A stretch of 64,000 nucleotides of DNA from Lepidostoma basale (lineage: Eukaryota > Arthropoda > Insecta > Trichoptera > Lepidostomatidae): the NCBI GenBank assembly GCA_022606425.2, contig JAHDVF020000231.1:62001-126000 (forward strand), written 5' to 3'. A program made the translations under genes and the position numbers. Positions 1-64,000 of this stretch are shown here, in pieces; positions within the stretch are counted from its first letter, which is position 1; each line of letters begins with the position of its first letter. The notes under the pieces are model-generated. The model ran no database searches and was not told the origin of the DNA. It saw only the letters and a list, made by a program, of their open reading frames with translations.

Positions 1-633
1 AGTCGAGGCGTTTACAGGACTTATGACCTGTCATTGGTTGGGTTAAGCGATCACTTTATGTTTAACAACATTCCCCATTCCGCCCTTCTTACGACACCAC
101 GTCTGACAAATTTTTGGAAGTTGTATATATGCTACTATGTAACACCACACTTCACATGTTATATTTCAATCTACACACTAGCGCCATCTATGAAGATTAT
201 ATTTAAGCACTAAGCAAAAGATATTTTACTAACGCAATGTAAAAGGTTACCGCGAGAAGAAGGTGTAAATTGTTTTTACGGAAACTGAATATGACAGTCG
301 AGGCGTTTACAGGACTTATGACCTGTCATTGGTTGGGTTAAGCGATCACTTTATGTTTAACAACATTCCCCATTCCTCCCTTCTTATGACACCACGTCTG
401 ACAAATTTTTGGAACTTATATACATGCTATTTTTTTAATAACTTCACATTTTAGTACACTAGCGCCATCTATTAAGAAAATTTGTATGCATTAAGCAGAA
501 AATCTTTATTGATACAATGTGTTTTTTTTTATGTGAAAGACTTTTACGCAATTATCACACTGTAAACGCCTCGACTACCATATTCTGTTTAAAAAAATGT
601 ACATCTTCGTCTCTATTGAGATACAATTAATCC
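1..633 (+). mobile_element. MITE-T, tandemly duplicated internal part
   Basis: Positions 1 and 296 begin the same unit (AGTCGAGGCGTTTACAGG), a direct tandem period of 295 bp. The array ends at about 633 in the terminal inverted repeat seen in other copies (GAGATACAATTAATCCTT). No transposase is present. The left end lies outside the window, so the copy number is unknown. Related copies lie at 37025, 48825, 51660, 54400, 59228 and 63112. Confidence 0.75.
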
Positions 634-662
634 TTAAAAAATAATATAATATTGTTAATTAT

Positions 663-757
663 AACCATCACGCCATCTCCCCTAAGGGGTAGATAGATAG
701 AATGGACCACTACACTAATCTCACTTCCTTAACATTCATACTAACATGTCAGGCACT
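663..757 (-). pseudogene. RTE-A LINE, 3'-end fragment
   Basis: Reading the minus strand, this is the last ~95 bp of the RTE-A reverse transcriptase frame. It includes the CCCC/GGGG terminal hairpin and the GGCGTGATGG end. It is a short remnant with no open frame. Confidence 0.7.
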
Positions 758-838
758 GTCAAAATAAAGACAAAGCGGAAATAGTTCTTAAGAACATATT
801 TTATTTTATTATTACTAAAAAATATATATTTGGCCCTT

Positions 839-925
839 TTAGGAGTCGGAAGAATCGACGAACGTGTATGACCTCTGTATTAATGTAAAGGAACCTAATT
901 GTTGTGTCAAGGTAAATGGGACTAT
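839..925 (+). pseudogene. RTE-A LINE fragment
   Basis: This short segment matches the RSRKNRR..CMTRCMNVEE region near the RTE-A C-terminus, with substitutions. It is broken on both sides. Confidence 0.55.
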
Positions 926-939
926 AAAATAGTTATTGT

Positions 940-1460
940 AAAGAATAATTTATAAATGAAAGCGAAAATGGCCGTTCACAATGGAGTTCTGGTCTCAACC
1001 AATATGTACGGAAGTGAAGCATGGAACTGGCAGAAGGAGGATCAGAGCAGAATGAATGCGGTAGAACGACGTACGACAGAATTTCAAATGCTGATATAAG
1101 AAAGAAGTGTAGAGCGGAAGAAGGTATTATGAACAAAATTATGAAACGATCGCTGCGTTGCTTCGCACATATGGAGCGCATGATTGTAGATATAATGGAT
1201 AAGAAAGTAAACGTTAACGATGTAAATGGAATACGGGGTCTAGGTGGACCGAAATAACCATGGCCTGATCAAATTAATACAATTTTAAAGGTTGGTCATT
1301 TTAAAAGTTGGAAGGAAGTGCGTGTTTGACTTGTTGTATTAATGTGAAGGAAGCTAGAGAGGTGTGTAAGGATAGAGCAGTGAGGCGGTCCATTCTTTCT
1401 GCCTACCCCTGCAGAGATACGGCGTGATGGTTTATTGTTGTTGCTGTTGTTGTGTATTGG
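940..1460 (+). pseudogene. RTE-A LINE, (GTT) subfamily, decayed copy
   Basis: This is the C-terminal part of an RTE-A reverse transcriptase. It runs from the KAKMAVHNGVLV region through degenerate GSEAWNWQ and ISNADIR motifs to a 3' end with CCCCTGC and a GTT-rich tail. Several frameshifts and an in-frame stop near 1256 break it. The GTT tail assigns it to the same subfamily as 2385 and 60338. Confidence 0.8.
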
Positions 1461-1487
1461 GTCAAAATATAATGGTGATTAATTACT

Positions 1488-1565
1488 ACAAATGAAAACG
1501 TCTGTTTTATGTGATTGACATATTTCGCCTGTCTTAGGCATCATCAAATTATATATAATATATAC
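1488..1565 (-). repeat. HF4 fold-back fragment with hammerhead-like motif
   Basis: This is one arm of the HF4 family: ACGTCTGTTTT, then GACATATTTCGCCTGTC. The minus strand reads TTGATGA, a GCC/GGC stem, then GAAAT and GTC. It keeps G8 of a hammerhead core but has T at position 3 and GAAAT instead of GAAAC, so it is probably inactive. Confidence 0.55.
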
Positions 1566-1611
1566 TCGTATATAATAAAACTTTTCGTTCGTTATTAAAT
1601 ATTAAATATAG

Positions 1612-1905
1612 AGTTTTACAAGACACTGAGGGATCGCGTGAGGAACACCAAAATAAGAGAGATTTTTGAGGTTGAGAATATTGTAAGATGGAGCAGACAG
1701 CAAAAAAGGGACTGGTATGGTCATGTTCACAGAATGGACACCACCAGACTCCCCTATATTGCATTGCATAATTAACCTCATGGGACTCGTCCTCGTGGAA
1801 GACCTCCTAAAAGATGGAAGAACAGCTAGGAATCTACCTCACAGGAGGAGCAACACTCTGGAGAACAGACCACATAGGTCTTCAATAAGGAAGAATAAAT
1901 ATAAT
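1612..1905 (+). pseudogene. LINE-B retrotransposon remnant
   Basis: Across frames this encodes the LINE-B C-terminal signature: LRDRVRNTKIREIFEVENIVRW, then DWYGHVHRMDTTRLPY and RGRPPKRWK. A frameshift separates the halves near 1720. A closely similar copy is at 21385-21690. It is a non-LTR reverse transcriptase tail, clade not resolved. Confidence 0.75.
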
Positions 1906-2034
1906 GGTGACGATTTATTCTAGTCTAACCTTCCTGGGTTACGAGGTGATGGTTTGTTTTTGTCTTCGGTTAAATTTTAAATTTCAAATTCCCCATTGCT
2001 AGATCTAATTTGAATGAATGATTGATATTTCAGC

Positions 2035-2320
2035 ATGGTTTCTTATGCAAATAATAATTATTGGAAGGTATTATATAATTGTATAGGTAGTGCTTTTGAT
2101 ATTTGCGATGGCGACACACATGGGCCAATCCGCGCAGACGCTGGTTTTGGAGTTATTCGGCGTGTTAATGGAGCCGTATTGTGTGCCATACACGTCGCGC
2201 AAATCAAATATTTACCCGAACAATTACATTGCTATAGTGCAGTTTATCTCCAGGGCACAGAATCGTTTCAATTTATGTAATCACGGGAGCCGACGCGCGG
2301 TGTTACCATTCTGAAAGCGG
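2035..2320 (+). other. Locally GC-rich open patch, unrecognised
   Basis: About 290 bp are clearly less AT-rich than the surroundings. They hold overlapping open frames of 81 codons (2035-2280) and 74 codons (2090-2314) on the plus strand. I recognise neither protein. A TTTCAG precedes 2035 and could be a splice acceptor, but no donor or second exon can be assigned. It may be a captured exon, an unknown element or chance. Confidence 0.3.
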
Positions 2321-2384
2321 CTTTAACCATTATTGAATTCTATTACCCCTATTAGATTCGTTATTTATTTATATTTATTTAAAT

Positions 2385-2878
2385 GTGTATGGAATAATAT
2401 GTATGGAAACGAAGCATGGAGCTGGCAGAAGAAAGATGAGAGCAGAATAAATGCGGTAGAGATGAGGTCCCTAAGACGTATGTATGATAGAACGATGTAC
2501 GTCAGAATCTCGAATGCTGATATTAGGAAGGAATGTAGAGCGAAAGAAGGTATTATGAACAAAATTATGAAAGGTTCGCTGCGTTGGTTCGGACATAAGG
2601 AGCGCATGGGTGAAGAAAGAATGGTTAAAAAAGTATACGTTAACAATGTAAATGGAGTAAGGAGTCGAGGTGGATCGAGGAAAACATGGCACCAAATTAA
2701 TCAAATATTAAAAGTTGGTCATGTCAGAAGCCGGAAGAATCGACATGCGTGTATGACTCGATGTATGAATGTGGAGTAAGCTAGAGAGGTGTGCCAGGAC
2801 AGAGTAGTGTGGCGGTCCATTCTCTCTGCCTACCCCTGCGGGGAAACGGCGTGATGGTTTGTTGTTGTTGTTGTTGTA
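2385..2878 (+). pseudogene. RTE-A LINE, (GTT) subfamily, truncated copy
   Basis: A 148-codon open stretch (2333-2779) reads YGNEAWSWQKKDESRINAV, RMYDRTMYVRISNADIR, FGHKERMGEERMV and RKTWHQINQI. A stop follows NVE at about 2779; the original frame ran on to the CCCCTGCGGGG hairpin and GGCGTGATGG at 2850. The tail is GTT repeats (2857-2877). It is close to the 60338 copy but has several substitutions. Confidence 0.88.
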
Positions 2879-2884
2879 AAACGT

Positions 2885-3575
2885 GGCACATTAAAATCAA
2901 TCAAGGATTTATCAATGAAAGCGAAAATAGCCGTTCACAATAAACTACTGGTCCCAACCCACATGTATGTAATTAAAGCATAGAACTAGCAGAAGAAGGA
3001 AGAAAACACAATAAATGTGGTAGAGATGAGGTCTCTGAGACGTATGTGTGGTAAAACGATGAATGACAGAATTTCAAATGAGAGTGTAGAGCGGAAGAAG
3101 ATATTATAAACAAAATTATGATAGGATCGCTGCATTGGTTTGGATATATGGAGCGCATTGATAGAGATTTTTTTTTCTTGTATACAACAGGTTTTTTGAA
3201 CCCAATTACTGTATACACATTATTTTTAGCATGACTGATTCACATGACATGTGATAGGTAGCCAATCTATCGCCATTTTATTGTCACGTGAATTCTACAC
3301 CAGACCAAAGACAGTGTGACAATCACACTGCCTTCGCCGGGAATCGAACCCGGGGCCTTCGATATGGAAGTCAGAGCCATTACCACTCTGCTACGAAGGT
3401 CGTCAGTTTATAAAGTAGAAAAAGTATACGTTAATAGAGATGAAAGTAAGGAGTTGCAGAAATTGACGTGCGCGCATGCCACAATGTATGAATGAAGTGA
3501 AGAGAAGTATGTCAGGACAAAACAATGTTGCCTTCCTTTATTTCTGCTTACTCCTTCTGGGAGACGGCGTGATGA
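2885..3575 (+). pseudogene. RTE-A LINE copy interrupted by SINE-1
   Basis: A decayed RTE-A copy runs from about 2885 to 3166, is interrupted by SINE-1, and resumes about 3403-3575 (KVYVN region to GGAGACGGCGTGATG). Many indels and stops are present. The interruption shows that the SINE arrived after the LINE. Confidence 0.75.
3167..3403 (-). mobile_element. SINE-1, tRNA-derived
   Basis: The minus strand begins with a tRNA-like head at 3401-3330. It has an A box TAGCAGAGTGG (complement of 3383-3393) and a perfect B box GGTTCGATTCC (complement of 3340-3350), so it has a type 2 RNA polymerase III promoter. A non-tRNA body follows (CACACTG.. to GTATACAG), ending in an A run (T9 at 3169-3177). 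It has no coding capacity. It is inserted in an RTE-A remnant. Other copies are at 6318, 19815, 30286 and 52850. Confidence 0.85.
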
Positions 3576-3671
3576 TGTTGTTTTCATTAGTATTTTTATC
3601 GTAAGTATAAAAAAAGAACTTGTCTTCCTATGGCAGTGAGCCTAACGAAACTGATCACTGTCGAAACTAAA

Positions 3672-3975
3672 AAACTAACCATCACGCCGTCTCTCCGAAG
3701 GGGTAGGTACAAATAATGAACTGCAACTCTTTCCCTTCCTGACATACTTATCTCGATTCCTTAACATTCATACATCGTGTCATGCATGCACGTCGATTTC
3801 TCCTACTCAATATTTGAGTTATATGATCGCGCCACATTTTCCTCGGTTTCTAGTTACATTGACATCGTTAATACATTTTTACACACTATACATTTTTAGC
3901 ATTCTTTCTTTACACATTCTTTCCATGTGTCCAAATCATCTTAATGGTCATTTTATTATTATGTTCATAAAAATT
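3672..3975 (-). pseudogene. RTE-A LINE, 3' fragment
   Basis: On the minus strand this runs from the FGHM region to the terminal hairpin and ACGGCGTGATGGTTAGTT end. Indels break the frame. It belongs to the TTAG-tailed subfamily with a CCCTTCGG loop variant. Confidence 0.75.
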
Positions 3976-4490
3976 TCGAAATAAGGACAAAAGTCGAAGT
4001 TGTTCTGAAAAGAAACCTTATTATTTAAAATTAACTTCCATCGATGTAAAGACAAAAGTAAGAGTTATTTAAAAAAAAACGTGATCATCTAAACTAAATA
4101 AAAATAACAATGCAATGAAAAAATATTTTAGAAAAATATTTATTACATAACTAACTATTCCTAGAGAATTCAGTAAAATCATTTAAAACTCTTAAAATTT
4201 TCTGTATATTCTGCATTGTTTCCATATATTTACATTAGGCAAACATTTCATCTATGGCTGTGTCAAAATAACTAGTTTTTCTGAATTTAGGGCGAATTGA
4301 CAAAATACGCGGAGGGAAAGCAATGGGTTAAGGGAATCTAAAAAGTTTTAAAGACTTTCACAGTGACATGGCGCAGGAAGAAATAAAAGATGTACCGGAA
4401 ATGCAAAAAAGTTGTAAGCTCATGCAGAAACTTATCTATGAGGGAAAACTTTCTTTCCGGATACGGGGAACCGTAATTTCGTATTGGAAT
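3976..4490. other. AT-rich, weak repeat similarity only
   Basis: There is no gene. Parts of 3985-4190 resemble a dispersed repeat also seen around 27000-27720 and 61380-61470 (TTAACTTCCATC.. and CAGTAAAATCATTT). Otherwise nothing is recognisable. Confidence 0.4.
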
Positions 4491-4494
4491 ATGT

Positions 4495-4757
4495 AATATC
4501 ATACATATCTCGTTCGTATCTTCTTCTTTTCAGCCAATTTTGGAGCCAATTCTCCAGGTGTTTATTAATAGGTGCTTCCGCACAATATTCAAGATATATT
4601 GGCCCCAAACAGTAACAAATGCCGTTATCTGGACCATGGCAGGTGAAAAGCCAATTAGAGAACAAGTCGCTAGACGCGAATGGCAGTTGATCGGTCACAC
4701 TCTGAGACGGAACCCAGCCTGCATCGCTCAGGGCGTACTAGACTGGTCCCCTGTGTA
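4495..4757 (+). pseudogene. LINE reverse transcriptase C-terminal remnant (LINE-E-like)
   Basis: An open frame at 4540-4758 reads NRCFRTIFKIYWPQTVTNA, then EWQLIGHTLRR and ALDW-like VLDWSP. This is the C-terminal tail typical of insect LINEs of the type CLR.I..I.WP..ISN..LW. Only ~80 residues survive. It directly abuts the minus-strand RTE-A at 4775. Confidence 0.7.
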
Positions 4758-4774
4758 ATTAATTACAACTTACT

Positions 4775-5157
4775 AACTAACCATCACGCCGTCTCCCCGA
4801 AGGGGTAGGCAGAAAGAATGCACTGCCACACTTTTCTTTCCTGACATATTTCTCTCGCTTCCTCAACATTCGTACATCGTGTCATGCACGCGCGTCGATT
4901 TTTCCGACTCCTCACATGGCCGACATTCAATATTTGATTTATTTGATCGTGCCACGTTTTCCTCGGTCTTCCTCTATTTCTGTTTCCATTTACAATATTA
5001 ACATATATTTTTTTTACCATTCTTTCTTCATTCATTCTTTTCATATGTCCAAACCATCTTAATGATCCTTTCATTATTTTGGTCATGACACCATCATTCG
5101 CACCGCATTCACTTCTTATATTTTCATTAGACACTATCATACATAGAGTATCCACAC
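4775..5157 (-). pseudogene. RTE-A LINE, (TTAG) subfamily, partial open copy
   Basis: A 123-codon minus-strand frame (5155-4784) encodes SNENIRSECGANDGVM, GSLRWFGHMKRMNEERMV, RPRKTWHDQINQIL and the natural C-terminus ending GETA. A CCCCTTCGGGG hairpin and TAGT repeats follow. The reverse transcriptase core is missing, so it cannot be active. Confidence 0.88.
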
Positions 5158-5199
5158 ATTAATTACATCCAATGTAAAATCATATTATTGTACGCTAAG

Positions 5200-5440
5200 G
5201 CATTAACACTTTGGAATTCCATAGTAATATACTTAGTAAATTAAAAATAACTTTGTTTATTCCAATAATTATTTAAAAAATAATGAAAAACACGACATAT
5301 TTTGGAGGATACCTCTATCTATAAGTGTAAACATATCAATTATATTTTTACACCTGAAGATGGAGGAATCCTCTGAAACATTTCGTATTTTTTAATAATA
5401 AGTGTATTAAACAAAGTTGTTTTTTTATTTTGTTAGTAAA
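5200..5440. mobile_element. HF2 fold-back element with two hammerhead arms
   Basis: Inverted arms (left 5205-5325, right 5345-5435) share AACTTTGTTTAAT- and TTTAAAAAATA-type ends. Each arm carries the HF2 hammerhead region. The left, minus-strand ribozyme is decayed (5285-5325). The right one is annotated separately. There is no protein. Confidence 0.65.
5348..5397 (+). ncRNA. Hammerhead ribozyme motif, HF2 (site mutated)
   Basis: The core reads CTGAAGA (5354-5360), stem II GAGG/CCTC, then GAAAC (5375-5379). The cleavage triplet is TTC where intact HF2 copies have GTC, so stem III is weakened. The upstream ACAC and downstream GTAT leave only a partial stem I. It was probably a ribozyme but is likely inactive now. 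Confidence 0.6.
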
Positions 5441-5774
5441 TGTAAAATCAATTAAAAATCCAAATAAAACTGTTTCGTTCAATATATCTTGTACGAGTAT
5501 ATCAATGATTGAATGTTATTGAACGAGTTATAAGAATTATTGAATAGTCGTTTAATAAAATAAATAACCCAATTATTAACGTAATTCCACAATTTAGGTT
5601 ATTGGGAACTAATATACAGTTACTGGAATCTGTAATCAATACTGATAAATTTTATATAATCTACTAGAATTACACTTTGATAGGTTTCTAAGAAATTATA
5701 AGTCTTCGACCAATAACCCAATTGCGTGTTGTGAGGATTCTATCAAATTGGGTCAATTAATTCAAAATCCTTTC

Positions 5775-6165
5775 AGTCAAAGTCTTCTTCTCCTTCTTCT
5801 TCTTTTAATAGATCTGACGATCTGTGACACAGAAATCATATCTCGTCGGATGATGTGATCCAGCTGTCCCTCCATCTCTTAGGCGGTCTTCCAGGCTGTA
5901 AATGCGAGTCTGTCACCATCCATTCGGGCTACATGGTCCCTCCAGTATCTTCTTCTGGATCTACTCCACTGAACGATATCCTCTATTTCGCAGGTTTTTC
6001 TTATGTCTGCGTTGCGGACACGATCTCGGAGGGTTTTTCCAGTAATTGATCTCAGGACCTTCATCTCCGATGTTCTCTGTAGTCCCTTGGTTCGCACAGT
6101 GTCAGCCCGCGTCTCTACAGCGTACGTCATGATAGGTCGCACGCATGTTTTATAGATCATCAGTC
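5775..6165 (-). pseudogene. LINE-B retrotransposon, 3' part
   Basis: A 93-codon minus-strand frame (6160-5879) encodes YKTCVRPIMTYAVETRADT, MKVLRSITGKTLRDRVRN, then RRRYWRDHVARMD. It ends in GAAGAAG repeats on the minus strand (5785-5805). It is broken downstream of WKTA. A related fragment is at 46590. Confidence 0.82.
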
Positions 6166-6317
6166 AAAGTCGAGAAATATTAATATTAATATTATTGTTA
6201 CTCAATAAATATATATTCTAAAGTTTTATTGTTTTAACTCTACCAATATCTTTGCTGGTTCTTGGGGTGCCATTTAACTAATTTTAATTAAATTTGTATA
6301 TAATATAATATAACAAA

Positions 6318-6425
6318 ATATTTAAACCCAATACTACGTACAATTTTTTAGCCGTTGATTTTCGTGACATGTTATAAGTAGCAAGTCTACCATTTTGTAT
6401 TTTCACGTAAATTCTACCACGAATA
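6318..6425 (-). repeat. SINE-1 body fragment
   Basis: This matches the non-tRNA body of SINE-1 (AATACTACGTACA, GTGACATGTTATAAGTAGC, TTTTCACGTAAATTCTAC). The tRNA head is missing. Confidence 0.6.
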
Positions 6426-6534
6426 TTTAAATATCTACATTAAATATTAATGTACATATACAGACAGATAAATACTTTTTACATTTCATCATAAGTGTGT
6501 TAGATCCATTAGAACCGAATTCAACGATACTTAA

Positions 6535-6850
6535 TTGAAAAACGTCCGTTTTATGGAAGTTTTAATATCGGCAGTGAAGTTTTCGTTATTCTAAAACCAT
6601 TATCAAATTTACCATGCGCCTTAACAAAGCAAAACATGATACTCTCATAAATAATAATAACATTTCTATAAAACAGACGTTTTTGTCAATTTTGCTTCAA
6701 GAAACAAAAAAAAAAATTAAAACGCCTGATTTCTAGAAGTTTAATGGTAATGTCATATTTTGCCTTGCTTAGACATTTGCTCCTGACTAAGCAAAGCAAA
6801 CCATTTCATTCCGATTGAATTTAGAAAACAGACGTTTCCATTCATATTAA
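6535..6850. mobile_element. Two adjacent HF4 fold-back copies
   Basis: Two diverged palindromes lie side by side, 6535-6690 and 6705-6850. Each is bounded by ACGTCYG.TTT and its complement, with the AAGCAAA/TTTGCTT hammerhead-like region near the centre. The ribozyme cores are degraded. The sharing of an ACAGACGTTTT boundary suggests insertion into, or duplication of, the same family. Confidence 0.55.
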
Positions 6851-6857
6851 TTATTTG

Positions 6858-7195
6858 AGTAGTCCATTGTTTTTGTCAAAACACTATGATACTTCCACAT
6901 AATAAACTTATAACACTATTTAATGTTACAATAATTTTCAATTTGTATTATGTATATTTGTCATTTCTTATCGCTGCTTTTTTTCTTTGTTATATTTGTT
7001 TGTAAAATTGTCAACAGATTTCGCATACGTAATTTTAACTACGACTAATCACACTAATGATTTTTTTCGCCATAGGAATAGCAAGTCTTTCAATTTGTAT
7101 ATATAGTTGTTTGTAACACCTGATAATGCCAACATAGATAGGCGAAACAGCTGTCGCGACACTCAAAGTTTAAATATTAAAAATTTGGATATCAT
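6858..7195. mobile_element. HF1 element, one good hammerhead arm
   Basis: It starts with the HF1 leader AGTCCATTGTTTT..CAAAACACTATGATAC found at 8297, 25680 and 46137. It ends just after a plus-strand hammerhead at 7110. The left arm and centre are not clearly palindromic here, so this copy is rearranged. Confidence 0.55.
7110..7162 (+). ncRNA. Hammerhead ribozyme motif, HF1 (G8 mutated)
   Basis: The sequence is CTGATAA (7120-7126) where an intact core has CTGATGA. It continues with stem II GCC..GGC, GAAAC (7144-7148), stem III ACAGCTGT and GTC (7153-7155). Upstream TTGT and downstream GACA can pair as outer stem I. The G8 to A change predicts strong loss of activity. Confidence 0.7.
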
Positions 7196-7199
7196 AACA

Positions 7200-7550
7200 G
7201 TGTTAGACAGATTCCGAGTCCGGAGACCCAGACTTGAAAGTACAGAGAAAGATGTTTTTTTATAGAGGATTTAAATTATATAAAAAATTGCCAAATGAGG
7301 TAAGAGATTTCGGTTCTCTTGCGATCTTTCGTCGAAAATGCTTTCAATATGTTCTATTTAGCGATATTTAATGTTTTTGTTGGTTTTTTCATTTGCGATT
7401 ATTATATTATTAATGGTTTATACTATTAATTGTATGATTTTATAATTGATCGTTTATATAATATTGTTTTATTGGTTGTAAAATGTTCCTGTAATTTTTT
7501 ATAACTTTATTAAATTAAATATATAAATGTTTTTTTAGCAGTAATATATA
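7200..7550 (+). pseudogene. LINE C-terminal remnant with AT-rich 3' UTR
   Basis: A short frame reads FLYRGFKLYKKLPNEVRDFGSLAIFRRKC, matching the terminal (L)YN.LP.E.R....L..F...L motif common at the end of CR1- and jockey-type reverse transcriptases. A stop follows at about 7369, then an AT-rich 3' UTR. The clade is not assigned. Confidence 0.55.
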
Positions 7551-7683
7551 TTTTTTTTATTATTTTTTTTATTTTTTTTAAAAACTAATACCAAGAATTT
7601 ATATCTATGATATTAGAATATATTTTACAATCTTCAATGTGAGCAGAAAATAGCTCATTATTATGAAGAAGGAATCTGGTGGT

Positions 7684-7752
7684 GTCCAGGCTTGAACCCA
7701 TGTCCCCAGGATCAGAAGCCAAGCGTTTTATCCCCTAGACCACCACCCGATT
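7684..7752 (-). repeat. tRNA-like pseudogene or SINE head
   Basis: The minus strand reads GGTGGTCTAGGGGATAAAACG, like a tRNA D-arm with an A box. Further on is GGGTTCAAGCC, like a T-arm with a degenerate B box, then a DNA CCTGG end. It differs from SINE-1. Spacing fits a tRNA, but the B box lacks the conserved GA, so a functional tRNA gene is unlikely. Confidence 0.5.
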
Positions 7753-8201
7753 TAAAGCCGAAGTTACAATATTATATAAAATATTAAATCTTTTTGAATA
7801 ATTTTTTAATAGACATCACAAATATAGCAAATTTATTTCCAATATCAATAATTTTTTAGTGTTGAATTCGCATTGGCTTATTCTCACTGAAAATTATTAT
7901 CACAAGCGTACACACTTTTACAGCAGTATTACGTTCGATTATCTCATTTACTTTCACATTTTAATGTTAACAGTTCCACAAAAGGCATAAAATCCATTCG
8001 GCTGTGAACATCCCGTATTGGTTCAATAAAAACCCCGTCATAAAGCTTTCTACGTGAGTACGAATGTGAAAACAAGGTGTTCCAGATAGTTGGGAACCTT
8101 TTTTTCACATAATACGTTATATTTTGTCAATATGAGATAAAAGCAATATTTGCTCAACAAACGCGTAATTAGCAAATATATGCATATCGTAAATAATACA
8201 A

Positions 8202-8285
8202 ATAAAAACGTCTGTTTTCTAGAAGTTTTATTATATTTTATGTGAATGACATAATTCGCCCGTCTAAGGCGTTATGAAATGCTAT
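8202..8285 (-). repeat. HF4 fold-back fragment
   Basis: One HF4 arm: ACGTCTGTTTTCTAGAAG, then GACATAATTCGCCCGTCTAAGGC. The hammerhead-like core on the minus strand is degraded. Confidence 0.55.
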
Positions 8286-8296
8286 ATCCCATATAA

Positions 8297-8512
8297 TAGT
8301 CCATTGTTTTGGCCGAAAAACTATGATACCTCAACATTTTAAACTGTGAAATTGAATAACTTTGTTTTTCGTATCACAATTGTATTTCATTTTACGCGAC
8401 AGCTATATTATTGTAACACCTGATGATGTCAACATAGGTTGATGAAACAGCTGTCGCTAAAAAAAAATACAATTGTGATACAAAAAACAAAGTTATCCAA
8501 TTTAACAGTTCC
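8297..8512. mobile_element. HF1 fold-back element
   Basis: The inverted arms 8342-8404 and 8450-8511 match along ~60 bp (AACTGT.AAATTG.ATAACTTTGTTTTT..). The left arm stops at GCGACAGCT, so it has lost the stem II half of its minus-strand ribozyme. The right arm keeps an intact plus-strand hammerhead. The unique leader 8297-8340 is the HF1 leader seen elsewhere. Confidence 0.75.
8411..8462 (+). ncRNA. Hammerhead ribozyme, HF1
   Basis: Core CTGATGA (8420-8426), then stem II with 5' strand GTCAAC and 3' strand GTTGAT around an ATAG loop. GAAAC follows (8444-8448), then stem III AGCT and GTC (8453-8455). All catalytic-core positions are conserved. Stem I is short: upstream TTGTAACAC against downstream GCTAAAA. 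Self-cleavage is predicted, not shown. Confidence 0.72.
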
Positions 8513-8524
8513 ATACAATTCCTC

Positions 8525-8795
8525 GTATAACAAAAAGCACATAATGTGTTATTTTTATTTTGTTATACCTATATCATTTTTATTTTATTTTATTTGTTTT
8601 ATATTTATTTTGTGGACGTTGGACGATGTGCGCGGAAGATGCCTATTGGTGGCGATGAGGTTCGCAACCCATCACACCGTGTCTCCCGCGGGTGTGAAAA
8701 GATAAATATGGAGTGCCGCATCGGTTAAAGTGTGGCAGTCCTTTATTTCTACCTAGCCCTTCGGCGAGACTGCGTGATAGTTAGTTATGTAATAA
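8525..8795 (+). mobile_element. SINE-2, RTE-A-tailed non-autonomous element
   Basis: A body shared with 25441 and 28552 (TTTATTTTGTGGACGTTGG, GCCTATTGGTGGCGATGAGG, GGTTCGCAACCC) is followed by the RTE-A 3' end: GTGTGGCAGTCC, a CCCTTCGGCG hairpin, GCGTGATAG, then TTAG repeats. There is no protein. GGTTCGCAACCC resembles a B box loosely. It may be a SINE mobilised by RTE-A or an internally deleted RTE-A. Confidence 0.7.
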
Positions 8796-8885
8796 AATTT
8801 CTAGAAAACAAACGTTTTATGTAGTTGAACGTTCTAATTATTTAATATGGAGTTTAACATCATTGTTTAAGAAACAATGAAAAAA
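8790..8885 (+). repeat. HF4 right end fragment
   Basis: TTTCTAGAAAACAAACGTTTT is followed by the HF4 tail AATTATTTAATATGGAGTTT..ATCATTGTTTAAGAAACAAT. There is no ribozyme region. Confidence 0.6.
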
Positions 8886-8904
8886 AAATCAAAAATAGTA
8901 ATAT

Positions 8905-8962
8905 ATAATTTCGCATTTATGTCTTAGGCCGGTTTCGGCAGCTCGCTGCCATCTTCAAATAC
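8905..8962 (-). ncRNA. Hammerhead-like motif, single variant
   Basis: The minus strand reads TTGAAGA, a perfect GGCAGC..GCTGCC stem II, then GAAAC, CCGG and CTAA. The layout fits a hammerhead with a self-complementary stem III, but C3 is T and the GTC is not intact. It is probably a decayed member of a further family. Confidence 0.45.
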
Positions 8963-9249
8963 CTATGTCAATTTTTGTTTGGCTTGTTTATGAAATGAAA
9001 CTGGTGGCGGGTTGAAGTTATACCACTTCTTCATTTCATGTATATAATCCATGTTTTGATGGCTTTGGTATAATCCCAAAATACATCAGGATCCAGACAG
9101 AAACGAACAACAATGCCGCAGGGAAAGCTATGGAAGCAGACCCAATTTCGTCATCCATTTATTATTGTAACATCCGATTATTGTTGAATTTAACACAATT
9201 GATTAAGTTTGATTAATACTTTTATGATCTACATCACTTGATGAAATAA

Positions 9250-9470
9250 GTTTAAAAAAAATCATACCTAGGGCATGTGATGCGTAACCCGAAGTATCAC
9301 CTACTGCAGCTGATAATTGACGGTGGAAAGAAGAGGCGTAGGACGTAGAAGAATGGCTCGGAAACACCAGGAGTTGGAGTGGAGGCTTGACTGTGTGCAG
9401 CTTCATACTCGATTTGAAGAGAATGAAGCATTTGGTCGCAAACATTCATTAACTTGTACGCAGCAAAATA
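9250..9470 (+). pseudogene. LINE-D-like C-terminal remnant
   Basis: Across frames it reads YLGHVMRNPKYHLLQLIIDG, then GVGRRRMA..HQELEWRLDCVQLHTRFEENEAF. This is the typical C-terminus of an insect non-LTR reverse transcriptase. A frameshift near 9330 breaks it. It ends at an AAGAAGAAG tail (9469-9480). Confidence 0.7.
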
Positions 9471-9689
9471 AGAAGAAGATCTATATAAAATTTAAAATGA
9501 AAGTTTAATATAAAAAAAAAAAACTGTTTTAAATTATTATCTATATAATTTATACAGCTATAATAATACAAATTTGTATTATAGCTCCAAAGTTTCATAA
9601 CAAGTTCCAAGCTTATTTAAACCATATCAATATCTCTAATCAGACGTTATAATTAAAGTCCCGTATACAATACATAAAAACAAAAACAA

Positions 9690-9906
9690 CTTTAATTAAT
9701 ACAAATGAAAACGTCAGTTTCCTAGAAGTTTTATTATATTTTCTGGGAATGACATATTTTGCCCTTCTAAGGCATTAATAATGCTTTAGAAGAGCAAAAC
9801 ATGTGATTCCCATAAAATATAATAAAACTTCTAGAAAACTGACGTTTTCATTAGTATTAATTATTTAATATGGAGTTTTACATCATTGTTCAAGAAACAA
9901 TAAATG
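9690..9906. mobile_element. HF4 fold-back element, near-complete palindrome
   Basis: Arms of about 80 bp (9697-9776 and 9780-9863) are near-perfect inverted copies, from ACGTCAGTTT to the centre at about 9778. A unique tail follows (TATTTAATATGGAGTTTTACATC.. to AAGAAACAATAAA). The hammerhead-like core in the right arm is degraded to TTAATAA and CAAAAC. Confidence 0.7.
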
Positions 9907-10004
9907 AAAACCACTTTGTATAAAATATTGATTAGAATAGTATTAACGAAAAAGCCTTGAAGACCTGGATAATTTCTAAAGGTGGATGATATGATACCAA
10001 ACTG

Positions 10005-10295
10005 CATCGAATTGAAAATTCTTTGCAAAATCCTTGGACGTAGTAATAATAGTCAGACACGAAGAAAAAGATTCAACACAGAATTCTACGATACATACCT
10101 AGACGTCAAAGTCGTCAAATTGATTAAAATTAACAGATTACGCTGGCTAGGTCATTTGCATTGAATAGGTGTTTTGAGCCCACCAAAATAGTGCTAAAAC
10201 AACCCAGTAGGACAAAGAAGCGTCGGCAGGCCGAGACTGCCATGGTTGGATGGTGCGTTGCAGACTTTCAGGTCCTAGGCAATGCCGTCTCGAAA
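10005..10295 (+). pseudogene. LINE-G retrotransposon remnant
   Basis: The frame reads KILCKILGRSNNSQTRRKR, FNTEFYDTYLDVK, then INRLRWLGHLHR and, shifted, VGRPRLPWLDG. It parallels the better copy at 59580. At least one stop or frameshift occurs near 10165. Confidence 0.7.
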
Positions 10296-11328
10296 TCACT
10301 GTTAACCAGGACGTATTGTTGAATTTAATATGGGGCCAATGTGATCTAACAGCTGTCAAATGTCAATTTTTTTTAAATATATTTAAATATATATTGTTGG
10401 TGTTTACAAGTGGTGTTTTACATCACATTCTTTGAAAATGTTATGTAGAATCTTGAGTGTATAAAGGTGAGGGAGCTAAATTGATATTCCAGCTCTGCGA
10501 AAACACAGATGTATTATATAAAATTAAAATATTTGTAACATATGTATAAAGAGTCATAATATTTTTGTAGTCGTATTCTACATTTACTTCACATTTATAA
10601 TCGAAATAAAATGAGATCACGGCACGAGACACATAGTAACATTACGGATTCCAATATTGATATGACGGTACATACGGCCCCATAAATCTTCATTATGGAA
10701 AAATTGTTTATGGTACTTACGGATTGGTAAATATGGGTTATACGGGTTACTTAATGTGGCGACCAGAAACAAGACAGGATGGACTAGTTTCTTGGTTAAA
10801 GCTAAGACCCACCAAATGTTGTAACACTGAAAATGATGATGAATCACAAATTAGCAATTCATTTTCTATCATTCTCAAGTGTGTATTAATTGAATCCAAA
10901 AACAAGAATTATTATTTAAAGGCAGATTTCTCACGAAACACCCGCTATAAAGTTGTATGAATGTATTAACTAACCATCAAGTATGCTATAGAATATTTTT
11001 TACCAGTCATCCCTTGCGGAATTTGGGGGTTTATCGACCGTTTAACAACCCCAATAAAACAGATACTTACAAATGTCAGTGAATACATCACATCTGTTAC
11101 GGGCGAAACGCAAATGCGATAACATGGAAGAATCCACTTCAGCGTACCCACTATAAAACATTAAACCTGTTATTATGTTATTCTACCAGCCATTTAAGGA
11201 TAGTATTACATACAAATGTATATCCTGTCTACATACATTATTGCATACACTTATATGTTAACTATTTAATTTAATACTTTCTAATAAACCACTTCATATG
11301 TGGTGTGACATTATTAGATATAATATAA
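10296..11328. other. No recognisable gene or repeat
   Basis: AT-rich DNA with only short unrecognised open frames (60 to 80 codons). I see no conserved motif, tandem array or element end. Confidence 0.4.
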
Positions 11329-11331
11329 CTA

Positions 11332-12410
11332 ACTTACCATCACGCCGTCTCCCCGGAGGGATAGGCAGAAAGAATGGACTACATTCATACATCTTGTCAT
11401 GCACGCACGTCGATTTCTCCGACTCCTCACGTGACCGACATTCAATATCTGGTTGATTTGATCATGCCACGTTTTCCTTGGCCTGCCTCTATTTCTAGCT
11501 GCGTTCAGGCCGTTTACATATACCATCTTTACCATTCTGTCCAAACCATCTTAATGACCCTTTCCTTATTTTGTTCATAACACTTTCATTCGCTCCACAT
11601 TCACTTCTTATACTTGCATTTGTCACGCTATCACATACAGATTTGCCACACATTCGTCTTAGAGATCTCATTTCTACTGCATTTATTATATTTTCATCCT
11701 TCTTTTGCCAGTTCCATGCTTCACTTCCATACAATACGAGCATACTTGAAAATTTGTATTTAAACCACTTCATTATTTGCAACAATCAACCGGGTTACAA
11801 AGACGTCTCCTTTTGCCAATTCCATGCTTCGCTTACAATTATAAGAGTACAAGAACACCATTGTGCACTGCTATTTAAGCTATTTTGGATAGGCTTTTGT
11901 TTGCGGTGCCAACTTTGAGTGCACCATTCATAATGTTGCCTGCCCCAACCCATCATTCAATGTCCCTCTCCACTCGCTCATTTTTGGAAACTTCTTCTTC
12001 TTCTTCCTCTTAGTTGAGGCCGTATGACCTGTTAAAGAAGGTTAGCTGTCCAGCTCTTGCTGCTTGGGTTTTCATTTTTAAAAAAAATTGCGATTCTCGT
12101 ATTATCCATACGGTCTACGTGGTCTCTCCAAAAGCGCTCTCTGCTTCTTCCCCATCTTACTAAAACCTTAACACTACTCAAATATACAAACTCATCTACT
12201 TGCTCCAGAATTTCACCATTTACGCTTATGTTGCGGACTGTCATGATTTCTTCTTTTTCGAAAATCATTATTTTGTACTTATTCTTATTCATCATCAGAT
12301 CATTTCGCATGCATGCCTCATACATACTATTCACCAGGACTTGTAATTCATGCTCGTTGTCTGCAAGTAGGACAGCGTCATCCGCATACAACATAATCTA
12401 TAAATAAATG
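11332..12410 (-). pseudogene. RTE-A LINE, long copy with nested LINE-B
   Basis: On the minus strand it starts at the catalytic MLYADDAVLLADNEHELQ motif (12394 downward). It runs through MTVRNISVNGEILEQVDEFVYL, is interrupted by LINE-B (11990-12165), and continues through the NGALK.., GSEAWNWQKKDE (11735-11695), SNASIRSECGAN and RPRKTWHDQINQIL regions to the terminal hairpin at 11345. Multiple indels make it a pseudogene. It is one of two copies in the window that keep YADD. Confidence 0.85.
11990..12165 (-). mobile_element. LINE-B 3' fragment nested in RTE-A
   Basis: The minus strand reads VRWGRSRERFWRDHVDRMDNTRIAIFF and ends in AAGAAGAAGAAG (11993-12004). RTE-A sequence flanks it on both sides in the same orientation, so it inserted there. 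By chance it fuses in frame with the RTE-A upstream part to give a 120-codon open frame. Confidence 0.75.
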
Positions 12411-12419
12411 TCTTATACA

Positions 12420-12560
12420 TAACTAACTAACTAACTAACCATCACGCCGTCTCCCCGAAAAGGTAGGCATATTTCTCTCGCTTCCTCAACATTCATACAT
12501 CGAGCATGTACGCGCGTCGATTTTTCTAACTCCTCACATGGCCGATATTCAATATTTGAA
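12420..12560 (-). pseudogene. RTE-A LINE, 3'-end fragment
   Basis: The last ~120 bp of RTE-A with a (TTAG)n tail (complement of 12421-12440). The internal part is deleted relative to other copies. Confidence 0.75.
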
Positions 12561-12935
12561 GAGTCTACGAAAATTCTCTACAAAATGTCGTAAGGCGCCA
12601 TGTTGCATTTACAAAAGCATCACTAGTATCAAGTCCAACTCTCTAGCGTCCACGAGAGGTCTTTTAAAGACCCCGCGAACCCCGGACAATGTGGCACATA
12701 TTACTTAGTGCCATAGCAGATAATAAGAAAACGAATGGCGAGCTTCCAGCACCATAAAACTGGATACATCCACCTAAGGGAAGGTAACCCCAAAAGAAAA
12801 TCCTCCAGAGAAGGCAAGGGGTTACCACTCTGGATATTTTTCCCCAGGTCATCACCATGAGGCCTACTCAAGGGTGATAGTCAACGTTAGGGAGTCCTGA
12901 CAAGACACAGAAAGAAGAAGAAGAAGAAGAAGATA
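12561..12935 (+). repeat. Unclassified repeat with (GAA)n tail
   Basis: A GC-moderate segment ending AAAGAAGAAGAAGAAGAAGA (12911-12933), the tail type of LINE-B. I see no reverse transcriptase motif. It may be a non-autonomous derivative, or a different region of a GAA-tailed LINE. Confidence 0.4.
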
Positions 12936-14055
12936 GAAAATGTTGTTGACAACGGTTAAATTAATTTCTATTTAAACATGTACGAGTTGCACGTATAAAT
13001 GAACATATAAATTTTCCAGCGTCGCTTTCCTTTTCTATGTTTTTTTAAAAGTTTGTATTTCCTTATCTCGACGTATAGTAAGGTTATAAATAAACCATAT
13101 CTAATCGGTTTTACCCAATTTCATAGGACATCTAACTTGTAGTAGTTTGCGGGAACATTTTCTCATTTTTTGTTCGTGATGCCGGCGAAAGTTCGAGGTT
13201 CAGAACTATGAGGACGGAATTTATTATCTCCAGGCAGAGGGTATATATTAAAACCCTCGACATTCGATTGTGTATGCGAGCGTGCCGCAAATAAGTTAAA
13301 TTGTTCACCCAAAGTTACGATTAACTCTAAGTTTCTTTTATCAGTTGTGAAATTGTGTGTTGAAAACCATAAAGTCCAATACATAAACTGACACTACTGA
13401 TAAAGAAATAGATACGGCCGGGGCCGATAGTAATAGAAATGGATACTTTATGAGAAATCTGAAGCTTTCTGATAGTTCAAGAAAGCTTTCACTAAAGACA
13501 TTTTGAAATTTTATAAAACAAGGAGTGAAATTTAACATATTTCAATTTATAAGCATCTCAGCTAAAATTGATACTTATGTTTTTTTCACCCATAAACTTC
13601 TTTATCTTCTTCTGCTTTCTTTAGGACTATGTCCTGTTATTCTTCGGAGCTTATTTCTGGGATGAAGATGTCATCAATCAGATAGCCATCTGCTGGGTGG
13701 TTTTTCTGGAAGTCAGCTGCCACTGGTACTTAATTTGCCGCTTTGCTTACCACTATCAAAATAAAATAACAAATAAATAAATAATAAATAAACCTTATCG
13801 TACTTAATCATAACGAATTTTGTTAGTGAAATCAAATTGGTTAATTTAAGGACAAATTTGAGTAACATTAAAGGTACAGCCATACCAGAGTGCCAGAATA
13901 GGAGTCAAAATGAACACTTGGCGTACCTATGGCACCGGCCACACAATACGCTTGGCCTCACAGTACGTGATTACAAGACACCTGTGTCTTGTGATCACGC
14001 ACTGATCATCGCACTGATCACGACTCCTACTCTGGCACTCCGGTGTGGCCATATT
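12936..14055. other. No recognisable gene
   Basis: AT-rich DNA. A short piece at 13600-13745 could be a GAA-tailed LINE end on the minus strand. 13976-14042 contains a local imperfect palindrome around CACACCTGTGTCTTGTGATCACGC. Nothing else stands out. Confidence 0.35.
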
Positions 14056-14059
14056 CTTA

Positions 14060-14430
14060 ACAACATGACTTGCGAAATCAAGACAAGAGTAGACACAGTC
14101 AGAAGGAAACATCTCGAACATCAGAAATGAAAATATTGCGACCTATCGTGGGTAACTTAAGAGATAAGATACCTAACGGAGAGATTCGCAGAACCTGCAA
14201 TATTGGTGACATTGTGAGATGAGTTAGACTGAGAAGACGATTCTGAAAGGACCGAATTAAGACGATGGACCCAGTGAGCATTTCTAAGATCGCAATTTAC
14301 GATACCGTCGACCACAAGGAAGGCCACAAAAGAGATGGATATAAAGTTGAACCTCTTCATCACAGGACCAAAATCAATATCCTGTCTAAACAGATTAACA
14401 GAAGTTTGTCGTATAAGCACAGATAAGATG
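14060..14430 (+). pseudogene. LINE-B retrotransposon remnant
   Basis: Frames read KTRVDTVRRKHLEHQK, RDKIPNGEIRRTCNIGDIVR, then RRRF.KDRIK.MDPVSISKI. It matches LINE-B, with stops at conserved tryptophans (TGG to TGA, twice), so it is decayed. Confidence 0.7.
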
Positions 14431-14629
14431 TATATTGTTCAAAATAATGAAAAGTTATATATACCGTTCTGCGTGTGTATGTTTCTATCAAAATAAGGAT
14501 TAATGCCTTGTGGTCCTCTTTTTATTTCTTTGTTACGTATTCTATTACACATCGTTTTTCTGGACTTTCAGCTTTGTAATTTCTACAGATATAATTTTTA
14601 CACTATTTGAATAATTTAAATCAAATCAG

Positions 14630-15330
14630 TTAATTTTCTCAAAAGATATTACAAACTACAGTTTAAGGCATCCATTGCAACATAAAAAATAAATAAAACC
14701 AGGAACGCATGAGAAATGGTTTGACATTAGGAATACAAGATACTCTACAAAGTCAAGAGTATTTATCATCTGAACGTACGAACGTACTTTCACGAATATG
14801 AAAGATGTCGATCTCCGAAGCAGTTTGATTGCTTTCCCCACGGGTATCACCAGAGGCAGGTTGGTTTTGCATGCTAGGAGATAAAACAGTCTATGCTGAC
14901 GCTGTCAAAGATAACCATTTGGAACATAAAGATGGATAGCCTCTAAGATAAGGAAGTTCTCAAATAATCCCTTGATAAGTCTGAAGAAATGGGTGCACTC
15001 ATCCCTCCTTATCTGTAAACGATTGGTTCCCAGCATGTCCAAGAGGAATGCAGTGGAATTAAGCCACGAATAGCTAGCAACCTTCCTCATGTAGAGATAT
15101 CTCAGAAATCTTTTCTGAACCCTCTCTAACATGAGCGAGTATCTCGCCTCGTGGGGACTTCATATCACCAAACCACACTCGAGCCGGCTCCGGACCAATG
15201 AGTTATACAAAATTCTCAAAACATAGGGATTCCTGAAAACTCTACTAGTTTGGAAAATAAATCGCAACATTTTCAGTGCATATCCACATATTCTCTCGGT
15301 GTGATCATGAAGAGTCAGCCTACTTTCATA
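14630..15330 (-). pseudogene. LINE-C (CR1/jockey-like), C-terminal part
   Basis: A 75-codon minus-strand frame (15132-14905) reads MLERVQKRFLRYLYMRK, STAFLLDMLGTNRLQIRRD, then FFRLIKGLFENFLILE.IHLYVP. It continues out of frame to the PLVIPVGKAIKLLRR and FIFVK.RSYVQ region (14850-14720). The upstream part (15140-15330) also looks LINE-derived. 3' end near 14640 with TGATTTGATTT. Confidence 0.75.
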
Positions 15331-15359
15331 AACAGTGATAGACAGCTTTAAGCTTTGCT

Positions 15360-16235
15360 GACATTAATAATAAAATAAGTTTACAACTTTTAACATATAA
15401 AATAAGATGCATAACAAAATACATATTTTAAAAAGGGAAATTTTATAGAATGAGGTCAGTTTGACAATGTTAGAATTTCTAAAATACGAGAAAATTTCTA
15501 AATTTCTAAATTTCTCGTACATACGATAAGGTCAGCATTTTGACGACTTTCCGATTTGTAGTAGTCATCTAAGAGGAGAATTTTAAACGTTAGAACGAGA
15601 CACAAATTGATGCCGTCTGAATACCATATCACAAGATCTAGAGAAAGAAGAAGAAGACGAATCACTTTCTTGACACGGCTTCGAGGCTGTTCTTTCAAAA
15701 AATATTTAACGCTCTTTTTAGTATCGTCTTCGCCTTATATACGGCGAAGGTGCCGCTTTTCCAGGAACAAGAATAACTTAGCTTTCCAATCACGAACCAA
15801 GGAGGAAATTATTCTTGAGCGTTTTTTCTTCTTCTTTCATCATGATTAAAAGTAATCGAAAGTCACAAATCATCTTCGCAGATCGAAAGTTTCGCTCTAC
15901 ACCGGAGACAATATTCTCGATGGAGAAATTTTAATAAGAACTTTATAAAAATTGAGGCGGGATACTTTTTCCATCTGGTATCGGAGAGGAAGATAAAAAT
16001 AGATCTTGTTCGTGTTTCTTGTTATATTGAAGGACTCCTTGAAGCTTCACGGCTATAAGAATACGCGAGTACTGAGAACTTATCACGTGATTCGTTTTAA
16101 ATTCAAGCTTTTCGTAAAAAAAACATAACTTTCACAAATCTGTATTTTTTTAGACTTATATATAAAATGCCAATCGTGGAAATTAACTTTGAATGATTTT
16201 ATATAATATAATCGAATAATATAGACCTAAAACTG
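15360..16235. other. No recognisable gene
   Basis: AT-rich DNA with short open frames (66, 80 codons) lacking known motifs. There is a purine-rich GAAGAAGAAGACGAA stretch near 15647. Confidence 0.4.
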
Positions 16236-16655
16236 AGAATACTCCTCATCAAGACCTATGTATGGAGTATCTGTGCTGCGAGACATGGTGCATATCCGAA
16301 ATAGATAAACGGAGACTAGAGGCATTTGAAATGTGGTCCTATAGAAGACTATTATTAATTTCCTGGAGAGACCACATTACAAATAAGGAGGTTCTCCAAA
16401 GAATCGAGGGAGGAAGGCACCTGCTCAGGACCTTGTCCGAAAGGCCTGCAAGATGGATCGACCATATAATACGACAAGAAGGCCTCTTGCATGCCATAAT
16501 GGAGGGTATGTCCGAGGGAACATACTCTAGGGGACACCCACGCCGAGAGTACCTGGAGGACCTGTTGGTGGAAGTGCGCTGCTCATCATATGCAGATTTC
16601 AAAAAAGCCGCACAGGACAGGGAAGAATGGAAGAGAATAATATAATAAAGGAAAT
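16236..16655 (+). CDS. LINE-D reverse transcriptase C-terminus, open fragment
   Basis: A 127-codon open frame (16262-16645) encodes EYLCCETWCISEIDKRRLEAFEMWSY, RRLLLISWRDHITNKEVLQRI, ARWIDHIIRQEGLLHAIMEG and AAQDREEWKRII. This is the C-terminal connection and zinc-knuckle-less tail of an insect LINE. It is 5'-truncated and lacks the catalytic core. The first 30 bp match 61200-61230, where a second copy is interrupted by RTE-A. Confidence 0.82.
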
Positions 16656-16734
16656 TGCTGCAAACCAATCCCAGGATTGAAACCAGAGAGAGAGATATAT
16701 GAACGAATTTTTGAAAACGTATTTGTATAAATGA

Positions 16735-16856
16735 AATTATTAACTGTTTAAATAAAAAAAACTTTGTTGTAAATGTCACAATTGATTATATTTTGTCGCG
16801 GCAGCTGTTTCGCTAACCGATTTTAGCATCGTCAGGTCTCACAATTGACAAAAAAA
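16735..16856 (-). mobile_element. HF1 single arm
   Basis: One HF1 arm: TTAACTGTTTAAATAAAAAAAC, CACAATTGATTATATTTTGTCGC and the hammerhead, ending in ACAATTGAC. The second arm is absent, so the element is half-deleted. Confidence 0.7.
16790..16849 (-). ncRNA. Hammerhead ribozyme motif, HF1 (cleavage site mutated)
   Basis: The minus strand has CTGACGA (16835-16829), a GCTAAA/GTTAGC stem II, GAAAC (16811-16807) and AGCTGCC. The usual GTC is GCC, removing the A15.1-U16.1 pair. Stem I can form from TTGTGAGAC and GCGACAA with an internal loop. The fold is good, but inactivity is expected. Confidence 0.72.
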
Positions 16857-17015
16857 TACTAGAAAGTTAGAAAGAAAAAAATATTAGAAAGACTTAGTTT
16901 AAATACAAAATTATTAGTAGGGGAAGAAACTATACGTAACATTATAAACAAGTATAATAAACTAAGGAGTTTGAAAAACTTGGTTTAACCCACTATTTAA
17001 TAAAAAAATATTTAA

Positions 17016-17064
17016 AAACACGACATGTTTCGGAGGATACCTCCATCTTCAGGCTGATAAGGCA
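17016..17064 (-). ncRNA. Hammerhead ribozyme, HF2 left arm
   Basis: The minus strand reads CTGAAGA (17052-17046), stem II GGAGG TAT CCTCC, GAAAC (17031-17027), then ATGTC and GTGT. All core residues are present (position 7 is A, a variable site). Stem I is short in this copy: upstream ATCAGC replaces ACAC. Stem III is the self-complementary ACATGT. Confidence 0.72.
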
Positions 17065-17067
17065 AAA

Positions 17068-17114
17068 TTATACACCTCAAGATGGAGGTATGCTCCGAAA
17101 CATGTCGTGTTTTT
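17068..17114 (+). ncRNA. Hammerhead ribozyme motif, HF2 right arm (core mutated)
   Basis: ACAC, then CTCAAGA where CTGAAGA is expected, stem II GGAG/CTCC, GAAAC, ATGTC and GTGT. ACAC and GTGT pair as a 4-bp stem I. The G5 to C change should abolish activity. Confidence 0.65.
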
Positions 17115-17279
17115 TAATATATATTTTTTAAATAGTGGATTAAACAGGGTTTTTCAAACTCCTAAGTATATTATAATGGAATTCCACAGTGTTAATGCCT
17201 GTAATAAGTTAAGTATAATAAATATGGGAAAAAAACAGTTATTAGGTTCAGTAACAGAAATTCAATATTGATGAGTTAA

Positions 17280-17520
17280 ATAAAATTTAGTATGTCTCTT
17301 TTTTTATATACTTTGTATACAAAATTCACATTTATTAAAAAAATATATAAAAATGAAATATCAAACCTGTTTAGCACTAACCAGCCTTCATCAGTGATAT
17401 TATATAAATATTTTAAATAAATTGTAAGTGTTATAAATGTGAGTGTTGTTCACAAAAATATAAAAATAAAAATGTACAATACAAAGTTATGGCGAACATA
17501 GAAGAAAATTTAGTAGAAAT
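17280..17520. mobile_element. HF3 fold-back element, decayed
   Basis: The left arm carries TATACTTTGTATACAAAATTC and a minus-strand hammerhead remnant (17408-17357) with TAAAC in place of GAAAC. The right arm (17440-17515) ends in ACAAAGTTATGGCGAACATAG, the complement of the start of the 49240 copy. The second ribozyme is deleted. Confidence 0.65.
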
Positions 17521-17559
17521 AAACAGGGAAGCAAATAATATTAATACAAAAACTAACTA

Positions 17560-18290
17560 ACTAACTTACCATCACACCGTCTCCCCGGAGGGGTAGGCAG
17601 AAAGAATGGAACGCCACACTGTTCTGTCCTGACATACGTCTCTCGCTTCCTCTACATTCATACATCTTGTCATGCACGCACGTCGATTTTTCCGACTCCT
17701 CACGTGACCGATATTCAATATTTGATTGATTTGATCGTGCCACGTTTTCCTCGGCCTTCCTCTATTTCTAGTTCTTCTTATTATATACCTTCTTTACCAT
17801 TCTCTCTTCACTCATTCTTTTCATGTGTCCAAACCATCTTAATGACCCTCTCCTTATTTTGTTCATAACACTTTCATTCGCACCACATTCACTTCTTATA
17901 CTTGCATTTGTCACTCTATCATAAACAGATTTGCCACACATTCGTCTTAGAGATCTCATTTCTACTGCATTTATTCTACTTTCATCCTTCTTTTGCCAGT
18001 TCCATGCTTCACTTCCATACATAAGGGTCGGCACAAGAACACCATTGTGCACTGCCATCTTAGCTTTTTTGGATAGGCTTTTGTTTGCGATGACAACTTT
18101 AAGTGCACCATTTATTCTGTTGCCTGCCCCAACCCTTCTTTCAATATCCTTCTCCACCCTCCCATCCTTTGTAAACATACTTCCTAAATAAACAAATTCA
18201 TCCACTTGTTCCAGATTTTCACCGTTTACACTAATGTTGCAGACTGTCATGCTTCCTTCTTTTTCGAAAATCATTACCTTTGTGGTATTT
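17560..18290 (-). pseudogene. RTE-A LINE, near-open copy with frameshift
   Basis: A 168-codon minus-strand frame (18274-17768) encodes MIFEKEGSMTVCNIS, LEQVDEFVYLGSMF, RRVGAGNRINGAL, GSEAWNWQKKDESRINAV, SNASIRSECGANES and GSLRWFGHMKRM. A deletion at about 17770 shifts the frame in the VYVND region. The rest reads on to the CCCC/GGGG hairpin and GGTGTGATGG end at 17572, followed by TTAG repeats. Confidence 0.87.
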
Positions 18291-18365
18291 ATAACATTAT
18301 TTATTTATATAAACAGTTAATAATATTGAAATATCAAAGTGTTTCCGCCAAAACAATGGATCATT
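18290..18365 (-). repeat. HF1 leader fragment
   Basis: The complement of the HF1 leader: AACAGTTAATAATATTGAAATATC, then TGTTTCCGCCAAAACAATGGA. There is no ribozyme. It directly abuts the 5' end of the RTE-A copy. Confidence 0.6.
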
Positions 18366-18890
18366 TGCAGCATCTTTTGGGATACCCCTATATACTGATT
18401 TAGTTCCATCACGATAATGGATTTACTACTATCTTTCAAGTAGCCAAAGTGGATAAGAAAATTCAAGCCGGTAATTGAAGAAGGTTTAAGTGCCCATTTT
18501 GCATTTTAACGTTTTTTTCATGACGCATTTCGGAGGTACAAATAAATAATAACCAAACTACCTCTCTGCGGGTTAAAAATTGGTCGTTATGTGTTGAAGC
18601 ATTGTACATTTTAAGCGGTAAAATAATAAATCCCATTTGCCACAGAGTAACAGTTACTGAGTTACTCGCGTATACGTTTTTACGTGCTTTATTTCAGGGC
18701 CGCGCGTCCCATACAAGCTATTAAATAAAACGCCCCATCCCTTGCACTGAATGACTTACGATCTTCATACCTTGATGTAACAATTAAAATAATATGACGA
18801 ACAAGCATTAAAAACTATTTCTTCTTTTGCCTAAAACTGTTCATCAAATATCTTTTTTAGAGTCTCTGATTTTCAGTAATGGACGAAATA
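18366..18890. other. No recognisable gene
   Basis: AT-rich DNA with no repeat or frame that I recognise. Confidence 0.4.
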
Positions 18891-18894
18891 ATTA

Positions 18895-19065
18895 TTACGA
18901 ATGAAAACGTCTGTTTTCCAGAAGTTTTGTTATATTTATTATTTTGTTGAATTGATCTTTACATAACAAACATATGCTAGCCGAAAGCATTGTCAGGATA
19001 TACAAGGCATGTGTCCGCCCCATAATCACATGGGATAGAAGTCAGAAGCGATACCAATAGGACTT
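18895..19065 (+). repeat. HF4 end fused to a LINE-B fragment
   Basis: 18898-18945 is an HF4 end (ACGTCTGTTTTCCAGAAG). From about 18980 the plus frame reads AESIVRIYKACVRPIITWD, the LINE-B motif upstream of RADT. Both are short remnants. Confidence 0.5.
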
Positions 19066-19069
19066 AGAA

Positions 19070-19470
19070 CCTTATCAGAGAAACATAATTTTATTTTTTA
19101 TAATTGAGGGTAACAAACAGCAATAACAGTATATGAATATAAACACACAGAGACAACAAAACAAGGCCAATTACATGCTACCACAAATATTATGTAATAA
19201 CTGTCATAAGGTTAAATATGTAAGAAAAATAAAGTAACACTTTGATAAGTTAAAAGGAAAACTAGTAGTATTAGTAATAATTAATAATTAATGATGAAAT
19301 ATAATTTTAAAATGTAAAAAAAAAGAAAAAGACAAGAAAAGAAAAAGTAGTGTGACTAGTTTCATTCGCCCCGAAGGGTTGCTCCAACCATTTTTTTTTA
19401 AATCACTTTCATTAAGATGGAACACATCGATGTTATTAAAGCACTTATTGTATTATACATGTCGCACGTC
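19070..19470 (-). repeat. Dispersed repeat, LINE 3'-UTR-like
   Basis: This matches 34190-34580 in inverse orientation over nearly its whole length, including CCTTCGGGGCGAATGAAACTAG and the GTAATTGGCCTTGTTTTG stretch. On its own strand it ends in an A-rich AAAAATAAAATT-type tail. It is probably a 3' UTR of an unidentified LINE. Confidence 0.65.
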
Positions 19471-19494
19471 CGGTACACCGCCGCACTTAGCGTA

Positions 19495-19812
19495 GATAAA
19501 TGAGAACCCTACGCTCCATCGCAGGTAGAACCCTCAGATATCCGATGAGAAGTGAGAAGATAAGGTCTGCCTGTGGTGTTGAGAACATAGTAAAATGGAG
19601 AAGAAGCAGAAGACGCTTTTGGAGGGATCATGTGGACCGCATGGAGAATACACGAAATGCAAATTTTTTTAAAGAAGAAAACCCCAGCAGCAAATGATTA
19701 TCAGGAAGGCCGCCGAAGAGATGGAGAGATGGCTAGAAATCATCAACCCAGAACAGCTCACCATCATTAACAGATTATACCACACAAATTAAGAATAAGA
19801 AGAAGTAGACGA
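19495..19812 (+). pseudogene. LINE-B retrotransposon remnant
   Basis: A 65-codon frame (19500-19697) reads MRTLRSIAGRTLRYPMRSEKIR, ENIVKWRRSRRRFWRDHVDRME and NFFKEENPSSK. After a stop it continues out of frame as GRPPKRWRDGWK to a GAAGAAGTAG tail. Confidence 0.8.
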
Positions 19813-19814
19813 AG

Positions 19815-20013
19815 CTCTTAACGTCGAAAGGGTATAGTATTCATACTGATTATCATGGCATGTGATAGGTATCTAATCTATCGCCATTTTATTGTCGAGT
19901 GAATTCTACACCAGACCAAAAAAAGTGTGATAATCACACTGTCATTGCCGGGAATTGAACCCGGGAATTGGTGTGACAGTCATAGCGCTTGCCACTAGGC
20001 CACGAAGGTTGTG
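19815..20013 (-). mobile_element. SINE-1, tRNA-derived, diverged
   Basis: The tRNA head on the minus strand has an A box TGGCCTAGTGGC and a B box GGTTCAATTCC (one change from consensus). The body matches the 3167 copy. It follows a GAAG-rich LINE-B tail. The anticodon arm differs from that of the 3167 copy. Confidence 0.78.
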
Positions 20014-20029
20014 TTGCTAAGACGTCCGG

Positions 20030-20150
20030 TTTCGTCTTGCTTAGCCATTATCAAATTTCATTTCCATAAAATATCATTTAACTTCTAGAAAACGGACGTT
20101 TTCATTGGTACTATTATTTAATAATGAGTTTGACATCATTTTACATCATA
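20030..20150. repeat. HF4 fragment with tail
   Basis: Contains GTTTCGTCTTGCTTAGCCATTATCAAAT (minus strand TTGATAATGGC..GACGAAAC), then CTTCTAGAAAACGGACGTTTTC and the HF4 tail. Only one arm is recognisable. Confidence 0.55.
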
Positions 20151-20268
20151 AAGTATGACTCGCTGTATGAATGTGGATGAAACTAAAAGGTGTGTCAGGA
20201 TAGAATAGAATGGCGGTCCATTATCTCTGCCTATCCTTTCAAATAAACAGTGTGATGGTTTGTTTTTT
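20150..20268 (+). pseudogene. RTE-A LINE, 3'-end fragment
   Basis: Reads MTRCMNVDE, then a decayed QDR.EWRSIISAY and GTGTGATGGTTTG, with a TT-rich remnant of the GTT tail. Confidence 0.7.
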
Positions 20269-20460
20269 CCTTCTTCTTCTTAAAGTGCCTTGTCAGGTCC
20301 CCCCGACGTTGGCGATCACTCTGGTAAACTCTTCCCTGTCCTGCGCTGTCCGGAATAGCTCCTCCGCAGTTCCGATTCCCGTCCATTCCCTCACATTGCG
20401 CAGCCAAGAGATGTTTCTTCTCCCTGACCCCCTGCGACACTCTATTTTTCTCTTTGAAAT
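20262..20460 (-). pseudogene. LINE-D 3'-end remnant
   Basis: The minus strand reads RGSGRRNISWLRNVREW.GIGTAEELFRTAQDREEF.RVIANVGGT and ends in AAGAAGAAGG. It closely parallels the C-terminus at 62200-62350. It is placed tail to tail with the RTE-A fragment. Confidence 0.75.
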
Positions 20461-20815
20461 TAGTCTACTAGTTAATTACTTGTTTTTTCCTAGCATTTTG
20501 ATAAATTGTCGCTCATCCCTAGCGCATTTTATATAGCCAGTGATGTGTAGTAATGTATGTTAGGTGAGCCAGCAGCGAAACATCAGCGAATGTTTTGGGT
20601 ATTTAAACATCACGCGGTTAAAATATTGCCCGTTGTCACGGTATACATACTTTTTAAATCTTTCGCTTGTATCCTTTGAAATTAAAACCACGAGCCGACA
20701 TTCAAATTTAAACACCGAATGCAGAACCCGGTTTAACTTAATTATTTGGAATAATTTCGCATATACTCGTAAAAAAATAACGGATTGTGCTTTTATAGTT
20801 TAAAAAATATATTTT
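20461..20815. other. No recognisable gene
   Basis: AT-rich DNA with one unrecognised 79-codon open frame (20564-20803). Confidence 0.35.
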
Positions 20816-21310
20816 ACTAACTAACTAACCATTACACCGTTTCCGTCGAGAGGAAGCAAAGAAGATGAACCGCCACACTGTCCTCTCCTGACATAACTCT
20901 CGCGCCTCTTCTACATTCATACATCGTGACATACACGCTCGTCGATTGTTCCAACTTCGAACATGGTAAACTTTCATTAATTGATTAATTTGGTCACGCT
21001 ATATCTTCCTTGGGCATCCTCGACTTCTTTTTCCATTCACACTACTTGTAAATAATTTTTTATCCATTCTTCACCCATCCATTCGTTTCATATATTCAAA
21101 CCATCCCTTTCTTAATTTTATTCAGGAGGCATTCATCTGGCTTACATTTCTTTCTTACTTCATCAGTAAATATTCTATCACAAATTGACTTTCTGCACAT
21201 TTTTCTTAGTCACCTCATTTCTATGTCGTTTATTCAAATACACTCTGTATCCTTCTGCTAACTTTAAGGATCTTTTCCATACATAAGGGTCGGCACTAGA
21301 GCTCATATAT
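20816..21310 (-). pseudogene. RTE-A LINE, decayed copy
   Basis: The minus strand runs from the GSEAW.. region at 21290 through a degraded FGHM region to ACGGTGTAATGGTTAGTTAG at 20822. Many indels and a lost terminal loop suggest an old copy. The KC.AD and VVRC residues place it near the UCC-loop subfamily (52970, 58660). Confidence 0.75.
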
Positions 21311-21314
21311 TCAA

Positions 21315-21695
21315 TAACACATTTTTCTCAGTCACAATATGGACCAAACAAGGGCAAACACGGTTTGAGGAATTCCGAAATGAAGACACTGAGGACGATA
21401 CCAGCCAAGACACGGAGAGATCGCGTGAGGAACACCATAATTAGATAGATATGTGAGGTTGAGGATAATATAAGATGGAGCAGACAGCGAAAAGGGACTG
21501 GTACGGTCATATTCAAAGAATGGACACCACCAGACTCCCCTATATTGCGTTGCATAATCACCTTCTCGGGACTCGTCCACGTGGAAGACCTCCTAAAAGA
21601 TGGAAGGATAGCTGGGAATCTACCTCACAGGAGGAACAACCCTTTGGAGAATAGACCATATAGGTCTACAACATGGAAGAAAAAGAAGATTTATT
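21315..21695 (+). pseudogene. LINE-B retrotransposon remnant
   Basis: Across frames: MKTLRTIPAKTRRDRVRNTIIR, CEVEDNIRWSRQ, HIQRMDTTRLPYIALHNH, RGRPPKRWKDSWES. It is very close to the 1612 copy and ends AAGAAAAAGAAG. At least two frameshifts. Confidence 0.78.
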
Positions 21696-21889
21696 TTATT
21701 TCCAGCTCCAACTTTCTTGTTTATTTATCCTCTGAACATATTGAACGGAGTTAAAAGATTTTTACATACTCAAAACGCATTCGTTTTCTCGTTAGCACTT
21801 AGAATAAATGACACGCTTTTGTATATTATTTTTTTAATTAATGGAACACCACAACATGGGAAATAAACTTTAGAGATGGAATCAAAAAC

Positions 21890-22075
21890 GATACTTTGAG
21901 GGGAAAAAACAAAGGTTACTGACAACTTACTGGGGTTACTGGGTTGCTGGGGAAAGATGACCTGAACCTACAAGTCGGCGTAACCTAGATGCAATATGCA
22001 CAAGACAGAATGGCGTTATTGGAGGAGGCATTTGTCAAGGATTGTGCGAAAATAGGCTGAAGAAGAAGAATGGTA
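21890..22075 (+). pseudogene. LINE-E 3'-end remnant
   Basis: The frame reads GKDDLNLQVGVT.MQYAQDRMALLEEAFVKDCAKIG, then a GAAGAAGAAG tail (22060-22070). It parallels WKDDLNRHIDITWMQSAQDR at 44070. Confidence 0.7.
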
Positions 22076-22084
22076 TGAAATTAA

Positions 22085-22352
22085 GATATATAGGCGGGAA
22101 GAGCAATTAATCTGCTGAACGCGGTCTCCTCGGAGATCGACGTCTTTCATATTAGTGAAGGTACGTTTAGTGGACAAATACTCTTGACTTTAGAAAGTAT
22201 ATTGTCTTCCTAATATCAAACCATCTCTAATGCGTTCCTGGTATTATGTTGTATTTTTATAATATTATATTTTACCTTTACTCAATATATGCCTTAAACA
22301 TTTTGCGGTTGTAATGTCTTTTGAGTTAATAAACTGATTTGATTTGATTTGA
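22085..22352 (+). pseudogene. LINE-C 3' end with (TGATT)n tail
   Basis: Reads GRAINLLNAVSSEIDVFHISEGTF, TLESILSS and a stop, a ~130 bp 3' UTR, then TGATTTGATTTGATTTGA at 22334-22351. Only the last ~45 codons are present. Confidence 0.82.
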
Positions 22353-22539
22353 TATATTATTGGAATTAAAATGTATTTTTTGGATATAATCAATTGCAAA
22401 CGAGTTCAGATTTACGGGACAAACATGAAGGTAAATTTAGCAGGAATCATCTCAGAAATCTGATAAAAGAGCTATCAGTGTTTGCAGTGTGGAAGAAATT
22501 ATATACATATTTACTCTGATACTTCAATAGATATTAATA

Positions 22540-22710
22540 ACTGTTTAAGTATCCAAATTCATTTATTTAATTTAATTTCTGGGACAGCTGTTTCTCCATT
22601 GAAATACCTGATGATGAAAAACATCGGTTGGTTAAACACTTGTCGCGAATATTTCATAGAAATTAAAAACATACAATTTATATAACAAAATAAATGAATT
22701 ACGCAATAAA
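22540..22710. mobile_element. HF1-like fold-back element
   Basis: The left arm is AATTCATTTATTT..AATTTCTGGGACAGCTGTTTC. The right arm is the complement, ending AAATAAATGAATTACG. The left ribozyme is truncated after GTTTC, while the right arm keeps most of one. Confidence 0.6.
22590..22670 (+). ncRNA. Hammerhead ribozyme motif, HF1-like (G12 mutated)
   Basis: CTGATGA is intact (22608-22614), then a weak stem II, TAAAC in place of GAAAC, ACTTGTC and GCGAA. Upstream GAAATA pairs with downstream TATTTC as a 6-bp outer stem I. The G12 to T change should inactivate it. Confidence 0.55.
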
Positions 22711-23094
22711 AATGTTAGAATCCCTAGAACAGAGTTTATCTTTAAACCTCTTCAAAATATTTTATGTAATTAGCTCGATTCATTATAATTCAAATTTGTT
22801 TTATTTTTCGATCCAACGGGCTATTTTTGCTAAGCTCCGTTTCGTTTTATAACTCATTTGAATAACTGTGTTTTATTGTTTAAACGGGTTTATCATCTAA
22901 CCGCCTTAATTGCGATGAACATGAGATCTGATGAAATAGAGTGGCATTAATGTGTTAATAAAAGTCATGCACACATTTCATATTAATGTCCGCAGATAGG
23001 CGGGGGCTGTGCGACTGTCTGTAGGCGTGTAATAAAATGAAAAACACATTTGCAGGTGCGGCTTTAGGTATAATAAATCCCAGAATGTTATGCC

Positions 23095-23950
23095 TAACTA
23101 TGAAGGGGTAGGCAGAAATAATGGACTGTCACACTGTTCCTATTACTGTATACAATTTAGTATTTAGCTAGCTAACTAACTTACTAATTATCACGCCGTG
23201 TTCTCGGAGGAGTAGGAAGAAAGGATGGACTGCAATACCGTTTTGTCCTGACATAACTCGCTTGCTTCCTTCACATTCATACATCGTAACATGCACTCTT
23301 TTTCTAGTTCTATTAACATCATAAACATATACTTTCTTTAGTAATAACTCAGGGGATATTTCGAGAACTCGGCCGTACTGGAGGGTGTTCGGCTTTTTGT
23401 CCCTGATAGATATCTCCGACAGCGACAGCATAGATTGTTTTACCTACCGGCCGCCAGAACCAACCTGCCTCTGGTGACACCGGTGGGAAGAGCAATTAAT
23501 CTTCCGAACGCGGTCTCCTCGGAGATCGACGTCTTTCATATTAGTGAAAGTACGTTCAGAAGGAAAATTCTGGAGAGAATCCAGTCTTCCTAATGTTGAA
23601 CCATCTCTCATGCGTTTCTGGTAGTATACTATACACAACATAATATTATACCTGTTCTCAATAGATAGATGTCTTAAAAATGAAGTTTGTAATGCCTCTT
23701 GATGAAATAAAATGATTTCGTTTGATTTAATTTGATTTTATTTCTTCACTATTCTTTCTTCATTCATTCTTTACATTTGTCTAAACCATATTTATGGCCC
23801 TTTCATTATTGTGTTTATAACACTTTCATTCGAACTGCATTCTCTTATTAAATTCGCATTTGACAATCTATCATAAAAATATTTTCACACATTTGTCTAT
23901 GAGATCTCATTTCAACTGCATACCAGTATATTCTACCTTTATTCTTTTTA
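23095..23950 (-). pseudogene. RTE-A LINE, split by LINE-C
   Basis: A short tail fragment lies at 23095-23145. The main copy starts at ACGGCGTGATAATTAG (complement of 23180-23200) and runs up to about 23342. It is interrupted by LINE-C and resumes at 23745-23950 (KVMNK.., FG.M regions). LINE-C therefore inserted into an existing RTE-A. Confidence 0.75.
23343..23745 (+). mobile_element. LINE-C insertion, 5'-truncated
   Basis: Across frames: LLRGYFENSAVLEGVRLFVPDRYLRQRQHRLFYLPAARTNLPLVTPVGRAI, split by short gaps, then NAVSSEIDVFHISESTFRRKILERIQSS and a stop. A 3' UTR and a TGATTTAATTTGATTTTAT tail follow. Nearly the same C-terminus occurs at 25015 and, inverted, at 34665 and 57155. Confidence 0.82.
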
Positions 23951-24101
23951 TTTATTTTTTATTTATTTATAAATACATAATACACAAATCAGACACAAAA
24001 AAACAGAAAACATTTAGGCGACTCATTTGGACACAAAAAGGGTGTAACAAAGATAAAACAACGACATGAAACCAAAAAATTATACATATCAGAACGAACC
24101 C

Positions 24102-24131
24102 AAATATGTCGACGCTGACGTCGACATATTT
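24102..24131. repeat. Perfect 13-bp hairpin
   Basis: AAATATGTCGACG, loop CTGA, then the exact complement CGTCGACATATTT. It is GC-rich at its core within AT-rich DNA, just before the tail of LINE-C. Its role is unknown. Confidence 0.6.
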
Positions 24132-24159
24132 TAAATCCAACCAAATCGGTTTATTTCAT

Positions 24160-24340
24160 CAATAGACATTACAAAATATTTGTTTAGGCATCTATTGAGA
24201 ACAGGTAAAATAATATATTGTTTATAGTATACTAGCAAAACGCATGAGAGATGGTTCGACATAAGGAAGACAGGATACTTTCCAGAAATAAGAATATTTG
24301 TATGACTGATGAGGCACTACGAAAATTTTCAAATAATTTA
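24160..24340 (-). pseudogene. LINE-C 3' end
   Basis: The minus strand shows LESILSS-like codons (24300-24260), a 3' UTR and the tail TGATGAAATAAACCGATTTGG. Decayed and truncated. Confidence 0.65.
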
Positions 24341-24608
24341 TTAATTTATAAAGTTAATTAGAGCTCGATTAGTAACAAAAATATGCCTTTGACCACCGCC
24401 GTATTCCATTTAAACAATTCTATAAGTTTCCTGAGGATCTGTTTAGGAATAACCGAGGAAGAAGTCCACACACAAAAGACAGATTGAGTTTTATTTATAT
24501 GTAGATATGGATAAATAATTTTATAACCATCTAATATGTTATTTAATATTAATATGGATAATATATTTTATAACCATCACTATAATATCAATTACTCTAA
24601 CTAGTAAT

Positions 24609-24853
24609 CGGCGCTGGTAATCAGTTCCATGCTTTATTTTTATACATAAGGGTCGCCAAAGGTAAACCGTTTGAATCCGTTATTGTAGTAATGTAAATGT
24701 TTTTTAAGGTAAGGTAAATTGAGTGTTAATGCCTTCAGCCGGCCCTGATCCTGCGTGTCTATCGCCAGGCATAAAGGCCGCCGCGACGGCCTAGCGCCGC
24801 GGCGCCGGTACGCGGCCGATTCGTGATAAGTCCTTTCGCGATTACCAGCGCCG
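24609..24853. mobile_element. Small TIR element with GC-rich core
   Basis: It has perfect 14-bp inverted ends CGGCGCTGGTAATC (24609-24622) and GATTACCAGCGCCG (24840-24853). Positions 24736-24835 are very GC-rich (GGCCGCCGCGACGGCC, GCGCCGCGGCGCCGG), unlike anything nearby. An RTE-A scrap lies near 24625. No open frame. No clear target duplication seen. Confidence 0.55.
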
Positions 24854-25014
24854 AGTTGAGATGGCCAATTTATATTTTAAGACAAGTTTTCACGAAATAT
24901 TGACATGATTATAGGAAGTTGGGGCGGACGATTAAAAAATACAACTGGAAATGCAACAAAATCATAAATCTAAACAGAGTAATTGAGTTATTTATTTTAT
25001 TTTATATCTTCATA

Positions 25015-25440
25015 TTTTTTTAGATTACTCGGGGGATATTTCGAGAACTCGGCCGTGCTGGAGAGTGTTCAGCTTTTTGTCCCTGATAGATATCTCCGAC
25101 AGCAACAGCATATATTGTTTTACCTACCGGCCGCCAGAACCATCCTGCCGCTGGTGACACCGGTGGTAAGAGCAATATAATAGTTATCTACTGAACGCGG
25201 TCTCCTCGGAGATTGACGTCTTTTACAAGTGAAAGTACGTTCAGAAGGCAAATACTCTTAATTCTTGAGAGTATCCTGTCTTCCTAATTTTGAACCATCT
25301 CTCATGCCTTTCTGGTAGTATACTAGTACTTTACACAAAGACGCTGATTAAAAGATGCTTACAATATATTATTTTACCTGTTCTCAATAGATGCCTTCAA
25401 ATAATTTTGTAATAAACTGATTAAATTTGATTTTATATAA
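25015..25440 (+). pseudogene. LINE-C, 3' part
   Basis: A frame at 24983-25180 reads FRLLGGYFENSAVLESVQLFVPDRYLRQQQH and FYLPAARTILPLVTPVVRAI. A frameshift follows, then NAVSSEIDVF and a stop. The 3' UTR ends TGATTAAATTTGATTTTAT at 25419-25437. Confidence 0.82.
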
Positions 25441-25624
25441 TTTGTTTTAGATTTATTTTGTGGACGTTGGACGCTCCTATTGGTAGCAATGAGGTTCGAA
25501 ACCCATCACGGGGGCGAAAAGAGAAGGATGGAGTGCCGCATCGGTTAATGTGTGGCAGTCCATTCTTTCTGCTTATCCTTTCGGGGAGACGGCGTGATGG
25601 TTAGTTAGTTAGTTAGTTAGTTGG
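25441..25624 (+). mobile_element. SINE-2, RTE-A-tailed
   Basis: The same body as 8525 (TTTATTTTGTGGACGTTGG, GGTTCGAAACCCATCAC, AAGGATGGAGTGCCGCATCGG), then the RTE-A 3' end with a CCTTTCGGGG loop, GACGGCGTGATGG and five TTAG units (25601-25621). It starts directly after a LINE-C tail. Confidence 0.75.
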
Positions 25625-25674
25625 AGTAATTGATATAATAGTGATAGTTATAAAATGATTTAACCATATTAATA

Positions 25675-25890
25675 TTAAATAGTCCATTGTTTTGGCCGAA
25701 ACACTGTGATACTACAACATTGTAAATTGTCAAATTAATTAAGCGCTGTATATGGGAAAAAACATTTTCGCGACAGCTGTATCGTCAACCTATGTTGACA
25801 TCATCAGGTGTAACAATAATTTTAACAGTTGAAACAAATATTTTAACACCTGATGATGTCACCACAGGTTGACGTAACAGTTGTTTTTCC
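25675..25890. mobile_element. HF1 fold-back element, both ribozymes decayed
   Basis: The HF1 leader at 25680 is followed by a minus-strand hammerhead (25820-25768; CTGATGA intact, GATAC for GAAAC) and a plus-strand one (25848-25886; CTGATGA intact, GTAAC for GAAAC). They are separated by ~30 bp. Both keep a GTCAAC/GTTGAC or near stem II. Confidence 0.7.
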
Positions 25891-25939
25891 TCACATTTGG
25901 CATTTATTCTAATTTCATCATTTTTTGACAGATCCAAGC

Positions 25940-26612
25940 TTCACGTGTCTTAATCTAAAGTGATGGTTTTCGAGAAAGAATAATGTATGACGATTTGTGA
26001 TATAAGTGCGATGGGCGAAAAATTGGAGCAAGTTACTGAATGTACGCATCTGGGAAGCATGTTTACAAGGGACGGAAAAATGGAGAAAGACATCGAAAGG
26101 AGGGTTGGTGGTGGGAATAAAATAAATGGCGCACTCAAAGTCATTACTGCAACTAGAAATATATCCACAGAAGCAAAGATGGCAGTACACAATGGAGTTC
26201 TAGTTCTCACTGAGAAGAATGTGCGGGAAAACGTTGTATGATAGAATATCGAACGATGAAATAAGAATGAAATGTAAGGCAGATGACTGCATCATGAATA
26301 AAATTAAAAAAGGATCCCTGAGGTGGTTTGGACATATGGAACGAATGGATGAGAGTAGAATGGTTAAAAAGTTGTACACAAGCAGCGTGAGTGGGAAAAG
26401 AAGCCGAGGACGACCGAGGAAAACATGGCATTACCAAATTAATCAATTACTAAAAGGCGGCCACATTCGAAGTCGGAACAATCGACGTGCGTGCATTGTA
26501 AGATGTATGGATGTAGAGGAAGCTCGAGAGGTATGCCAGGACAGGCCAGTGTGGCGATCCATCCTCTCTGCCTACCCCTCCGGGGAAATGGCGTGATGGT
26601 TAGTTTGTTAGT
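25940..26612 (+). pseudogene. RTE-A LINE, UCC-loop subfamily, internal deletion
   Basis: Two frames: 25987-26241 (MTICDISAMGEKLEQVTECTHLGSMF, RRVGGGNKINGAL, STEAKMAVHNGVLV) and 26219-26596 (MCGKTLYDRISNDEIR, GSLRWFGHMERMDESRMV, RGRPRKTWHYQINQLL, ending GEMA). Between them about 30 codons including LMYGSEAW are deleted, with a frame change. The end is CCCCTCCGGGG, then GGCGTGATGGTTAG. Confidence 0.88.
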
Positions 26613-26700
26613 TTTCCAAGCTTCACTTTTATACGTAAGGGTTGGCACTAGAACTCAATTATTTAGTGCCATCTTTGCTGTAGTTGCTATGTAATAATTT
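26613..26700 (-). pseudogene. RTE-A LINE fragment
   Basis: The minus strand reads the KMALNN.VLVPTLTYKSEAW region only. It sits tail-first against the plus-strand copy and contains the motif that the copy next to it lacks. Confidence 0.65.
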
Positions 26701-26999
26701 AAATATATTTTGAGTCAGTTCCTCGACGGTGCTTTAAGCATCGGTTATAGGAAAAGTTTGAAAAATGGGAAACACGGCGGAATGTGAGGCGGTTTTGTGC
26801 GGGCGCCTTGTATATTGTTGATTAGTTGGCGAAAGTTAAAAGCGTTTAAACTTTACTTGGAGCACATAAAATATGGTCCCATACAAAGAACTTTCTGGAT
26901 TGCTTTGTCGTTCAGACTCAAATGTTTTGTTAAACTCTGCTTTAAAAAAATCTAAACAGCTTAATCGTGTTATGGTATTGAAGTTTTCAAGAGTCGTAT

Positions 27000-27720
27000 T
27001 CAAGGACAAAGTAAAATATAAAATCTTATGTCATTACTGAAATCTCGTGATGATAATTTTAAATAATAATTAAATAAATCGACGTTTTAGGCGAAACCGG
27101 TTGCTGTCAAAATAAATAAATAAAGTGGAAGAAATTATTTAAAAATACATCGTTTCATTATTATAAAAAATACACATTAGTTAGTATTAAGGTTTTCAAG
27201 AATTGTATTCAAGGACAAAGTAAAATAAAAATCTCATATAATTACTGAAATCTCTTGATGGAAGATACTTTTAAATATTAATTGAATAAAACGACGTTTT
27301 TAGGCGAAACCGGTAGCTGTCAAAACAAATAAATAAATTGGAAGAAATTATTAAAACGTATCTGGGAAGCATGTTTACAAGAGAGGTAAAAATGAAGAAA
27401 GACATCGAAAAAAGGGTTGGTGCTGGGAATAAAATAAATAGCGCACTCAAAGTCATTACTGCAAATAGAAAAATATCCATAGAAGCAAAGATGGCAGTAC
27501 ACAATGGAGTTCTAGTGCCAACCCTCATGTATGGATGTGAAGCTTGGAGCTAGCAAAAGAAGGATAAAAGCAGGCTATACGCCGTAGAAATGAGATCACT
27601 AAGAAGAATGTGTGCCTACCCCTCAGTGGAAATGGCGTGATAGTTAGTTAGTTAGGAAGAAATTATTTAAAAAAACATCGTTTCATTCATTCATTTCCTT
27701 AAAAAAATTAGTATATTTTT
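27000..27720. repeat. Unclassified repeat, two tandem-like copies
   Basis: 27000-27160 and 27185-27352 share AGTCGTATTCAAGGACAAAGTAAA, GACGTTTTAGGCGAAACCGG and GCTGTCAAAA. The second copy is split by an RTE-A insertion and resumes at 27655. GGCGAAACCGG resembles part of a hammerhead, but no CTGANGA is placed to complete one. Confidence 0.55.
27353..27654 (+). mobile_element. RTE-A insertion with 13-bp target duplication
   Basis: GGAAGAAATTATT occurs at 27340-27352 and again at 27655-27667, flanking an RTE-A copy. The copy reads YLGSMFTREVKMKKDIEKRVGAGNKIN to VPTLMYGCEAWS, then jumps to CAYPSVEMA and GGCGTGATAGTTAGTTAGTTAG. It is 5'-truncated and internally deleted. The duplication defines the insertion ends exactly. 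Confidence 0.9.
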
Positions 27721-27939
27721 CAAACATAAGGAATTTTTTAAAACATTAATACATAAAATATATCAGTGCGTCAGTACACTAGTCTGTTTTATCTAATCAA
27801 TATGTAATATTAGATTCTAATTCTGCTTCTTGTGGTTTATCAGGTTTCCCCAATGTTAGCCTTTGCTTCTGAAAAGGCTTATCTGTATTGCTGCACCGGA
27901 ATAACTCCTCCACGCTATTATACCAGTCCAGTTTCATAA

Positions 27940-28070
27940 AAATGATACTGTTTTGTCAACCGACGTTGGCATCATCAGTTGTTACTAACAACATCTGTCG
28001 TTGGCAAAATAGCTGTCGCGATACTCAAAAAATAAAAAATAAAAAATTGTGATCATATAACATTGTTATA
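27940..28070. repeat. HF1 fold-back remnant
   Basis: The minus strand has CTGATGA, GCCAAC..GTTGAC, then AAAAC. The plus strand ends GGCAAAATAGCTGTCGCGATAC. Both ribozymes have lost GAAAC. The two half-motifs face each other across about 20 bp. Confidence 0.55.
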
Positions 28071-28129
28071 ATTTTTTATGTATTTTTCCACACCTTATTA
28101 TATAATATATAATTTGGTGTGGAAAAATA

Positions 28130-28470
28130 CATACAGTGGCCTATACTGACATTTGCCATTGAGACCAGAACGGATACCACAAGAACGAAGGCTAAAGTAC
28201 GGGTGGCAGAGATGAAGCAGGAAGGACTATTCGAGATAGGGTGAGGAACACGGCTATCCGCGAGATCTGCAAGGTGGAGGGTGTCGTGAAATGGGGCAGA
28301 CAACGCAGAAAACACTGATCCATCACGCTGTGGCGCATCAGATTCTTACCGGCTGCCGTCTCCCCGGAAGACCGCCGAAGAGATAGTTGGGAGTCAACCA
28401 ACCAAGAGAGGCCAGCCTGATTTCAGGAATAGACCAAAGGTCTATAAGGAGAATAAGAAGAAGAAAAAAT
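28130..28470 (+). pseudogene. LINE-B retrotransposon remnant
   Basis: Across frames: RPILTFAIETRTDTTRTKA, RDRVRNTAIREICKVEGVVKWGRQRRKH, then GRPPKR.LGVNQ. It ends AAGAAGAAGAAA (28457-28468). Frameshifts near 28230 and 28320. Confidence 0.75.
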
Positions 28471-28551
28471 ATGTAATAATCGAATGCATTTCAAAGTTAG
28501 GTCAATATCTAAATAATGAGATGTTTCACCAATGAAATATTTCACGTTTTG

Positions 28552-28800
28552 CTAACTAACTAACTAACTAACCATCACGCCATCTCTCTGAAAGGGTAGG
28601 CAGAAAGAATGGACTGTCACACTTTTACTGATGCGGCACTCCATCCTTCTCTTTTCGTTACGCGGGAGACGCGGTGTGATGGGTTGCGAACCTCATCGCC
28701 ACCAATAGGCATCTCCCGCGCACACTCTGATCGTGCAACACCCACAAAATAAATCTAAAATAAATAATATAAAATACAATGATATAAAATAAAATAACAA
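28552..28800 (-). mobile_element. SINE-2, RTE-A-tailed
   Basis: Minus-strand copy of the 8525 and 25441 element: TTTATTTTGTGGGTGTTGCACG, GCCTATTGGTGGCGATGAGG, GGTTCGCAACCC, then the RTE-A end and TTAG repeats (complement of 28553-28570). Similarity to 8525 extends past 28800, so the 5' end may lie further right. Confidence 0.75.
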
Positions 28801-28839
28801 AATAAAAATAATTTAACACAAAATGTTCTTTTTAGATGG

Positions 28840-29010
28840 TGCACATATTGTCTATTTAATTTATGTTCCACGAATCCGTCGTTTTTTTAATTTAGCACAT
28901 AATGTAATAACACATAATGTTATTTTCGATGTTGCACATGTTGACATGGACGATCCGGACTTTTGTGTTTATTTAATTTATGTTCAACGTATCCACCGTT
29001 TTTTTTAATA
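28840..29010. repeat. Imperfect ~120-bp direct duplication
   Basis: TTTAATTTATGTTCCACGAATCCGTCG..TTTTTT (28854-28893) recurs at about 28973-29006 as TTTAATTTATGTTCAACGTATCCACCG. GCACAT precedes both. It may be the 5' part of the adjacent SINE-2. Confidence 0.5.
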
Positions 29011-29029
29011 AGCTGTAATTAGGCACTTA

Positions 29030-29935
29030 ACCAGCAAGAACTTTGAAATAATATTGAAGGAATTATTCAAATTGTCATTGGAACAAATGAAAAATTTATT
29101 TGTTACACCTGTCAAAATTCTTTATAAAAACGATAAAACTAAAAACGATGAAACTAATATAATTTTAACAGCAAAACAGTACAAACGTATTACGTGTCAC
29201 AATTAACTATTATAAAGTGCGGCAACAGTTAAATTGACCAAAACAATTCACTTATACGCGAAATATCTCCAAATTAACAGGAGCACCACATGAACCAAAC
29301 CAAATTTTCAAAAACAAACGTTTTGCTTTATAATGCATTTATATTTTTTATAGTATAAACAAAACAATGGAAAAAATAGAATGTCATAAGTAATATGATA
29401 TATAAACCGATATCATATTGAACTATTTTCCACCCTTTCTATTATATCCCTCCAGATATCACTTTCTACAAGGAAAATCAGAAATCAGTACTCCCATAAA
29501 ATTATCATAAGAATTATCAATATAAATAGATTTTCGATATGTAATGGTCTCTTCGTATCACTTATGCCCTTTAGATTACAATATCATGCCTATTGAAGGA
29601 ATAATTTTACATTTCGTATAGATTTTTTATGGCCCGGAAAATTACTAAAGTTTTCCCGCATAAAACATACAAAAATACGACGAGAAATAAAATTATACTA
29701 GAAGGGGACAGTTTACATCGCGTTAGCGTCGTCTCTCTCGCGCCTAAATTCATCTGGGTCATGTAAAAAGTTTATAGTGAATCTTTTATGATTTGAGTGC
29801 CTACTTACTTAAAACATAACTTCAGAAACTAACTATAATGCGTTATAATAACAATTTTACAATAACGATTTTACCTTGTTATTACGTATGTAAAAAAGTT
29901 ATTATACATTATTTTATTACACACGCAATTCATTA
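29030..29935. other. No recognisable gene
   Basis: AT-rich DNA without motifs, tandem arrays or element ends that I can identify. Confidence 0.4.
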
Positions 29936-29939
29936 TTGG

Positions 29940-30135
29940 ACTCTTCACTTAACAAATACTCAAATACTCTTTGACTTTAGAGAGTATCTTATATTTCTAA
30001 AGTAGAAATACCCCTCAAGCGTTCCTGATATAATTATGTTTAACTTGTTATTTTACCTGTTCTCAATAAATGCCTTAAACTTTGAGATTTGTTTATAATT
30101 TCTTTGATAAATAAACTGATTTGATTCGATGTGAG
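29940..30135 (+). pseudogene. LINE-C 3'-end fragment
   Basis: Starts in the YSLTLESIL region, continues with the 3' UTR (TACCTGTTCTCAATAAATGCC) and ends TGATTTGATTCGATGTGA. Confidence 0.72.
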
Positions 30136-30285
30136 TTCTATAAATTTAGTTATTTAATCCACTGTTTTTGCGGAAACACTTTGATATTTCAACATTATTA
30201 ACTGTTCAAATAAATAAAAACTGTGATATAATATCACAATTGATTCTATTTTGTCGCGACAGCTGTTTCAGTCTTACAATCAAGT

Positions 30286-30512
30286 ATAAAACAGGTTGCT
30301 TAAGCCCAATTACTGTATACACATTATTTTTAGCTATTATATTGATGATTCACATGACATGTGATAGGTAGCCAATCTATCGCCATTTTACTGTCACGTG
30401 AATTCTACACCAGACCAAAGACAATGTGACAATTACACTGCCATCGCCGGGAATCGAACCCGGGACTTTCGGTATGGAAGTCAGAGCTTCTAACCACTCT
30501 GCCACGAAGGTC
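30286..30512 (-). mobile_element. SINE-1, tRNA-derived, inside HF1 centre
   Basis: The B box GGTTCGATTCC and an A box TGGCAGAGTGG are intact on the minus strand. The body matches 3167 closely. It is inserted at the axis of a palindromic HF1 element. One extra base in the A-box region (GCTTCTAACC) distinguishes it from the 3167 copy. Confidence 0.85.
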
Positions 30513-30517
30513 GTTGA

Positions 30518-30570
30518 TTGTAAGACCTGATAATGTTAACATCGATTAGCGAAACAGCTGTCGCGATACA
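30518..30570 (+). ncRNA. Hammerhead ribozyme motif, HF1 (G8 mutated)
   Basis: TTGTAAGAC, CTGATAA (30527-30533), stem II GTTAAC..GTTAGC, GAAAC (30551-30555), AGCTGTC (site at 30562), GCGATAC. Stem II pairs with one mismatch. G8 is A, so activity should be low. Confidence 0.68.
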
Positions 30571-30579
30571 CAAATACAC

Positions 30580-30728
30580 AAATTCACTCACCTGCTCCGA
30601 GTTCTCTTCATTTGCACTTATGTTACAAACTGTCATTTCTGCTTCCCTTTCAAAAACCATTACCTTGGACTTTTCGATATTCGTAATTAAATAGTTTGCC
30701 TTGCATACCTTATTCATTCTCAAAACTA
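30580..30728 (-). pseudogene. RTE-A LINE fragment
   Basis: The minus strand reads KVCKANYLITNIEKSKVMVFEREAEMTVCNISANEENSEQVSEFVY, the region just after YADD. Both ends are truncated, and the upstream end abuts HF1. Confidence 0.8.
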
Positions 30729-30859
30729 ATATAAAGCATACAACTTAAAGACATCTCACTCATATTAGCGCCAGCACATATTCCTTTCAGTTCTATTATA
30801 CACAGTTTATTTGATGTAATTAGAAATTTAAATTAACAACATCAATATTTTCAATTAAG

Positions 30860-31330
30860 ATCACAGGTAGATATAGCTGCAGCGGTTGCAGGCTGCCTGA
30901 AAGATGTCATATGGAAAAACAAGGACATGAGGACTGACAGCAAGGTACGCGTTTATAAGACCCGTATGCGACCAATCCTCACATATGGCATTGAATCGAG
31001 GGCAGACACTCTCAAGACAAAGTGCATGCTCAGGAAAACCGAGATAAAACCCTACGTGATTGAGTTAGGAATACAGCAATCCAAAAAATCTGCGAGGTTG
31101 AAGTGTGGTCAGATGGGGACGTCAAAGACGGTAATACTGGCATCAACATGTAGAAAGAATGAGCCCAAATAGGATACCATACATAGCTCTCCATGGAACG
31201 CCAAATGGACAACGCCGACCAGGAAGACTTCCGAAACGGTGGAGAGAAAGCTGGAGTTCAGCGTCTCAAGAGGACCCGCCTGAAATAACAAATTTTTGAG
31301 TCTATCAAAAGTGAAGAAGAAGAAGAATAT
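30860..31330 (+). pseudogene. LINE-B retrotransposon remnant
   Basis: An 81-codon frame (30927-31172) reads MRTDSKVRVYKTRMRPILTYGIESRADTLKTK and LRKTEIK, then degrades. RMNPNRIPYIALHGTPNGQRR and GRLPKRWRESWSS follow out of frame. It ends GAAGAAGAAGAA (31313-31324). This is the longest 5' extent of LINE-B here. Confidence 0.78.
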
Positions 31331-31675
31331 TTTCAATGTTCACTAAATACCCAGCATCGATAAGGGAATATTTAATATTTTTAATTTAAGTAGTTGTGGT
31401 TCACAGTGTTTCTTGGAATGGCGTAGGTACTAAGAATTAACTTTTCAGTAAAACTTTAAAGTATTGAATCCATTAGCACAACGTTTTAAAAGGTTGCGAA
31501 TTTCGAGTTAAAAGCGGCGAATTTTACATCATGAAACATTATCAAAAGTACCTGTGAACATTTTTCTTTTGTAAAATTTTGAATAACGAATAAACATTAA
31601 ACAAGTACCTGCAGGGTTACTTTCGTTTGGATGGGGTAAGATCAATAAACCACTGAAGGTTTTTCTTTGTGCGTG

Positions 31676-31890
31676 CGTTTCAAAGAACATTATCTCTTAG
31701 TTTTGTGTGATTTCTCCTTCTCGACCGACGTTTCGGAGATGGTTGCAGTCTCCGAGTAATGTGGTGATGGTAAGGTTACCACCACCACATTACCCTGAAG
31801 ATGGAGACTACAACGATCCCTGAAACGTCGGTCGAGAAGGAGAAATCACACGTTGTTACCCAAAATCACACAAAACCAATTACTGCCAAC
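31676..31890. mobile_element. HF5 fold-back element
   Basis: The arms 31700-31775 and 31776-31858 are inverted. The outer parts share GATTTCTCCTTCTCGACCGACG, and the centre is a near-perfect hairpin of TAATGTGGTGRTGGTAA with its complement. Both arms carry a hammerhead-type motif with the stem III loop missing altogether (GAAACGTC). Confidence 0.72.
31788..31836 (+). ncRNA. Hammerhead-like ribozyme, HF5 right arm
   Basis: TTACC, CTGAAGA (31795-31801), a stem II region TGGAGA..ATCCC, GAAAC (31822-31826), GTC (31827-31829), GGT. ACC and GGT pair as stem I. GAAAC runs straight into GTC, so stem III can only form between two molecules (ACGT self-complementary). Stem II pairs imperfectly here. 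Confidence 0.55.
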
Positions 31891-31949
31891 CGTGAAAATC
31901 TACGCAATTATATGATCTCTTAGATTATCATGATGCGTAAAATAAGATT

Positions 31950-32375
31950 TTAACTAACTAACTAATGGTCTCGCCGTCTCCCCTAAAACATGAATAAATG
32001 ACTGCTACACTTTTCTTTTCTGGCATGCCTCTCTCGATTCCTCAACATTCATACATCTTCTTATGCATGCACGTCAATTTCTCCGAGTCCTCAATTCCGA
32101 CATTCAATATTTGATTGATTTGATCGTGCCCACGTTTTCTTCTGTCCTCCTATAATTCTAGTTCCATTTACATCGTTAATATAAAACCTATACTTTTTTT
32201 AACCATTCTATGCATTTGTCCAAACCATGTTAATGTTCCTTTCATTATTTTGTATATAACACTGTAATTCGCACCGAAATCGCTTCTTATATTTTCATTT
32301 GACACTATCATACATTTTTTTTCTCACATCCGTTTTAGAGATCTCATTTCTAATGCATTTATTCTACTTTAACCC
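31950..32375 (-). pseudogene. RTE-A LINE, decayed copy
   Basis: The minus strand runs from the NALEMRSLKR region to an altered terminal hairpin and TTAG repeats. Multiple indels; the FGHM motif is lost. Confidence 0.72.
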
Positions 32376-32929
32376 TTCCAAAATTATATTTATGTCTATC
32401 ATAAAATGTTACATTTATTCAATAAATATATTTTCTGTTTTTTCTCTTCAAATATCAACGCGCAACAAATACCGCACATTCGTCTAAGAAAACATATTGT
32501 ACTCGTATTTAGAAACTGGGTTCAAACGGCATGTGTACAAAAAATACTTTGACAATCAAAGCAATATCTGATGTATATATTATATTTCTTCGATTTCAAG
32601 TATGTAGTGAATGCTTGAAATACTCTTGACAGACATGGATATCTAAATCCAAGAACAGGCAAGCAGTGCTGGAGAGTTGCTCCCAATTATTAAAGGAAAA
32701 AAGGGGGCATACCTACTTGAGACACGACCCAAAGGTCAAAATAACTCGAGAGATTGAGGACCGTCTTGGAGTCGGTATAATAAGATTGAAGTGGCTCCAA
32801 AAATACAAATGTGCTGAATAAAAATATGTGGAGGTTTGTATGTATCGTTTGGATAAGGATACCAAATGACATTTAACGACACGAAAATATAAATATACTG
32901 TATTCAAAAATCATAAAGAAGTTAAAAAA
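32376..32929. other. No recognisable gene
   Basis: AT-rich DNA. Minus-strand open frames of 60 to 64 codons around 32700-32900 show no known motif. Confidence 0.4.
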
Positions 32930-33008
32930 CTTTTCTTCTATATTCGCCATACTTTGTGTTGTTATGCTTTATTTCTTGTTTTCATTTTTTATACTCGTAC
33001 ACTTTGTT
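32930..33008 (+). repeat. HF3 left-end fragment
   Basis: TTCTTCTATATTCGCCATACTTTGTGTTG and TTTTTTATACTCGTACACTTTG match the left end of HF3 at 49240-49320. The element is cut off by the RTE-A copy at 33009. Confidence 0.62.
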
Positions 33009-33540
33009 TCCTATCCAAAAAAGCTAGAATGGCTGTGCACAGTGGTGTTCTTCTACCGACCCTTATGTATGGAATCAAAGCATGGAACTGGCAAAAGAAG
33101 GATGAAAATAGAATAAATGCAGTAGAAATGAGATCTCTTAGACGAATGTGTGAATACTCTGTGTATGATAGAGTGTCGAATGAAAATATAAGAAGTGAAT
33201 GCGGTGCGAATGATGGTGTCATGAACAAAATAATGAAAGAATCATTAAGATGGTTTGGACATATGGAAGAATGAATGAAGAAAGAATGGTAAAAAAATTA
33301 TATGTTAATGATGTAAATGGAACCAGAAATAGAGGAGGACCGAGGAAAACGTGGCACGATCAAATAAATCAAATATTGAATGTCGGCCATGTGAGGAGTC
33401 AGAGAAATCGACGAGCGTGCATGACACGATGTATGAATGTTGAGGAAGCGAGAGAAATATGTCAGGAAAGAAAAGTGTGGCAGTCCATTTTTTCTGCCTA
33501 CCCCTTGGTGGAGACGGCGTGATGGTTAGTTAGTTAGTTT
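33009..33540 (+). pseudogene. RTE-A LINE, (TTAG) subfamily, one-base frameshift
   Basis: LSKKARMAVHSGVLLPTLMYGIKAW, KDENRINAVEMRSLRRMCEYS, SNENIRSECGANDGVMNKI and SLRWFGHM run open to 33274. One A missing in the ATGGAAAGAATG stretch at about 33266 shifts the frame. The next frame (33250-33522) encodes the rest, through RKTWHDQINQILNVGHV to LVETA and GGCGTGATGGTTAGTTAG. It is otherwise very close to the 47346 copy. Confidence 0.9.
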
Positions 33541-33564
33541 GTTTGGACAATTCAACAGTTTCAA

Positions 33565-33815
33565 AACCATAACTACCAACTGGCAGAAAGCGGGCTTCAT
33601 AGACTTTTCGTTTCAGGTTGATCGGTATTATCCGTTTTTTAAGGATGTAACTCATGTTTCCGAAAGCTATCCAGCTTAGTTCAATTTATCTTTTCAGCTC
33701 TGCGGTTTGATTATCTTGGCCCAATCGAATATTGTGTCGCAGATATGTATATTCTTGGACATTCTCAATTCTGTTGCCAACGAAGTTGATTTTAAGCATT
33801 TCTGTGCCCATCACC
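33565..33815 (-). pseudogene. LINE-E reverse transcriptase fragment
   Basis: The minus strand reads MGTEMLKINFVGNRIENVQEYIYLRHNI, QTAELKR..ELSWIAFGNMSYILK, then INLKRKVYEARFLPVGSYGFET. This is the region after the catalytic core and just before the segment at 43700. One stop is visible. Confidence 0.8.
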
Positions 33816-33817
33816 TT

Positions 33818-33890
33818 TTATTAAGAAGGTGAATACGTCATTCTCATATAACTTCTAGAAAACAATCATTTCCGTAAGAATTAACTATCG
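33818..33890 (+). repeat. HF4 fragment
   Basis: GTCATTCTCATATAACTTCTAGAAAACAATC with a short tail. A single arm end only. Confidence 0.5.
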
Positions 33891-33894
33891 TTAC

Positions 33895-34187
33895 TATGAT
33901 ATTATCAGAAGTATGGTCCGACAACATAATTATAGCACGTATGTCACTAGTACAAACAGCCGATTTCGATACTTAGAGTTAGCATTGCAAATTCCATGGC
34001 GACCACAACATCATCTACCGCTGACAATTTCGAGTATCCGCCGACCACCAACTTCGGCTAACTTCACCAGTATACTACGTTCGCTCACCAGATGCCGCAA
34101 CTTGCTTTGCCCACCGCAGGCGAAGTTCCGCGTCATATTTGAATATATTAAAGTTATTTCCTGAATTCACCTCAATGAGAATAAATA
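33895..34187. other. Locally GC-richer patch with open frame, unrecognised
   Basis: A plus-strand frame at 33913-34164 (83 codons, rich in R, T, S, P) covers a GC-richer patch at 34000-34130. I do not recognise the protein or any splice structure. Confidence 0.25.
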
Positions 34188-34189
34188 TT

Positions 34190-34580
34190 TTTGTAAACCA
34201 ATAATATATATGTACAATAAGTGCTTTAATAACATCGATGTGTTCTATCTTAATGATAATGATTTAAAAAAAAACGGTTGGAGCAACCCTTCGGGGCGAA
34301 TGAAACTAGTTACTCATTTCTTGTCTTTTTCTTTTTTTTACATTTTAAAATTATATTTCATCTTTAATTATTCATTATTACTAATACTACTAGTTTTCTC
34401 TTTAACTTATCAAAGTGTTACTTTATTCTTCTTATATATTTAACCTTCTGTCAGTTGCTACATAATATTTGTGGTAGCATGTAATTGGCCTTGTTTTGTT
34501 ATCTCTGCGTGTTTATATTCATATAATGTAATTGCTGTTTGTTACCCTCAATAATAAAAACTAAATAAAAATAAAATAGA
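34190..34580 (+). repeat. Dispersed repeat, LINE 3'-UTR-like
   Basis: The plus-strand counterpart of 19070-19470. It contains GGAGCAACCCTTCGGGGCG, a possible small hairpin, and ends in AATAATAAAAACTAAATAAAA, an A-rich tail. Confidence 0.65.
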
Positions 34581-34664
34581 ATATATGTTAAGAAGTACTT
34601 ACGCTTTAATTTTTTTTTTGTAATTTTGTAATTTTGAGATTGCAGACGACTTCAAATCAAAATC

Positions 34665-35032
34665 AAATCAGTTTATTAACTCAAAAGACATTACAAACAG
34701 GAAAATGTTTAAGGCATCTATTTAGTACATGTAAAATATTATAAAAATACAACAAAGTACCAGAAACGCGTTAGAGATGGTTCGACATTAGGAAGACAAG
34801 ATACTTTCTAGAGTCAAGAGTATTAGTTCCCTGAACGTACCTTCACCAATATAAAAGACGTCGATCTCCGAGGAGACCGCGTTCAGCAGACTAATTGCTC
34901 TTTCCACCGGTGTCACCAGAGGCAGATTGGTTCTGGTGGCCGGTTGGTAAAATAATCTGTCCTGTCGCTGTCGGAGAAATCTATCAGGAACAAAAATACC
35001 AACACCCTCTAGCACGGCCGAGTTCTCGACTT
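34665..35032 (-). pseudogene. LINE-C, C-terminal part
   Basis: A 75-codon minus-strand frame (35015-34788) reads MLEGVGIFVPDRFLRQRQDRLFYQPATRTNLPLVTPVERAISLLNAV to the natural end TLESILSS. The 3' UTR and (TGATT)-type tail lie at 34668-34690. The frame is fully open but only the last 75 codons remain. Confidence 0.85.
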
Positions 35033-35179
35033 GGACGCATCTGTAATGTTTGTAATCTTAATAAATAAATAAATGAAATGAAATTACGACTGAGACTAGT
35101 TTGTGACAACCACAAGTCTGTCGATGCCATCAAACCTGGTTAAACCGTCCACTGCCTAAATATAAAAAATATTAAGTAT

Positions 35180-35270
35180 TTTCCAGTTCACATCGTTTTC
35201 TCGATGATGAAGGCCTTCAAAACATGTCGAGAAAAAAAATCAAAAGTGGAATAAACAAAGTTTTAAATCA
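35180..35270 (+). ncRNA. Hammerhead-like motif, single variant
   Basis: TTCTC, GATGATGA, a GAAGG/CCTTC stem, AAAAC, ATGTC, GAGAA. TTCTC and GAGAA give a 5-bp stem I, and ACATGT is self-complementary as in HF2. G12 is A and the CTGA part is irregular, so it is a decayed relative. HF2-like AAACAAAGTTTT follows. Confidence 0.4.
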
Positions 35271-35284
35271 TAAAAAATATATTT

Positions 35285-35635
35285 ATATGTGCGGGAAAAC
35301 GATATTTGATAGAATACCGAATGGGAAGCAATGTTAGGCAGATGATTGTATCATAAGTAAAATTAAAAAAGGATCCCTGAGATGGTTTGGACTTATGAAA
35401 CGAATGAACGAGAGAAGAATGGTTAAAATGTTGTATGCAAGCAGTATGAGTGGAAAGAGAAGTCATGGAAGACCAAGGAAAGCATGGCATGACCAAATTA
35501 ATCAGATACCGAAAGGCGGCCACATTCGAAAAATCGATGAATGTGGAGGAAGCTAGATAGGTGTGTCAGGAGAGAACGGTATGGTGATCCACCCTCTCTG
35601 CCTGCCCCTCCGGGGAAACGGCGTGATTGTTGGTT
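35285..35635 (+). pseudogene. RTE-A LINE, UCC-loop subfamily, decayed
   Basis: Reads MCGKTIFDRIPNG, ADDCIISKIKKGSLRWFGLMKRMNERRMVKMLYASSMSGKRSHGRPRKAWHDQINQI in pieces, then a CCCCTCCGGGG hairpin and ACGGCGTGATTG. Frameshifts at about 35325 and 35530. Confidence 0.8.
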
Positions 35636-35985
35636 TGTTCATGTAATGGCACCAGCCTATATATCTGAACTTGGTGTTGTTGATAGGCTTAACTTGCGGC
35701 AATCTACCCTTCGATCAGCAAACTCCTCGGCAATAGGCCGATTAGTTGAGCCAAAGCGCAACCCTCAAACAAATTTCGGAGATCGGGTCTGACCGCAGGT
35801 CCGTCCGCCTGGAATATGCTTCCTGCATGCCTCAGATGCATTGACAATCCGAAAGATTTTTAAATCTCGCCTAAAACCCCACCTTTTCAAAATATCGCAT
35901 AAATTGTAAACAACGGTTATCTGATTACTACACAGAAGGGTTTCCACCACATACCCGAGGCTGTTATAGGGCGCAGCGTCACCTT
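35636..35985 (+). pseudogene. LINE-F (CR1/L2-like) C-terminal remnant
   Basis: Reads HVMAPAYISELGVVDRLNLRQSTLRSANSSAIGRLVEPKRNPQTNFGDRV, then (shifted) an AF..RLKPHLFK-type end. The pattern AP.YL...L, LRS, FGDR.F..A.P..WN.LP is the C-terminus of CR1/L2-clade LINEs. A stop at about 35790 replaces the FA residues. Its 3' tail may be at 36565-36615 (AAACGGCGC.., ATTATTATTAT). Confidence 0.75.
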
Positions 35986-37020
35986 TTCGTCAGCCTCACT
36001 TGTACACTTTCTAGGCCTGTCCCCGTCCATCCGGGACATACATTTAATTTGCTCAAAAACAATGAGATGTCAGGCCACATCCACTCTACTTTGTAATTCC
36101 TTCTGGGTCCCGCACTTCCACATATAAACTACTATTTATTAAAAATATAGAAATAATAACAATCTTACAAAATAGAGTCTTACCACCTAGTTTTAAACAT
36201 AATACACACTTAGAACTATTCACATGGAGGAAGACGGGACACAGTATGAGGGAGGAGGAGGGATGTGAGGATCTGGTGTGGAGCAAAGTAGAGGGGGTCA
36301 GCAAGGTTAGAGTAGAGGGAAGGGTACAAAATAAAGTATACGAGTAAATAATCTAAAAACAAAACAGTATAAAATTAAAGTACATTGGGCAATCCACGCC
36401 CCACCAGGGGGCAGTATATACTTCGGGTCAGAACAGTCAACGGGAGCCAGTGGTAACACAGTCCAGAGACAGTCGCCACAGGACTCGCAGAACGCAACAC
36501 AGGGCAGCCAGCAGGCAGCATGGCTGCATGTCAAGATACATAAAGTATATCATAAATGGACTTGAGGTGAGCTATTTACGAAAACGGCGCTATACAAATT
36601 AGCCGAATTATTATTATATTCATTATGGAATTCTACAATTTTCACACCTTCATTTTACCCAAAATTAAAAAATTAAGTAAAATAAGTTTTTTTTGGTATT
36701 TTCCACTTTACTTTAGACAGCTGAATACCGTATTATCATAACTCGGTTAGTATTATTCAAAAACTAAGCACGTAACACAAAGATCGATGTTATTTACATT
36801 GAATTTCAAAGGCCGCTCTCTGTCTCTCCAAATATTGCGATAGCTATCGCTCCCCTATTGCGCTTTCCTCTTCACTCTTGCTACTCGTACATCCTAACGA
36901 GGGGCAATAAAAACCGAGTGTCCCACTTGGCGAGTGCATTTAAATTCGGCGTACTCATTCAACAGTTCCGATGCGCAAAAACATAACTTCATTACGGAAA
37001 ACTCATTTTATTTATATTTT
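35986..37020. other. Mostly unrecognised DNA
   Basis: Contains a possible detached LINE-F 3' end at 36565-36615 and a purine-rich stretch at 36225-36330. There are unrecognised minus-strand frames of 72 and 75 codons (36304-36086, 36534-36307). No host gene can be supported. Confidence 0.35.
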
Positions 37021-37024
37021 TTAT

Positions 37025-37350
37025 AAGGATTAATTGTATCTCAATAGAGACGAAGATGTAAATTGTTTTCTGGGAAGAGACGGTGGTGGCCGAGCCTCTT
37101 CCAGAACTTATGACCTGTCATTGGTTGGATTGAGCGATCGCTTTATGTTTAACAACATTCCCTATTCCGCCTAATGACCACCACGTCTGACAAATTTTTG
37201 GAACTTGAATATATGGTAGGTTTCCTCGCCTATCTTTACATTTTTAAGTTCACTCTACACTAGCGTCATCTATTAAGATTAGAAAGCATTAAGCAGAAAA
37301 CCTTTATCATTGTACTGTGAAAGTCTCTGCAAATCATACAGTACTAGATT
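37025..37350 (+). mobile_element. MITE-T, left part
   Basis: Begins AAGGATTAATTGTATCTC with the shared TIR, then GGTGGCCGAG, GACTTATGACCTGTCATTGG and CTAGCGTCATCTATTAAG. The right TIR is missing, so the copy is truncated. Confidence 0.72.
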
Positions 37351-37479
37351 TCGCCTAGAGATGTCTCTCGATTTTAAAATCACAGAGACACGAGACAGGA
37401 CGAGTTTAGGTGGTCAGCTAGAATCCTGAAGTGGAGGCCTTTTGCAAATAGCAGAAAAGGCTTAGGAAGGTGGATAATA

Positions 37480-38105
37480 AAAATGATATGCTAACATTCA
37501 AAGCGCTGTTTTTGTGGTGTAATCACCCCAAGGGCGCATTAAAACGTATTTTAAATCTAAATGTGAACGCTGCATCTGATTTATATTAGCGATCGATTAG
37601 AAAGTATAATTGAACAAAATATAAGTTTTAAATTGGGTATGAAATATGAAAAATATGGGTTTTCTGCTTAGATCTGAAGTCTGTCGGATCATTTATGCAT
37701 CTGAGATGTGAAGGAAGACTGTTCCAAGCTGATGGACCGGCTACCGCAAACACTCGATCCCCATAATTTGTACTAGGGTAACGCTTTGGCTCAACTAACT
37801 TGAGTTCGCCGAGCAAAGTGTGGATTTCCTTGTATTGTAGAGCTGTCCGTTATACCGGATATATAATTTGGAGCTATTCCATGTTATGCTTTGAAGACTG
37901 TCCAGCAAAGTTTATACTGCATTTTTCTGGACTCTTAAGCCAGTAAAGTTCTCTGAGATGTTGTGTTATTTGGGACTTTTTGTAATGCCTCTAATGAGTC
38001 TTGCTTCTGCATTGAACGCAAATCGTAGTTTGTTGAATTGTTGTTTCGGAATGTTTGCATAAATTCCATTACAATAGTCAAGTCACACCAGCTACAAGAG
38101 TTTTG
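37480..38105 (-). pseudogene. LINE-F (CR1/L2-like), C-terminal part and 3' UTR
   Basis: A 62-codon minus-strand frame (37816-37628) reads GELKLVEPKRYPSTNYGDRVFAVAGPSAWNSLPSHLRCINDPTDFRSK. Upstream (38100-37830), in broken frames, are WTVFKA.HGIAPNYIS.. and conserved-region codons. Downstream the 3' UTR (37625-37490) matches 47120-47260. Confidence 0.82.
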
Positions 38106-38292
38106 AAGAGTTTTTTTTTGGATTATCCAACTTAAAAATAGTAGTAGGTGGCAACAAATAGTCCAAGATAGAAAATGTAGGAAGAGTTTAAAAGAGTTAT
38201 CAAAAATACTGAAATAAATTAATTTTTTTAACTAACGTATTTAATATACTTAGGAAAATAAAAATAATTTCGTTTAATCCACACATAGGAAA

Positions 38293-38338
38293 AAGCACGA
38301 CATGTTTCGAAAGATAACTCCATCTTCAGGTGTGAAAA
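38293..38338 (-). ncRNA. Hammerhead ribozyme, HF2 left arm
   Basis: CACAC, CTGAAGA (38329-38323), stem II GGAG TTAT CTTTC with G.U pairs, GAAAC (38308-38304), ATGTC, GTGC. Core residues are intact. Stem I is CAC/GTG. Confidence 0.7.
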
Positions 38339-38582
38339 TATAATAAAAACTAAACAAAGAAATACTAATATAAAAACGCATTTAAAATTCGATAAAATAA
38401 TTTAATAATAATAATAATAATAGTTTTTTATTATCATCATGTATTATTATTATTTCATATTATTTATTAGTTCTTACCATTAAAAAATATATATATTTGT
38501 ACTTAGCCCAGGTTAATTTTTAAATTTAAATTTTTTATCGAATTTTAATTGCGTCTTTCATTGTTTAGTTTTTATTATATTT

Positions 38583-38625
38583 TTACACCTGAAGATGGAG
38601 GTTTACTCCGAAACATGTCTTGTTT
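38583..38625 (+). ncRNA. Hammerhead ribozyme, HF2 right arm
   Basis: TACAC, CTGAAGA (38589-38595), stem II GGAG GTTTA CTCC, GAAAC (38610-38614), ATGTC (site at 38619), TTGT. The core is intact. The first stem I pair is C/T, so stem I is weak in this copy. Confidence 0.7.
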
Positions 38626-38735
38626 TTTAATATTTATTTTAATATTTGTGGATTAAACAAAGTTATTTTCAATTTCCCAAGTATATAGCTATGGAATTCC
38701 ACAGTGTTAATGCCTTAGCGTTCAATAACGTACTT

Positions 38736-38830
38736 AAGGGGTAGGCAGAAATAATTAAAGACATTCATCATGTCATGTACGTACATTGATTTATCTGACT
38801 CCTGACATGGTCGACATTGAATAAATTGTT
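38736..38830 (-). pseudogene. RTE-A LINE, short 3' fragment
   Basis: Covers AAGGGGTAGGCAGAAATAAT (complement of SAYP) and a degraded MTRCMNV/GHV region, with an internal deletion. Confidence 0.6.
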
Positions 38831-38834
38831 TATT

Positions 38835-39270
38835 CGAAAAAAAAATCTAACGATAAATCTGAGTTACCACGTTGTTCACTGAACCAGCGTGATATATTTC
38901 CACGAACACAGAGACCAGCTCACAGGACACCTAACGAAACTAGTGAAAGAGTAAAATTTATGAGCAGTAAAATAGTAATTTCATGTAGCAGGCGACTCTA
39001 CTTCAGTATTAAATTTTAAAATGACATAAATCTGGCCCACTAGATTTTCATCTGCATGCCTTTATGTTGCCTTAGAGGACTCTTTATTAGACGGATAAAT
39101 ACACAATATTATAACTTTCTCGTTCAATTATGAAACCTGTTACTAACCAAAATATAACTAATCCAATTTTTAAATAATAATTAAATAAAACGATGTTTTT
39201 TAACTATCCTATAATCCAATTTTTTATTGTTTAAATAAAAAAACTTTGTAATAAATATCACAATTGAATA
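38835..39270. other. No recognisable gene
   Basis: AT-rich DNA. An HF1-like AACTTTGTAATAAATATCACAATTG scrap lies at 39240-39265, just left of the RTE-A tail. Confidence 0.4.
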
Positions 39271-39274
39271 ATTA

Positions 39275-39755
39275 AACTAACTAACCATCACGCCGTCTCC
39301 CCGAAGGGGTAGGCAGAAATAACGGACTGCTACACTTTTCTTTCCTGACATATTTGTGTCATGCAAGTCCGTCAATTTCTCTGACTCCTCACGTGGCCGA
39401 CATTCAATATTTGATTTATTTGATCGTGGCACGTTCTCCTCGGTCTTCCTCTATTTCTGGTTCCATTTACATCATTAACATATAATTTTTTTACCATTCT
39501 TTCTTCATTCATTCTTTCCATATGTCCAAACCATCTTAATGATCCTTTCATTATTTTGTTCATAACACCACCATTCGCACCGCATTCACTTCTTATATTT
39601 TCATTCGACATTCTATCATACACGAGTATCTACACATTCGTCTAAGAGATCTCATTTCTACTGCATTTATTCTACTTTCATCCTTCTTTTGCCAGTTCCA
39701 TGCTTCGATTCCATACATAAGGGTCGGTAGAAGAACACTATCAATACGAATGAAA
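39275..39755 (-). pseudogene. RTE-A LINE, (TTAG) subfamily
   Basis: An 83-codon minus-strand frame (39623-39372) reads MYDRMSNENIRSECGANGGVMNKI, GSLRWFGHMERMNEERMV, RNRGRPRRTCHDQINQIL. Part of the C-terminal RRACMTRC segment is deleted at about 39360. The end CCCCTTCGGGG and TTAG repeats lie at 39283-39310. Upstream codons reach VLLPTLMYGIEAW at 39735. Confidence 0.85.
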
Positions 39756-39977
39756 ACGTCAGTTTTATAGCTGTTTTATTATATTTTATAGGAACGACGT
39801 GTTTCGTCCTTCTAAGGCATTATAAAATGCAGACTCAATCAAAATTTAAGCATTATCATATGCAGATCAAATGCAATAGGTCATCCCCATAAAATGTATT
39901 AAAACTTCTAGAAAACTGACGTTTTCATTCGTATTAATTATTTAATACGGAGTTTTACATCACTGTTCAAGAATCAA
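39743..39977. mobile_element. HF4 fold-back element
   Basis: The arms 39752-39830 and 39835-39925 are inverted (ACGTCAGTTTTATAG, GGAACGACGTGTTTCGTCC with partners). The tail is TATTTAATACGGAGTTTTACATC.. and AAGAATCAATAAA. The minus-strand core of the left arm reads TTATAATGCC..GACGAAAC, not a canonical hammerhead. Confidence 0.65.
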
Positions 39978-39999
39978 TAAACTTCACAATTGATTACAT

Positions 40000-40056
40000 T
40001 TTGTCGCGACAACTGTTTCGCTTACTGATGTTAGCATCGTCAAGTCTTACAATCAA
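40000..40056 (-). ncRNA. Hammerhead ribozyme motif, HF1 left arm (C3 mutated)
   Basis: TTGTAAGAC, TTGACGA (40043-40037), stem II GCTAAC..GTAAGC, GAAAC (40019-40015), AGTTGTC, GCGACAA. Stem I TTGT/ACAA is present. C3 is T and stem III has lost self-complementarity at one base. Confidence 0.65.
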
Positions 40057-40118
40057 CTCGATCATCGTCAGGTCTTACAATCAACTCAAGTTTGTACGAT
40101 TGTACAAACTTGAGTTGA

Positions 40119-40171
40119 TTTCAAGACCTGACGATGCTAACATCGGTTAGCGAAACAGCTGTCGTTACAAA
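40119..40171 (+). ncRNA. Hammerhead ribozyme, HF1 right arm
   Basis: CAAGAC, CTGACGA (40128-40134), a perfect stem II GCTAAC ATCG GTTAGC, GAAAC (40152-40156), AGCTGTC (site at 40163), GTTACAAAA. All core positions are intact. This copy with 46396 and 8411 provides the stem II covariation. Confidence 0.78.
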
Positions 40172-40284
40172 ATATAATCAATTGTGATATATATAACAAA
40201 GTTTTTTATTTAAACAGTTAATAATGTTGAAATATTAAAATGTTTCCACCAAAACAATAGATGATCTAATCCAATTTTTGTACA

Positions 40285-40815
40285 TAACTAACTAACCATT
40301 ACGCCGTCTGCCCGAAGTGGTAGGCAGAAATAATGGACTGGCATACTTTTCTTTCCTGACTTATTTCTCTCGCTTCGTCAAAATTCATAAATCGTGCCAT
40401 GCACACGCGTCGATTTCTCCGACTCCTCACGTGGCCGACATTCAATATTTGATTCATTTGATCATAAAACGTTTTCCTCAGTTTTCCTCTTCCATTGACA
40501 TCGTTTACTCGTTACATACATCGTTAACTTGTTCCATTTACATCGTTAACATCGTTACTTTTTTTACAATTATTTATTCATTTATTCTTTCCATGTGTCC
40601 AAACCATCTTAATGATCCGATCATTATTATGTTAACATAACACCATGTTATAACACCTTTATTCGCACCGCATTCACTTCTTAAATTTTCATTCGACACT
40701 CTATCATTCTCGTACACAGAGTATCTACACATTCGTCTAAGAGATCTCACTTTTACTGCATTTATTATACTTTTATCCTTCATTTGCCAGTTCCACGCTT
40801 CGCTTCCATTATAAT
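40285..40815 (-). pseudogene. RTE-A LINE, decayed copy
   Basis: A 69-codon minus-strand frame (40783-40574) reads MKDKSIINAVKVRSLRRMCRYSVYENDRVSNENLRSECGANKGV and GSLRWFGHMERINE, with a small insertion. Downstream, duplications around the NDVNG codons (40490-40560) shift the frame. The terminal hairpin is altered (GCCCGAAGTGG) and TTAG repeats are at 40287-40296. Confidence 0.82.
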
Positions 40816-41034
40816 TTTCTTAATGTGTTATAAAAAAAGTAAAATATCATGAGAAAAATTCGTCATCATATTTTCCAAATTCTTAGAATCCTGTCATCAT
40901 ATTTTTGAAATTCTTAGAATTTTTAGAATCCACAGAAATACCCAGAAACTAAACTTACAATGCACCTTTAATTGTTAACCGCTTCCACAAATAATCTGTG
41001 TAGAAGTGGGGGGGGACATACCCCAAAGTCTATA

Positions 41035-41215
41035 TAAATTAACATATTATTCTAAAGCCTGCACACTCGAAGATGTCCTCATAAGACGAAACACGTGTCG
41101 TGAATATTTTTTATCACTTATAGAATTTTTAGTTCTTCTATTTTTAAACAACTTTTGTTTATTTTCTTTACATATTATAGTGTTTAGGCCAAAACAATTA
41201 ACTATATAATAAAAA
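41035..41215 (+). repeat. Hammerhead-like repeat, single variant
   Basis: At 41058-41103: CAC, TCGAAGA, GTC..GAC stem II, GAAAC, ACGTGTC, GTG. CAC/GTG makes stem I, and ACACGTGT is self-complementary. The CT of the core is disturbed. Downstream TTATAGTGTTTAGGCCAAAACAATTA resembles the HF1 leader in reverse. Minus-strand arm not found. Confidence 0.45.
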
Positions 41216-41650
41216 ATATATGCTATTTTTAAACTAAAAGATATTTAAGTACGTAAAAATAATGTGAATATTTACAGAAGACTTAAATGAGCAATACTTG
41301 TATGAATTTATGCGTACATAAATATATATGTAAATGTTTTCATACCATTGTGTACATACCACGCATTTCGTACGAAATTATATTATACGAGTATATACGA
41401 GTACGTATCTTCCTGCATATATATGTAAAACCATCTCCGAATCTCTTTATGATCTTACCCATTAAGCTTCCATTTGCCTTGCATCTTTATTTTATTTAAC
41501 CCACATTCTCAAATCTACGTTCCAACGTTACACGTACACGTGGATCGTTAACACTCTAAAGACGAGAATTCAAAGATGCCGGGGAATTAAAACGAAAATC
41601 AAGCATTAAGATTTATGATGAATTGATAAAAATCTTATTTATTGTTTCTT
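41216..41650. other. No recognisable gene
   Basis: AT-rich DNA; one 70-codon frame (41287-41499) without known motifs. Confidence 0.4.
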
Positions 41651-41654
41651 GAAC

Positions 41655-42640
41655 AAAAACTAACTAACTTACTAACCATTACGCCGTTTCCCCGGAGGGG
41701 TAGGCTGAGAGGATGGATCGCCACATTGTTACTATCTTGATTATAATTATTATCTTTATTATTATTATTATATACAGTACTATCTTTATTAAAATTGTTT
41801 GGTATATTTATTTTATTAATTTGTCATGCATCTTATGTTTCTCGCTCTTTTTATTAATCTATTGTGTATTACATACAACTTGTATCTTTACATTATTGGA
41901 AAAAAAATTCTGTAATGCTTTAGATATGTTTAAAATGAATAAATGAAATGAAATGTTCTATTCTGACATAACACTCGCGCCTCTTTAACATTCACACACC
42001 GTGACATGCACGCTCGTCGATTGTTCCTACTTCGAACATGGCCGCCTTTCAGTAATTGATTAATTTGGTCATGCCATGTCTTCCTTGGCCTTCCTCGAAT
42101 TCTTTTTCCATTTACACTATTTGTATATATATTTTTAACCATTCTTGCCTCATCCATTCGTTCCATATGTCCAGACCATCTTGGTGACCCTTTCTTAATT
42201 TTATTTATCACGCATTCATCCGCCTTACATTCCTTTCTTTTATCATACATTGTTTTCTTTCGCACATTCTTCTTAGTGACCTCATTTCTATGGCACTTAT
42301 CCTACTTTCATCCTTCTTCTGCCAACTCCAAGCTTCACTTCCATTCATAAGGGTCGGCAATAGAACTCCATTGTGCACTGCCATCTTTGCTTCAGTCGAT
42401 ATATTTATATTTGCGGTATTGACTTTGAGTGCACCATTTATTTTGTTTCCAGCTCCAACCCTTCTTCCGATATCTTTCTCCATTTTTCCATCTCTTGTAA
42501 ACATGCTTCCCAGGTAGACAAATTCGGTAACTTGCTCTTATTTTTCACCGTTTGCACTTATATCACAATCTGTAATACATTATTCCTTTTCAAATATCAC
42601 AACTTTAGACTTTGACACGTTCATCACAAGGTCATACTCA
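41655..42640 (-). pseudogene. RTE-A LINE, UCC-loop subfamily, split copy
   Basis: Two minus-strand frames: 42504-42208 (MFTRDGKMEKDIGRRVGAGNKINGAL, LMNGSEAWSWQKKDESRISAIEMRSLRRMC) and 42265-41960 (KECKADECVINKIKKGSPRWSGHMERMDEARMV, RGRPRKTWHDQINQLL). A deletion at about 42240 shifts the frame. Upstream codons extend to KVVIFE at 42610. The last ~75 bp (41657-41730) are separated by an inserted LINE tail. Confidence 0.87.
41731..41955 (+). mobile_element. LINE 3'-UTR insertion with (AAATG) tail
   Basis: About 225 bp interrupt RTE-A between CACATTGTT and TTCTATTCTGAC. They end TGAATAAATGAAATGAAATG, a short tandem tail. The same tail type ends at about 35085. Source LINE family not identified. 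Confidence 0.6.
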
Positions 42641-42649
42641 TTGAATAGT

Positions 42650-42765
42650 AATCCCTTAGTCAGGCGAAACATGTCATTCGCATAAAATATAATAAAACTA
42701 CTAGAAAACAGACTCTTTCTTTCATATTAATTATTTAATATGGGGTAATACATCAAGGTTCTAAA
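42650..42765 (+). repeat. HF4 right arm with hammerhead-like motif
   Basis: ATAGTAATCCC, TTAGTCA, GGCGAAACATGTCATTCGC, then ACTTCTAGAAAACAGAC-type end and the HF4 tail. GAAAC, ATGTC and a short stem II are kept, but CTGANGA is not. Confidence 0.55.
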
Positions 42766-42769
42766 TAAT

Positions 42770-43200
42770 AACGTTGTTGTCTGCTGCAACCCTTCTTAAT
42801 TAAATGTATTATTTGATCATTTAAGAAAATGAAATTAATAAAAAAAATATGATATATAGTAAGAATTTTTATTTTGCCTATGGTCTGCATTTGTTCTACA
42901 TACTACAGTTTATTTTTGAATAGTTAAAATTATCTTCTGGCGCAGTCTCGGTACGCTGTTATTATTTATTAACGTTTGCGCATCTAGAAAACATAATTCA
43001 TACTTAAGCACACATAAGAATGGATGGTTGTACAGAAAATGTGAATATACAAACATTAAGAAGATTACGAAAAAAGGAGAGTAAGATTGTGTGTAGAATG
43101 AAACGAGATATAACACAAGATAGACGATAATGGTTATTTGACCTCTATAGCACTTTTAAGAAAAAACTTAAAATAATTTGGTTCCATAAAGTTCATATCA
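42770..43200. other. No recognisable gene
   Basis: AT-rich DNA with a 68-codon minus-strand frame (43116-42910), unrecognised. Confidence 0.4.
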
Positions 43201-43204
43201 CACG

Positions 43205-43420
43205 ATCAAAGATTGACGCTATCTTACTTGCAGACAACGAGCGTGAACAACACGACTTGGTGTCTAGTACGTATGAGTGATGGTGAATGTGAATAAGTCC
43301 AAAGCAATGATTTTCGAAGTAGAATTGTGAAAATCTGGGAGAAGTAGATGAATTCGTAAACATAATTAGAAAGATTGTTTAAGGACAAAGAAAAGGAGTG
43401 TCGGAAAGACACTTAAAAGA
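43205..43420 (+). pseudogene. RTE-A LINE fragment near YADD
   Basis: Reads DAILLADNEREQHDLVSSTYE, then decayed NKSKAMIFE and ENLGEVDEFVN. This is the region immediately after the catalytic YADD, heavily mutated. Confidence 0.7.
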
Positions 43421-43689
43421 TGAACTGACAACATTGCCCGAATAGCTGGAACGACCTGGACGCGGAATGGACAGAAAAAGGACGAGTGGAGGAAAATAGA
43501 ATATATTCAGGAGTAAAGGTAAGAAGGCAGAAGGCGTGAAGAGGGATATTCATTCAAGTGTTGGGGCACCAACAAGATGAATACACCTAAAGTCAAGCAT
43601 CGCAAACAAAAGCCGTAACTTATCTAATTTATGTTTAATTCAATCTTAAGACAAATCCACACATAAAAATATTATTTTCTGTATTGATT

Positions 43690-44195
43690 TAAACAATATA
43701 TTATAATCCATTAAACATGGGTTACATCCTTAAAAACCAGAAAATATCGATCAACCTGAAACGAAAAGTCTATGAAACCTGCGTTCTGCCAGTTGGTACT
43801 TATAGTCTTGAAACTGAAACAATGTCCAAAAATAGTGCCGAAAAACTACGAGTGACCCAAAGAGCCATGTTAGGAATAAGCCTAAGGAACAGAGTCAGAA
43901 ACGATACGGTGAGAGAAAAAACAAAGATCACTGACATCATCCACCGGGTGGCGACTCTAAAATGGCAATGGGCAGGTCACGTAGCCAGAAGCTTAGATGA
44001 AAAGTGGACAAGAATACTGTTGACTTGAAGACCGTGGACGACGAAGAGAAGTGCAGGGTGACCGCAACTACGGTGGAAGGATGATCTGAACAGACACATC
44101 GACATAACCTGGATGCAGTCTGCACAAGACAGAGTGACGTGGAAGCGAATGAAGGAGGCCTTTGTCCAGGAGTGGATGGGCATAAGCTGAGATTT
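43690..44195 (+). pseudogene. LINE-E reverse transcriptase C-terminus
   Basis: A 103-codon frame (43717-44028) reads MGYILKNQKISINLKRKVYETCVLPVGTYSLETETMSKNS, EKLRVTQRAMLGISLRNRVRN, TDIIHRVATLKWQWAGHVAR. After a stop, WKDDLNRHIDITWMQSAQDRVTWKRMKEAFVQEWMGIS runs to 44190. Two disruptions near 44028 and 44060. Confidence 0.85.
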
Positions 44196-44404
44196 TTGTA
44201 AAAACATATTTCTATAGTTTGCATTAATATAGTTTCTAGAGCAGTGGTCTATCTATATAAAACATGTTCCAACATTCGCCCGACAACTGAGTAAACCGTT
44301 TAATACCACAGCTGAAACATTTAGGGTATAAGCTCAAAAATATTGTTAGGACCTCTTGATTAACAAGCCATAAATATCTTTGCTATAGAACTATTTGATA
44401 ATTT

Positions 44405-44640
44405 AATAAATACGAAAGAAAACGTCCGTTATTTAGAAGTTTTATTATAATTAATGGGGATGGAATATATTTTTTTAAGGCATTGTCAAAAGTGACATTC
44501 GATAATCCCCTAGAAAGGCGAAACCTGTCATTCCCATAAATGATTATAAACTTCTAGAAAACAAACGTTTTTATTCGGATTAATTTTTGAATGTGAAATT
44601 TTAAATCATTGTTTAAGAAACAATAAATACATAATAATGC
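44405..44640. mobile_element. HF4 fold-back element
   Basis: Left end ACGTCCGTTATTTAGAAGTTTTATTAT, centre about 44490, right arm GATAATCCCC..GGCGAAACCTGTCATTCCC, ACTTCTAGAAAACAAACG, then the AAGAAACAATAAAT tail. The right-arm core is TCGATAA, again with A at position 8. Confidence 0.62.
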
Positions 44641-45440
44641 TGCAGACTATTAAAATTCAATTCAATTTGTTTTATTTGAAAACAAAATTAAAAGTCATGT
44701 TCATTATATAAATTTTCCAATTTATTTATAATTATATTGTAGAATAAGACCTTTGAACATTGAGTTAGAAATCATTTAATTTATTTCACGTTTTATTTTT
44801 TGATTGGGTGATCTAATTCTAGAAAGAGCCGTTCTTAACCCTTTATTGATGTAAAGATGTGTGACTCAATAGATGATTCATAAAAAAAGTATGAGATATT
44901 GAATTAAATAAAGGTCATTTTACAATACCTTTGAAGGCGTTTCTATATAAATAAAGGGGTAATTTTTACGAATCAATTAATCCGTAGCTTTCCAAAATGT
45001 GAATTTCTCTATTACTCCATCAATGGATGAGCGCTTCACTTGATCCAACTCTCAGTCATTAAAATTTTATGACCTTAATAAATTCCTGAAATTTTAATTA
45101 CGTACCGATTCTCTAATCAACTAGATATAACCGGAGTGGTCCAAAAGTTATAATTTAATTATATTCCGTTATCTGGGACACTTCCATCTATTACTTAATT
45201 AATATTTTGCATTTCGTTCCTTGCTGGAAAAATACTCCATTTAAAAGCGGTGAGTACTCGATTTTAGACAAATAATTTTTCAGCCAGATAGAGCGATAAA
45301 AATAAGAAAAGAGTAGAAAGCAACGAGAAGGGAAATAAGGTAGAAACAGGGCTGAACAATGCGACAAAAGTATATAATTTAAAATTATTTTAAATACCAA
45401 TCATTATTTTAAATACCAATCATATTTTAAATACCAATCA
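44641..45440. other. No recognisable gene
   Basis: AT-rich DNA. AAATACCAATCAT is repeated three times at 45392-45440 directly before the RTE-A copy. Confidence 0.4.
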
Positions 45441-45444
45441 TACT

Positions 45445-46125
45445 TATAAGTGTGAAAGAAAAAAACTTGGAACAGGTGAGGGAATTTATGTATTTAGGTA
45501 GCATGTTCACAGCAGATGCCCGAACGGATAGTGACGTCGAAAGAAGGGTTGGTGCGGGCAACAAAGTGAATGGAGCTTTAAAAATAGTTATTGGAAACAA
45601 GAATTTATCAATGAAAGCGAAAACGGCCGTTCACAATGGAGTTCTGGTCCCAACCCTAATGTATGGAAGCGAAGCATGGAACTGGCAGAAGAAGGATGAG
45701 AGTAGAATAAATGCGGTAGAGATGAGGTCCCTAAGACGTATATGTGGTAGAACGATATACGACAGAATCTCAAATGCTGATATAAGAAAGGAATGTAGAG
45801 CGGAAGAAGGTATTATGAACAAAATTATGAAAGGATCGCTGCGTTGGTTCGGACATATGGAACGCATGGATGGAGAAAGAATGGTTGAGAAAGTATACGT
45901 TAATGATGTAAATGGGGTACGAAGTCGAGGCAGACCGAGGAAAACATGGCATGACCAAATCAATCAAATTTTAAAGGTTGGTCATGTTAGAAGTCGGAGG
46001 AGTCGACGTGCGTGTATGACTCGTTGTATGAATGTGGAGGAATCTAGAGATGTTTGCCAGGATAGAGTAGTGTGGCGGTCCATTCTCTCTGCCTACCCCT
46101 GCGGGGTTTGTTTGTTTGTTTATTT
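45445..46125 (+). CDS. RTE-A LINE, long open copy (GTT-type)
   Basis: A 226-codon open frame (45452-46132) runs KEKNLEQVREFMYLGSMFTADARTD, RRVGAGNKVNGAL, LMYGSEAWNWQKKDESRINAVEMRSLRRICGRT, NADIRKECRAEEG, GSLRWFGHMERMDGERMV, RGRPRKTWHDQINQILKVGHVRSR, WRSILSAYPCG. The last codons are replaced by a GTTT repeat (46106-46123), so the frame reads through. The catalytic core is missing by 5' truncation. An RTE-clade reverse transcriptase tail. Confidence 0.9.
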
Positions 46126-46132
46126 TAAATAA

Positions 46133-46195
46133 ATAGTCCATTGTTTTGGCCGAAACACTATGATACTATAACATTATTATTGTTAAAAGTTAAAA
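46133..46195 (+). repeat. HF1 leader fragment
   Basis: TAGTCCATTGTTTTGGCCG and ACACTATGATAC match the HF1 leader. It lies between two RTE-A ends and belongs with the HF1 arms at 46361. Confidence 0.62.
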
Positions 46196-46360
46196 CACAA
46201 CAACAACAAACCATCACGCCGTTTCCCCGCAGGGGTAGGCAGAGAGAATGGACCGCCATACTTCTCTATCCTGACATACCTCTCTAGCTTCCTCCTCATT
46301 CATACATCGATTCATACACGCACGTCGATTCTTCCGGCTTCTGACAAGACCAACTTCTGA
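46196..46360 (-). pseudogene. RTE-A LINE, (GTT) subfamily, 3' fragment inside HF1
   Basis: The minus strand ends CCCCTGCGGGG, AACGGCGTGATGG and (GTT)n (complement of 46196-46208). It covers only the last ~50 codons. HF1 leader lies to its left and HF1 arms to its right, so it inserted into HF1. Confidence 0.8.
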
Positions 46361-46395
46361 CATTATAATATCCCAATTTCCTTTTATTCACTGAA

Positions 46396-46450
46396 GAGTG
46401 TCGTGACAGCTGTTTCGCCAACCGATGTTGGCATCATCAGGTGTAAAAAT
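46396..46450 (-). ncRNA. Hammerhead ribozyme, HF1 left arm
   Basis: TACAC, CTGATGA (46440-46434), a perfect stem II GCCAAC ATCG GTTGGC, GAAAC (46416-46412), AGCTGTC, ACGAC. Core intact. Stem III is self-complementary ACAGCTGT. Stem I is weak in this copy (C/A at the first pair). Confidence 0.78.
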
Positions 46451-46469
46451 AAACTTTTAAAACAGTTTA

Positions 46470-46526
46470 TTGTAACACTTGATGATGCCAACGTCAGTAT
46501 TCGAAACAGCTGTCGCGACACTCTCA
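46470..46526 (+). ncRNA. Hammerhead ribozyme motif, HF1 right arm (C3 mutated)
   Basis: TTGTAACAC, TTGATGA (46479-46485), GCCAAC with a degraded partner GTATTC, GAAAC (46503-46507), AGCTGTC (46514), GCGACA. TGT/ACA can form outer stem I. C3 to T and a weak stem II suggest loss of function. Confidence 0.65.
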
Positions 46527-46589
46527 GTGAATAAAATGAAATTGGGATATTATGACAGTGTTTTAAATGTTAACAGTAATATTTTAAAT

Positions 46590-46765
46590 AATTTGTTCTG
46601 ATGATCTGTGGCACAGAAATGATGTCTCGTGGGATGATGAGGTCCAGCTGGCCCTCCATCTATTAGGCGGTCTTCCAGATGGACGATGTCCGGAGGGGAT
46701 TACATAAACGCTGTATATGCGAGTCGGGCTACATGGTCCCTCCGGTATCTTCTATTATTATTAAT
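46590..46765 (-). pseudogene. LINE-B 3' fragment
   Basis: The minus strand resembles 5775-5960 (RRYRRDHVARL, GRPPNRWRAS..). An ~30 bp insertion separates its halves at about 46685. Confidence 0.65.
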
Positions 46766-46849
46766 TGCGTTAAGTTAATGTTAATGCTAATATTTACTGT
46801 TTCTCGAACAATGATGTAAAGTCTATATTAAAAGGAATAATAATAATCC

Positions 46850-47275
46850 AGAAAGAATCCAGTATAAACTCTGCTGGACAGTCTTCAAAGCGCTACATGT
46901 AATGGCTCCAAATTATATATCCGAACTCTGTATAACGGACAGCCCAAATACAAAGAAATCTACAATTCGCTCGGCGAAGATTAGTTGAGCCAAAGCAATG
47001 CCCTAGTACAAATTTCAGGGATCAAGCGTTTGCGGTAGCCGGTCCATCAGCTTGGAACAATCTTCCTTCCATCCCATCTTCAAAACCCATATTTTTCATT
47101 TTTCATACCCAATTTAAAACATGCATATTTTGTTCTATTATACTTTCTAATCGATCGCGAATATCAATCAGATCCAGTGTTCACATTTAGATTTAAAACA
47201 ACTTTAAAAACGCCCTTGAGGTGATTACATCACAAAAACGGCGCTTTAAAACTTAGCATATTATTATTATTATTT
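46850..47275 (+). pseudogene. LINE-F (CR1/L2-like), C-terminus and 3' UTR
   Basis: Reads RIQYKLCWTVFKALHVMAPNYISEL, STIRSA, (shifted) LVEPK.CPSTNF.DQAFAVAGPSAWNNLPS, then the 3' UTR through AAACGGCGCTTTAAAACTTAG and an (ATT)n tail at 47260-47272. Frameshifts at about 46975 and 47070. Confidence 0.8.
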
Positions 47276-47345
47276 GTATAGCCTTTTGTAATGTACTCTT
47301 AATTTATATTTTCTTTCCTATGCACGTGACCTACATTTTACAGCT

Positions 47346-48190
47346 TAACTAACTAACTAACTAACTAACCATCACGCCGTCTCCCCGAAGGGGTAGGCAG
47401 AAAGAATGGACTGCCACACCTTTCTTTCCTGACATATTTCTCTCGCTTCCTCAACATTCATACATCGTGTCATGCACGCGCGCCGATTTCTCTGACTCCT
47501 CACATGGCCGACATTCAATATTTGATTTATTTGATCGTGCCACGTTTTCCTCGGTCTTCCTCTATTTCTGGTTCCATTTACATCATTAACATATAATTTT
47601 TTTACCATTCTTTCTTCATTCATTCTTTCCATATGTCCAAACCATCTTAATGATCCTTTCATTATTTTGTTCATGACACCATCATTCGCACCGCATTCAC
47701 TTCTTATATTTTCATTCGACACTCTATCATACACAGAATATCCACACATTCGTCTAAGAGATCTCATTTCTACTGCATTTATTCTACTTTCATCCTTCCT
47801 ATGCCAGTTCCATGCTTCGCTTCCATACATAAGGGTCGGTAGAAGAACACCATTGTGCACTGCCATTCTAGCTTTTTTGGATAGGTTTTGGTTTGCGATG
47901 ACAACTTTAAGTGCACCATTCACTTTGTTGCCTGCCCCAACCCTTCTTTCAATATCCCTCTCCACTCTCCCATCTCTTGTAAACATACTACCTAAATACA
48001 CAAACTCAACTACTTGCTCCAAGTTTTCACCATTCACGCTAATGTTGCAGACTGTCGTGGTTTCTTCCTTTTCAAAAATCATTACCTTGGACTTATTAAC
48101 ATTCATCATCAGATCATTTCGCATGCATACCTCATACATACAATTCACCAGGACTTGTAGTTCATGCTCGTTGTCAGCAAGTAGGACAGC
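47346..48190 (-). CDS. RTE-A LINE, longest minus-strand open copy
   Basis: A 258-codon frame (48148-47372), open further up to 48188 (AVLLADNEHELQVLVN). It runs MRNDLMMNVNKSKVMIFEKEE, LEQVVEFVYLGSMF, RRVGAGNKVNGAL, LMYGSEAWNW, RRMCGYSVYDRVSNENIR, RWFGHMERMNEERMV, RGRPRKTWHDQINQIL, to FGETA. The hairpin is CCCCTTCGGGG; the tail is five TTAG units. Truncated just after YADD. ACAGCTT at 47340-47346 and 48186-48192 may be a short target duplication. The least decayed member of the TTAG subfamily. Confidence 0.92.
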
Positions 48191-48199
48191 TTTTTATAT

Positions 48200-48820
48200 T
48201 ATAACAAAAACCTAGCATTTTTATTAAAACAAAATTAAATTTGTGGATTTTTGTACCGTTATAAGCGAAAAAGTAGATGGAAGATTGCTTTTTTCTATTA
48301 TTTAAGATGTTTTTTTTTTCTTTCTTTTGGCATCCCTGCAGCGAGAAGCGCGCCGAAGTAGGGCAGATTTACAGCTATTCCGAATAAAAAATCCCATCTC
48401 TCTCTTTCTCGTCCTCTCGCAAAAATGGACGCTTACAATTGTTTATGGCCTGCTATTTAAAATGCCCATTAAGGACGCAATCTTCTATACAGAGCATAAA
48501 AGATAAGTAAATATGTATGATTTGATAGTATTACTCATTTTATTGTGATCTTTACGACGGAAACTGCGTAAAACGGGGTGAGAATACGCCTTGTATTTCG
48601 TTTTAATACAATATAAGGTCGGTAAAAAATTACACCGTTTTAGGTTAATATTTCTCCACTTAATGACCGAAGAAACAGGGAAACCAATCTCGAATAAAAT
48701 CGTAATCCCGAGATTTAATTACAAAATCATGAAAATCCAGGATTCGTATACAGATGTAAGTATACATTTCACAAATATTTGTAAATATTCTGGTCAATTC
48801 TTTGGCGTATAAAATAGGAG
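48200..48820. other. No recognisable gene
   Basis: AT-rich DNA with a 73-codon unrecognised frame (48591-48812). A somewhat GC-richer patch lies at 48330-48420. Confidence 0.4.
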
Positions 48821-48824
48821 TGAT

Positions 48825-49232
48825 ACTCCAGGCGACTTCTAAAACAGTGCGCTAGGAGGCGGTAGCCTCTTCGCATTGTGTTAATAAAGTAGTTTGCTAA
48901 ATGCTAAAAACAATCATTCTTCATAGATGGCGTTAGTGGGTGGATTGTATAGATTAATCTTAAAAAATTAATTAGTACAATCAAATCTACATAGATGGCT
49001 AACTGGAACTGACACGTGAAGATAGGTATGGATTTGGAGTATATATACAACTTCCAAAAATGTATCATGCATGATCATAATAACAATGGTGGAATGGGGA
49101 ATGTTGTAATTACATAAAGCGTGCGCTTAACCCAACCAATGACAGGTCATAAGTCCTGTAAACACCTTGATCATCCATATTCAGTTTCCAGTTTGTTTCT
49201 TCGTCTCTATTGAGATACAATCAAAAATTTAA
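48825..49232 (-). mobile_element. MITE-T copy
   Basis: The right end carries TCTTCGTCTCTATTGAGATACAAT (TIR) and AACCAATGACAGGTCATAAGTCC. The internal part shares TAGATGGCGTTAGT and ACTTCCAAAAAT.TGTCA with 63112. The left TIR is not recognisable. Confidence 0.7.
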
Positions 49233-49239
49233 ATATTTT

Positions 49240-49590
49240 TTACTTGTCTTCTATGTTTGCCATAACTTTGTGTTGTAGATGTTTCATGTTTCTTTTTTGA
49301 TATACTTTGTATACAACACTCAAATTTATGAAAAAAAAATTAAAATCAAATATCAAACATGTTTCGGACTAACCAGCCCTTCATCTGTGATATTAAATAA
49401 ATATTTAAAGTTTTATAAAATTGTTTACAAATATGGTCATATTTGACAGATGTTATAATTATAATTATAACATCTGTCAAATCTGACCATATTTGTGAAC
49501 AAATTGAACACTGATGAATGGCTGGTTAGTCCGAAACATGTTTAATATTTAATTTTTATTTTTATAATAAATTTGGGGGATAAAGACGTG
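49240..49590. mobile_element. HF3 fold-back element
   Basis: The left arm runs from CTTCTATGTTTGCCATAACTTTGTG (49249) through a minus-strand hammerhead (49398-49352, CAGATGA for CTGATGA). The centre is a perfect 20-bp hairpin (ATTTGACAGATGTTATAATT and complement, 49441-49482). The right arm carries a plus-strand hammerhead and is truncated after about 49575. Confidence 0.78.
49500..49552 (+). ncRNA. Hammerhead ribozyme, HF3 right arm
   Basis: CTGATGA (49511-49517), stem II GGCT/AGTC, GAAAC (49533-49537), AT, GTT, TAATATT. The core is intact, but upstream TTGAACA no longer matches the 3' strand, so stem I is lost. Confidence 0.62.
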
Positions 49591-49665
49591 TTTTAAATCT
49601 AAAAAACTAAATGTGAACGCTGCATTTGATTTTCGCGATCAGTTAAAAAGTATGGTAAAACAAAG
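49580..49665 (-). repeat. LINE-F 3'-UTR fragment
   Basis: AAATGTGAACGCTGCATTTGAT and TCGCGATCAGTTAAAAAGTAT match the LINE-F 3' UTR (complement of 47140-47220). It directly truncates the HF3 right arm. Confidence 0.6.
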
Positions 49666-49684
49666 TTATTTATTCAGTCATTCC

Positions 49685-49935
49685 CATAATATATAATACA
49701 ATATTATAAAACATTTTGAATGCAAACGTTTTCATTTGTATTCATTATTAAATATTACAACATTGTTTGAGAAACAATACATAATTTTATGGGAAGAGCT
49801 TATTTCACCTTACTAAGTTTTGAGCCAATGCTTTATACCTCAGCAAGGTAAACATTAAAACATTGAAATGAAATAAAACTTTGCATGTCTGAGGCATTAT
49901 CAAATGTCTACGTTTATACATTTGATCTTAAAGTT
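49685..49935. repeat. HF4 fragments, rearranged
   Basis: Contains an HF4 end (AAACGTTTTCATTTGTATTC..ATTATTAAATATTAC, AAGAAACAATACA) and a separate GCATGTCTGAGGCATTATCAAATG arm piece. Not a clean palindrome. Confidence 0.45.
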
Positions 49936-49939
49936 TAAT

Positions 49940-50415
49940 CGTTGAAGTGAAGCATGGAACTGGCAGAACATGGATGAGAACAGAATAAATGCGGTAGAGA
50001 TTAGGTTCCTTAGACGTATGTGTGATAGAACAATGTACGACAGTATCTCATATGCTGATATTAGAAAGGAATATAGAGCGAAAGAATGTTTTTATGAACA
50101 AATTTATCGCTGCGTTAGTTCGGACGCATGGAGCGCATGGGTGAAGAAATACTGGCTAAAAAAAAGTATACGTTAACGATATAAATGGAGTAAGGAGTCA
50201 ATGTAGACCGAGGAAAACATGGCATGACCAAATTAATCAAAATAGTAAAGGTTTATCATGCTAGAAGCCAGAAGAATCGACGTGCATGTATGACTCTCTG
50301 TATGAATGTGAAGGAACCTAGAGGGTTATGTCAGGATAGAGTGATGAGGCGGTCCATTCTCTCTACCTACCCTTGAGGAGAAACGGCGTGATGGTTTGTT
50401 GTTGTTGTTGTTTAG
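49940..50415 (+). pseudogene. RTE-A LINE, (GTT) subfamily, decayed
   Basis: GSEAWNWQNMDENRINAVEIRFLRRMCDRTMYDSISYADIRKEYRAKE, then a frameshift at about 50095 and degraded FGRMERMGEE.. and RGRPRKTWHDQINQ regions. The 3' end is CCCTTGAGGAG, AACGGCGTGATGG and (GTT)4. It is inserted into an HF4. Confidence 0.82.
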
Positions 50416-50862
50416 ACATTTGATAATGCCTTCGACAGGTGAAACATGTCATTCACATATAATTTAATAATAGTAAACACGATTGTTCAGTGGTTTTACT
50501 TGGATTTAATTTATATAAATTATATAAATTGTGACAAATTTGTTTTGCCTTGCGAGGGCATTCTCAAACTGAACCTAATCGCCAAACAGTGTGTCCTTAT
50601 ATTGAGTTTAGAAATCTTAAGGGTGGGTAAAACAAATTTGTCACAATTTATATAATTTATATAAATCAAATCCTAGTAAAACCACTAAACAATCGTGTTT
50701 ACTATTATTAATATGGAGTTTTACAGAACTAATACTTCAACATTAATACATAAAATTGATTAAAACTTCTAGAAAATAGACGTTTTCATTCCTATTATTA
50801 TTTAAGACGAAGTTTTACATGATTGTTCAAGAAATAATAAATATTTTATAACAGTTTTTTCT
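50403..50862. mobile_element. HF4 element hosting a TIR insertion
   Basis: The left piece ACATTTGATAATGCCTTCGAC, AGGTGAAACATGTCATTC (a hammerhead-like core with TTGATAA). After an inserted element (50464-50711) the HF4 tail continues (TATGGAGTTTTACAG..), and a second HF4 tail follows at 50765-50845 (ACTTCTAGAAAATAGACG). Confidence 0.62.
50464..50711. mobile_element. TIR element with ~80-bp inverted repeats
   Basis: The left arm 50464-50547 (AATAATAGTAAACACGATTG..) and right arm 50625-50711 (its complement) match almost perfectly over about 80 bp. They flank a 77-bp unique centre. No frame. The palindrome extends into ATTAAT at both ends, so the exact boundary and target duplication are unclear. 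No hammerhead motif. Confidence 0.75.
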
Positions 50863-50869
50863 CCATACA

Positions 50870-51345
50870 TCTGTTCTATATACGAGTATTATATAATATA
50901 CACAGCTATAAAGTCGAATTAGTTTCGAGATCCGGGATTCGGGGATTATATTCCCTACTCGCAGAATAGTGAGTTGTGTTGAATGCGACAAAAGAGGAAC
51001 ACGTAACAGTTTACGCACCTAAACATGAGCATATATAGCGTATGTACTTTGTGAATACATACACAAAAGAGTAATCCTCAGTAAATTCTTACCCTAAGTA
51101 CTTCGTGTCGGATTATTCAACGAGCTTTTTCTCTTTTTGTCGGTTGGCTTCAGAGCTCTGTTCATCGCGTAAAAGTTTATGTTTATATTTCGTTGAAACG
51201 TATTTATAAATTTATTTTTGCAAAATGTAAATATTCTAAAATAAAGCTGGTATTCTAACATATGAATAAGTTTTTTCCGCGTGATTGTACTTTCAAGGAT
51301 TAGTGCTTAAAAATAAAGAAATTCACAAAAAAAAACTTTTTTATG
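50870..51345. other. No recognisable gene
   Basis: AT-rich DNA with no element ends recognised. Confidence 0.4.
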
Positions 51346-51396
51346 TAGGTACTTTGTATTCAATTCGAACATTTATTAAAAAAATAAAATAAAAAT

Positions 51397-51448
51397 AAAA
51401 TATCAAACATGTTTCGGACTAACCAACCCTTCGTCAGTGATATTATAT
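51397..51448 (-). ncRNA. Hammerhead ribozyme, HF3 left arm
   Basis: The minus strand reads AATATCA, CTGACGA (51437-51431), stem II GGGTT..AGTCC, GAAAC (51415-51411), AT, GTT, TGATATT. Stem I is a perfect 7-bp AATATCA/TGATATT. Stem III is the self-complementary ACATGT. The cleavage triplet would be GTT, allowed by the NUH rule but usually slower than GUC. Confidence 0.8.
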
Positions 51449-51659
51449 AAAAATTATAACTAAGAAAAATAAAAATAAAATAATAATAATAATAAAATAC
51501 ATACTTATTTGTAATATTACATCAAACCTTTTTTTGTACAAATTATAAACAATAAAAACTCATTAAAAAAATATACTTAAATGTTATAAAATTGTATAGT
51601 TCTTATTGGGTTCCCAATTAGAACTAATTATTATTTTAAATATATTCATAATATTTTTT

Positions 51660-51805
51660 ATAAGGATTAATTGTATCTCAATAGAGACGAAGATGTAAAT
51701 TGTTTTCTGGGAACAGAATATGGTGGCCGAGGCGCTTACAGGACTTATGACCTGTCATTGGTTGGGTTGAGCGATCGTTATATGTTTAACAACATTCCCC
51801 ATATT
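51660..51805 (+). mobile_element. MITE-T fragment inside HF3
   Basis: AAGGATTAATTGTATCTC, AGAATATGGTGGCCGAGG, GACTTATGACCTGTCATTGG, ending AACATTCCCCAT. The right half is absent. Confidence 0.72.
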
Positions 51806-51911
51806 TATAATATTTGTTATAACAAAAGCATAAAGTTCCAAAATAAATCATAATAACATCTGTCAAAACTGATCATATGTGTAAACAATTTTATAATATT
51901 TTAAATATTTA

Positions 51912-51963
51912 TATAATATCACTGATGAAGGGCTGTTTAGTCCGAAACATGTTTGATATTTAA
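51912..51963 (+). ncRNA. Hammerhead ribozyme, HF3 right arm
   Basis: AATATCA (51915-51921), CTGATGA (51922-51928), stem II GGGCT..AGTCC with one G.U, GAAAC (51944-51948), AT, GTT (51951-51953), TGATATT (51954-51960). Same 7-bp stem I as the left arm. All catalytic positions are present. Confidence 0.82.
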
Positions 51964-52164
51964 TTTTTTTGTTTTTAATAAATGTGAGTGCTGATTACAA
52001 CGTATATAAAAAAATAAACATTAAACATCTACAACAAAATGTTATGACAAACATAGAAGAAATGTTTTAAATGTGTCGACATCAAAATTCTCTTTTAACT
52101 TGCATGTCATATTTTTATCAAAATAAAAACTAAACTAATTAATTAAATAAACTAAACTAATTAA

Positions 52165-52435
52165 TTACATAACCATTACGCCATTTTGTGTGCAGAGGGG
52201 ATGGACCGTCAAACTTCTCTGTCCTGACATACCTTTCTAGATTCCTCTACATTACATCGTAACATGAAAGCTCGTCGATTTTTGACCGCTGTGACCGCTT
52301 TAAGTATCTGATTCATTTGGCATGCCATGCTTTCCTTGGTCTTCCACGACTTCTCTTTCTACTCACACTGCTTGTATACAACATTTTAACCATTCTTCTT
52401 TCGTCCATTCGTTCCATATGTCCGAACTAATATAA
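52165..52435 (-). pseudogene. RTE-A LINE, UCC-type, decayed 3' part
   Basis: The minus strand retains FGHMERMDERRMVKMLY, SGRPRKAWHAK and the MTRC region in broken frames, ending at an altered ATGGCGTAATGG. Confidence 0.72.
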
Positions 52436-52439
52436 CTGA

Positions 52440-52849
52440 ATTGATTTATCACTAAATGGGAGATGTAGAATAGGAAATATAACTTTGGATCAAGAACCAA
52501 GCATCTTGACTGATTTTAGAATCAATTTCAAGTTTTACGAATATTTTGAAAACTTTGAAACAAAAATATAACTAAATAATCTATTTTCTTTAAACGAGTA
52601 CAATAAATCGACATTGATATAATAAAATATAATCAAAATACTTATCATCCGAGATAAAATTCACTATTCCACAGAACTAGGTCAAGTATTGGTCTATTTA
52701 GTTTAACTTTAATATTAGTTTAGAGGACAGCAAAACACAGCATCATAAAACTCAGTCATGTGAATATGAGAGATATTTTTAAAAAGGAATGATGCATTTT
52801 TACATAGTTATGGACCCTACATATTTAATATCATTTAACCTACATTTTT
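52440..52849. other. No recognisable gene
   Basis: AT-rich DNA without motifs. Confidence 0.4.
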
Positions 52850-52925
52850 ACGACGACAGTGACGATTGCCACACCGAAGGTCTCTGATTTGATACCCGGT
52901 GATAACAGTGTGAAATAACAATTTT
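52850..52925 (+). repeat. SINE-1 tRNA-head remnant
   Basis: GATTGCCACACCGAAGGTCTC, GATTTGATACCCGGTGATAAC, AGTGTGA matches the T-arm region of SINE-1 in plus orientation. The B box is mutated (GATTTGATACC). Confidence 0.5.
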
Positions 52926-52969
52926 GTTCCATAATTAAATTGATTTTAAATTACCGTAAAACTTTATAA

Positions 52970-53515
52970 CTAACTAACTAACTAACTAACCATCACGCCA
53001 TTTCCCCGGAGGGGTAGGCAGAGAGGATGGATCGCCATAATGGCCTGTCCTGGCATACCTCTCGGGCCTACTCTACATTCATACATCGTACCATGCACGC
53101 ACGTCGATTATTCCAACTTCGAATGTGGCCACCTTTTAGTAATTGATTAATTTGGTCTTGAAATGTTTTTCTCGATCGTCCTAGGCTTCTTTTCCCACTC
53201 ACGCTGCTTGTGTACAACTTTTAAACCATTCTACTCTCATCCATTCGTTCCATATGTTCAAACCATCTCAGGGATCCTTTTTTAATTTTATCCATGATGC
53301 AGTCATCTGCCGTACATTTCTTTCTTATTTCATCGTTCGGTATTCTATCATACAACGTTTTCCCGCACATTCTGCTTAGTGATCTCATTTCTACGGCGTT
53401 TATCCTGCTTTCATCCTTCTTTTGCCAGCTCCAAGCTTCACTTCCATACATGAGGGTTGGCACTAGAACTCCATTGTGTACTGCCATCTTTGCTTCTGTG
53501 GATATATTTCTATGA
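52970..53515 (-). pseudogene. RTE-A LINE, UCC-loop subfamily
   Basis: An 89-codon minus-strand frame (53487-53221) reads MAVHNGVLVPTLMYGSEAWSWQKKDESRINAVEMRSLSRMCGKTLYDRIPNDEIR, GSLRWFEHMERMDESRMV. The rest is broken by stops (V.KEA.DDREK, WYDV.M). It ends CCCCTCCGGGG, AATGGCGTGATGG, (TTAG)5. The FGHM histidine region is FEHM. Confidence 0.87.
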
Positions 53516-53639
53516 CTATTTTATATACATACATAATGGCAATGACTGTGTTATATACGTCATAATGACACAAAAAAATGCCAACAAACTGAGAGTCACA
53601 TAAAGAACCGTGTTGGGTATCAGCTTGCGGAAACCTTGT

Positions 53640-53848
53640 CCAATAAGCCCTCAGCATTCCCACAAAATCAAGAAGAAGAGATCGCCCAATGGCAACATGG
53701 TGGGCCAACATGGAAAAGGAGCTCCAACGCGAGAACCTGACAGTGGAAATGAGTCAAAATAGGAAAGTTTGGCGTTTTCGTACGAGGAGGGCCAACCCCA
53801 GATGATGGGAAATGGCAAAGAGAAAGAAAAAGATCATCATCATCATCA
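53640..53848 (+). pseudogene. LINE 3'-end remnant with (ATC)n tail
   Basis: A frame reads ATWWANMEKELQRENLTVEMSQNRKVWRFRTRRANPR, then a stop and WEMAKRK. The pattern L....NL....A.NR..WR...RRADP is a LINE C-terminus like LINE-G. It ends ATCATCATCATCATCAAC (53835-53850). Confidence 0.65.
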
Positions 53849-54395
53849 ACCCTTCTGTGTTTCTTTCTTTTCTGGAAAAGAAACATGTGTTATAGCATCT
53901 GACTGTATCGGGGGCGCAGACAACGAAAGGGATGCGAAAAACAAGAAGAAGAATCACAAAATCAGAAAGCGACGATCCATAATCCATTTAACAGGGCAAA
54001 GAAAACATGGCCCGCAAACACAGCTAGTTGATTTACCTCCGGCATTTGTGTATTTTATTTACTGAATCGTTCCACGGAGCTCTCCAGCAGCGGGGCAAAT
54101 ACACGTAAAACGATTACTTCAATGTAATTATCCAGGAACCTTCTCCTGCTTAATACAGTTTATTTTATTCGCTTGGCTGTTGTGCTAGTTGCCCAAAAAA
54201 CCACGCAATTCAACTAGTACGCTACGCTACGCTGCTTGGGTATAAGCCTGGTATTAATCGCAGGTGTCTCCTGTCCTGACAAGCAGTTATTTGACACGCT
54301 AGTTTATGCCAACAATTTGTCCTTTCGTTCTTTCCAAACTATACATCAATGGCTTACGAAATATTTATCAAAATTTGAAACTCACAAAAGTATTT
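53849..54395. other. No recognisable gene
   Basis: A 98-codon plus frame (53769-54065) starts inside the LINE tail, its His run being the ATC tail read in frame, so I do not treat it as a gene. TACGCTACGCTACGCTGC at 54220 is a small tandem of ACGCT. Confidence 0.45.
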
Positions 54396-54399
54396 TTAC

Positions 54400-54818
54400 A
54401 AGGATTAATTGTATCTCAATAGAGACAAAGATGTAAATTGTTTTCTGGGAACAGAATATGGTGGCATAAAAATTGGAGAGACATCTCCAGGCGTAATGTA
54501 GTACTGTATGATTTGCAGAGCCTTTCATAGTGCATAAATAAAGATTTCTGCTTAATTCTTCCCAATCTTAATAGATGACGCTAGTGTAGAAACTAAAAAA
54601 TGTGGAGATAGGTGCAGCATTCTAACATATATACAACTTCCAAAAATTTGTCAGACGTGGTGGTCGTAAGAAGGGCAGAATGGAATGTTGTTGAACATAA
54701 AGCGATTGCTCAACTCAACCAATGACAGGTCATAAGTCCTGTAAGCGCCTCGGCCACCATATTCTGTTCCCAGAAAACCATTCACCTCTTCTTTTCAATT
54801 GAGATACAATTAATCCTT
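54400..54818 (-). mobile_element. MITE-T, complete copy
   Basis: The 419-bp element starts AAGGATTAATTGTATCTC and ends in the complement. Terminal inverted repeats extend about 70 bp each, through TTGTTTTCTGGGAACAGAATATGGTGGC and its partner. The body contains ATAAAGATTTCTGCTTAATTC and TAGATGACGCTAGTG. No transposase. The flanks (TTTTAC and ATAAAA) give no clear duplication, so the superfamily is open. Confidence 0.85.
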
Positions 54819-54994
54819 ATAAAAAAAATATTTATCCGCAATGGGTAAAATCCAGTATTCGTCTACAAGAATTCGTATACATTCAAAATGTTTTCACAAA
54901 AGTTTCATACTAATCTATTAAGTATGAAACACATGGTGTTATTCAAATTTTTATCGTCTCGGAATATCTCATATTATATAAAAGGAAGTATAAC

Positions 54995-55048
54995 TAATTT
55001 ACCATCACGCCATCTCTCGGAAGGAGTAGGCAGAAATAATTGAATGCT
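54995..55048 (-). pseudogene. RTE-A LINE tail, inverted
   Basis: A ~50 bp minus-strand RTE-A 3' end (TACCATCACGCCATCTCTCGG on the plus strand) lies head-on to the plus-strand copy starting at 55050. Confidence 0.7.
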
Positions 55049-55049
55049 T

Positions 55050-55427
55050 AATACTGTAATGATGAAAATATAAGAAGTGAATGCGGTGCGAATGATGGTG
55101 TTACAAACAAAATAATGAAAGGATCTTTAAGATGGTTTGGACATATGGAAAGAATGAATGAAGAAAGAATGGTAAAAAATATATATGTTAACGATGTAAA
55201 TGGAACCAGAAATAGAGAAAGACCGAGGAAAACGTGGCACGATCAAATACATCAAATATTGAATGTCGGCCACGTGAGGAGTCAGAGGAATCGACGCGCG
55301 TGCATGACACGATGTGTGAATGTTGAGGAAGCGAAAGAAATATGTCAGGGAAGAAAAGCGTGGCAGTCCATTATTTCTGCCTACCCCTTCGGGGAGACGG
55401 CGTGATGGTTAGTTAGTTTTAGTAAAT
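55050..55427 (+). pseudogene. RTE-A LINE, (TTAG) subfamily, open C-terminus
   Basis: DENIRSECGANDGVTNKIMKGSLRWFGHMERMNEERMV, VNDVNGTRNRERPRKTWHDQIHQILNVGHV, to YPFGETA, hairpin CCCCTTCGGGG and GGCGTGATGGTTAGTTAG. Open from 55050 to the stop at 55405. Only the last ~115 codons are present. Very close to 47346. Confidence 0.88.
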
Positions 55428-55429
55428 TA

Positions 55430-56135
55430 TTAAATAGGTGATATTCTATCTCCTTCTGTATAATTTATATCCCTGGGTCTTAATAAGTTTCGGTACAATT
55501 AAATAGTTATGCCAGAATAAATATGAACGTCTCCTTCATCTGGTTGCAACTTATTTTAAGACAAGAATGTACACTTTGATATATTTGAAGATTCCATAAA
55601 GCAATGGAGATGAAAGATGAAAGCTTGGGCTTATTCTAATGATCTTAAACGTGCGTCGTCTCATTTCACATCGCTACTCTGCGGAATCCTTAAATAAATT
55701 GTCATAAACCGATGATTTCTTACGCACTTCAACGGTCTTCCTATTCTCAATAGAGAAATTTCCACAGTACACGTATAAAAATAAAATGTGAAATACATTT
55801 ATGGATTGAATATCCATACGAGAACAAAAATATGATGTAAGCTTTTTTAAATAGCTTTTAAGCTGTAAAAACTGTTTGAAGTGTTTCGCTTTATGGTGGT
55901 ATAATCAATATACTATTTGGTTAATGCCTTTATAAGTCTAAATTTATCGGAACACGTAAACAAATTTACTCTTTAATTTGCTTACAAAGAAATGTGTTTA
56001 TAAATATACAGTGTATTTATATATTGTTTTCTTTATCAAATACTTTTTGTTTGAAGATATCAAAATGATTACTAAATCTACCGACAAACATTTTTTAAAA
56101 AGTTTGAATATCGTTATGTTTCTATGTTATTTACT
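55430..56135. other. No recognisable gene
   Basis: AT-rich DNA with no open frame of note and no element ends recognised. Confidence 0.4.
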
Positions 56136-56139
56136 ATGG

Positions 56140-56362
56140 AGTAGGCAGAGAAGATGAAAGAATTCTGGAAAGACCACATCGAGAGGATGGATCCAGCGAG
56201 GATTCCCAAGATTGTGATGCACGAGACTCCAGAGAGCCGTCGACCACCTGGACGACCACCAAAGAGATGGAAAGAAAGCTGGTCGTCTTCGTCACAGTGG
56301 GAGATTTGATGTCTTGTATTAACAGATCGCAAGATCTACAATAAGTGGAAGAATTCGAAGAA
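56140..56362 (+). pseudogene. LINE-B C-terminal fragment
   Basis: MKEFWKDHIERMDPARIPKIVMHETPESRRPPGRPPKRWKESWSSSSQWEI, then a stop and a GAATTCGAAGAAG end. A short open piece without the VRN region. Confidence 0.78.
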
Positions 56363-56364
56363 GT

Positions 56365-56740
56365 TACAACTTTTATTATATAAGGTCCGACTATCGATAC
56401 TTTTACCGATGATCAATGAAAAAAACCACGCAAAAGCAAAAAAAATAATCATTTAATTGACTTATTTGTCAACATTAATACTTGGAAAAACATTTCCAAA
56501 AATAAAAAGCTTAAATAAAAACTTGATTAATGTATTTCAAACGAGAAATTGAAGACCCCCGAAATAAACTAGGGAACAACGAGCATTTGAATCGCAAAAT
56601 TCATAAAAAAAATATCTTTAAAAATAGTCATCAAACTTTTATTCCAACTTTGTTTGAAAGTGTTCTTTAATTATAATGGTTTCATTTAAATAATATTGCC
56701 TAATTCCTGCGCATAAATAAACAAATAGTTTAGTGTCACA
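56365..56740. other. No recognisable gene
   Basis: AT-rich DNA; nothing recognised. Confidence 0.4.
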
Positions 56741-56741
56741 A

Positions 56742-57152
56742 AATTCAGTAGGAATGAGATCTTTTAGACGAATACGAATATGTATACGAGTATGTTAAAT
56801 CTGTGTACGATAGAGTGTCAAATGCAACTATAAGAAGGGAATGCAATGCGAATGAAAGTGTTATGAACAAAATAATGTAAAGATTAATAAGCTGATTGAG
56901 ACTCATGTAAAGAATGGTAAATAATGTATAAGTAAACGACGTCACCGGAACTAGAAATATAGGAAAACAGTGAAATAATCAAATATCAAATGTCGGCCAC
57001 GTGAAGAGTCGGAGAAATCGACGTGGGTGGATGACATGACTAATGAATTTTGAGGAAACGAGATAAATAAGTCAAAAAATAACATTGTGGTGGTCCATTT
57101 ATTCTTCTTTCCGCTTCGGGGAGACCCGTGATGTTTAGTTAGTTAGTTATAT
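56742..57152 (+). pseudogene. RTE-A LINE, strongly decayed
   Basis: Recognisable pieces: EMRSFRRI, SVYDRVSNATIRRECNANESVMNKIM, NVGHVKSRRNRRG, then a decayed hairpin and CCCGTGATGTTTAGTTAGTTAG. Stops and deletions throughout, among the oldest copies here. Confidence 0.75.
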
Positions 57153-57154
57153 CA

Positions 57155-57610
57155 AAACAAATCAAATCAGTTTATTCCATCAATAGACATTACAAAATAA
57201 AATTTTAAGGCATCTATTGAGAACAGGTTAAATAATATTTATGTTAAGTATACTACCAGAAACGCATGAGAGATGGCTCGACATTAGGAAGACAGGATAC
57301 TCTCCAAAATTAAGAGTATTTGCCTTCTGAACGTACTTTCAATAATATGAAAGACGTCGATCTCCGAGGAGACCGAGTTCAGCAGATTAATTGCTTTTCT
57401 CACCGGTGTCACCAGAGGCAGGTTGGTTCTGGCGGCCGGTAGGTAAAACAATATACTCGTATACTGTCGCTGTCGGGACAAAAAGCTGAAAACCGTCCAG
57501 CACGGCTGAGTTCTCGAAATATCCCCTGAGTAATCTAAAGAAATGGGTTATGAGATGCCCATCTTTTTGAAGCTGCAGAGAGTTGACCCCAAGCTTTGGC
57601 AAAAGAAATG
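57155..57610 (-). pseudogene. LINE-C, C-terminal part
   Basis: Minus-strand frames 57602-57387 (PKLGVNSLQLQKDGHLITHFFRLLRGYFENSAVLDGFQLFVP) and 57481-57284 (SILFYLPAARTNLPLVTPVRKAINLLNSVSSEIDVFHI, ending LESILSS) overlap at a frameshift near 57450. The tail TGATTTGATTTGTTTTGAT lies at 57157-57175. It abuts the TTAG tail of the RTE-A copy. Confidence 0.85.
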
Positions 57611-57649
57611 CCGTGGGATAAAGCCATATTATATTGTTATAATACGTAG

Positions 57650-57905
57650 AAGGTCGGAAGTTACGGATGTCGTCGAAAAGATGCCTTAACTCAAATGGTC
57701 ATTTACGGGACATGTTGCCATATTGGTAGAAGATAGATGGAGTGGAGACCCCTTGAAGACAAAATAAACGTTAAACGTTAAATAGATGGTTTGATGACAT
57801 TCTAAAATTAGCTGGTGATTTAATGCAAAAGGCACAAGACTGGAATACGTGAAGAAGTATAGGGGAGGCCTATATCCAGCTGTAGACGCCAACGGCCGTG
57901 TAAGT
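57650..57905 (+). pseudogene. LINE-E 3'-end remnant
   Basis: LKWSFTGHVAILVEDRWS, then decayed DDILKLAGDLMQKAQDWNT and KYRGGLYPAVDANG. Matches the LKWQWAGHVAR and AQDR motifs of 43690. Confidence 0.68.
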
Positions 57906-58540
57906 TAGAAATTGTTATAATGATGTTTTCTATCGCATGCACTTAGAAAACAGATAAACTTTTTTTGTGTTATAATAGGTGGAAGATTCAGTATTCAAAA
58001 TTGAAAGAATTAACTATTCCAATAAGAAAATAAATACTTATCGGTTTCTCCGATTCACAGATAAGTAATTCCAACAGGAAACTTAAAAAGAAAACTTTAC
58101 CTACTACAGCTATCGCATTATGTAAATCTGTGAATTAATAAAAAAAGCTTTGAGTCTCAAGAACCGCAATGTAAGGGTATTCTCATTTAACTTGCACACT
58201 ATATTCAACCCATCAAAATAAATCTCGCTATCTCAACCTAAATAATTTTCTTTTTTCGCAATCGGCGATTACTTTGACGTAATTATACGCCTGGAAAGCT
58301 CTTTCAGGAAGGAAAATCGAAGCCTTATTCCACTAAGGATTGACCGCATGCCAAAGAAACACAAAGGAATAAAGAATATTGGTGTCAGTGTCAAATTAAA
58401 TAAAAGTTTTCGATGGCATATTTCGCTTTCAAAAAGTTTTGAGTTTGTTTTTCAATTCAGTGAATAAGAAATGTATATTTAAAGAAATTTACGTTATCTT
58501 AGCTAAAAATACAATTGAAAGAAAGGTTGTGATATTCTAA
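57906..58540. other. No recognisable gene
   Basis: AT-rich DNA; no motifs or repeats recognised. Confidence 0.4.
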
Positions 58541-58544
58541 CAGA

Positions 58545-58610
58545 CAACAATTGTTACACCGGGTGTTGCCAACATAGGTTGACGAAACAGCTGTCTCGAC
58601 AATTGAGTAG
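58545..58610 (+). ncRNA. Hammerhead remnant, HF1
   Basis: TTGTTACAC, a destroyed core CGGGTGT, TGCCAACATAGGTTGAC, GAAACAGCTGTC, TCGACAA. GAAAC, stem III and the TTG/CAA outer stem I are kept but CTGATGA is lost. Certainly inactive. Confidence 0.6.
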
Positions 58611-58659
58611 AAAGTATTTAATACAAATCAAAAAGTCGGTCTTCTAGGAGTCTGTCTTC

Positions 58660-59238
58660 TCTATACATCGAACCATGCACGCACGTCGATTAATCCGACT
58701 TCGAATGTGACCGCCTTTTAGTAATTGATTAATTTGGTCATGCCATGTTTTACTCGGTCGTCCTCGGATTCTTTTTCCACTCACGCCGCTTGTGTACAAC
58801 TTTTTGACCATTCTAATCTCATCCATTCGTTCCATATGTCCAAACCATCTCAAGGATCCTTTTTTAATTTTATCCATGATGCAGTCATCTGCCTCACATT
58901 TCTTTCTTACTTCATCGTTCGGTATTCTATCTTACAACGTTTTTCCGCACATTCTTCTTAGTGATCTCATTTCTACGGCGTTTATCCTGCTTTCATCCTT
59001 CTTTTGCCAGCTCCAAGTTTCACTTCCATACATGAGGGTTGGCACTAGAACTCCATTGTGTACTGCCATCTTTGCTTCTGTGGATATATTTCTATTCGCA
59101 GTAATGACTATGAGTGCGCCATTTATTTTATTCCCAACACCAACCCTCCTTTCGATGTCTTTCTCCATTTTTCCGTCTCTTGTAAACATGCTTCCCAGAT
59201 ACGTAAATTCAGTTACTTGCTCCAAAATCAACATATAT
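58660..59238 (-). pseudogene. RTE-A LINE, UCC-loop subfamily, one nonsense codon
   Basis: Minus-strand frame 59246-58932 (LEQVTEFTYLGSMFTRDGKMEKDIERRVGVGNKINGAL, LMYGSETWSWQKKDESRINAV, RRMCGKTL) ends at a single TAA. The same frame continues DRIPNDEVRKKCEADDCIMDKIKKGSLRWFGHMERMDEIRMV, RPSKTWHDQINQLLKGGHIRSRINRRACMVRC to 58665. The natural C-terminus is missing. Confidence 0.9.
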
Positions 59239-59425
59239 GTATACAACTTCTAAAAATTTGTCAGACATAGTGGTCATAAGAAAGGTGGAATGGGGAATGT
59301 TGTATTACATAAAGCGTGCGCTTAACCCAACCAATGACAGGTCATAAGTCCTGTAAACACCTCGATTACCATATTCTGTTTCCAATTTGCATCTTCGTCT
59401 CTATTGAGATACATTTAATCCTTGA
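59228..59425 (-). mobile_element. MITE-T, partial copy
   Basis: From TATATGTATACAACTTCTAAAAATTTGTCA through ATAAAGCGTGCGCTTAACCC and GACAGGTCATAAGTCC to CGTCTCTATTGAGATACATTTAATCCTT. The left half is missing; it abuts the RTE-A 5' truncation point. Confidence 0.75.
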
Positions 59426-59579
59426 ATTGATAACCCGCAATGGGTAAATAAAATCCAGTATCCGTCTACAAGTATTTGTATACATTCAAAATGTTGTATA
59501 AATTAAGATTGAAATTTAAAACTTTTTGCGTATTTTGTAAGCATTTCATTTTTTTTTTGCGTATTTTGTAAGCATTTCT

Positions 59580-60003
59580 GGACAATGACAGCGAAATCTG
59601 CAGAGCGACTGGATACTTTTGAGAGAAGGGTGCTGCGCAGAATTCTGGGGCCTGTGAATGACGGTGAAGGCTGGAGAGTGCGGCATAATGACGAGCTGTA
59701 CAATATTTACAAAGCTCCCAGTCTCTCCACACAGGTCAGACTGAATAGACTGAGATGGGCTGGTCACGTGCAGAGGATGCCGTCATCGCAAACCCCAAAA
59801 AGATTGCTGGAGTGGCACCCAGGTGGTAGAAGACCAATTGGACGACCAAGGCTGCGATGCGAGGATGAAGTTGGGAGAGATGGAGCAAGATTGTTAAGAG
59901 TGTCAGATTGGAGGGTCGAAGCGGAGGACAGGAGGAGTTGGAGGCGAAGAATACTGGAGGCTCGATATGGGCTGTAGGGCCATCGAAGAAGAAGAAGAAG
60001 AAG
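59580..60003 (+). CDS. LINE-G reverse transcriptase C-terminus, intact insertion
   Basis: A 130-codon frame (59585-59977) encodes MTAKSAERLDTFERRVLRRILGPV, HNDELYNIYKAPSLSTQVRLNRLRWAGHVQRM, RRPIGRPRLRCEDEV, SWRRRILEARYGL and the natural stop. A (GAA)n tail follows (59987-60003). The insert is flanked by TTGTAAGCATTTCT at 59566-59579 and 60004-60017, a 14-bp target duplication. Fully open and GC-richer than its surroundings, it looks recent. 5'-truncated, no catalytic core. Confidence 0.92.
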
Positions 60004-60337
60004 TTGTAAGCATTTCTTCTCTCTTCTTACATCATCGAAACGTATTCGTATTACGGTGGCAGAACCTGTGATTTCGTTTTCGGGGCACGCAACCATATTT
60101 GGAAACGGTTATAACTAATGTATTATTGATTCATTCGCTCTATTTTACGGGTCAAGCGGTATACGCACTGAAAATAATAACAGCACACTTAAAATATTCC
60201 GCCACTTATAATACAATCGTAGTATTATATTGTAGTTTGGATAGGAAAATATCCAAAGCCGCTTACTGCATGACATACATATGATATAGGATATAAAAGA
60301 AAATAATATAATCTAATAATATAGATCTAATAATATA

Positions 60338-61198
60338 ATGTCTGCTTTACGCGGACGACGCCGTTCTCGTTGCGGATAGTGCGGACGAATTACAAGTCTT
60401 GGTGTCGAGAATGTATGAGGTATGCAAGTCGAACGATTTAATGATGAATGTCGGAAAGTCAAAGGTGTTAGTTTTTGAAAGGGAAGAGCAAATGACAGTT
60501 TGTAATATAAGTGTAAATGAAGAGAACTTGGAACAGGTGAGCGAATTTGTGTATTTAGGTAGCATGTTCACAGCGGATGGCCGAACGGACAGTGATATTG
60601 AAAGAAGGGTTGGTGCGGGTAACAAAGTGAATGGAGCTTTAAAAGTAGTTTTTGGAAACAAGAATTTATCAATGAAAGCGAAAATGGCCGTTCACAATGG
60701 AGTTCTGGTTCCAACCCTTATGTATGGAAGCGAAGCATGGAACTGGCAGAAGAAAGATGAGAGCAGAATAAATGCGGTAGAGATGAGGTCCCTAAGACGT
60801 ATGTGCGGTAGAACGATGTACGACAGAATCTCAAATGCTGATATTAGGAAAGAGTGTAGAGCGAAAGAAGGTATTATGAACAAAATTATGAAAGGTTCGC
60901 TTCGTTGGTTCGGACATATGGAGCGCATGGGTGAAGAAAGAATGGTTAAAAAAGTATACGTTAACAATGTAAATGGAGTAAGGAGTCGAGGTAGACCGAG
61001 GAAAACATGGCATGACCAAATTAATCAAATATTAAAAGTTGGTCATGTCAGAAGCCGGAAGAATCGACGTGCGTGTATGACTCGATGTATGAATGTGGAG
61101 GAAGCTAGAGAGGTGTGCCAGGATAGAGTAGTGTGGCGGTCCATTCTCTCTGCCTACCCCTGCGGGGAAACGGCGTGATGGTTTTGTTGTTGTTGTTG
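60338..61198 (+). CDS. RTE-A LINE, (GTT) subfamily, most complete copy
   Basis: Open from 60339 to the stop at 61176-61178. It starts CLLYADDAVLVADSADELQVLV with the catalytic YADD (60348-60359). It then runs NVGKSKVLVFEREEQMTVCNIS, LEQVSEFVYLGSMF, RRVGAGNKVNGAL, LMYGSEAWNWQKKDESRINAV, RWFGHMERMGEERMV, RGRPRKTWHDQINQIL, ending CGETA. The hairpin is CCCCTGCGGGG and the tail (GTT)n. TAATAATATA at 60328-60337 and 61199-61208 is a 10-bp target duplication within a LINE-D copy. About the last 280 residues are intact; the polymerase fingers and endonuclease are absent. Confidence 0.93.
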
Positions 61199-61335
61199 TA
61201 ATAATATAGACCTAAAACTGAGAATACTCCTTATCAAGATCTATGTATGGAGTATCTTGATGTACGGCTGCGAGACATGGTGCCTATCCGAAAGAGATAA
61301 GCGGAGACAAGAGGCTTTTGAGATGTGGTCCTATC
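61199..61335 (+). pseudogene. LINE-D fragment interrupted by RTE-A
   Basis: ATAGACCTAAAACTGAGAATAC, then VWSILMYGCETWCLSERDKRRQEAFEMWSY. The first bases also precede the RTE-A insertion (about 60300-60337). Sequence diverges after MWSYPG. Confidence 0.8.
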
Positions 61336-61560
61336 CTGGACCAGTCTGTCGATGCCCGGCGAGCCTGACAAAACCGGTCGCTATCGAAATAGAGACGAAA
61401 GTAGAAGTAGTTAAAAAAAACATCGTTTTCAATTATTTAAAATGAACTTCCATCAAGAGATTTCAGTAAAATCATTTGATTACAATAAATTGCAATTGCA
61501 ATTTATTCATTTAAATTCTATGAGATTTTCACAACACCTGTTTTGACAATCAAAATATGC
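61336..61560. repeat. Unclassified repeat (as at 27000)
   Basis: CTGACAAAACCGGTCGCTATCG, AAACATCGTTTTCAATTATTT, GAACTTCCATCAAGAGATTTC match the repeat at 27000-27720 in inverse orientation, and part of 3985-4190. Confidence 0.5.
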
Positions 61561-61799
61561 AAGGGGGCAAGGAATATGACTCAACCTGTGTTGTTACTAT
61601 AACACCCGGCGCCCCTGGAAAAGACCCAAAATCAGACAAACATACAACTAGAATGGTAAGAGAAATATAGTAGATGAGACCGTTTTAAGATTATCCTTAC
61701 GAGACTAGCTTGAAATTGACACGAAAAATAAAAAGATACTCAAATGACATTTACTATATATTTGTAAGCTTCACTTCACTTTCACCATACTAACACAAT

Positions 61800-62372
61800 C
61801 TTTTGACCCAGATGTAGAGATAAAATGTAGAATTGAGGCAGCAAGAGCTACGTTTAATAAAATGAAATCACTCTTCTGCAATGATAACATAAATTTGAAA
61901 CTCCGCTAGAGAATAATCAAATGCTATGTTTGGTCTGTTTTATTGTATGGATGTGAAACGTGGACCTTAAAAGTCAACTCAATAAACAGACTGCATTTGA
62001 AATGTGTCTCTATGGCCGAATGCTTAGAATTCCCTGGACAGACATATTTACCAATAACGAAGCCCTGAGGCGAGCTAGAGTTGACAGGGAGCTGTTATCA
62101 ACTATCAAGGTTCGGAAGATTTCACATCTAGGTAATATAATGCGTAGGGAAAAGTACCACATTCTCCAACTGATATTGGAGAGGAAAATTGAGGGACGCC
62201 GAGGGCCAGGTAGGGGACAAATGTCCTGGCTACAAAACGTGAGGGAGTGGACCGGCATCCAAAGTGTGAAGGAACTGTTCCAAGCGGCGCAGGATAGAGA
62301 CAGGTTTGCCGAGGTGATCGCCAACGTTGGGGGGACCCGACAGGGCATTTGAAGAAGAAGAAGAATTCAATC
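61800..62372 (+). pseudogene. LINE-D, C-terminal copy
   Basis: Upstream frame: VEIKCRIEAARATFNKMKSLFCND, then IIKCYVWSVLLYGCETWTLKV. A frameshift at about 61985 leads to a 130-codon frame (61960-62352): AFEMCLYGRMLRIPWTDIFTNNEALRRARVDRELL, ISHLGNIMRREKYHILQLILERKIEGRRGPGRGQMSWLQNVREWTGIQSVKELFQAAQDRDRFAEVIANVGGTRQGI. Ends GAAGAAGAAGAA (62351-62363). One lesion apart, a good copy. Confidence 0.88.
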
Positions 62373-62374
62373 AA

Positions 62375-62995
62375 TAGTAAATTTTAACCAGGCACTGTAT
62401 ACGAAAATGTTTATCACTCCATTGGTAATATTCAACTGACAAAATAAATTACGCGCAGATTCCACAGGCAACAATGTCACCTCACATGTGCCATACGACC
62501 GCAGTGCCAAAGTTCTTTTGTCACGCCAGAGGTGACTTACGTACGTTAAAGGTTAATGTTTTCAAGTATCTCGTAAAGTAGTTATTCAGTAGGATAACGC
62601 TAGGCGGAGATTACTCGGAAGGCTTAATAATGACTTTTGACCTAAACAAAATTAAACCAAAAGGTTTTATTAGCTCTCAAATTCTCTACACGTGATAATG
62701 TGCTCGTAGTGTATAACGTTACTTCACAATTACCAAAACTTTTCTCATCATAAACTAGCATGCTCGATGTTTGTATTAGAGCAACTCTAAGTCTTAGTAA
62801 GCAACAAATGTTTGACTTTTGATATTTGATGTTTCAATATACACGCGTGTTTACATTTGCGTAGGTACCGTTCCGTATATCAGTGTACCAGTACAGTTCA
62901 TTGATAATCAACTCCCGAATTTCATTTGTTTTCAATTTGTTTGTCCATCCGGAATGTAATACCTGTTTGGAAATATATAAAAAATCTAGTATTTA
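62375..62995. other. No recognisable gene
   Basis: AT-rich DNA; nothing recognised on either strand. Confidence 0.4.
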
Positions 62996-63004
62996 TAAAC
63001 AAAT

Positions 63005-63105
63005 ATGAACGTTTTTTTTTTGTGAATGTATACTTATCTTTTTGTGACCTTACATAACTTTTTGTGAATGTATATTTATATTTTTTTGTGAATGTATCTG
63101 GTCTA
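63005..63105. repeat. Short tandem repeat, ~17-40 bp units
   Basis: TTTTTGTGAATGTATA occurs at about 63015, 63060 and 63082, with a diverged TTTTTGTGACCTTACATAAC between. It lies immediately left of MITE-T. Confidence 0.6.
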
Positions 63106-63111
63106 TTGTTT

Positions 63112-63528
63112 GGCATATAGATCTCCAAGCGGCTTCTAACAATGCGCTAATGGCGGTGTAGCCATTTGCATTGAGTTAAAAAAGATGTTCTGCTTAATGC
63201 TTAATAAACATAAATCTCCATAGATGGCGTTAGTATGTAGATTTTATATAGAGTAATCTTAAAAAGATTAACATATGTAATCAAAATCTTCATATATGGC
63301 ACATTGAAACTGACATGTGAAAACTGACATAGGACTTTAACATATATACAACTTCCAAAAATTTGTCATACATGGTCATAAACAAAGGTGGAATGGGGAA
63401 TGTGGTAATTACATAAAGCGTGCGCTTAACCCAACCAATGACAGGTCATAAGTCCTGTAAACACCTTGATCAACCATATTCAGTTTCCAATTTGCATATT
63501 CGTCTCTATTAAGATACAATTAAATATG
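63112..63528 (-). mobile_element. MITE-T copy
   Basis: Contains TTGTTTGGCATATAGATCTCC, TAGATGGCGTTAGT, ACTTCCAAAAATTTGTCA, ACCAATGACAGGTCATAAGTCC and the TIR-like CGTCTCTATTAAGATACAATTAA. Closest to the 48825 copy. Confidence 0.72.
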
Positions 63529-63529
63529 A

Positions 63530-63670
63530 ACGTTTTATTTGTAAAGAACATACCTTAAACTTCTTATCTACATAGTCACCTAGTAAATTTAATCATTTGT
63601 CGTAACGTGTGACGAGTTTTTGAATCCCAGCGTCTTGAGACTTCTCCTCAAGATCATCTTACCTGTAACA
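63530..63670 (-). pseudogene. Possible mariner/Tc1-like transposase C-terminal scrap
   Basis: The minus strand reads LEEKSQDAGIQKLVTRYDK, a stop, then LNLLGDYVDKKFKVCSL. The pattern L..RYDKCLN..GDYV is like the C-terminus of mariner-type transposases. Only ~40 codons, one stop, and no TIR seen, so this is tentative. Confidence 0.4.
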
Positions 63671-63719
63671 AAAAAAAAAACATTTCATTAGTTCAACATA
63701 TAATAACCGTTAATATCAG

Positions 63720-64000
63720 GGGGGATCCTATTGACTCTTCGAGCGGTGCATGGCCATCACCGTGGTGATGGCCATGCTACGCTTGAGGATTGATCTGATC
63801 CCAAGTACCTATCCACACCTCCCCGACTTTGGTTTCCCCTGGAAACTATGCGAAATGTTAGAGATCGAGTGTGAATAACCTCGGTGGATAATATTAATGC
63901 ATAGGCTAACGTGGAAGGACACCTCGCCAACCCGTCTGGCAAGCGTGGCGTTGTAATGCCAACCACCCCCCGTATGACATGTCATACATGGAGAAGTATG
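63720..64000. other. GC-richer unidentified segment with strong hairpin
   Basis: The composition shifts to near 50% GC. 63748-63777 is a perfect 14-bp hairpin (GCATGGCCATCACC, loop GT, complement). Further on, CCCGTCTGGCAAGCGTGGCG and CCAACCACCCCCCGTATGAC. It resembles the 5' UTR of a site-specific or R1-type LINE in style, but I cannot identify it. It continues beyond the window. Confidence 0.4.

Follow-up and report, generated by a model that had tools for sequence, protein, structure and literature searches.

Head-to-head pairs with hammerhead-like motifs in Lepidostoma basale are probable insertions of Penelope-like elements with inverted pLTRs

Introduction

The locus HF3 lies in a window of 64,000 nucleotides from Lepidostoma basale (Trichoptera; contig JAHDVF020000231.1, positions 62,001 to 126,000), and each of its two inverted arms carries a motif resembling a hammerhead ribozyme. 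The question raised by this locus is whether it represents a fold-back unit that replicates as such, as was proposed in the first-pass annotation of the window, or the product of another kind of element.

Several known systems are close to this arrangement. Penelope of Drosophila virilis is a Penelope-like element (PLE) with inverted pLTRs, and retrozymes carry hammerheads in direct repeats. Minimal PLE hammerheads were reportedly described by Cervera and De la Pena in 2014, and a paper of 2017 is said to treat dimeric PLE hammerheads. In the accessible part of PMC3846280, head-to-head inverted pLTRs of Penelope elements with a tail on one of them are described, which contradicts the earlier view that paired inverted copies were undescribed. 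All available PLE sequences have hammerhead ribozyme (HHR) motifs, according to the accessible part of PMC6155905. Inverted pLTRs with one tail and hammerheads in pLTRs are therefore already published, and the useful part of the present analysis is the two-ended mechanism. A literature search, which most subscription journals lay outside, returned no paper on hammerheads in inverted pairs or on twin priming of PLEs, and the two-ended mechanism in the form given below is not stated in the literature examined.

The feature at HF3 is real, well supported, and of a known kind, namely PLE insertions with inverted pLTRs. With a probability of roughly three in four (0.77), HF3 and its kin are short, dead PLE insertions that arose by reverse transcription (RT) primed from both target strands, followed by joining. 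This reading removes a tempting misinterpretation, in which hammerhead fold-backs replicate by means of ribozymes on both strands.

Results

Structure of the HF3 pair

The features of HF3 and of the related copies in the window are listed in Table 1. The two arms, which belong to family A, differ at their outer ends. In an nhmmer comparison with the 29-copy family A model, the left arm terminated at model position 237 of 282, and in unit coordinates it is about 40 nt shorter at its end than the right arm. In the genome search with HF3, for which 40 of 4,271 candidates were scored, 34 of the 39 long matches (the window itself excluded) terminated at 52061-52064. The tail of the right arm contains, at 52044, an ATG that corresponds to the start of the MANIEE reading frame in the majority sequence of the 29 copies.

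A SINE-type repeat in the loop between the arms is flanked by a 22-nt direct repeat of 91% identity (51642-51663 and 51801-51822), which is likely the duplicated target of that repeat. The flanks of the HF3 pair as a whole were checked as well, and no convincing target duplication was detected there, a point against the insertion model given below. HF3 itself shows the two arms and the single tail.

The left arm, read on the minus strand, showed the order AATATCA-CTGACGA-stem II-GAAA-ACATGT-T-TGATATT, and the right arm showed AATATCA-CTGATGA-...-TGATATT on the plus strand. Stem I has 7 bp in both, and stem II reaches up to 6 bp when G-U is included, which confirmed the original observation of a hammerhead motif in each inverted arm. 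It had also been supposed that a transcript would contain one free ribozyme. Against this, a 594-nt HF3 transcript is predicted to fold so that its two arms pair (-154 kcal/mol, z -11.7), and most arms in close pairs of families C and D lack a promoter, as described below.

Table 1. Coordinates of HF3 and of related units in the window
Feature	Position	Strand	Basis and remarks
HF3 whole pair	51337-52061		minus arm left, plus arm right
HF3 left arm, inverted family A pLTR unit, tailless	51337..51457	-	nhmmer, model of 29 genome copies
HF3 left-arm hammerhead-like motif	51399..51444	-	sequence, motif analysis; predicted cleavage 51406/51405
SINE-type repeat inside HF3 loop	51664-51800	.	further copies in the window
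HF3 right arm, family A pLTR unit with tail	51801..52061	+	nhmmer, genome match ends
HF3 right-arm hammerhead-like motif	51915..51960	+	sequence, motif analysis; predicted cleavage 51953/51954
HF3 PLE tail, stretch between two inferred RT start sites	52022..52063	+	29-copy model; definition of PMC11167929
Second family A head-to-head pair	49246..49579		minus arm 49246-49461 with tail, plus arm 49462-49579 truncated
Family A pair	17292..17506		minus arm tailless, plus fragment with tail; 11-nt direct repeat AAAATTTAGTA at both outer ends
HF2, family B pair	16953..17200		extra 3' stretch on right arm; 11-nt flanking repeat AAGTATAATAA
HF2, family B pair	38244..38720		extra 3' stretch on right arm; 12-nt flanking repeat, 1 mismatch
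Family B pair, absent from first-pass annotation	5192..5431		12-nt flanking repeat AATGTAAAATCA
HF1, family C pair	39977..40266		arms 39977-40057 minus, 40114-40266 plus with tail
HF1, family C pair	46367..46578		arms 46367-46454 minus, 46465-46578 plus
Family D pair, decayed	27023..27163	.	nhmmer
Family D unit, single arm	61341..61482	+	nhmmer

The hammerhead-like motif

The 33-nt motif of family A was found with up to 2 mismatches at 1,651 places in the genome (838 forward and 813 reverse), whereas the reversed control gave 0, and the HF3-type motif is therefore not due to chance. The motif of family D occurred at 14,221 places with up to 3 mismatches, again with 0 in the reversed-pattern control; family D is the youngest family, and its motif is the most abundant hammerhead-like motif found. 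Single copies of the motif are often decayed.

Representatives of six families share a common order, which consists of CTGANGA (CTGTCGA in D), one additional base between that position (A9) and stem II, a stem II of 4-6 bp with differing sequence, GAAA, a palindrome, and, in some of them, stem I. Representatives of five families (A, B, C, E, and F) have the core CUGANGA...GAAA. In the six representatives the palindrome (ACATGT, ACCGGT, or ACAGCTGT) forms a loop-less stem III, so that two RNAs would be needed to form it completely. For hammerheads with a palindromic stem III, dimeric action is discussed in the accessible part of PMC3088659, and that of PMC6155905 also discusses dimeric hammerhead action. 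Compared with the HF3 arms, stem I measured 4 bp in D, 3 bp in E, 0-5 bp in B, 0-3 bp in C, and 0 bp in F. Among 68 copies of family C, two-sided changes were detected in stem II at pair 11-22 (TA in 43, CG in 15) and at pair 10-23 (CG in 49, TA in 6). Taken singly, the lengths of stem II were matched by 2-25% of shuffled loops, and it is the agreement of stem II across families, not the single lengths, that favors a structured RNA.

The covariance-model check suggested with the first-pass annotation was negative: the Rfam hammerhead models gave no match in the window (E up to 1), and none in the HF3 right arm alone or in three other copies (E up to 10).

In family D the core reads CUGUCGA (A6U), with T at A6 in all 59 arms that cover the motif gap-free, and the exact A form of the D motif occurs at only 15 genome places. 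Low activity is reported for an A6 variant of the hammerhead in the accessible part of PMC3088659, and HHR mutants of the Anolis PLE still insert in vitro, with insertion unaffected (PMC11167929). The changed core of D and the insertion of the Anolis mutants together suggest that the hammerhead-like motif is probably dispensable for insertion, and both argue against the replication role that had been assigned to the ribozyme. The motif, a putative catalyst, may nevertheless serve RNA processing.

Relation to Penelope-like elements

The motif sits in the pLTR of Penelope-like elements, as was observed for units of families A, B, and D. Decayed GIY-YIG coding sequence was detected upstream of the family A unit, on the same strand, in 10 of 29 HF3-type loci. 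In the search with PF01541, 150 of 542 candidates were scored and gave at least 62 matches, from which 30 loci were taken. Family B units followed GIY-YIG in at least 7 of these 30 loci, GIY-YIG being the only coding link for B, and the D motif followed it in 16 of the 30, a count that includes two second views (L059 and L056 repeat the elements of L036 and L052). For family C the link to PLEs is weak, with GIY-YIG upstream in just 1 of 29 loci as a weak match on the right strand.

RT and GIY-YIG were found in one reading frame in a copy of family D. The frame C236 (758 aa) contains GIY-YIG and, in its upstream part and in the same frame, RVT_1 (5e-14, L105), and the D pLTR with motif and tail lies downstream of it (L106). 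Proteins assigned by name to insects and to other animals are among the RT relatives of C236. As in PLEs, the pLTR has an optional tail of 30-45 nt at one end, and two 3' ends were detected in families A, C, and D.

By eye, three of the 30 GIY-YIG loci resemble ordinary genes, L031 and L033 being UvrC-like and L032 SLX1-like. The open frames of L031 (G000:C102) and L033 (G000:C729) exceed 620 aa and look like bacterial UvrC, and these two contigs may be bacterial, from a symbiont or from contamination.

Distribution of tails in the pairs

In the 769 Mb of genome searched, 106 loci of all families were readable. Two second views (L056 and L059), the window itself (L001 and L061), and matches of fewer than 40 model positions were left out of the geometry counts. 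With the profile models, 21 of 27 neighbors within 2.5 kb were head-to-head in family A, 30 of 43 in C, and 31 of 37 in D. Both outer ends could be delimited in 61 of these 82 head-to-head pairs, and 21 were set aside with one end unclear.

A tail was present on exactly one arm in 58 of the 61 delimited pairs (p = 1.6e-14 against even chance), among which some wide-gap pairs (e.g., L090, L078, L073, and the window C pair 16736/18364) are maybe unrelated neighbors. By family, one tail was found in 13 of 15 pairs of A, the other 2 having both, in 20 of 20 pairs of C, and in 25 of 26 pairs of D, the last having none (p = 4e-7 against even chance). At least one tail per locus is favored in A and C because these loci were picked through tail-bearing queries, which does not apply to the D loci. 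In ten closely read D pairs, five tails were on the right arm and five on the left.

These tails bear on a first alternative, in which the head end of a single cDNA (or antisense RNA) folds over and primes copying of the same molecule, and the resulting hairpin becomes the inverted pair. Self-priming on an antisense template was proposed for rotifer Penelope elements in the accessible part of PMC3846280, and the head-to-head order of the arms agrees with it. However, self-priming predicts equal outer ends, and not a tail on one arm.

Arm starts, joints, and source of the arms

In close pairs, 40 of 48 arms of family C and 25 of 36 arms of family D began at the model start. The C and D models had been cut at that base, and the arms were therefore checked for continuation upstream. 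As a result, the match to the upstream pLTR extended by no more than 1 base in 32 of 40 arms of C and in 23 of 24 arms of D; the remaining C arms matched for 2-5 bases, and the D arm of L100 matched for 40. A TATATAAA box (TATA) was located 30 nt upstream of the fixed base in 16 of 16 longer D copies, and for this reason the fixed base is most simply regarded as the RNA 5' end in D. In family C, where a TATAAA box lies 28-30 nt upstream of the fixed base in only 2 of 13 unpaired copies, it is perhaps the RNA 5' end. Most close-pair arms of C and D carry no promoter, since they stop at the fixed base, which in D is just past the TATA box. In nine of the ten closely read D pairs both arms start with ACCAGT, one arm of L098 having one more C; in L100, one arm continues upstream past this start, and the filler there is pLTR sequence. 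The arm starts of family A are variable, and no clear TATA box could be placed at them.

No two of the joints read (19 in family C and 13 in family D) have the same sequence, and the arms are separated by locus-specific filler of 1-80 nt; the pair is therefore made anew at each insertion. Among fillers of at least 9 nt, 6 of 16 in C and 3 of 8 in D resembled the arm ends more closely than did 98 or more of 100 shuffled versions, so that 9 of the 24 tested fillers repeat arm ends beyond chance (e.g., L097); for the other 15, one of which is the pLTR sequence of L100, no convincing template was found. The joints of family A are mostly filler-free and sometimes near-symmetric (L094, 63/63; the 49 kb pair of the window, symmetric at model position 68, 68/68; L093, 65/72; L024, 45/50).

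Such near-symmetric, palindromic joints in family A fit self-priming. Mates that share private variants fit both self-priming and the two-ended mechanism, and were found in 3 of 10 D pairs compared (L036, L052, and L058, those with the longest overlaps, 368-528 nt). The other 7 pairs showed no private mate variants, and the mates of L037 look different. In a rank test of low power, as short arms carry little information, the mate ranked against the other arms at a mean percentile of 0.41 in A, 0.64 in C, and 0.57 in D; mates are not closer than other arms in A and are weakly closer in C and D. Self-priming leaves the locus-specific filler between arms that stop at the same base unexplained, and with its expectation of equal outer ends it is an unlikely origin of the pairs.

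Orientation and target duplications

A second alternative is that independent PLE insertions came to lie head-to-head by chance, helped by AT-rich targets. It would suit HF3, which is without a detectable target duplication and whose left arm is further from other family A copies than the right arm (mean identity 0.81 vs. 0.87). Arms of clearly unlike divergence at L021 and L028, each with at least three family A arms, also agree with it and suggest repeated insertion at one place.

The orientation of neighbors argues otherwise. Among 100 listed exact places each for families A and D, all 22 neighbors within 1 kb were head-to-head (minus then plus), and none was tail-to-tail or direct; nor do direct-repeat hammerheads bound a unit, as in a retrozyme. 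In addition, 32 of the 61 delimited pairs lie entirely within a duplicated target site of 9 nt or longer (8 of 15 in A, 7 of 20 in C, and 17 of 26 in D), whereas repeats of this length occurred in 1.0%, 3.3%, and 1.3% of mismatched-flank controls for A, C, and D, respectively. The remaining delimited pairs (7 in A, 13 in C, and 9 in D) lacked a duplication of that length. Each of the ten closely read D pairs was flanked by a repeat of 8 nt or longer, and in nine of them the repeat was 9 nt or longer. Short target-site duplications, which are a feature of PLEs, were also found in four pairs of the window, HF3 not being among them. Considering also the single tail per pair, chance nesting is very improbable. 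The first-pass annotation was right in that hammerhead motifs linked to a retroelement stand in a real inverted arrangement, which recurs far above chance.

The least probable origin is a fold-back element or MITE-type DNA transposon replicating as a unit with a working hammerhead per strand, which the intact motif in both HF3 arms and the thousands of motif copies might suggest, but this original interpretation was rejected on the locus-specific joints and one-arm tails, as joints and loops vary between loci where a shared loop is expected, the outer ends are unequal, the arm ends are internal PLE sites, most close-pair C and D arms end short of the promoter, the arms are predicted to pair with each other, and the D core has T at A6 in every gap-free arm.

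Discussion

Two-ended insertion model

The one-tail rule, the fixed arm end just past the TATA box in D, and the filler between the arms lead to a concrete model of two-strand priming. In this model, the pLTR would contain, in order, a promoter, the RNA 5' end, the hammerhead-like motif, and two RT start sites about 40-45 nt apart. After a staggered cut of the target, RT on PLE RNA would be primed by both strands: priming by one of them at the inner start site would give the tailless arm, and priming by the other at the outer start site the tailed arm. Both cDNAs would extend toward the RNA 5' end, and their ends would then be joined, often with filler, to yield a head-to-head inverted pair inside a target duplication of about 9-14 bp. 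The predicted RNA starts are ACCAGT in D and AGTTGATTG in C. Each arm would contain a hammerhead motif because the motif is located between the RNA start and the RT start.

The biochemistry of the Anolis PLE is consistent with two-strand priming: its protein cleaves and extends both strands, RT starts at two internal sites, and the tail is the stretch between them; the start site does not differ between the strands (PMC11167929). A symmetric form of target-primed RT, in which two polymerases, one at either side of the staggered cut, would copy a single RNA and the hammerhead would be dispensable, has about even odds of being correct. Synthesis of both cDNAs would then continue until the RNA ends on its 5' side, and the cDNAs would be sealed to each other by end joining, with filler that is in part templated. 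One tail per pair would be expected if two polymerases on one RNA must use different starts, and a hammerhead at the extreme RNA 5' end may be dispensable for insertion, as the most successful family has a changed core base. Among the 14,221 places of family D, young pairs allow the outer ends, target duplications, and joints to be read base by base.

Comparison with known systems

In twin priming of L1, the second target strand primes on the element RNA, which results in an inverted 5' part. The mechanism proposed here is similar in that the second target strand would prime on the element RNA; unlike in L1, the starts would be at dedicated neighboring sites, so that an inverted duplication and not just a 5' inversion is produced.

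The closest likeness in structure is to Pen2a_Av and its relatives in rotifers, which according to the accessible part of PMC3846280 have inverted, mostly head-to-head pLTRs, one of which bears a tail of about 30 nt, together with short target duplications and a frame with RT and GIY-YIG. In contrast to what is described there, many pairs in L. basale are short and frameless, copies of the motif are very numerous, and the arms of C and D end at one constant base, the filler between them varying from locus to locus. The Anolis PLE PAc likewise has two internal RT start sites with the tail between them and a hammerhead near the start of the frame, but its layout is tandem, whereas the pairs here are inverted (PMC11167929). 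The reading frame of PAc starts at hammerhead stem II (PMC11167929), and the ATG in HF3 is about 90 nt past the predicted cleavage site.

The motif resembles the minimal PLE hammerheads in core, stem II, stem I, and a helix III that is missing or minimal, as far as these are described in the accessible part of PMC6155905. It differs from them by the extra base between A9 and stem II in six families, by the lack of an Rfam match, and, in D, by the T at A6. Retrozymes carry their hammerheads in direct repeats and are linked to circular RNA, whereas the pairs here are inverted. Hammerheads in non-autonomous retroelement copies are shared with retrozymes, judging from the accessible part of PMC7229834 (see also PMC4918200).

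Other copies and repeats in the window

The layout of HF3 recurs in the window, as previously noted, in HF1 (family C) and HF2 (family B), which are more decayed and of which several arms have a degenerate motif; the inclusion of HF5 in this series was not upheld. HF5 (31705-31851) is a palindrome with one CTGAAGA...GAAAC and no convincing stem II, and its other arm lacks the core; it is not convincing as a hammerhead. The family A pair at 49 kb and the family A copy at 17.3 kb had not been named before. Exact flanking repeats of 11-12 nt were detected at two B pairs (5.2 and 16.9 kb) and at the 17.3 kb copy of family A, and no convincing flanking repeats at the A pair at 49 kb, both HF1 pairs, the D pair of the window, or HF5.

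Matches to Rfam miRNA and sRNA models in the window were all below the gathering scores, coincided with inverted repeats or AT-rich stretches, and were rejected. By eye, fragments of a LINE-type RT C-terminus in both orientations were seen at 45431-46132, 47372-48193, 60339-61178, and 17768-18304; they account for the largest inverted repeats of the window and for some of the spurious miRNA matches. The SINE-type repeat of about 140 bp seen in the HF3 loop is also present at 37014-37165, 54682-54829, 59290-59423, and elsewhere in the window. Two tRNA-like stretches on the minus strand, at 3329-3400 and 30439-30511 (41.1 and 29.5 bits, respectively), are possibly genes or tRNA-derived repeats.
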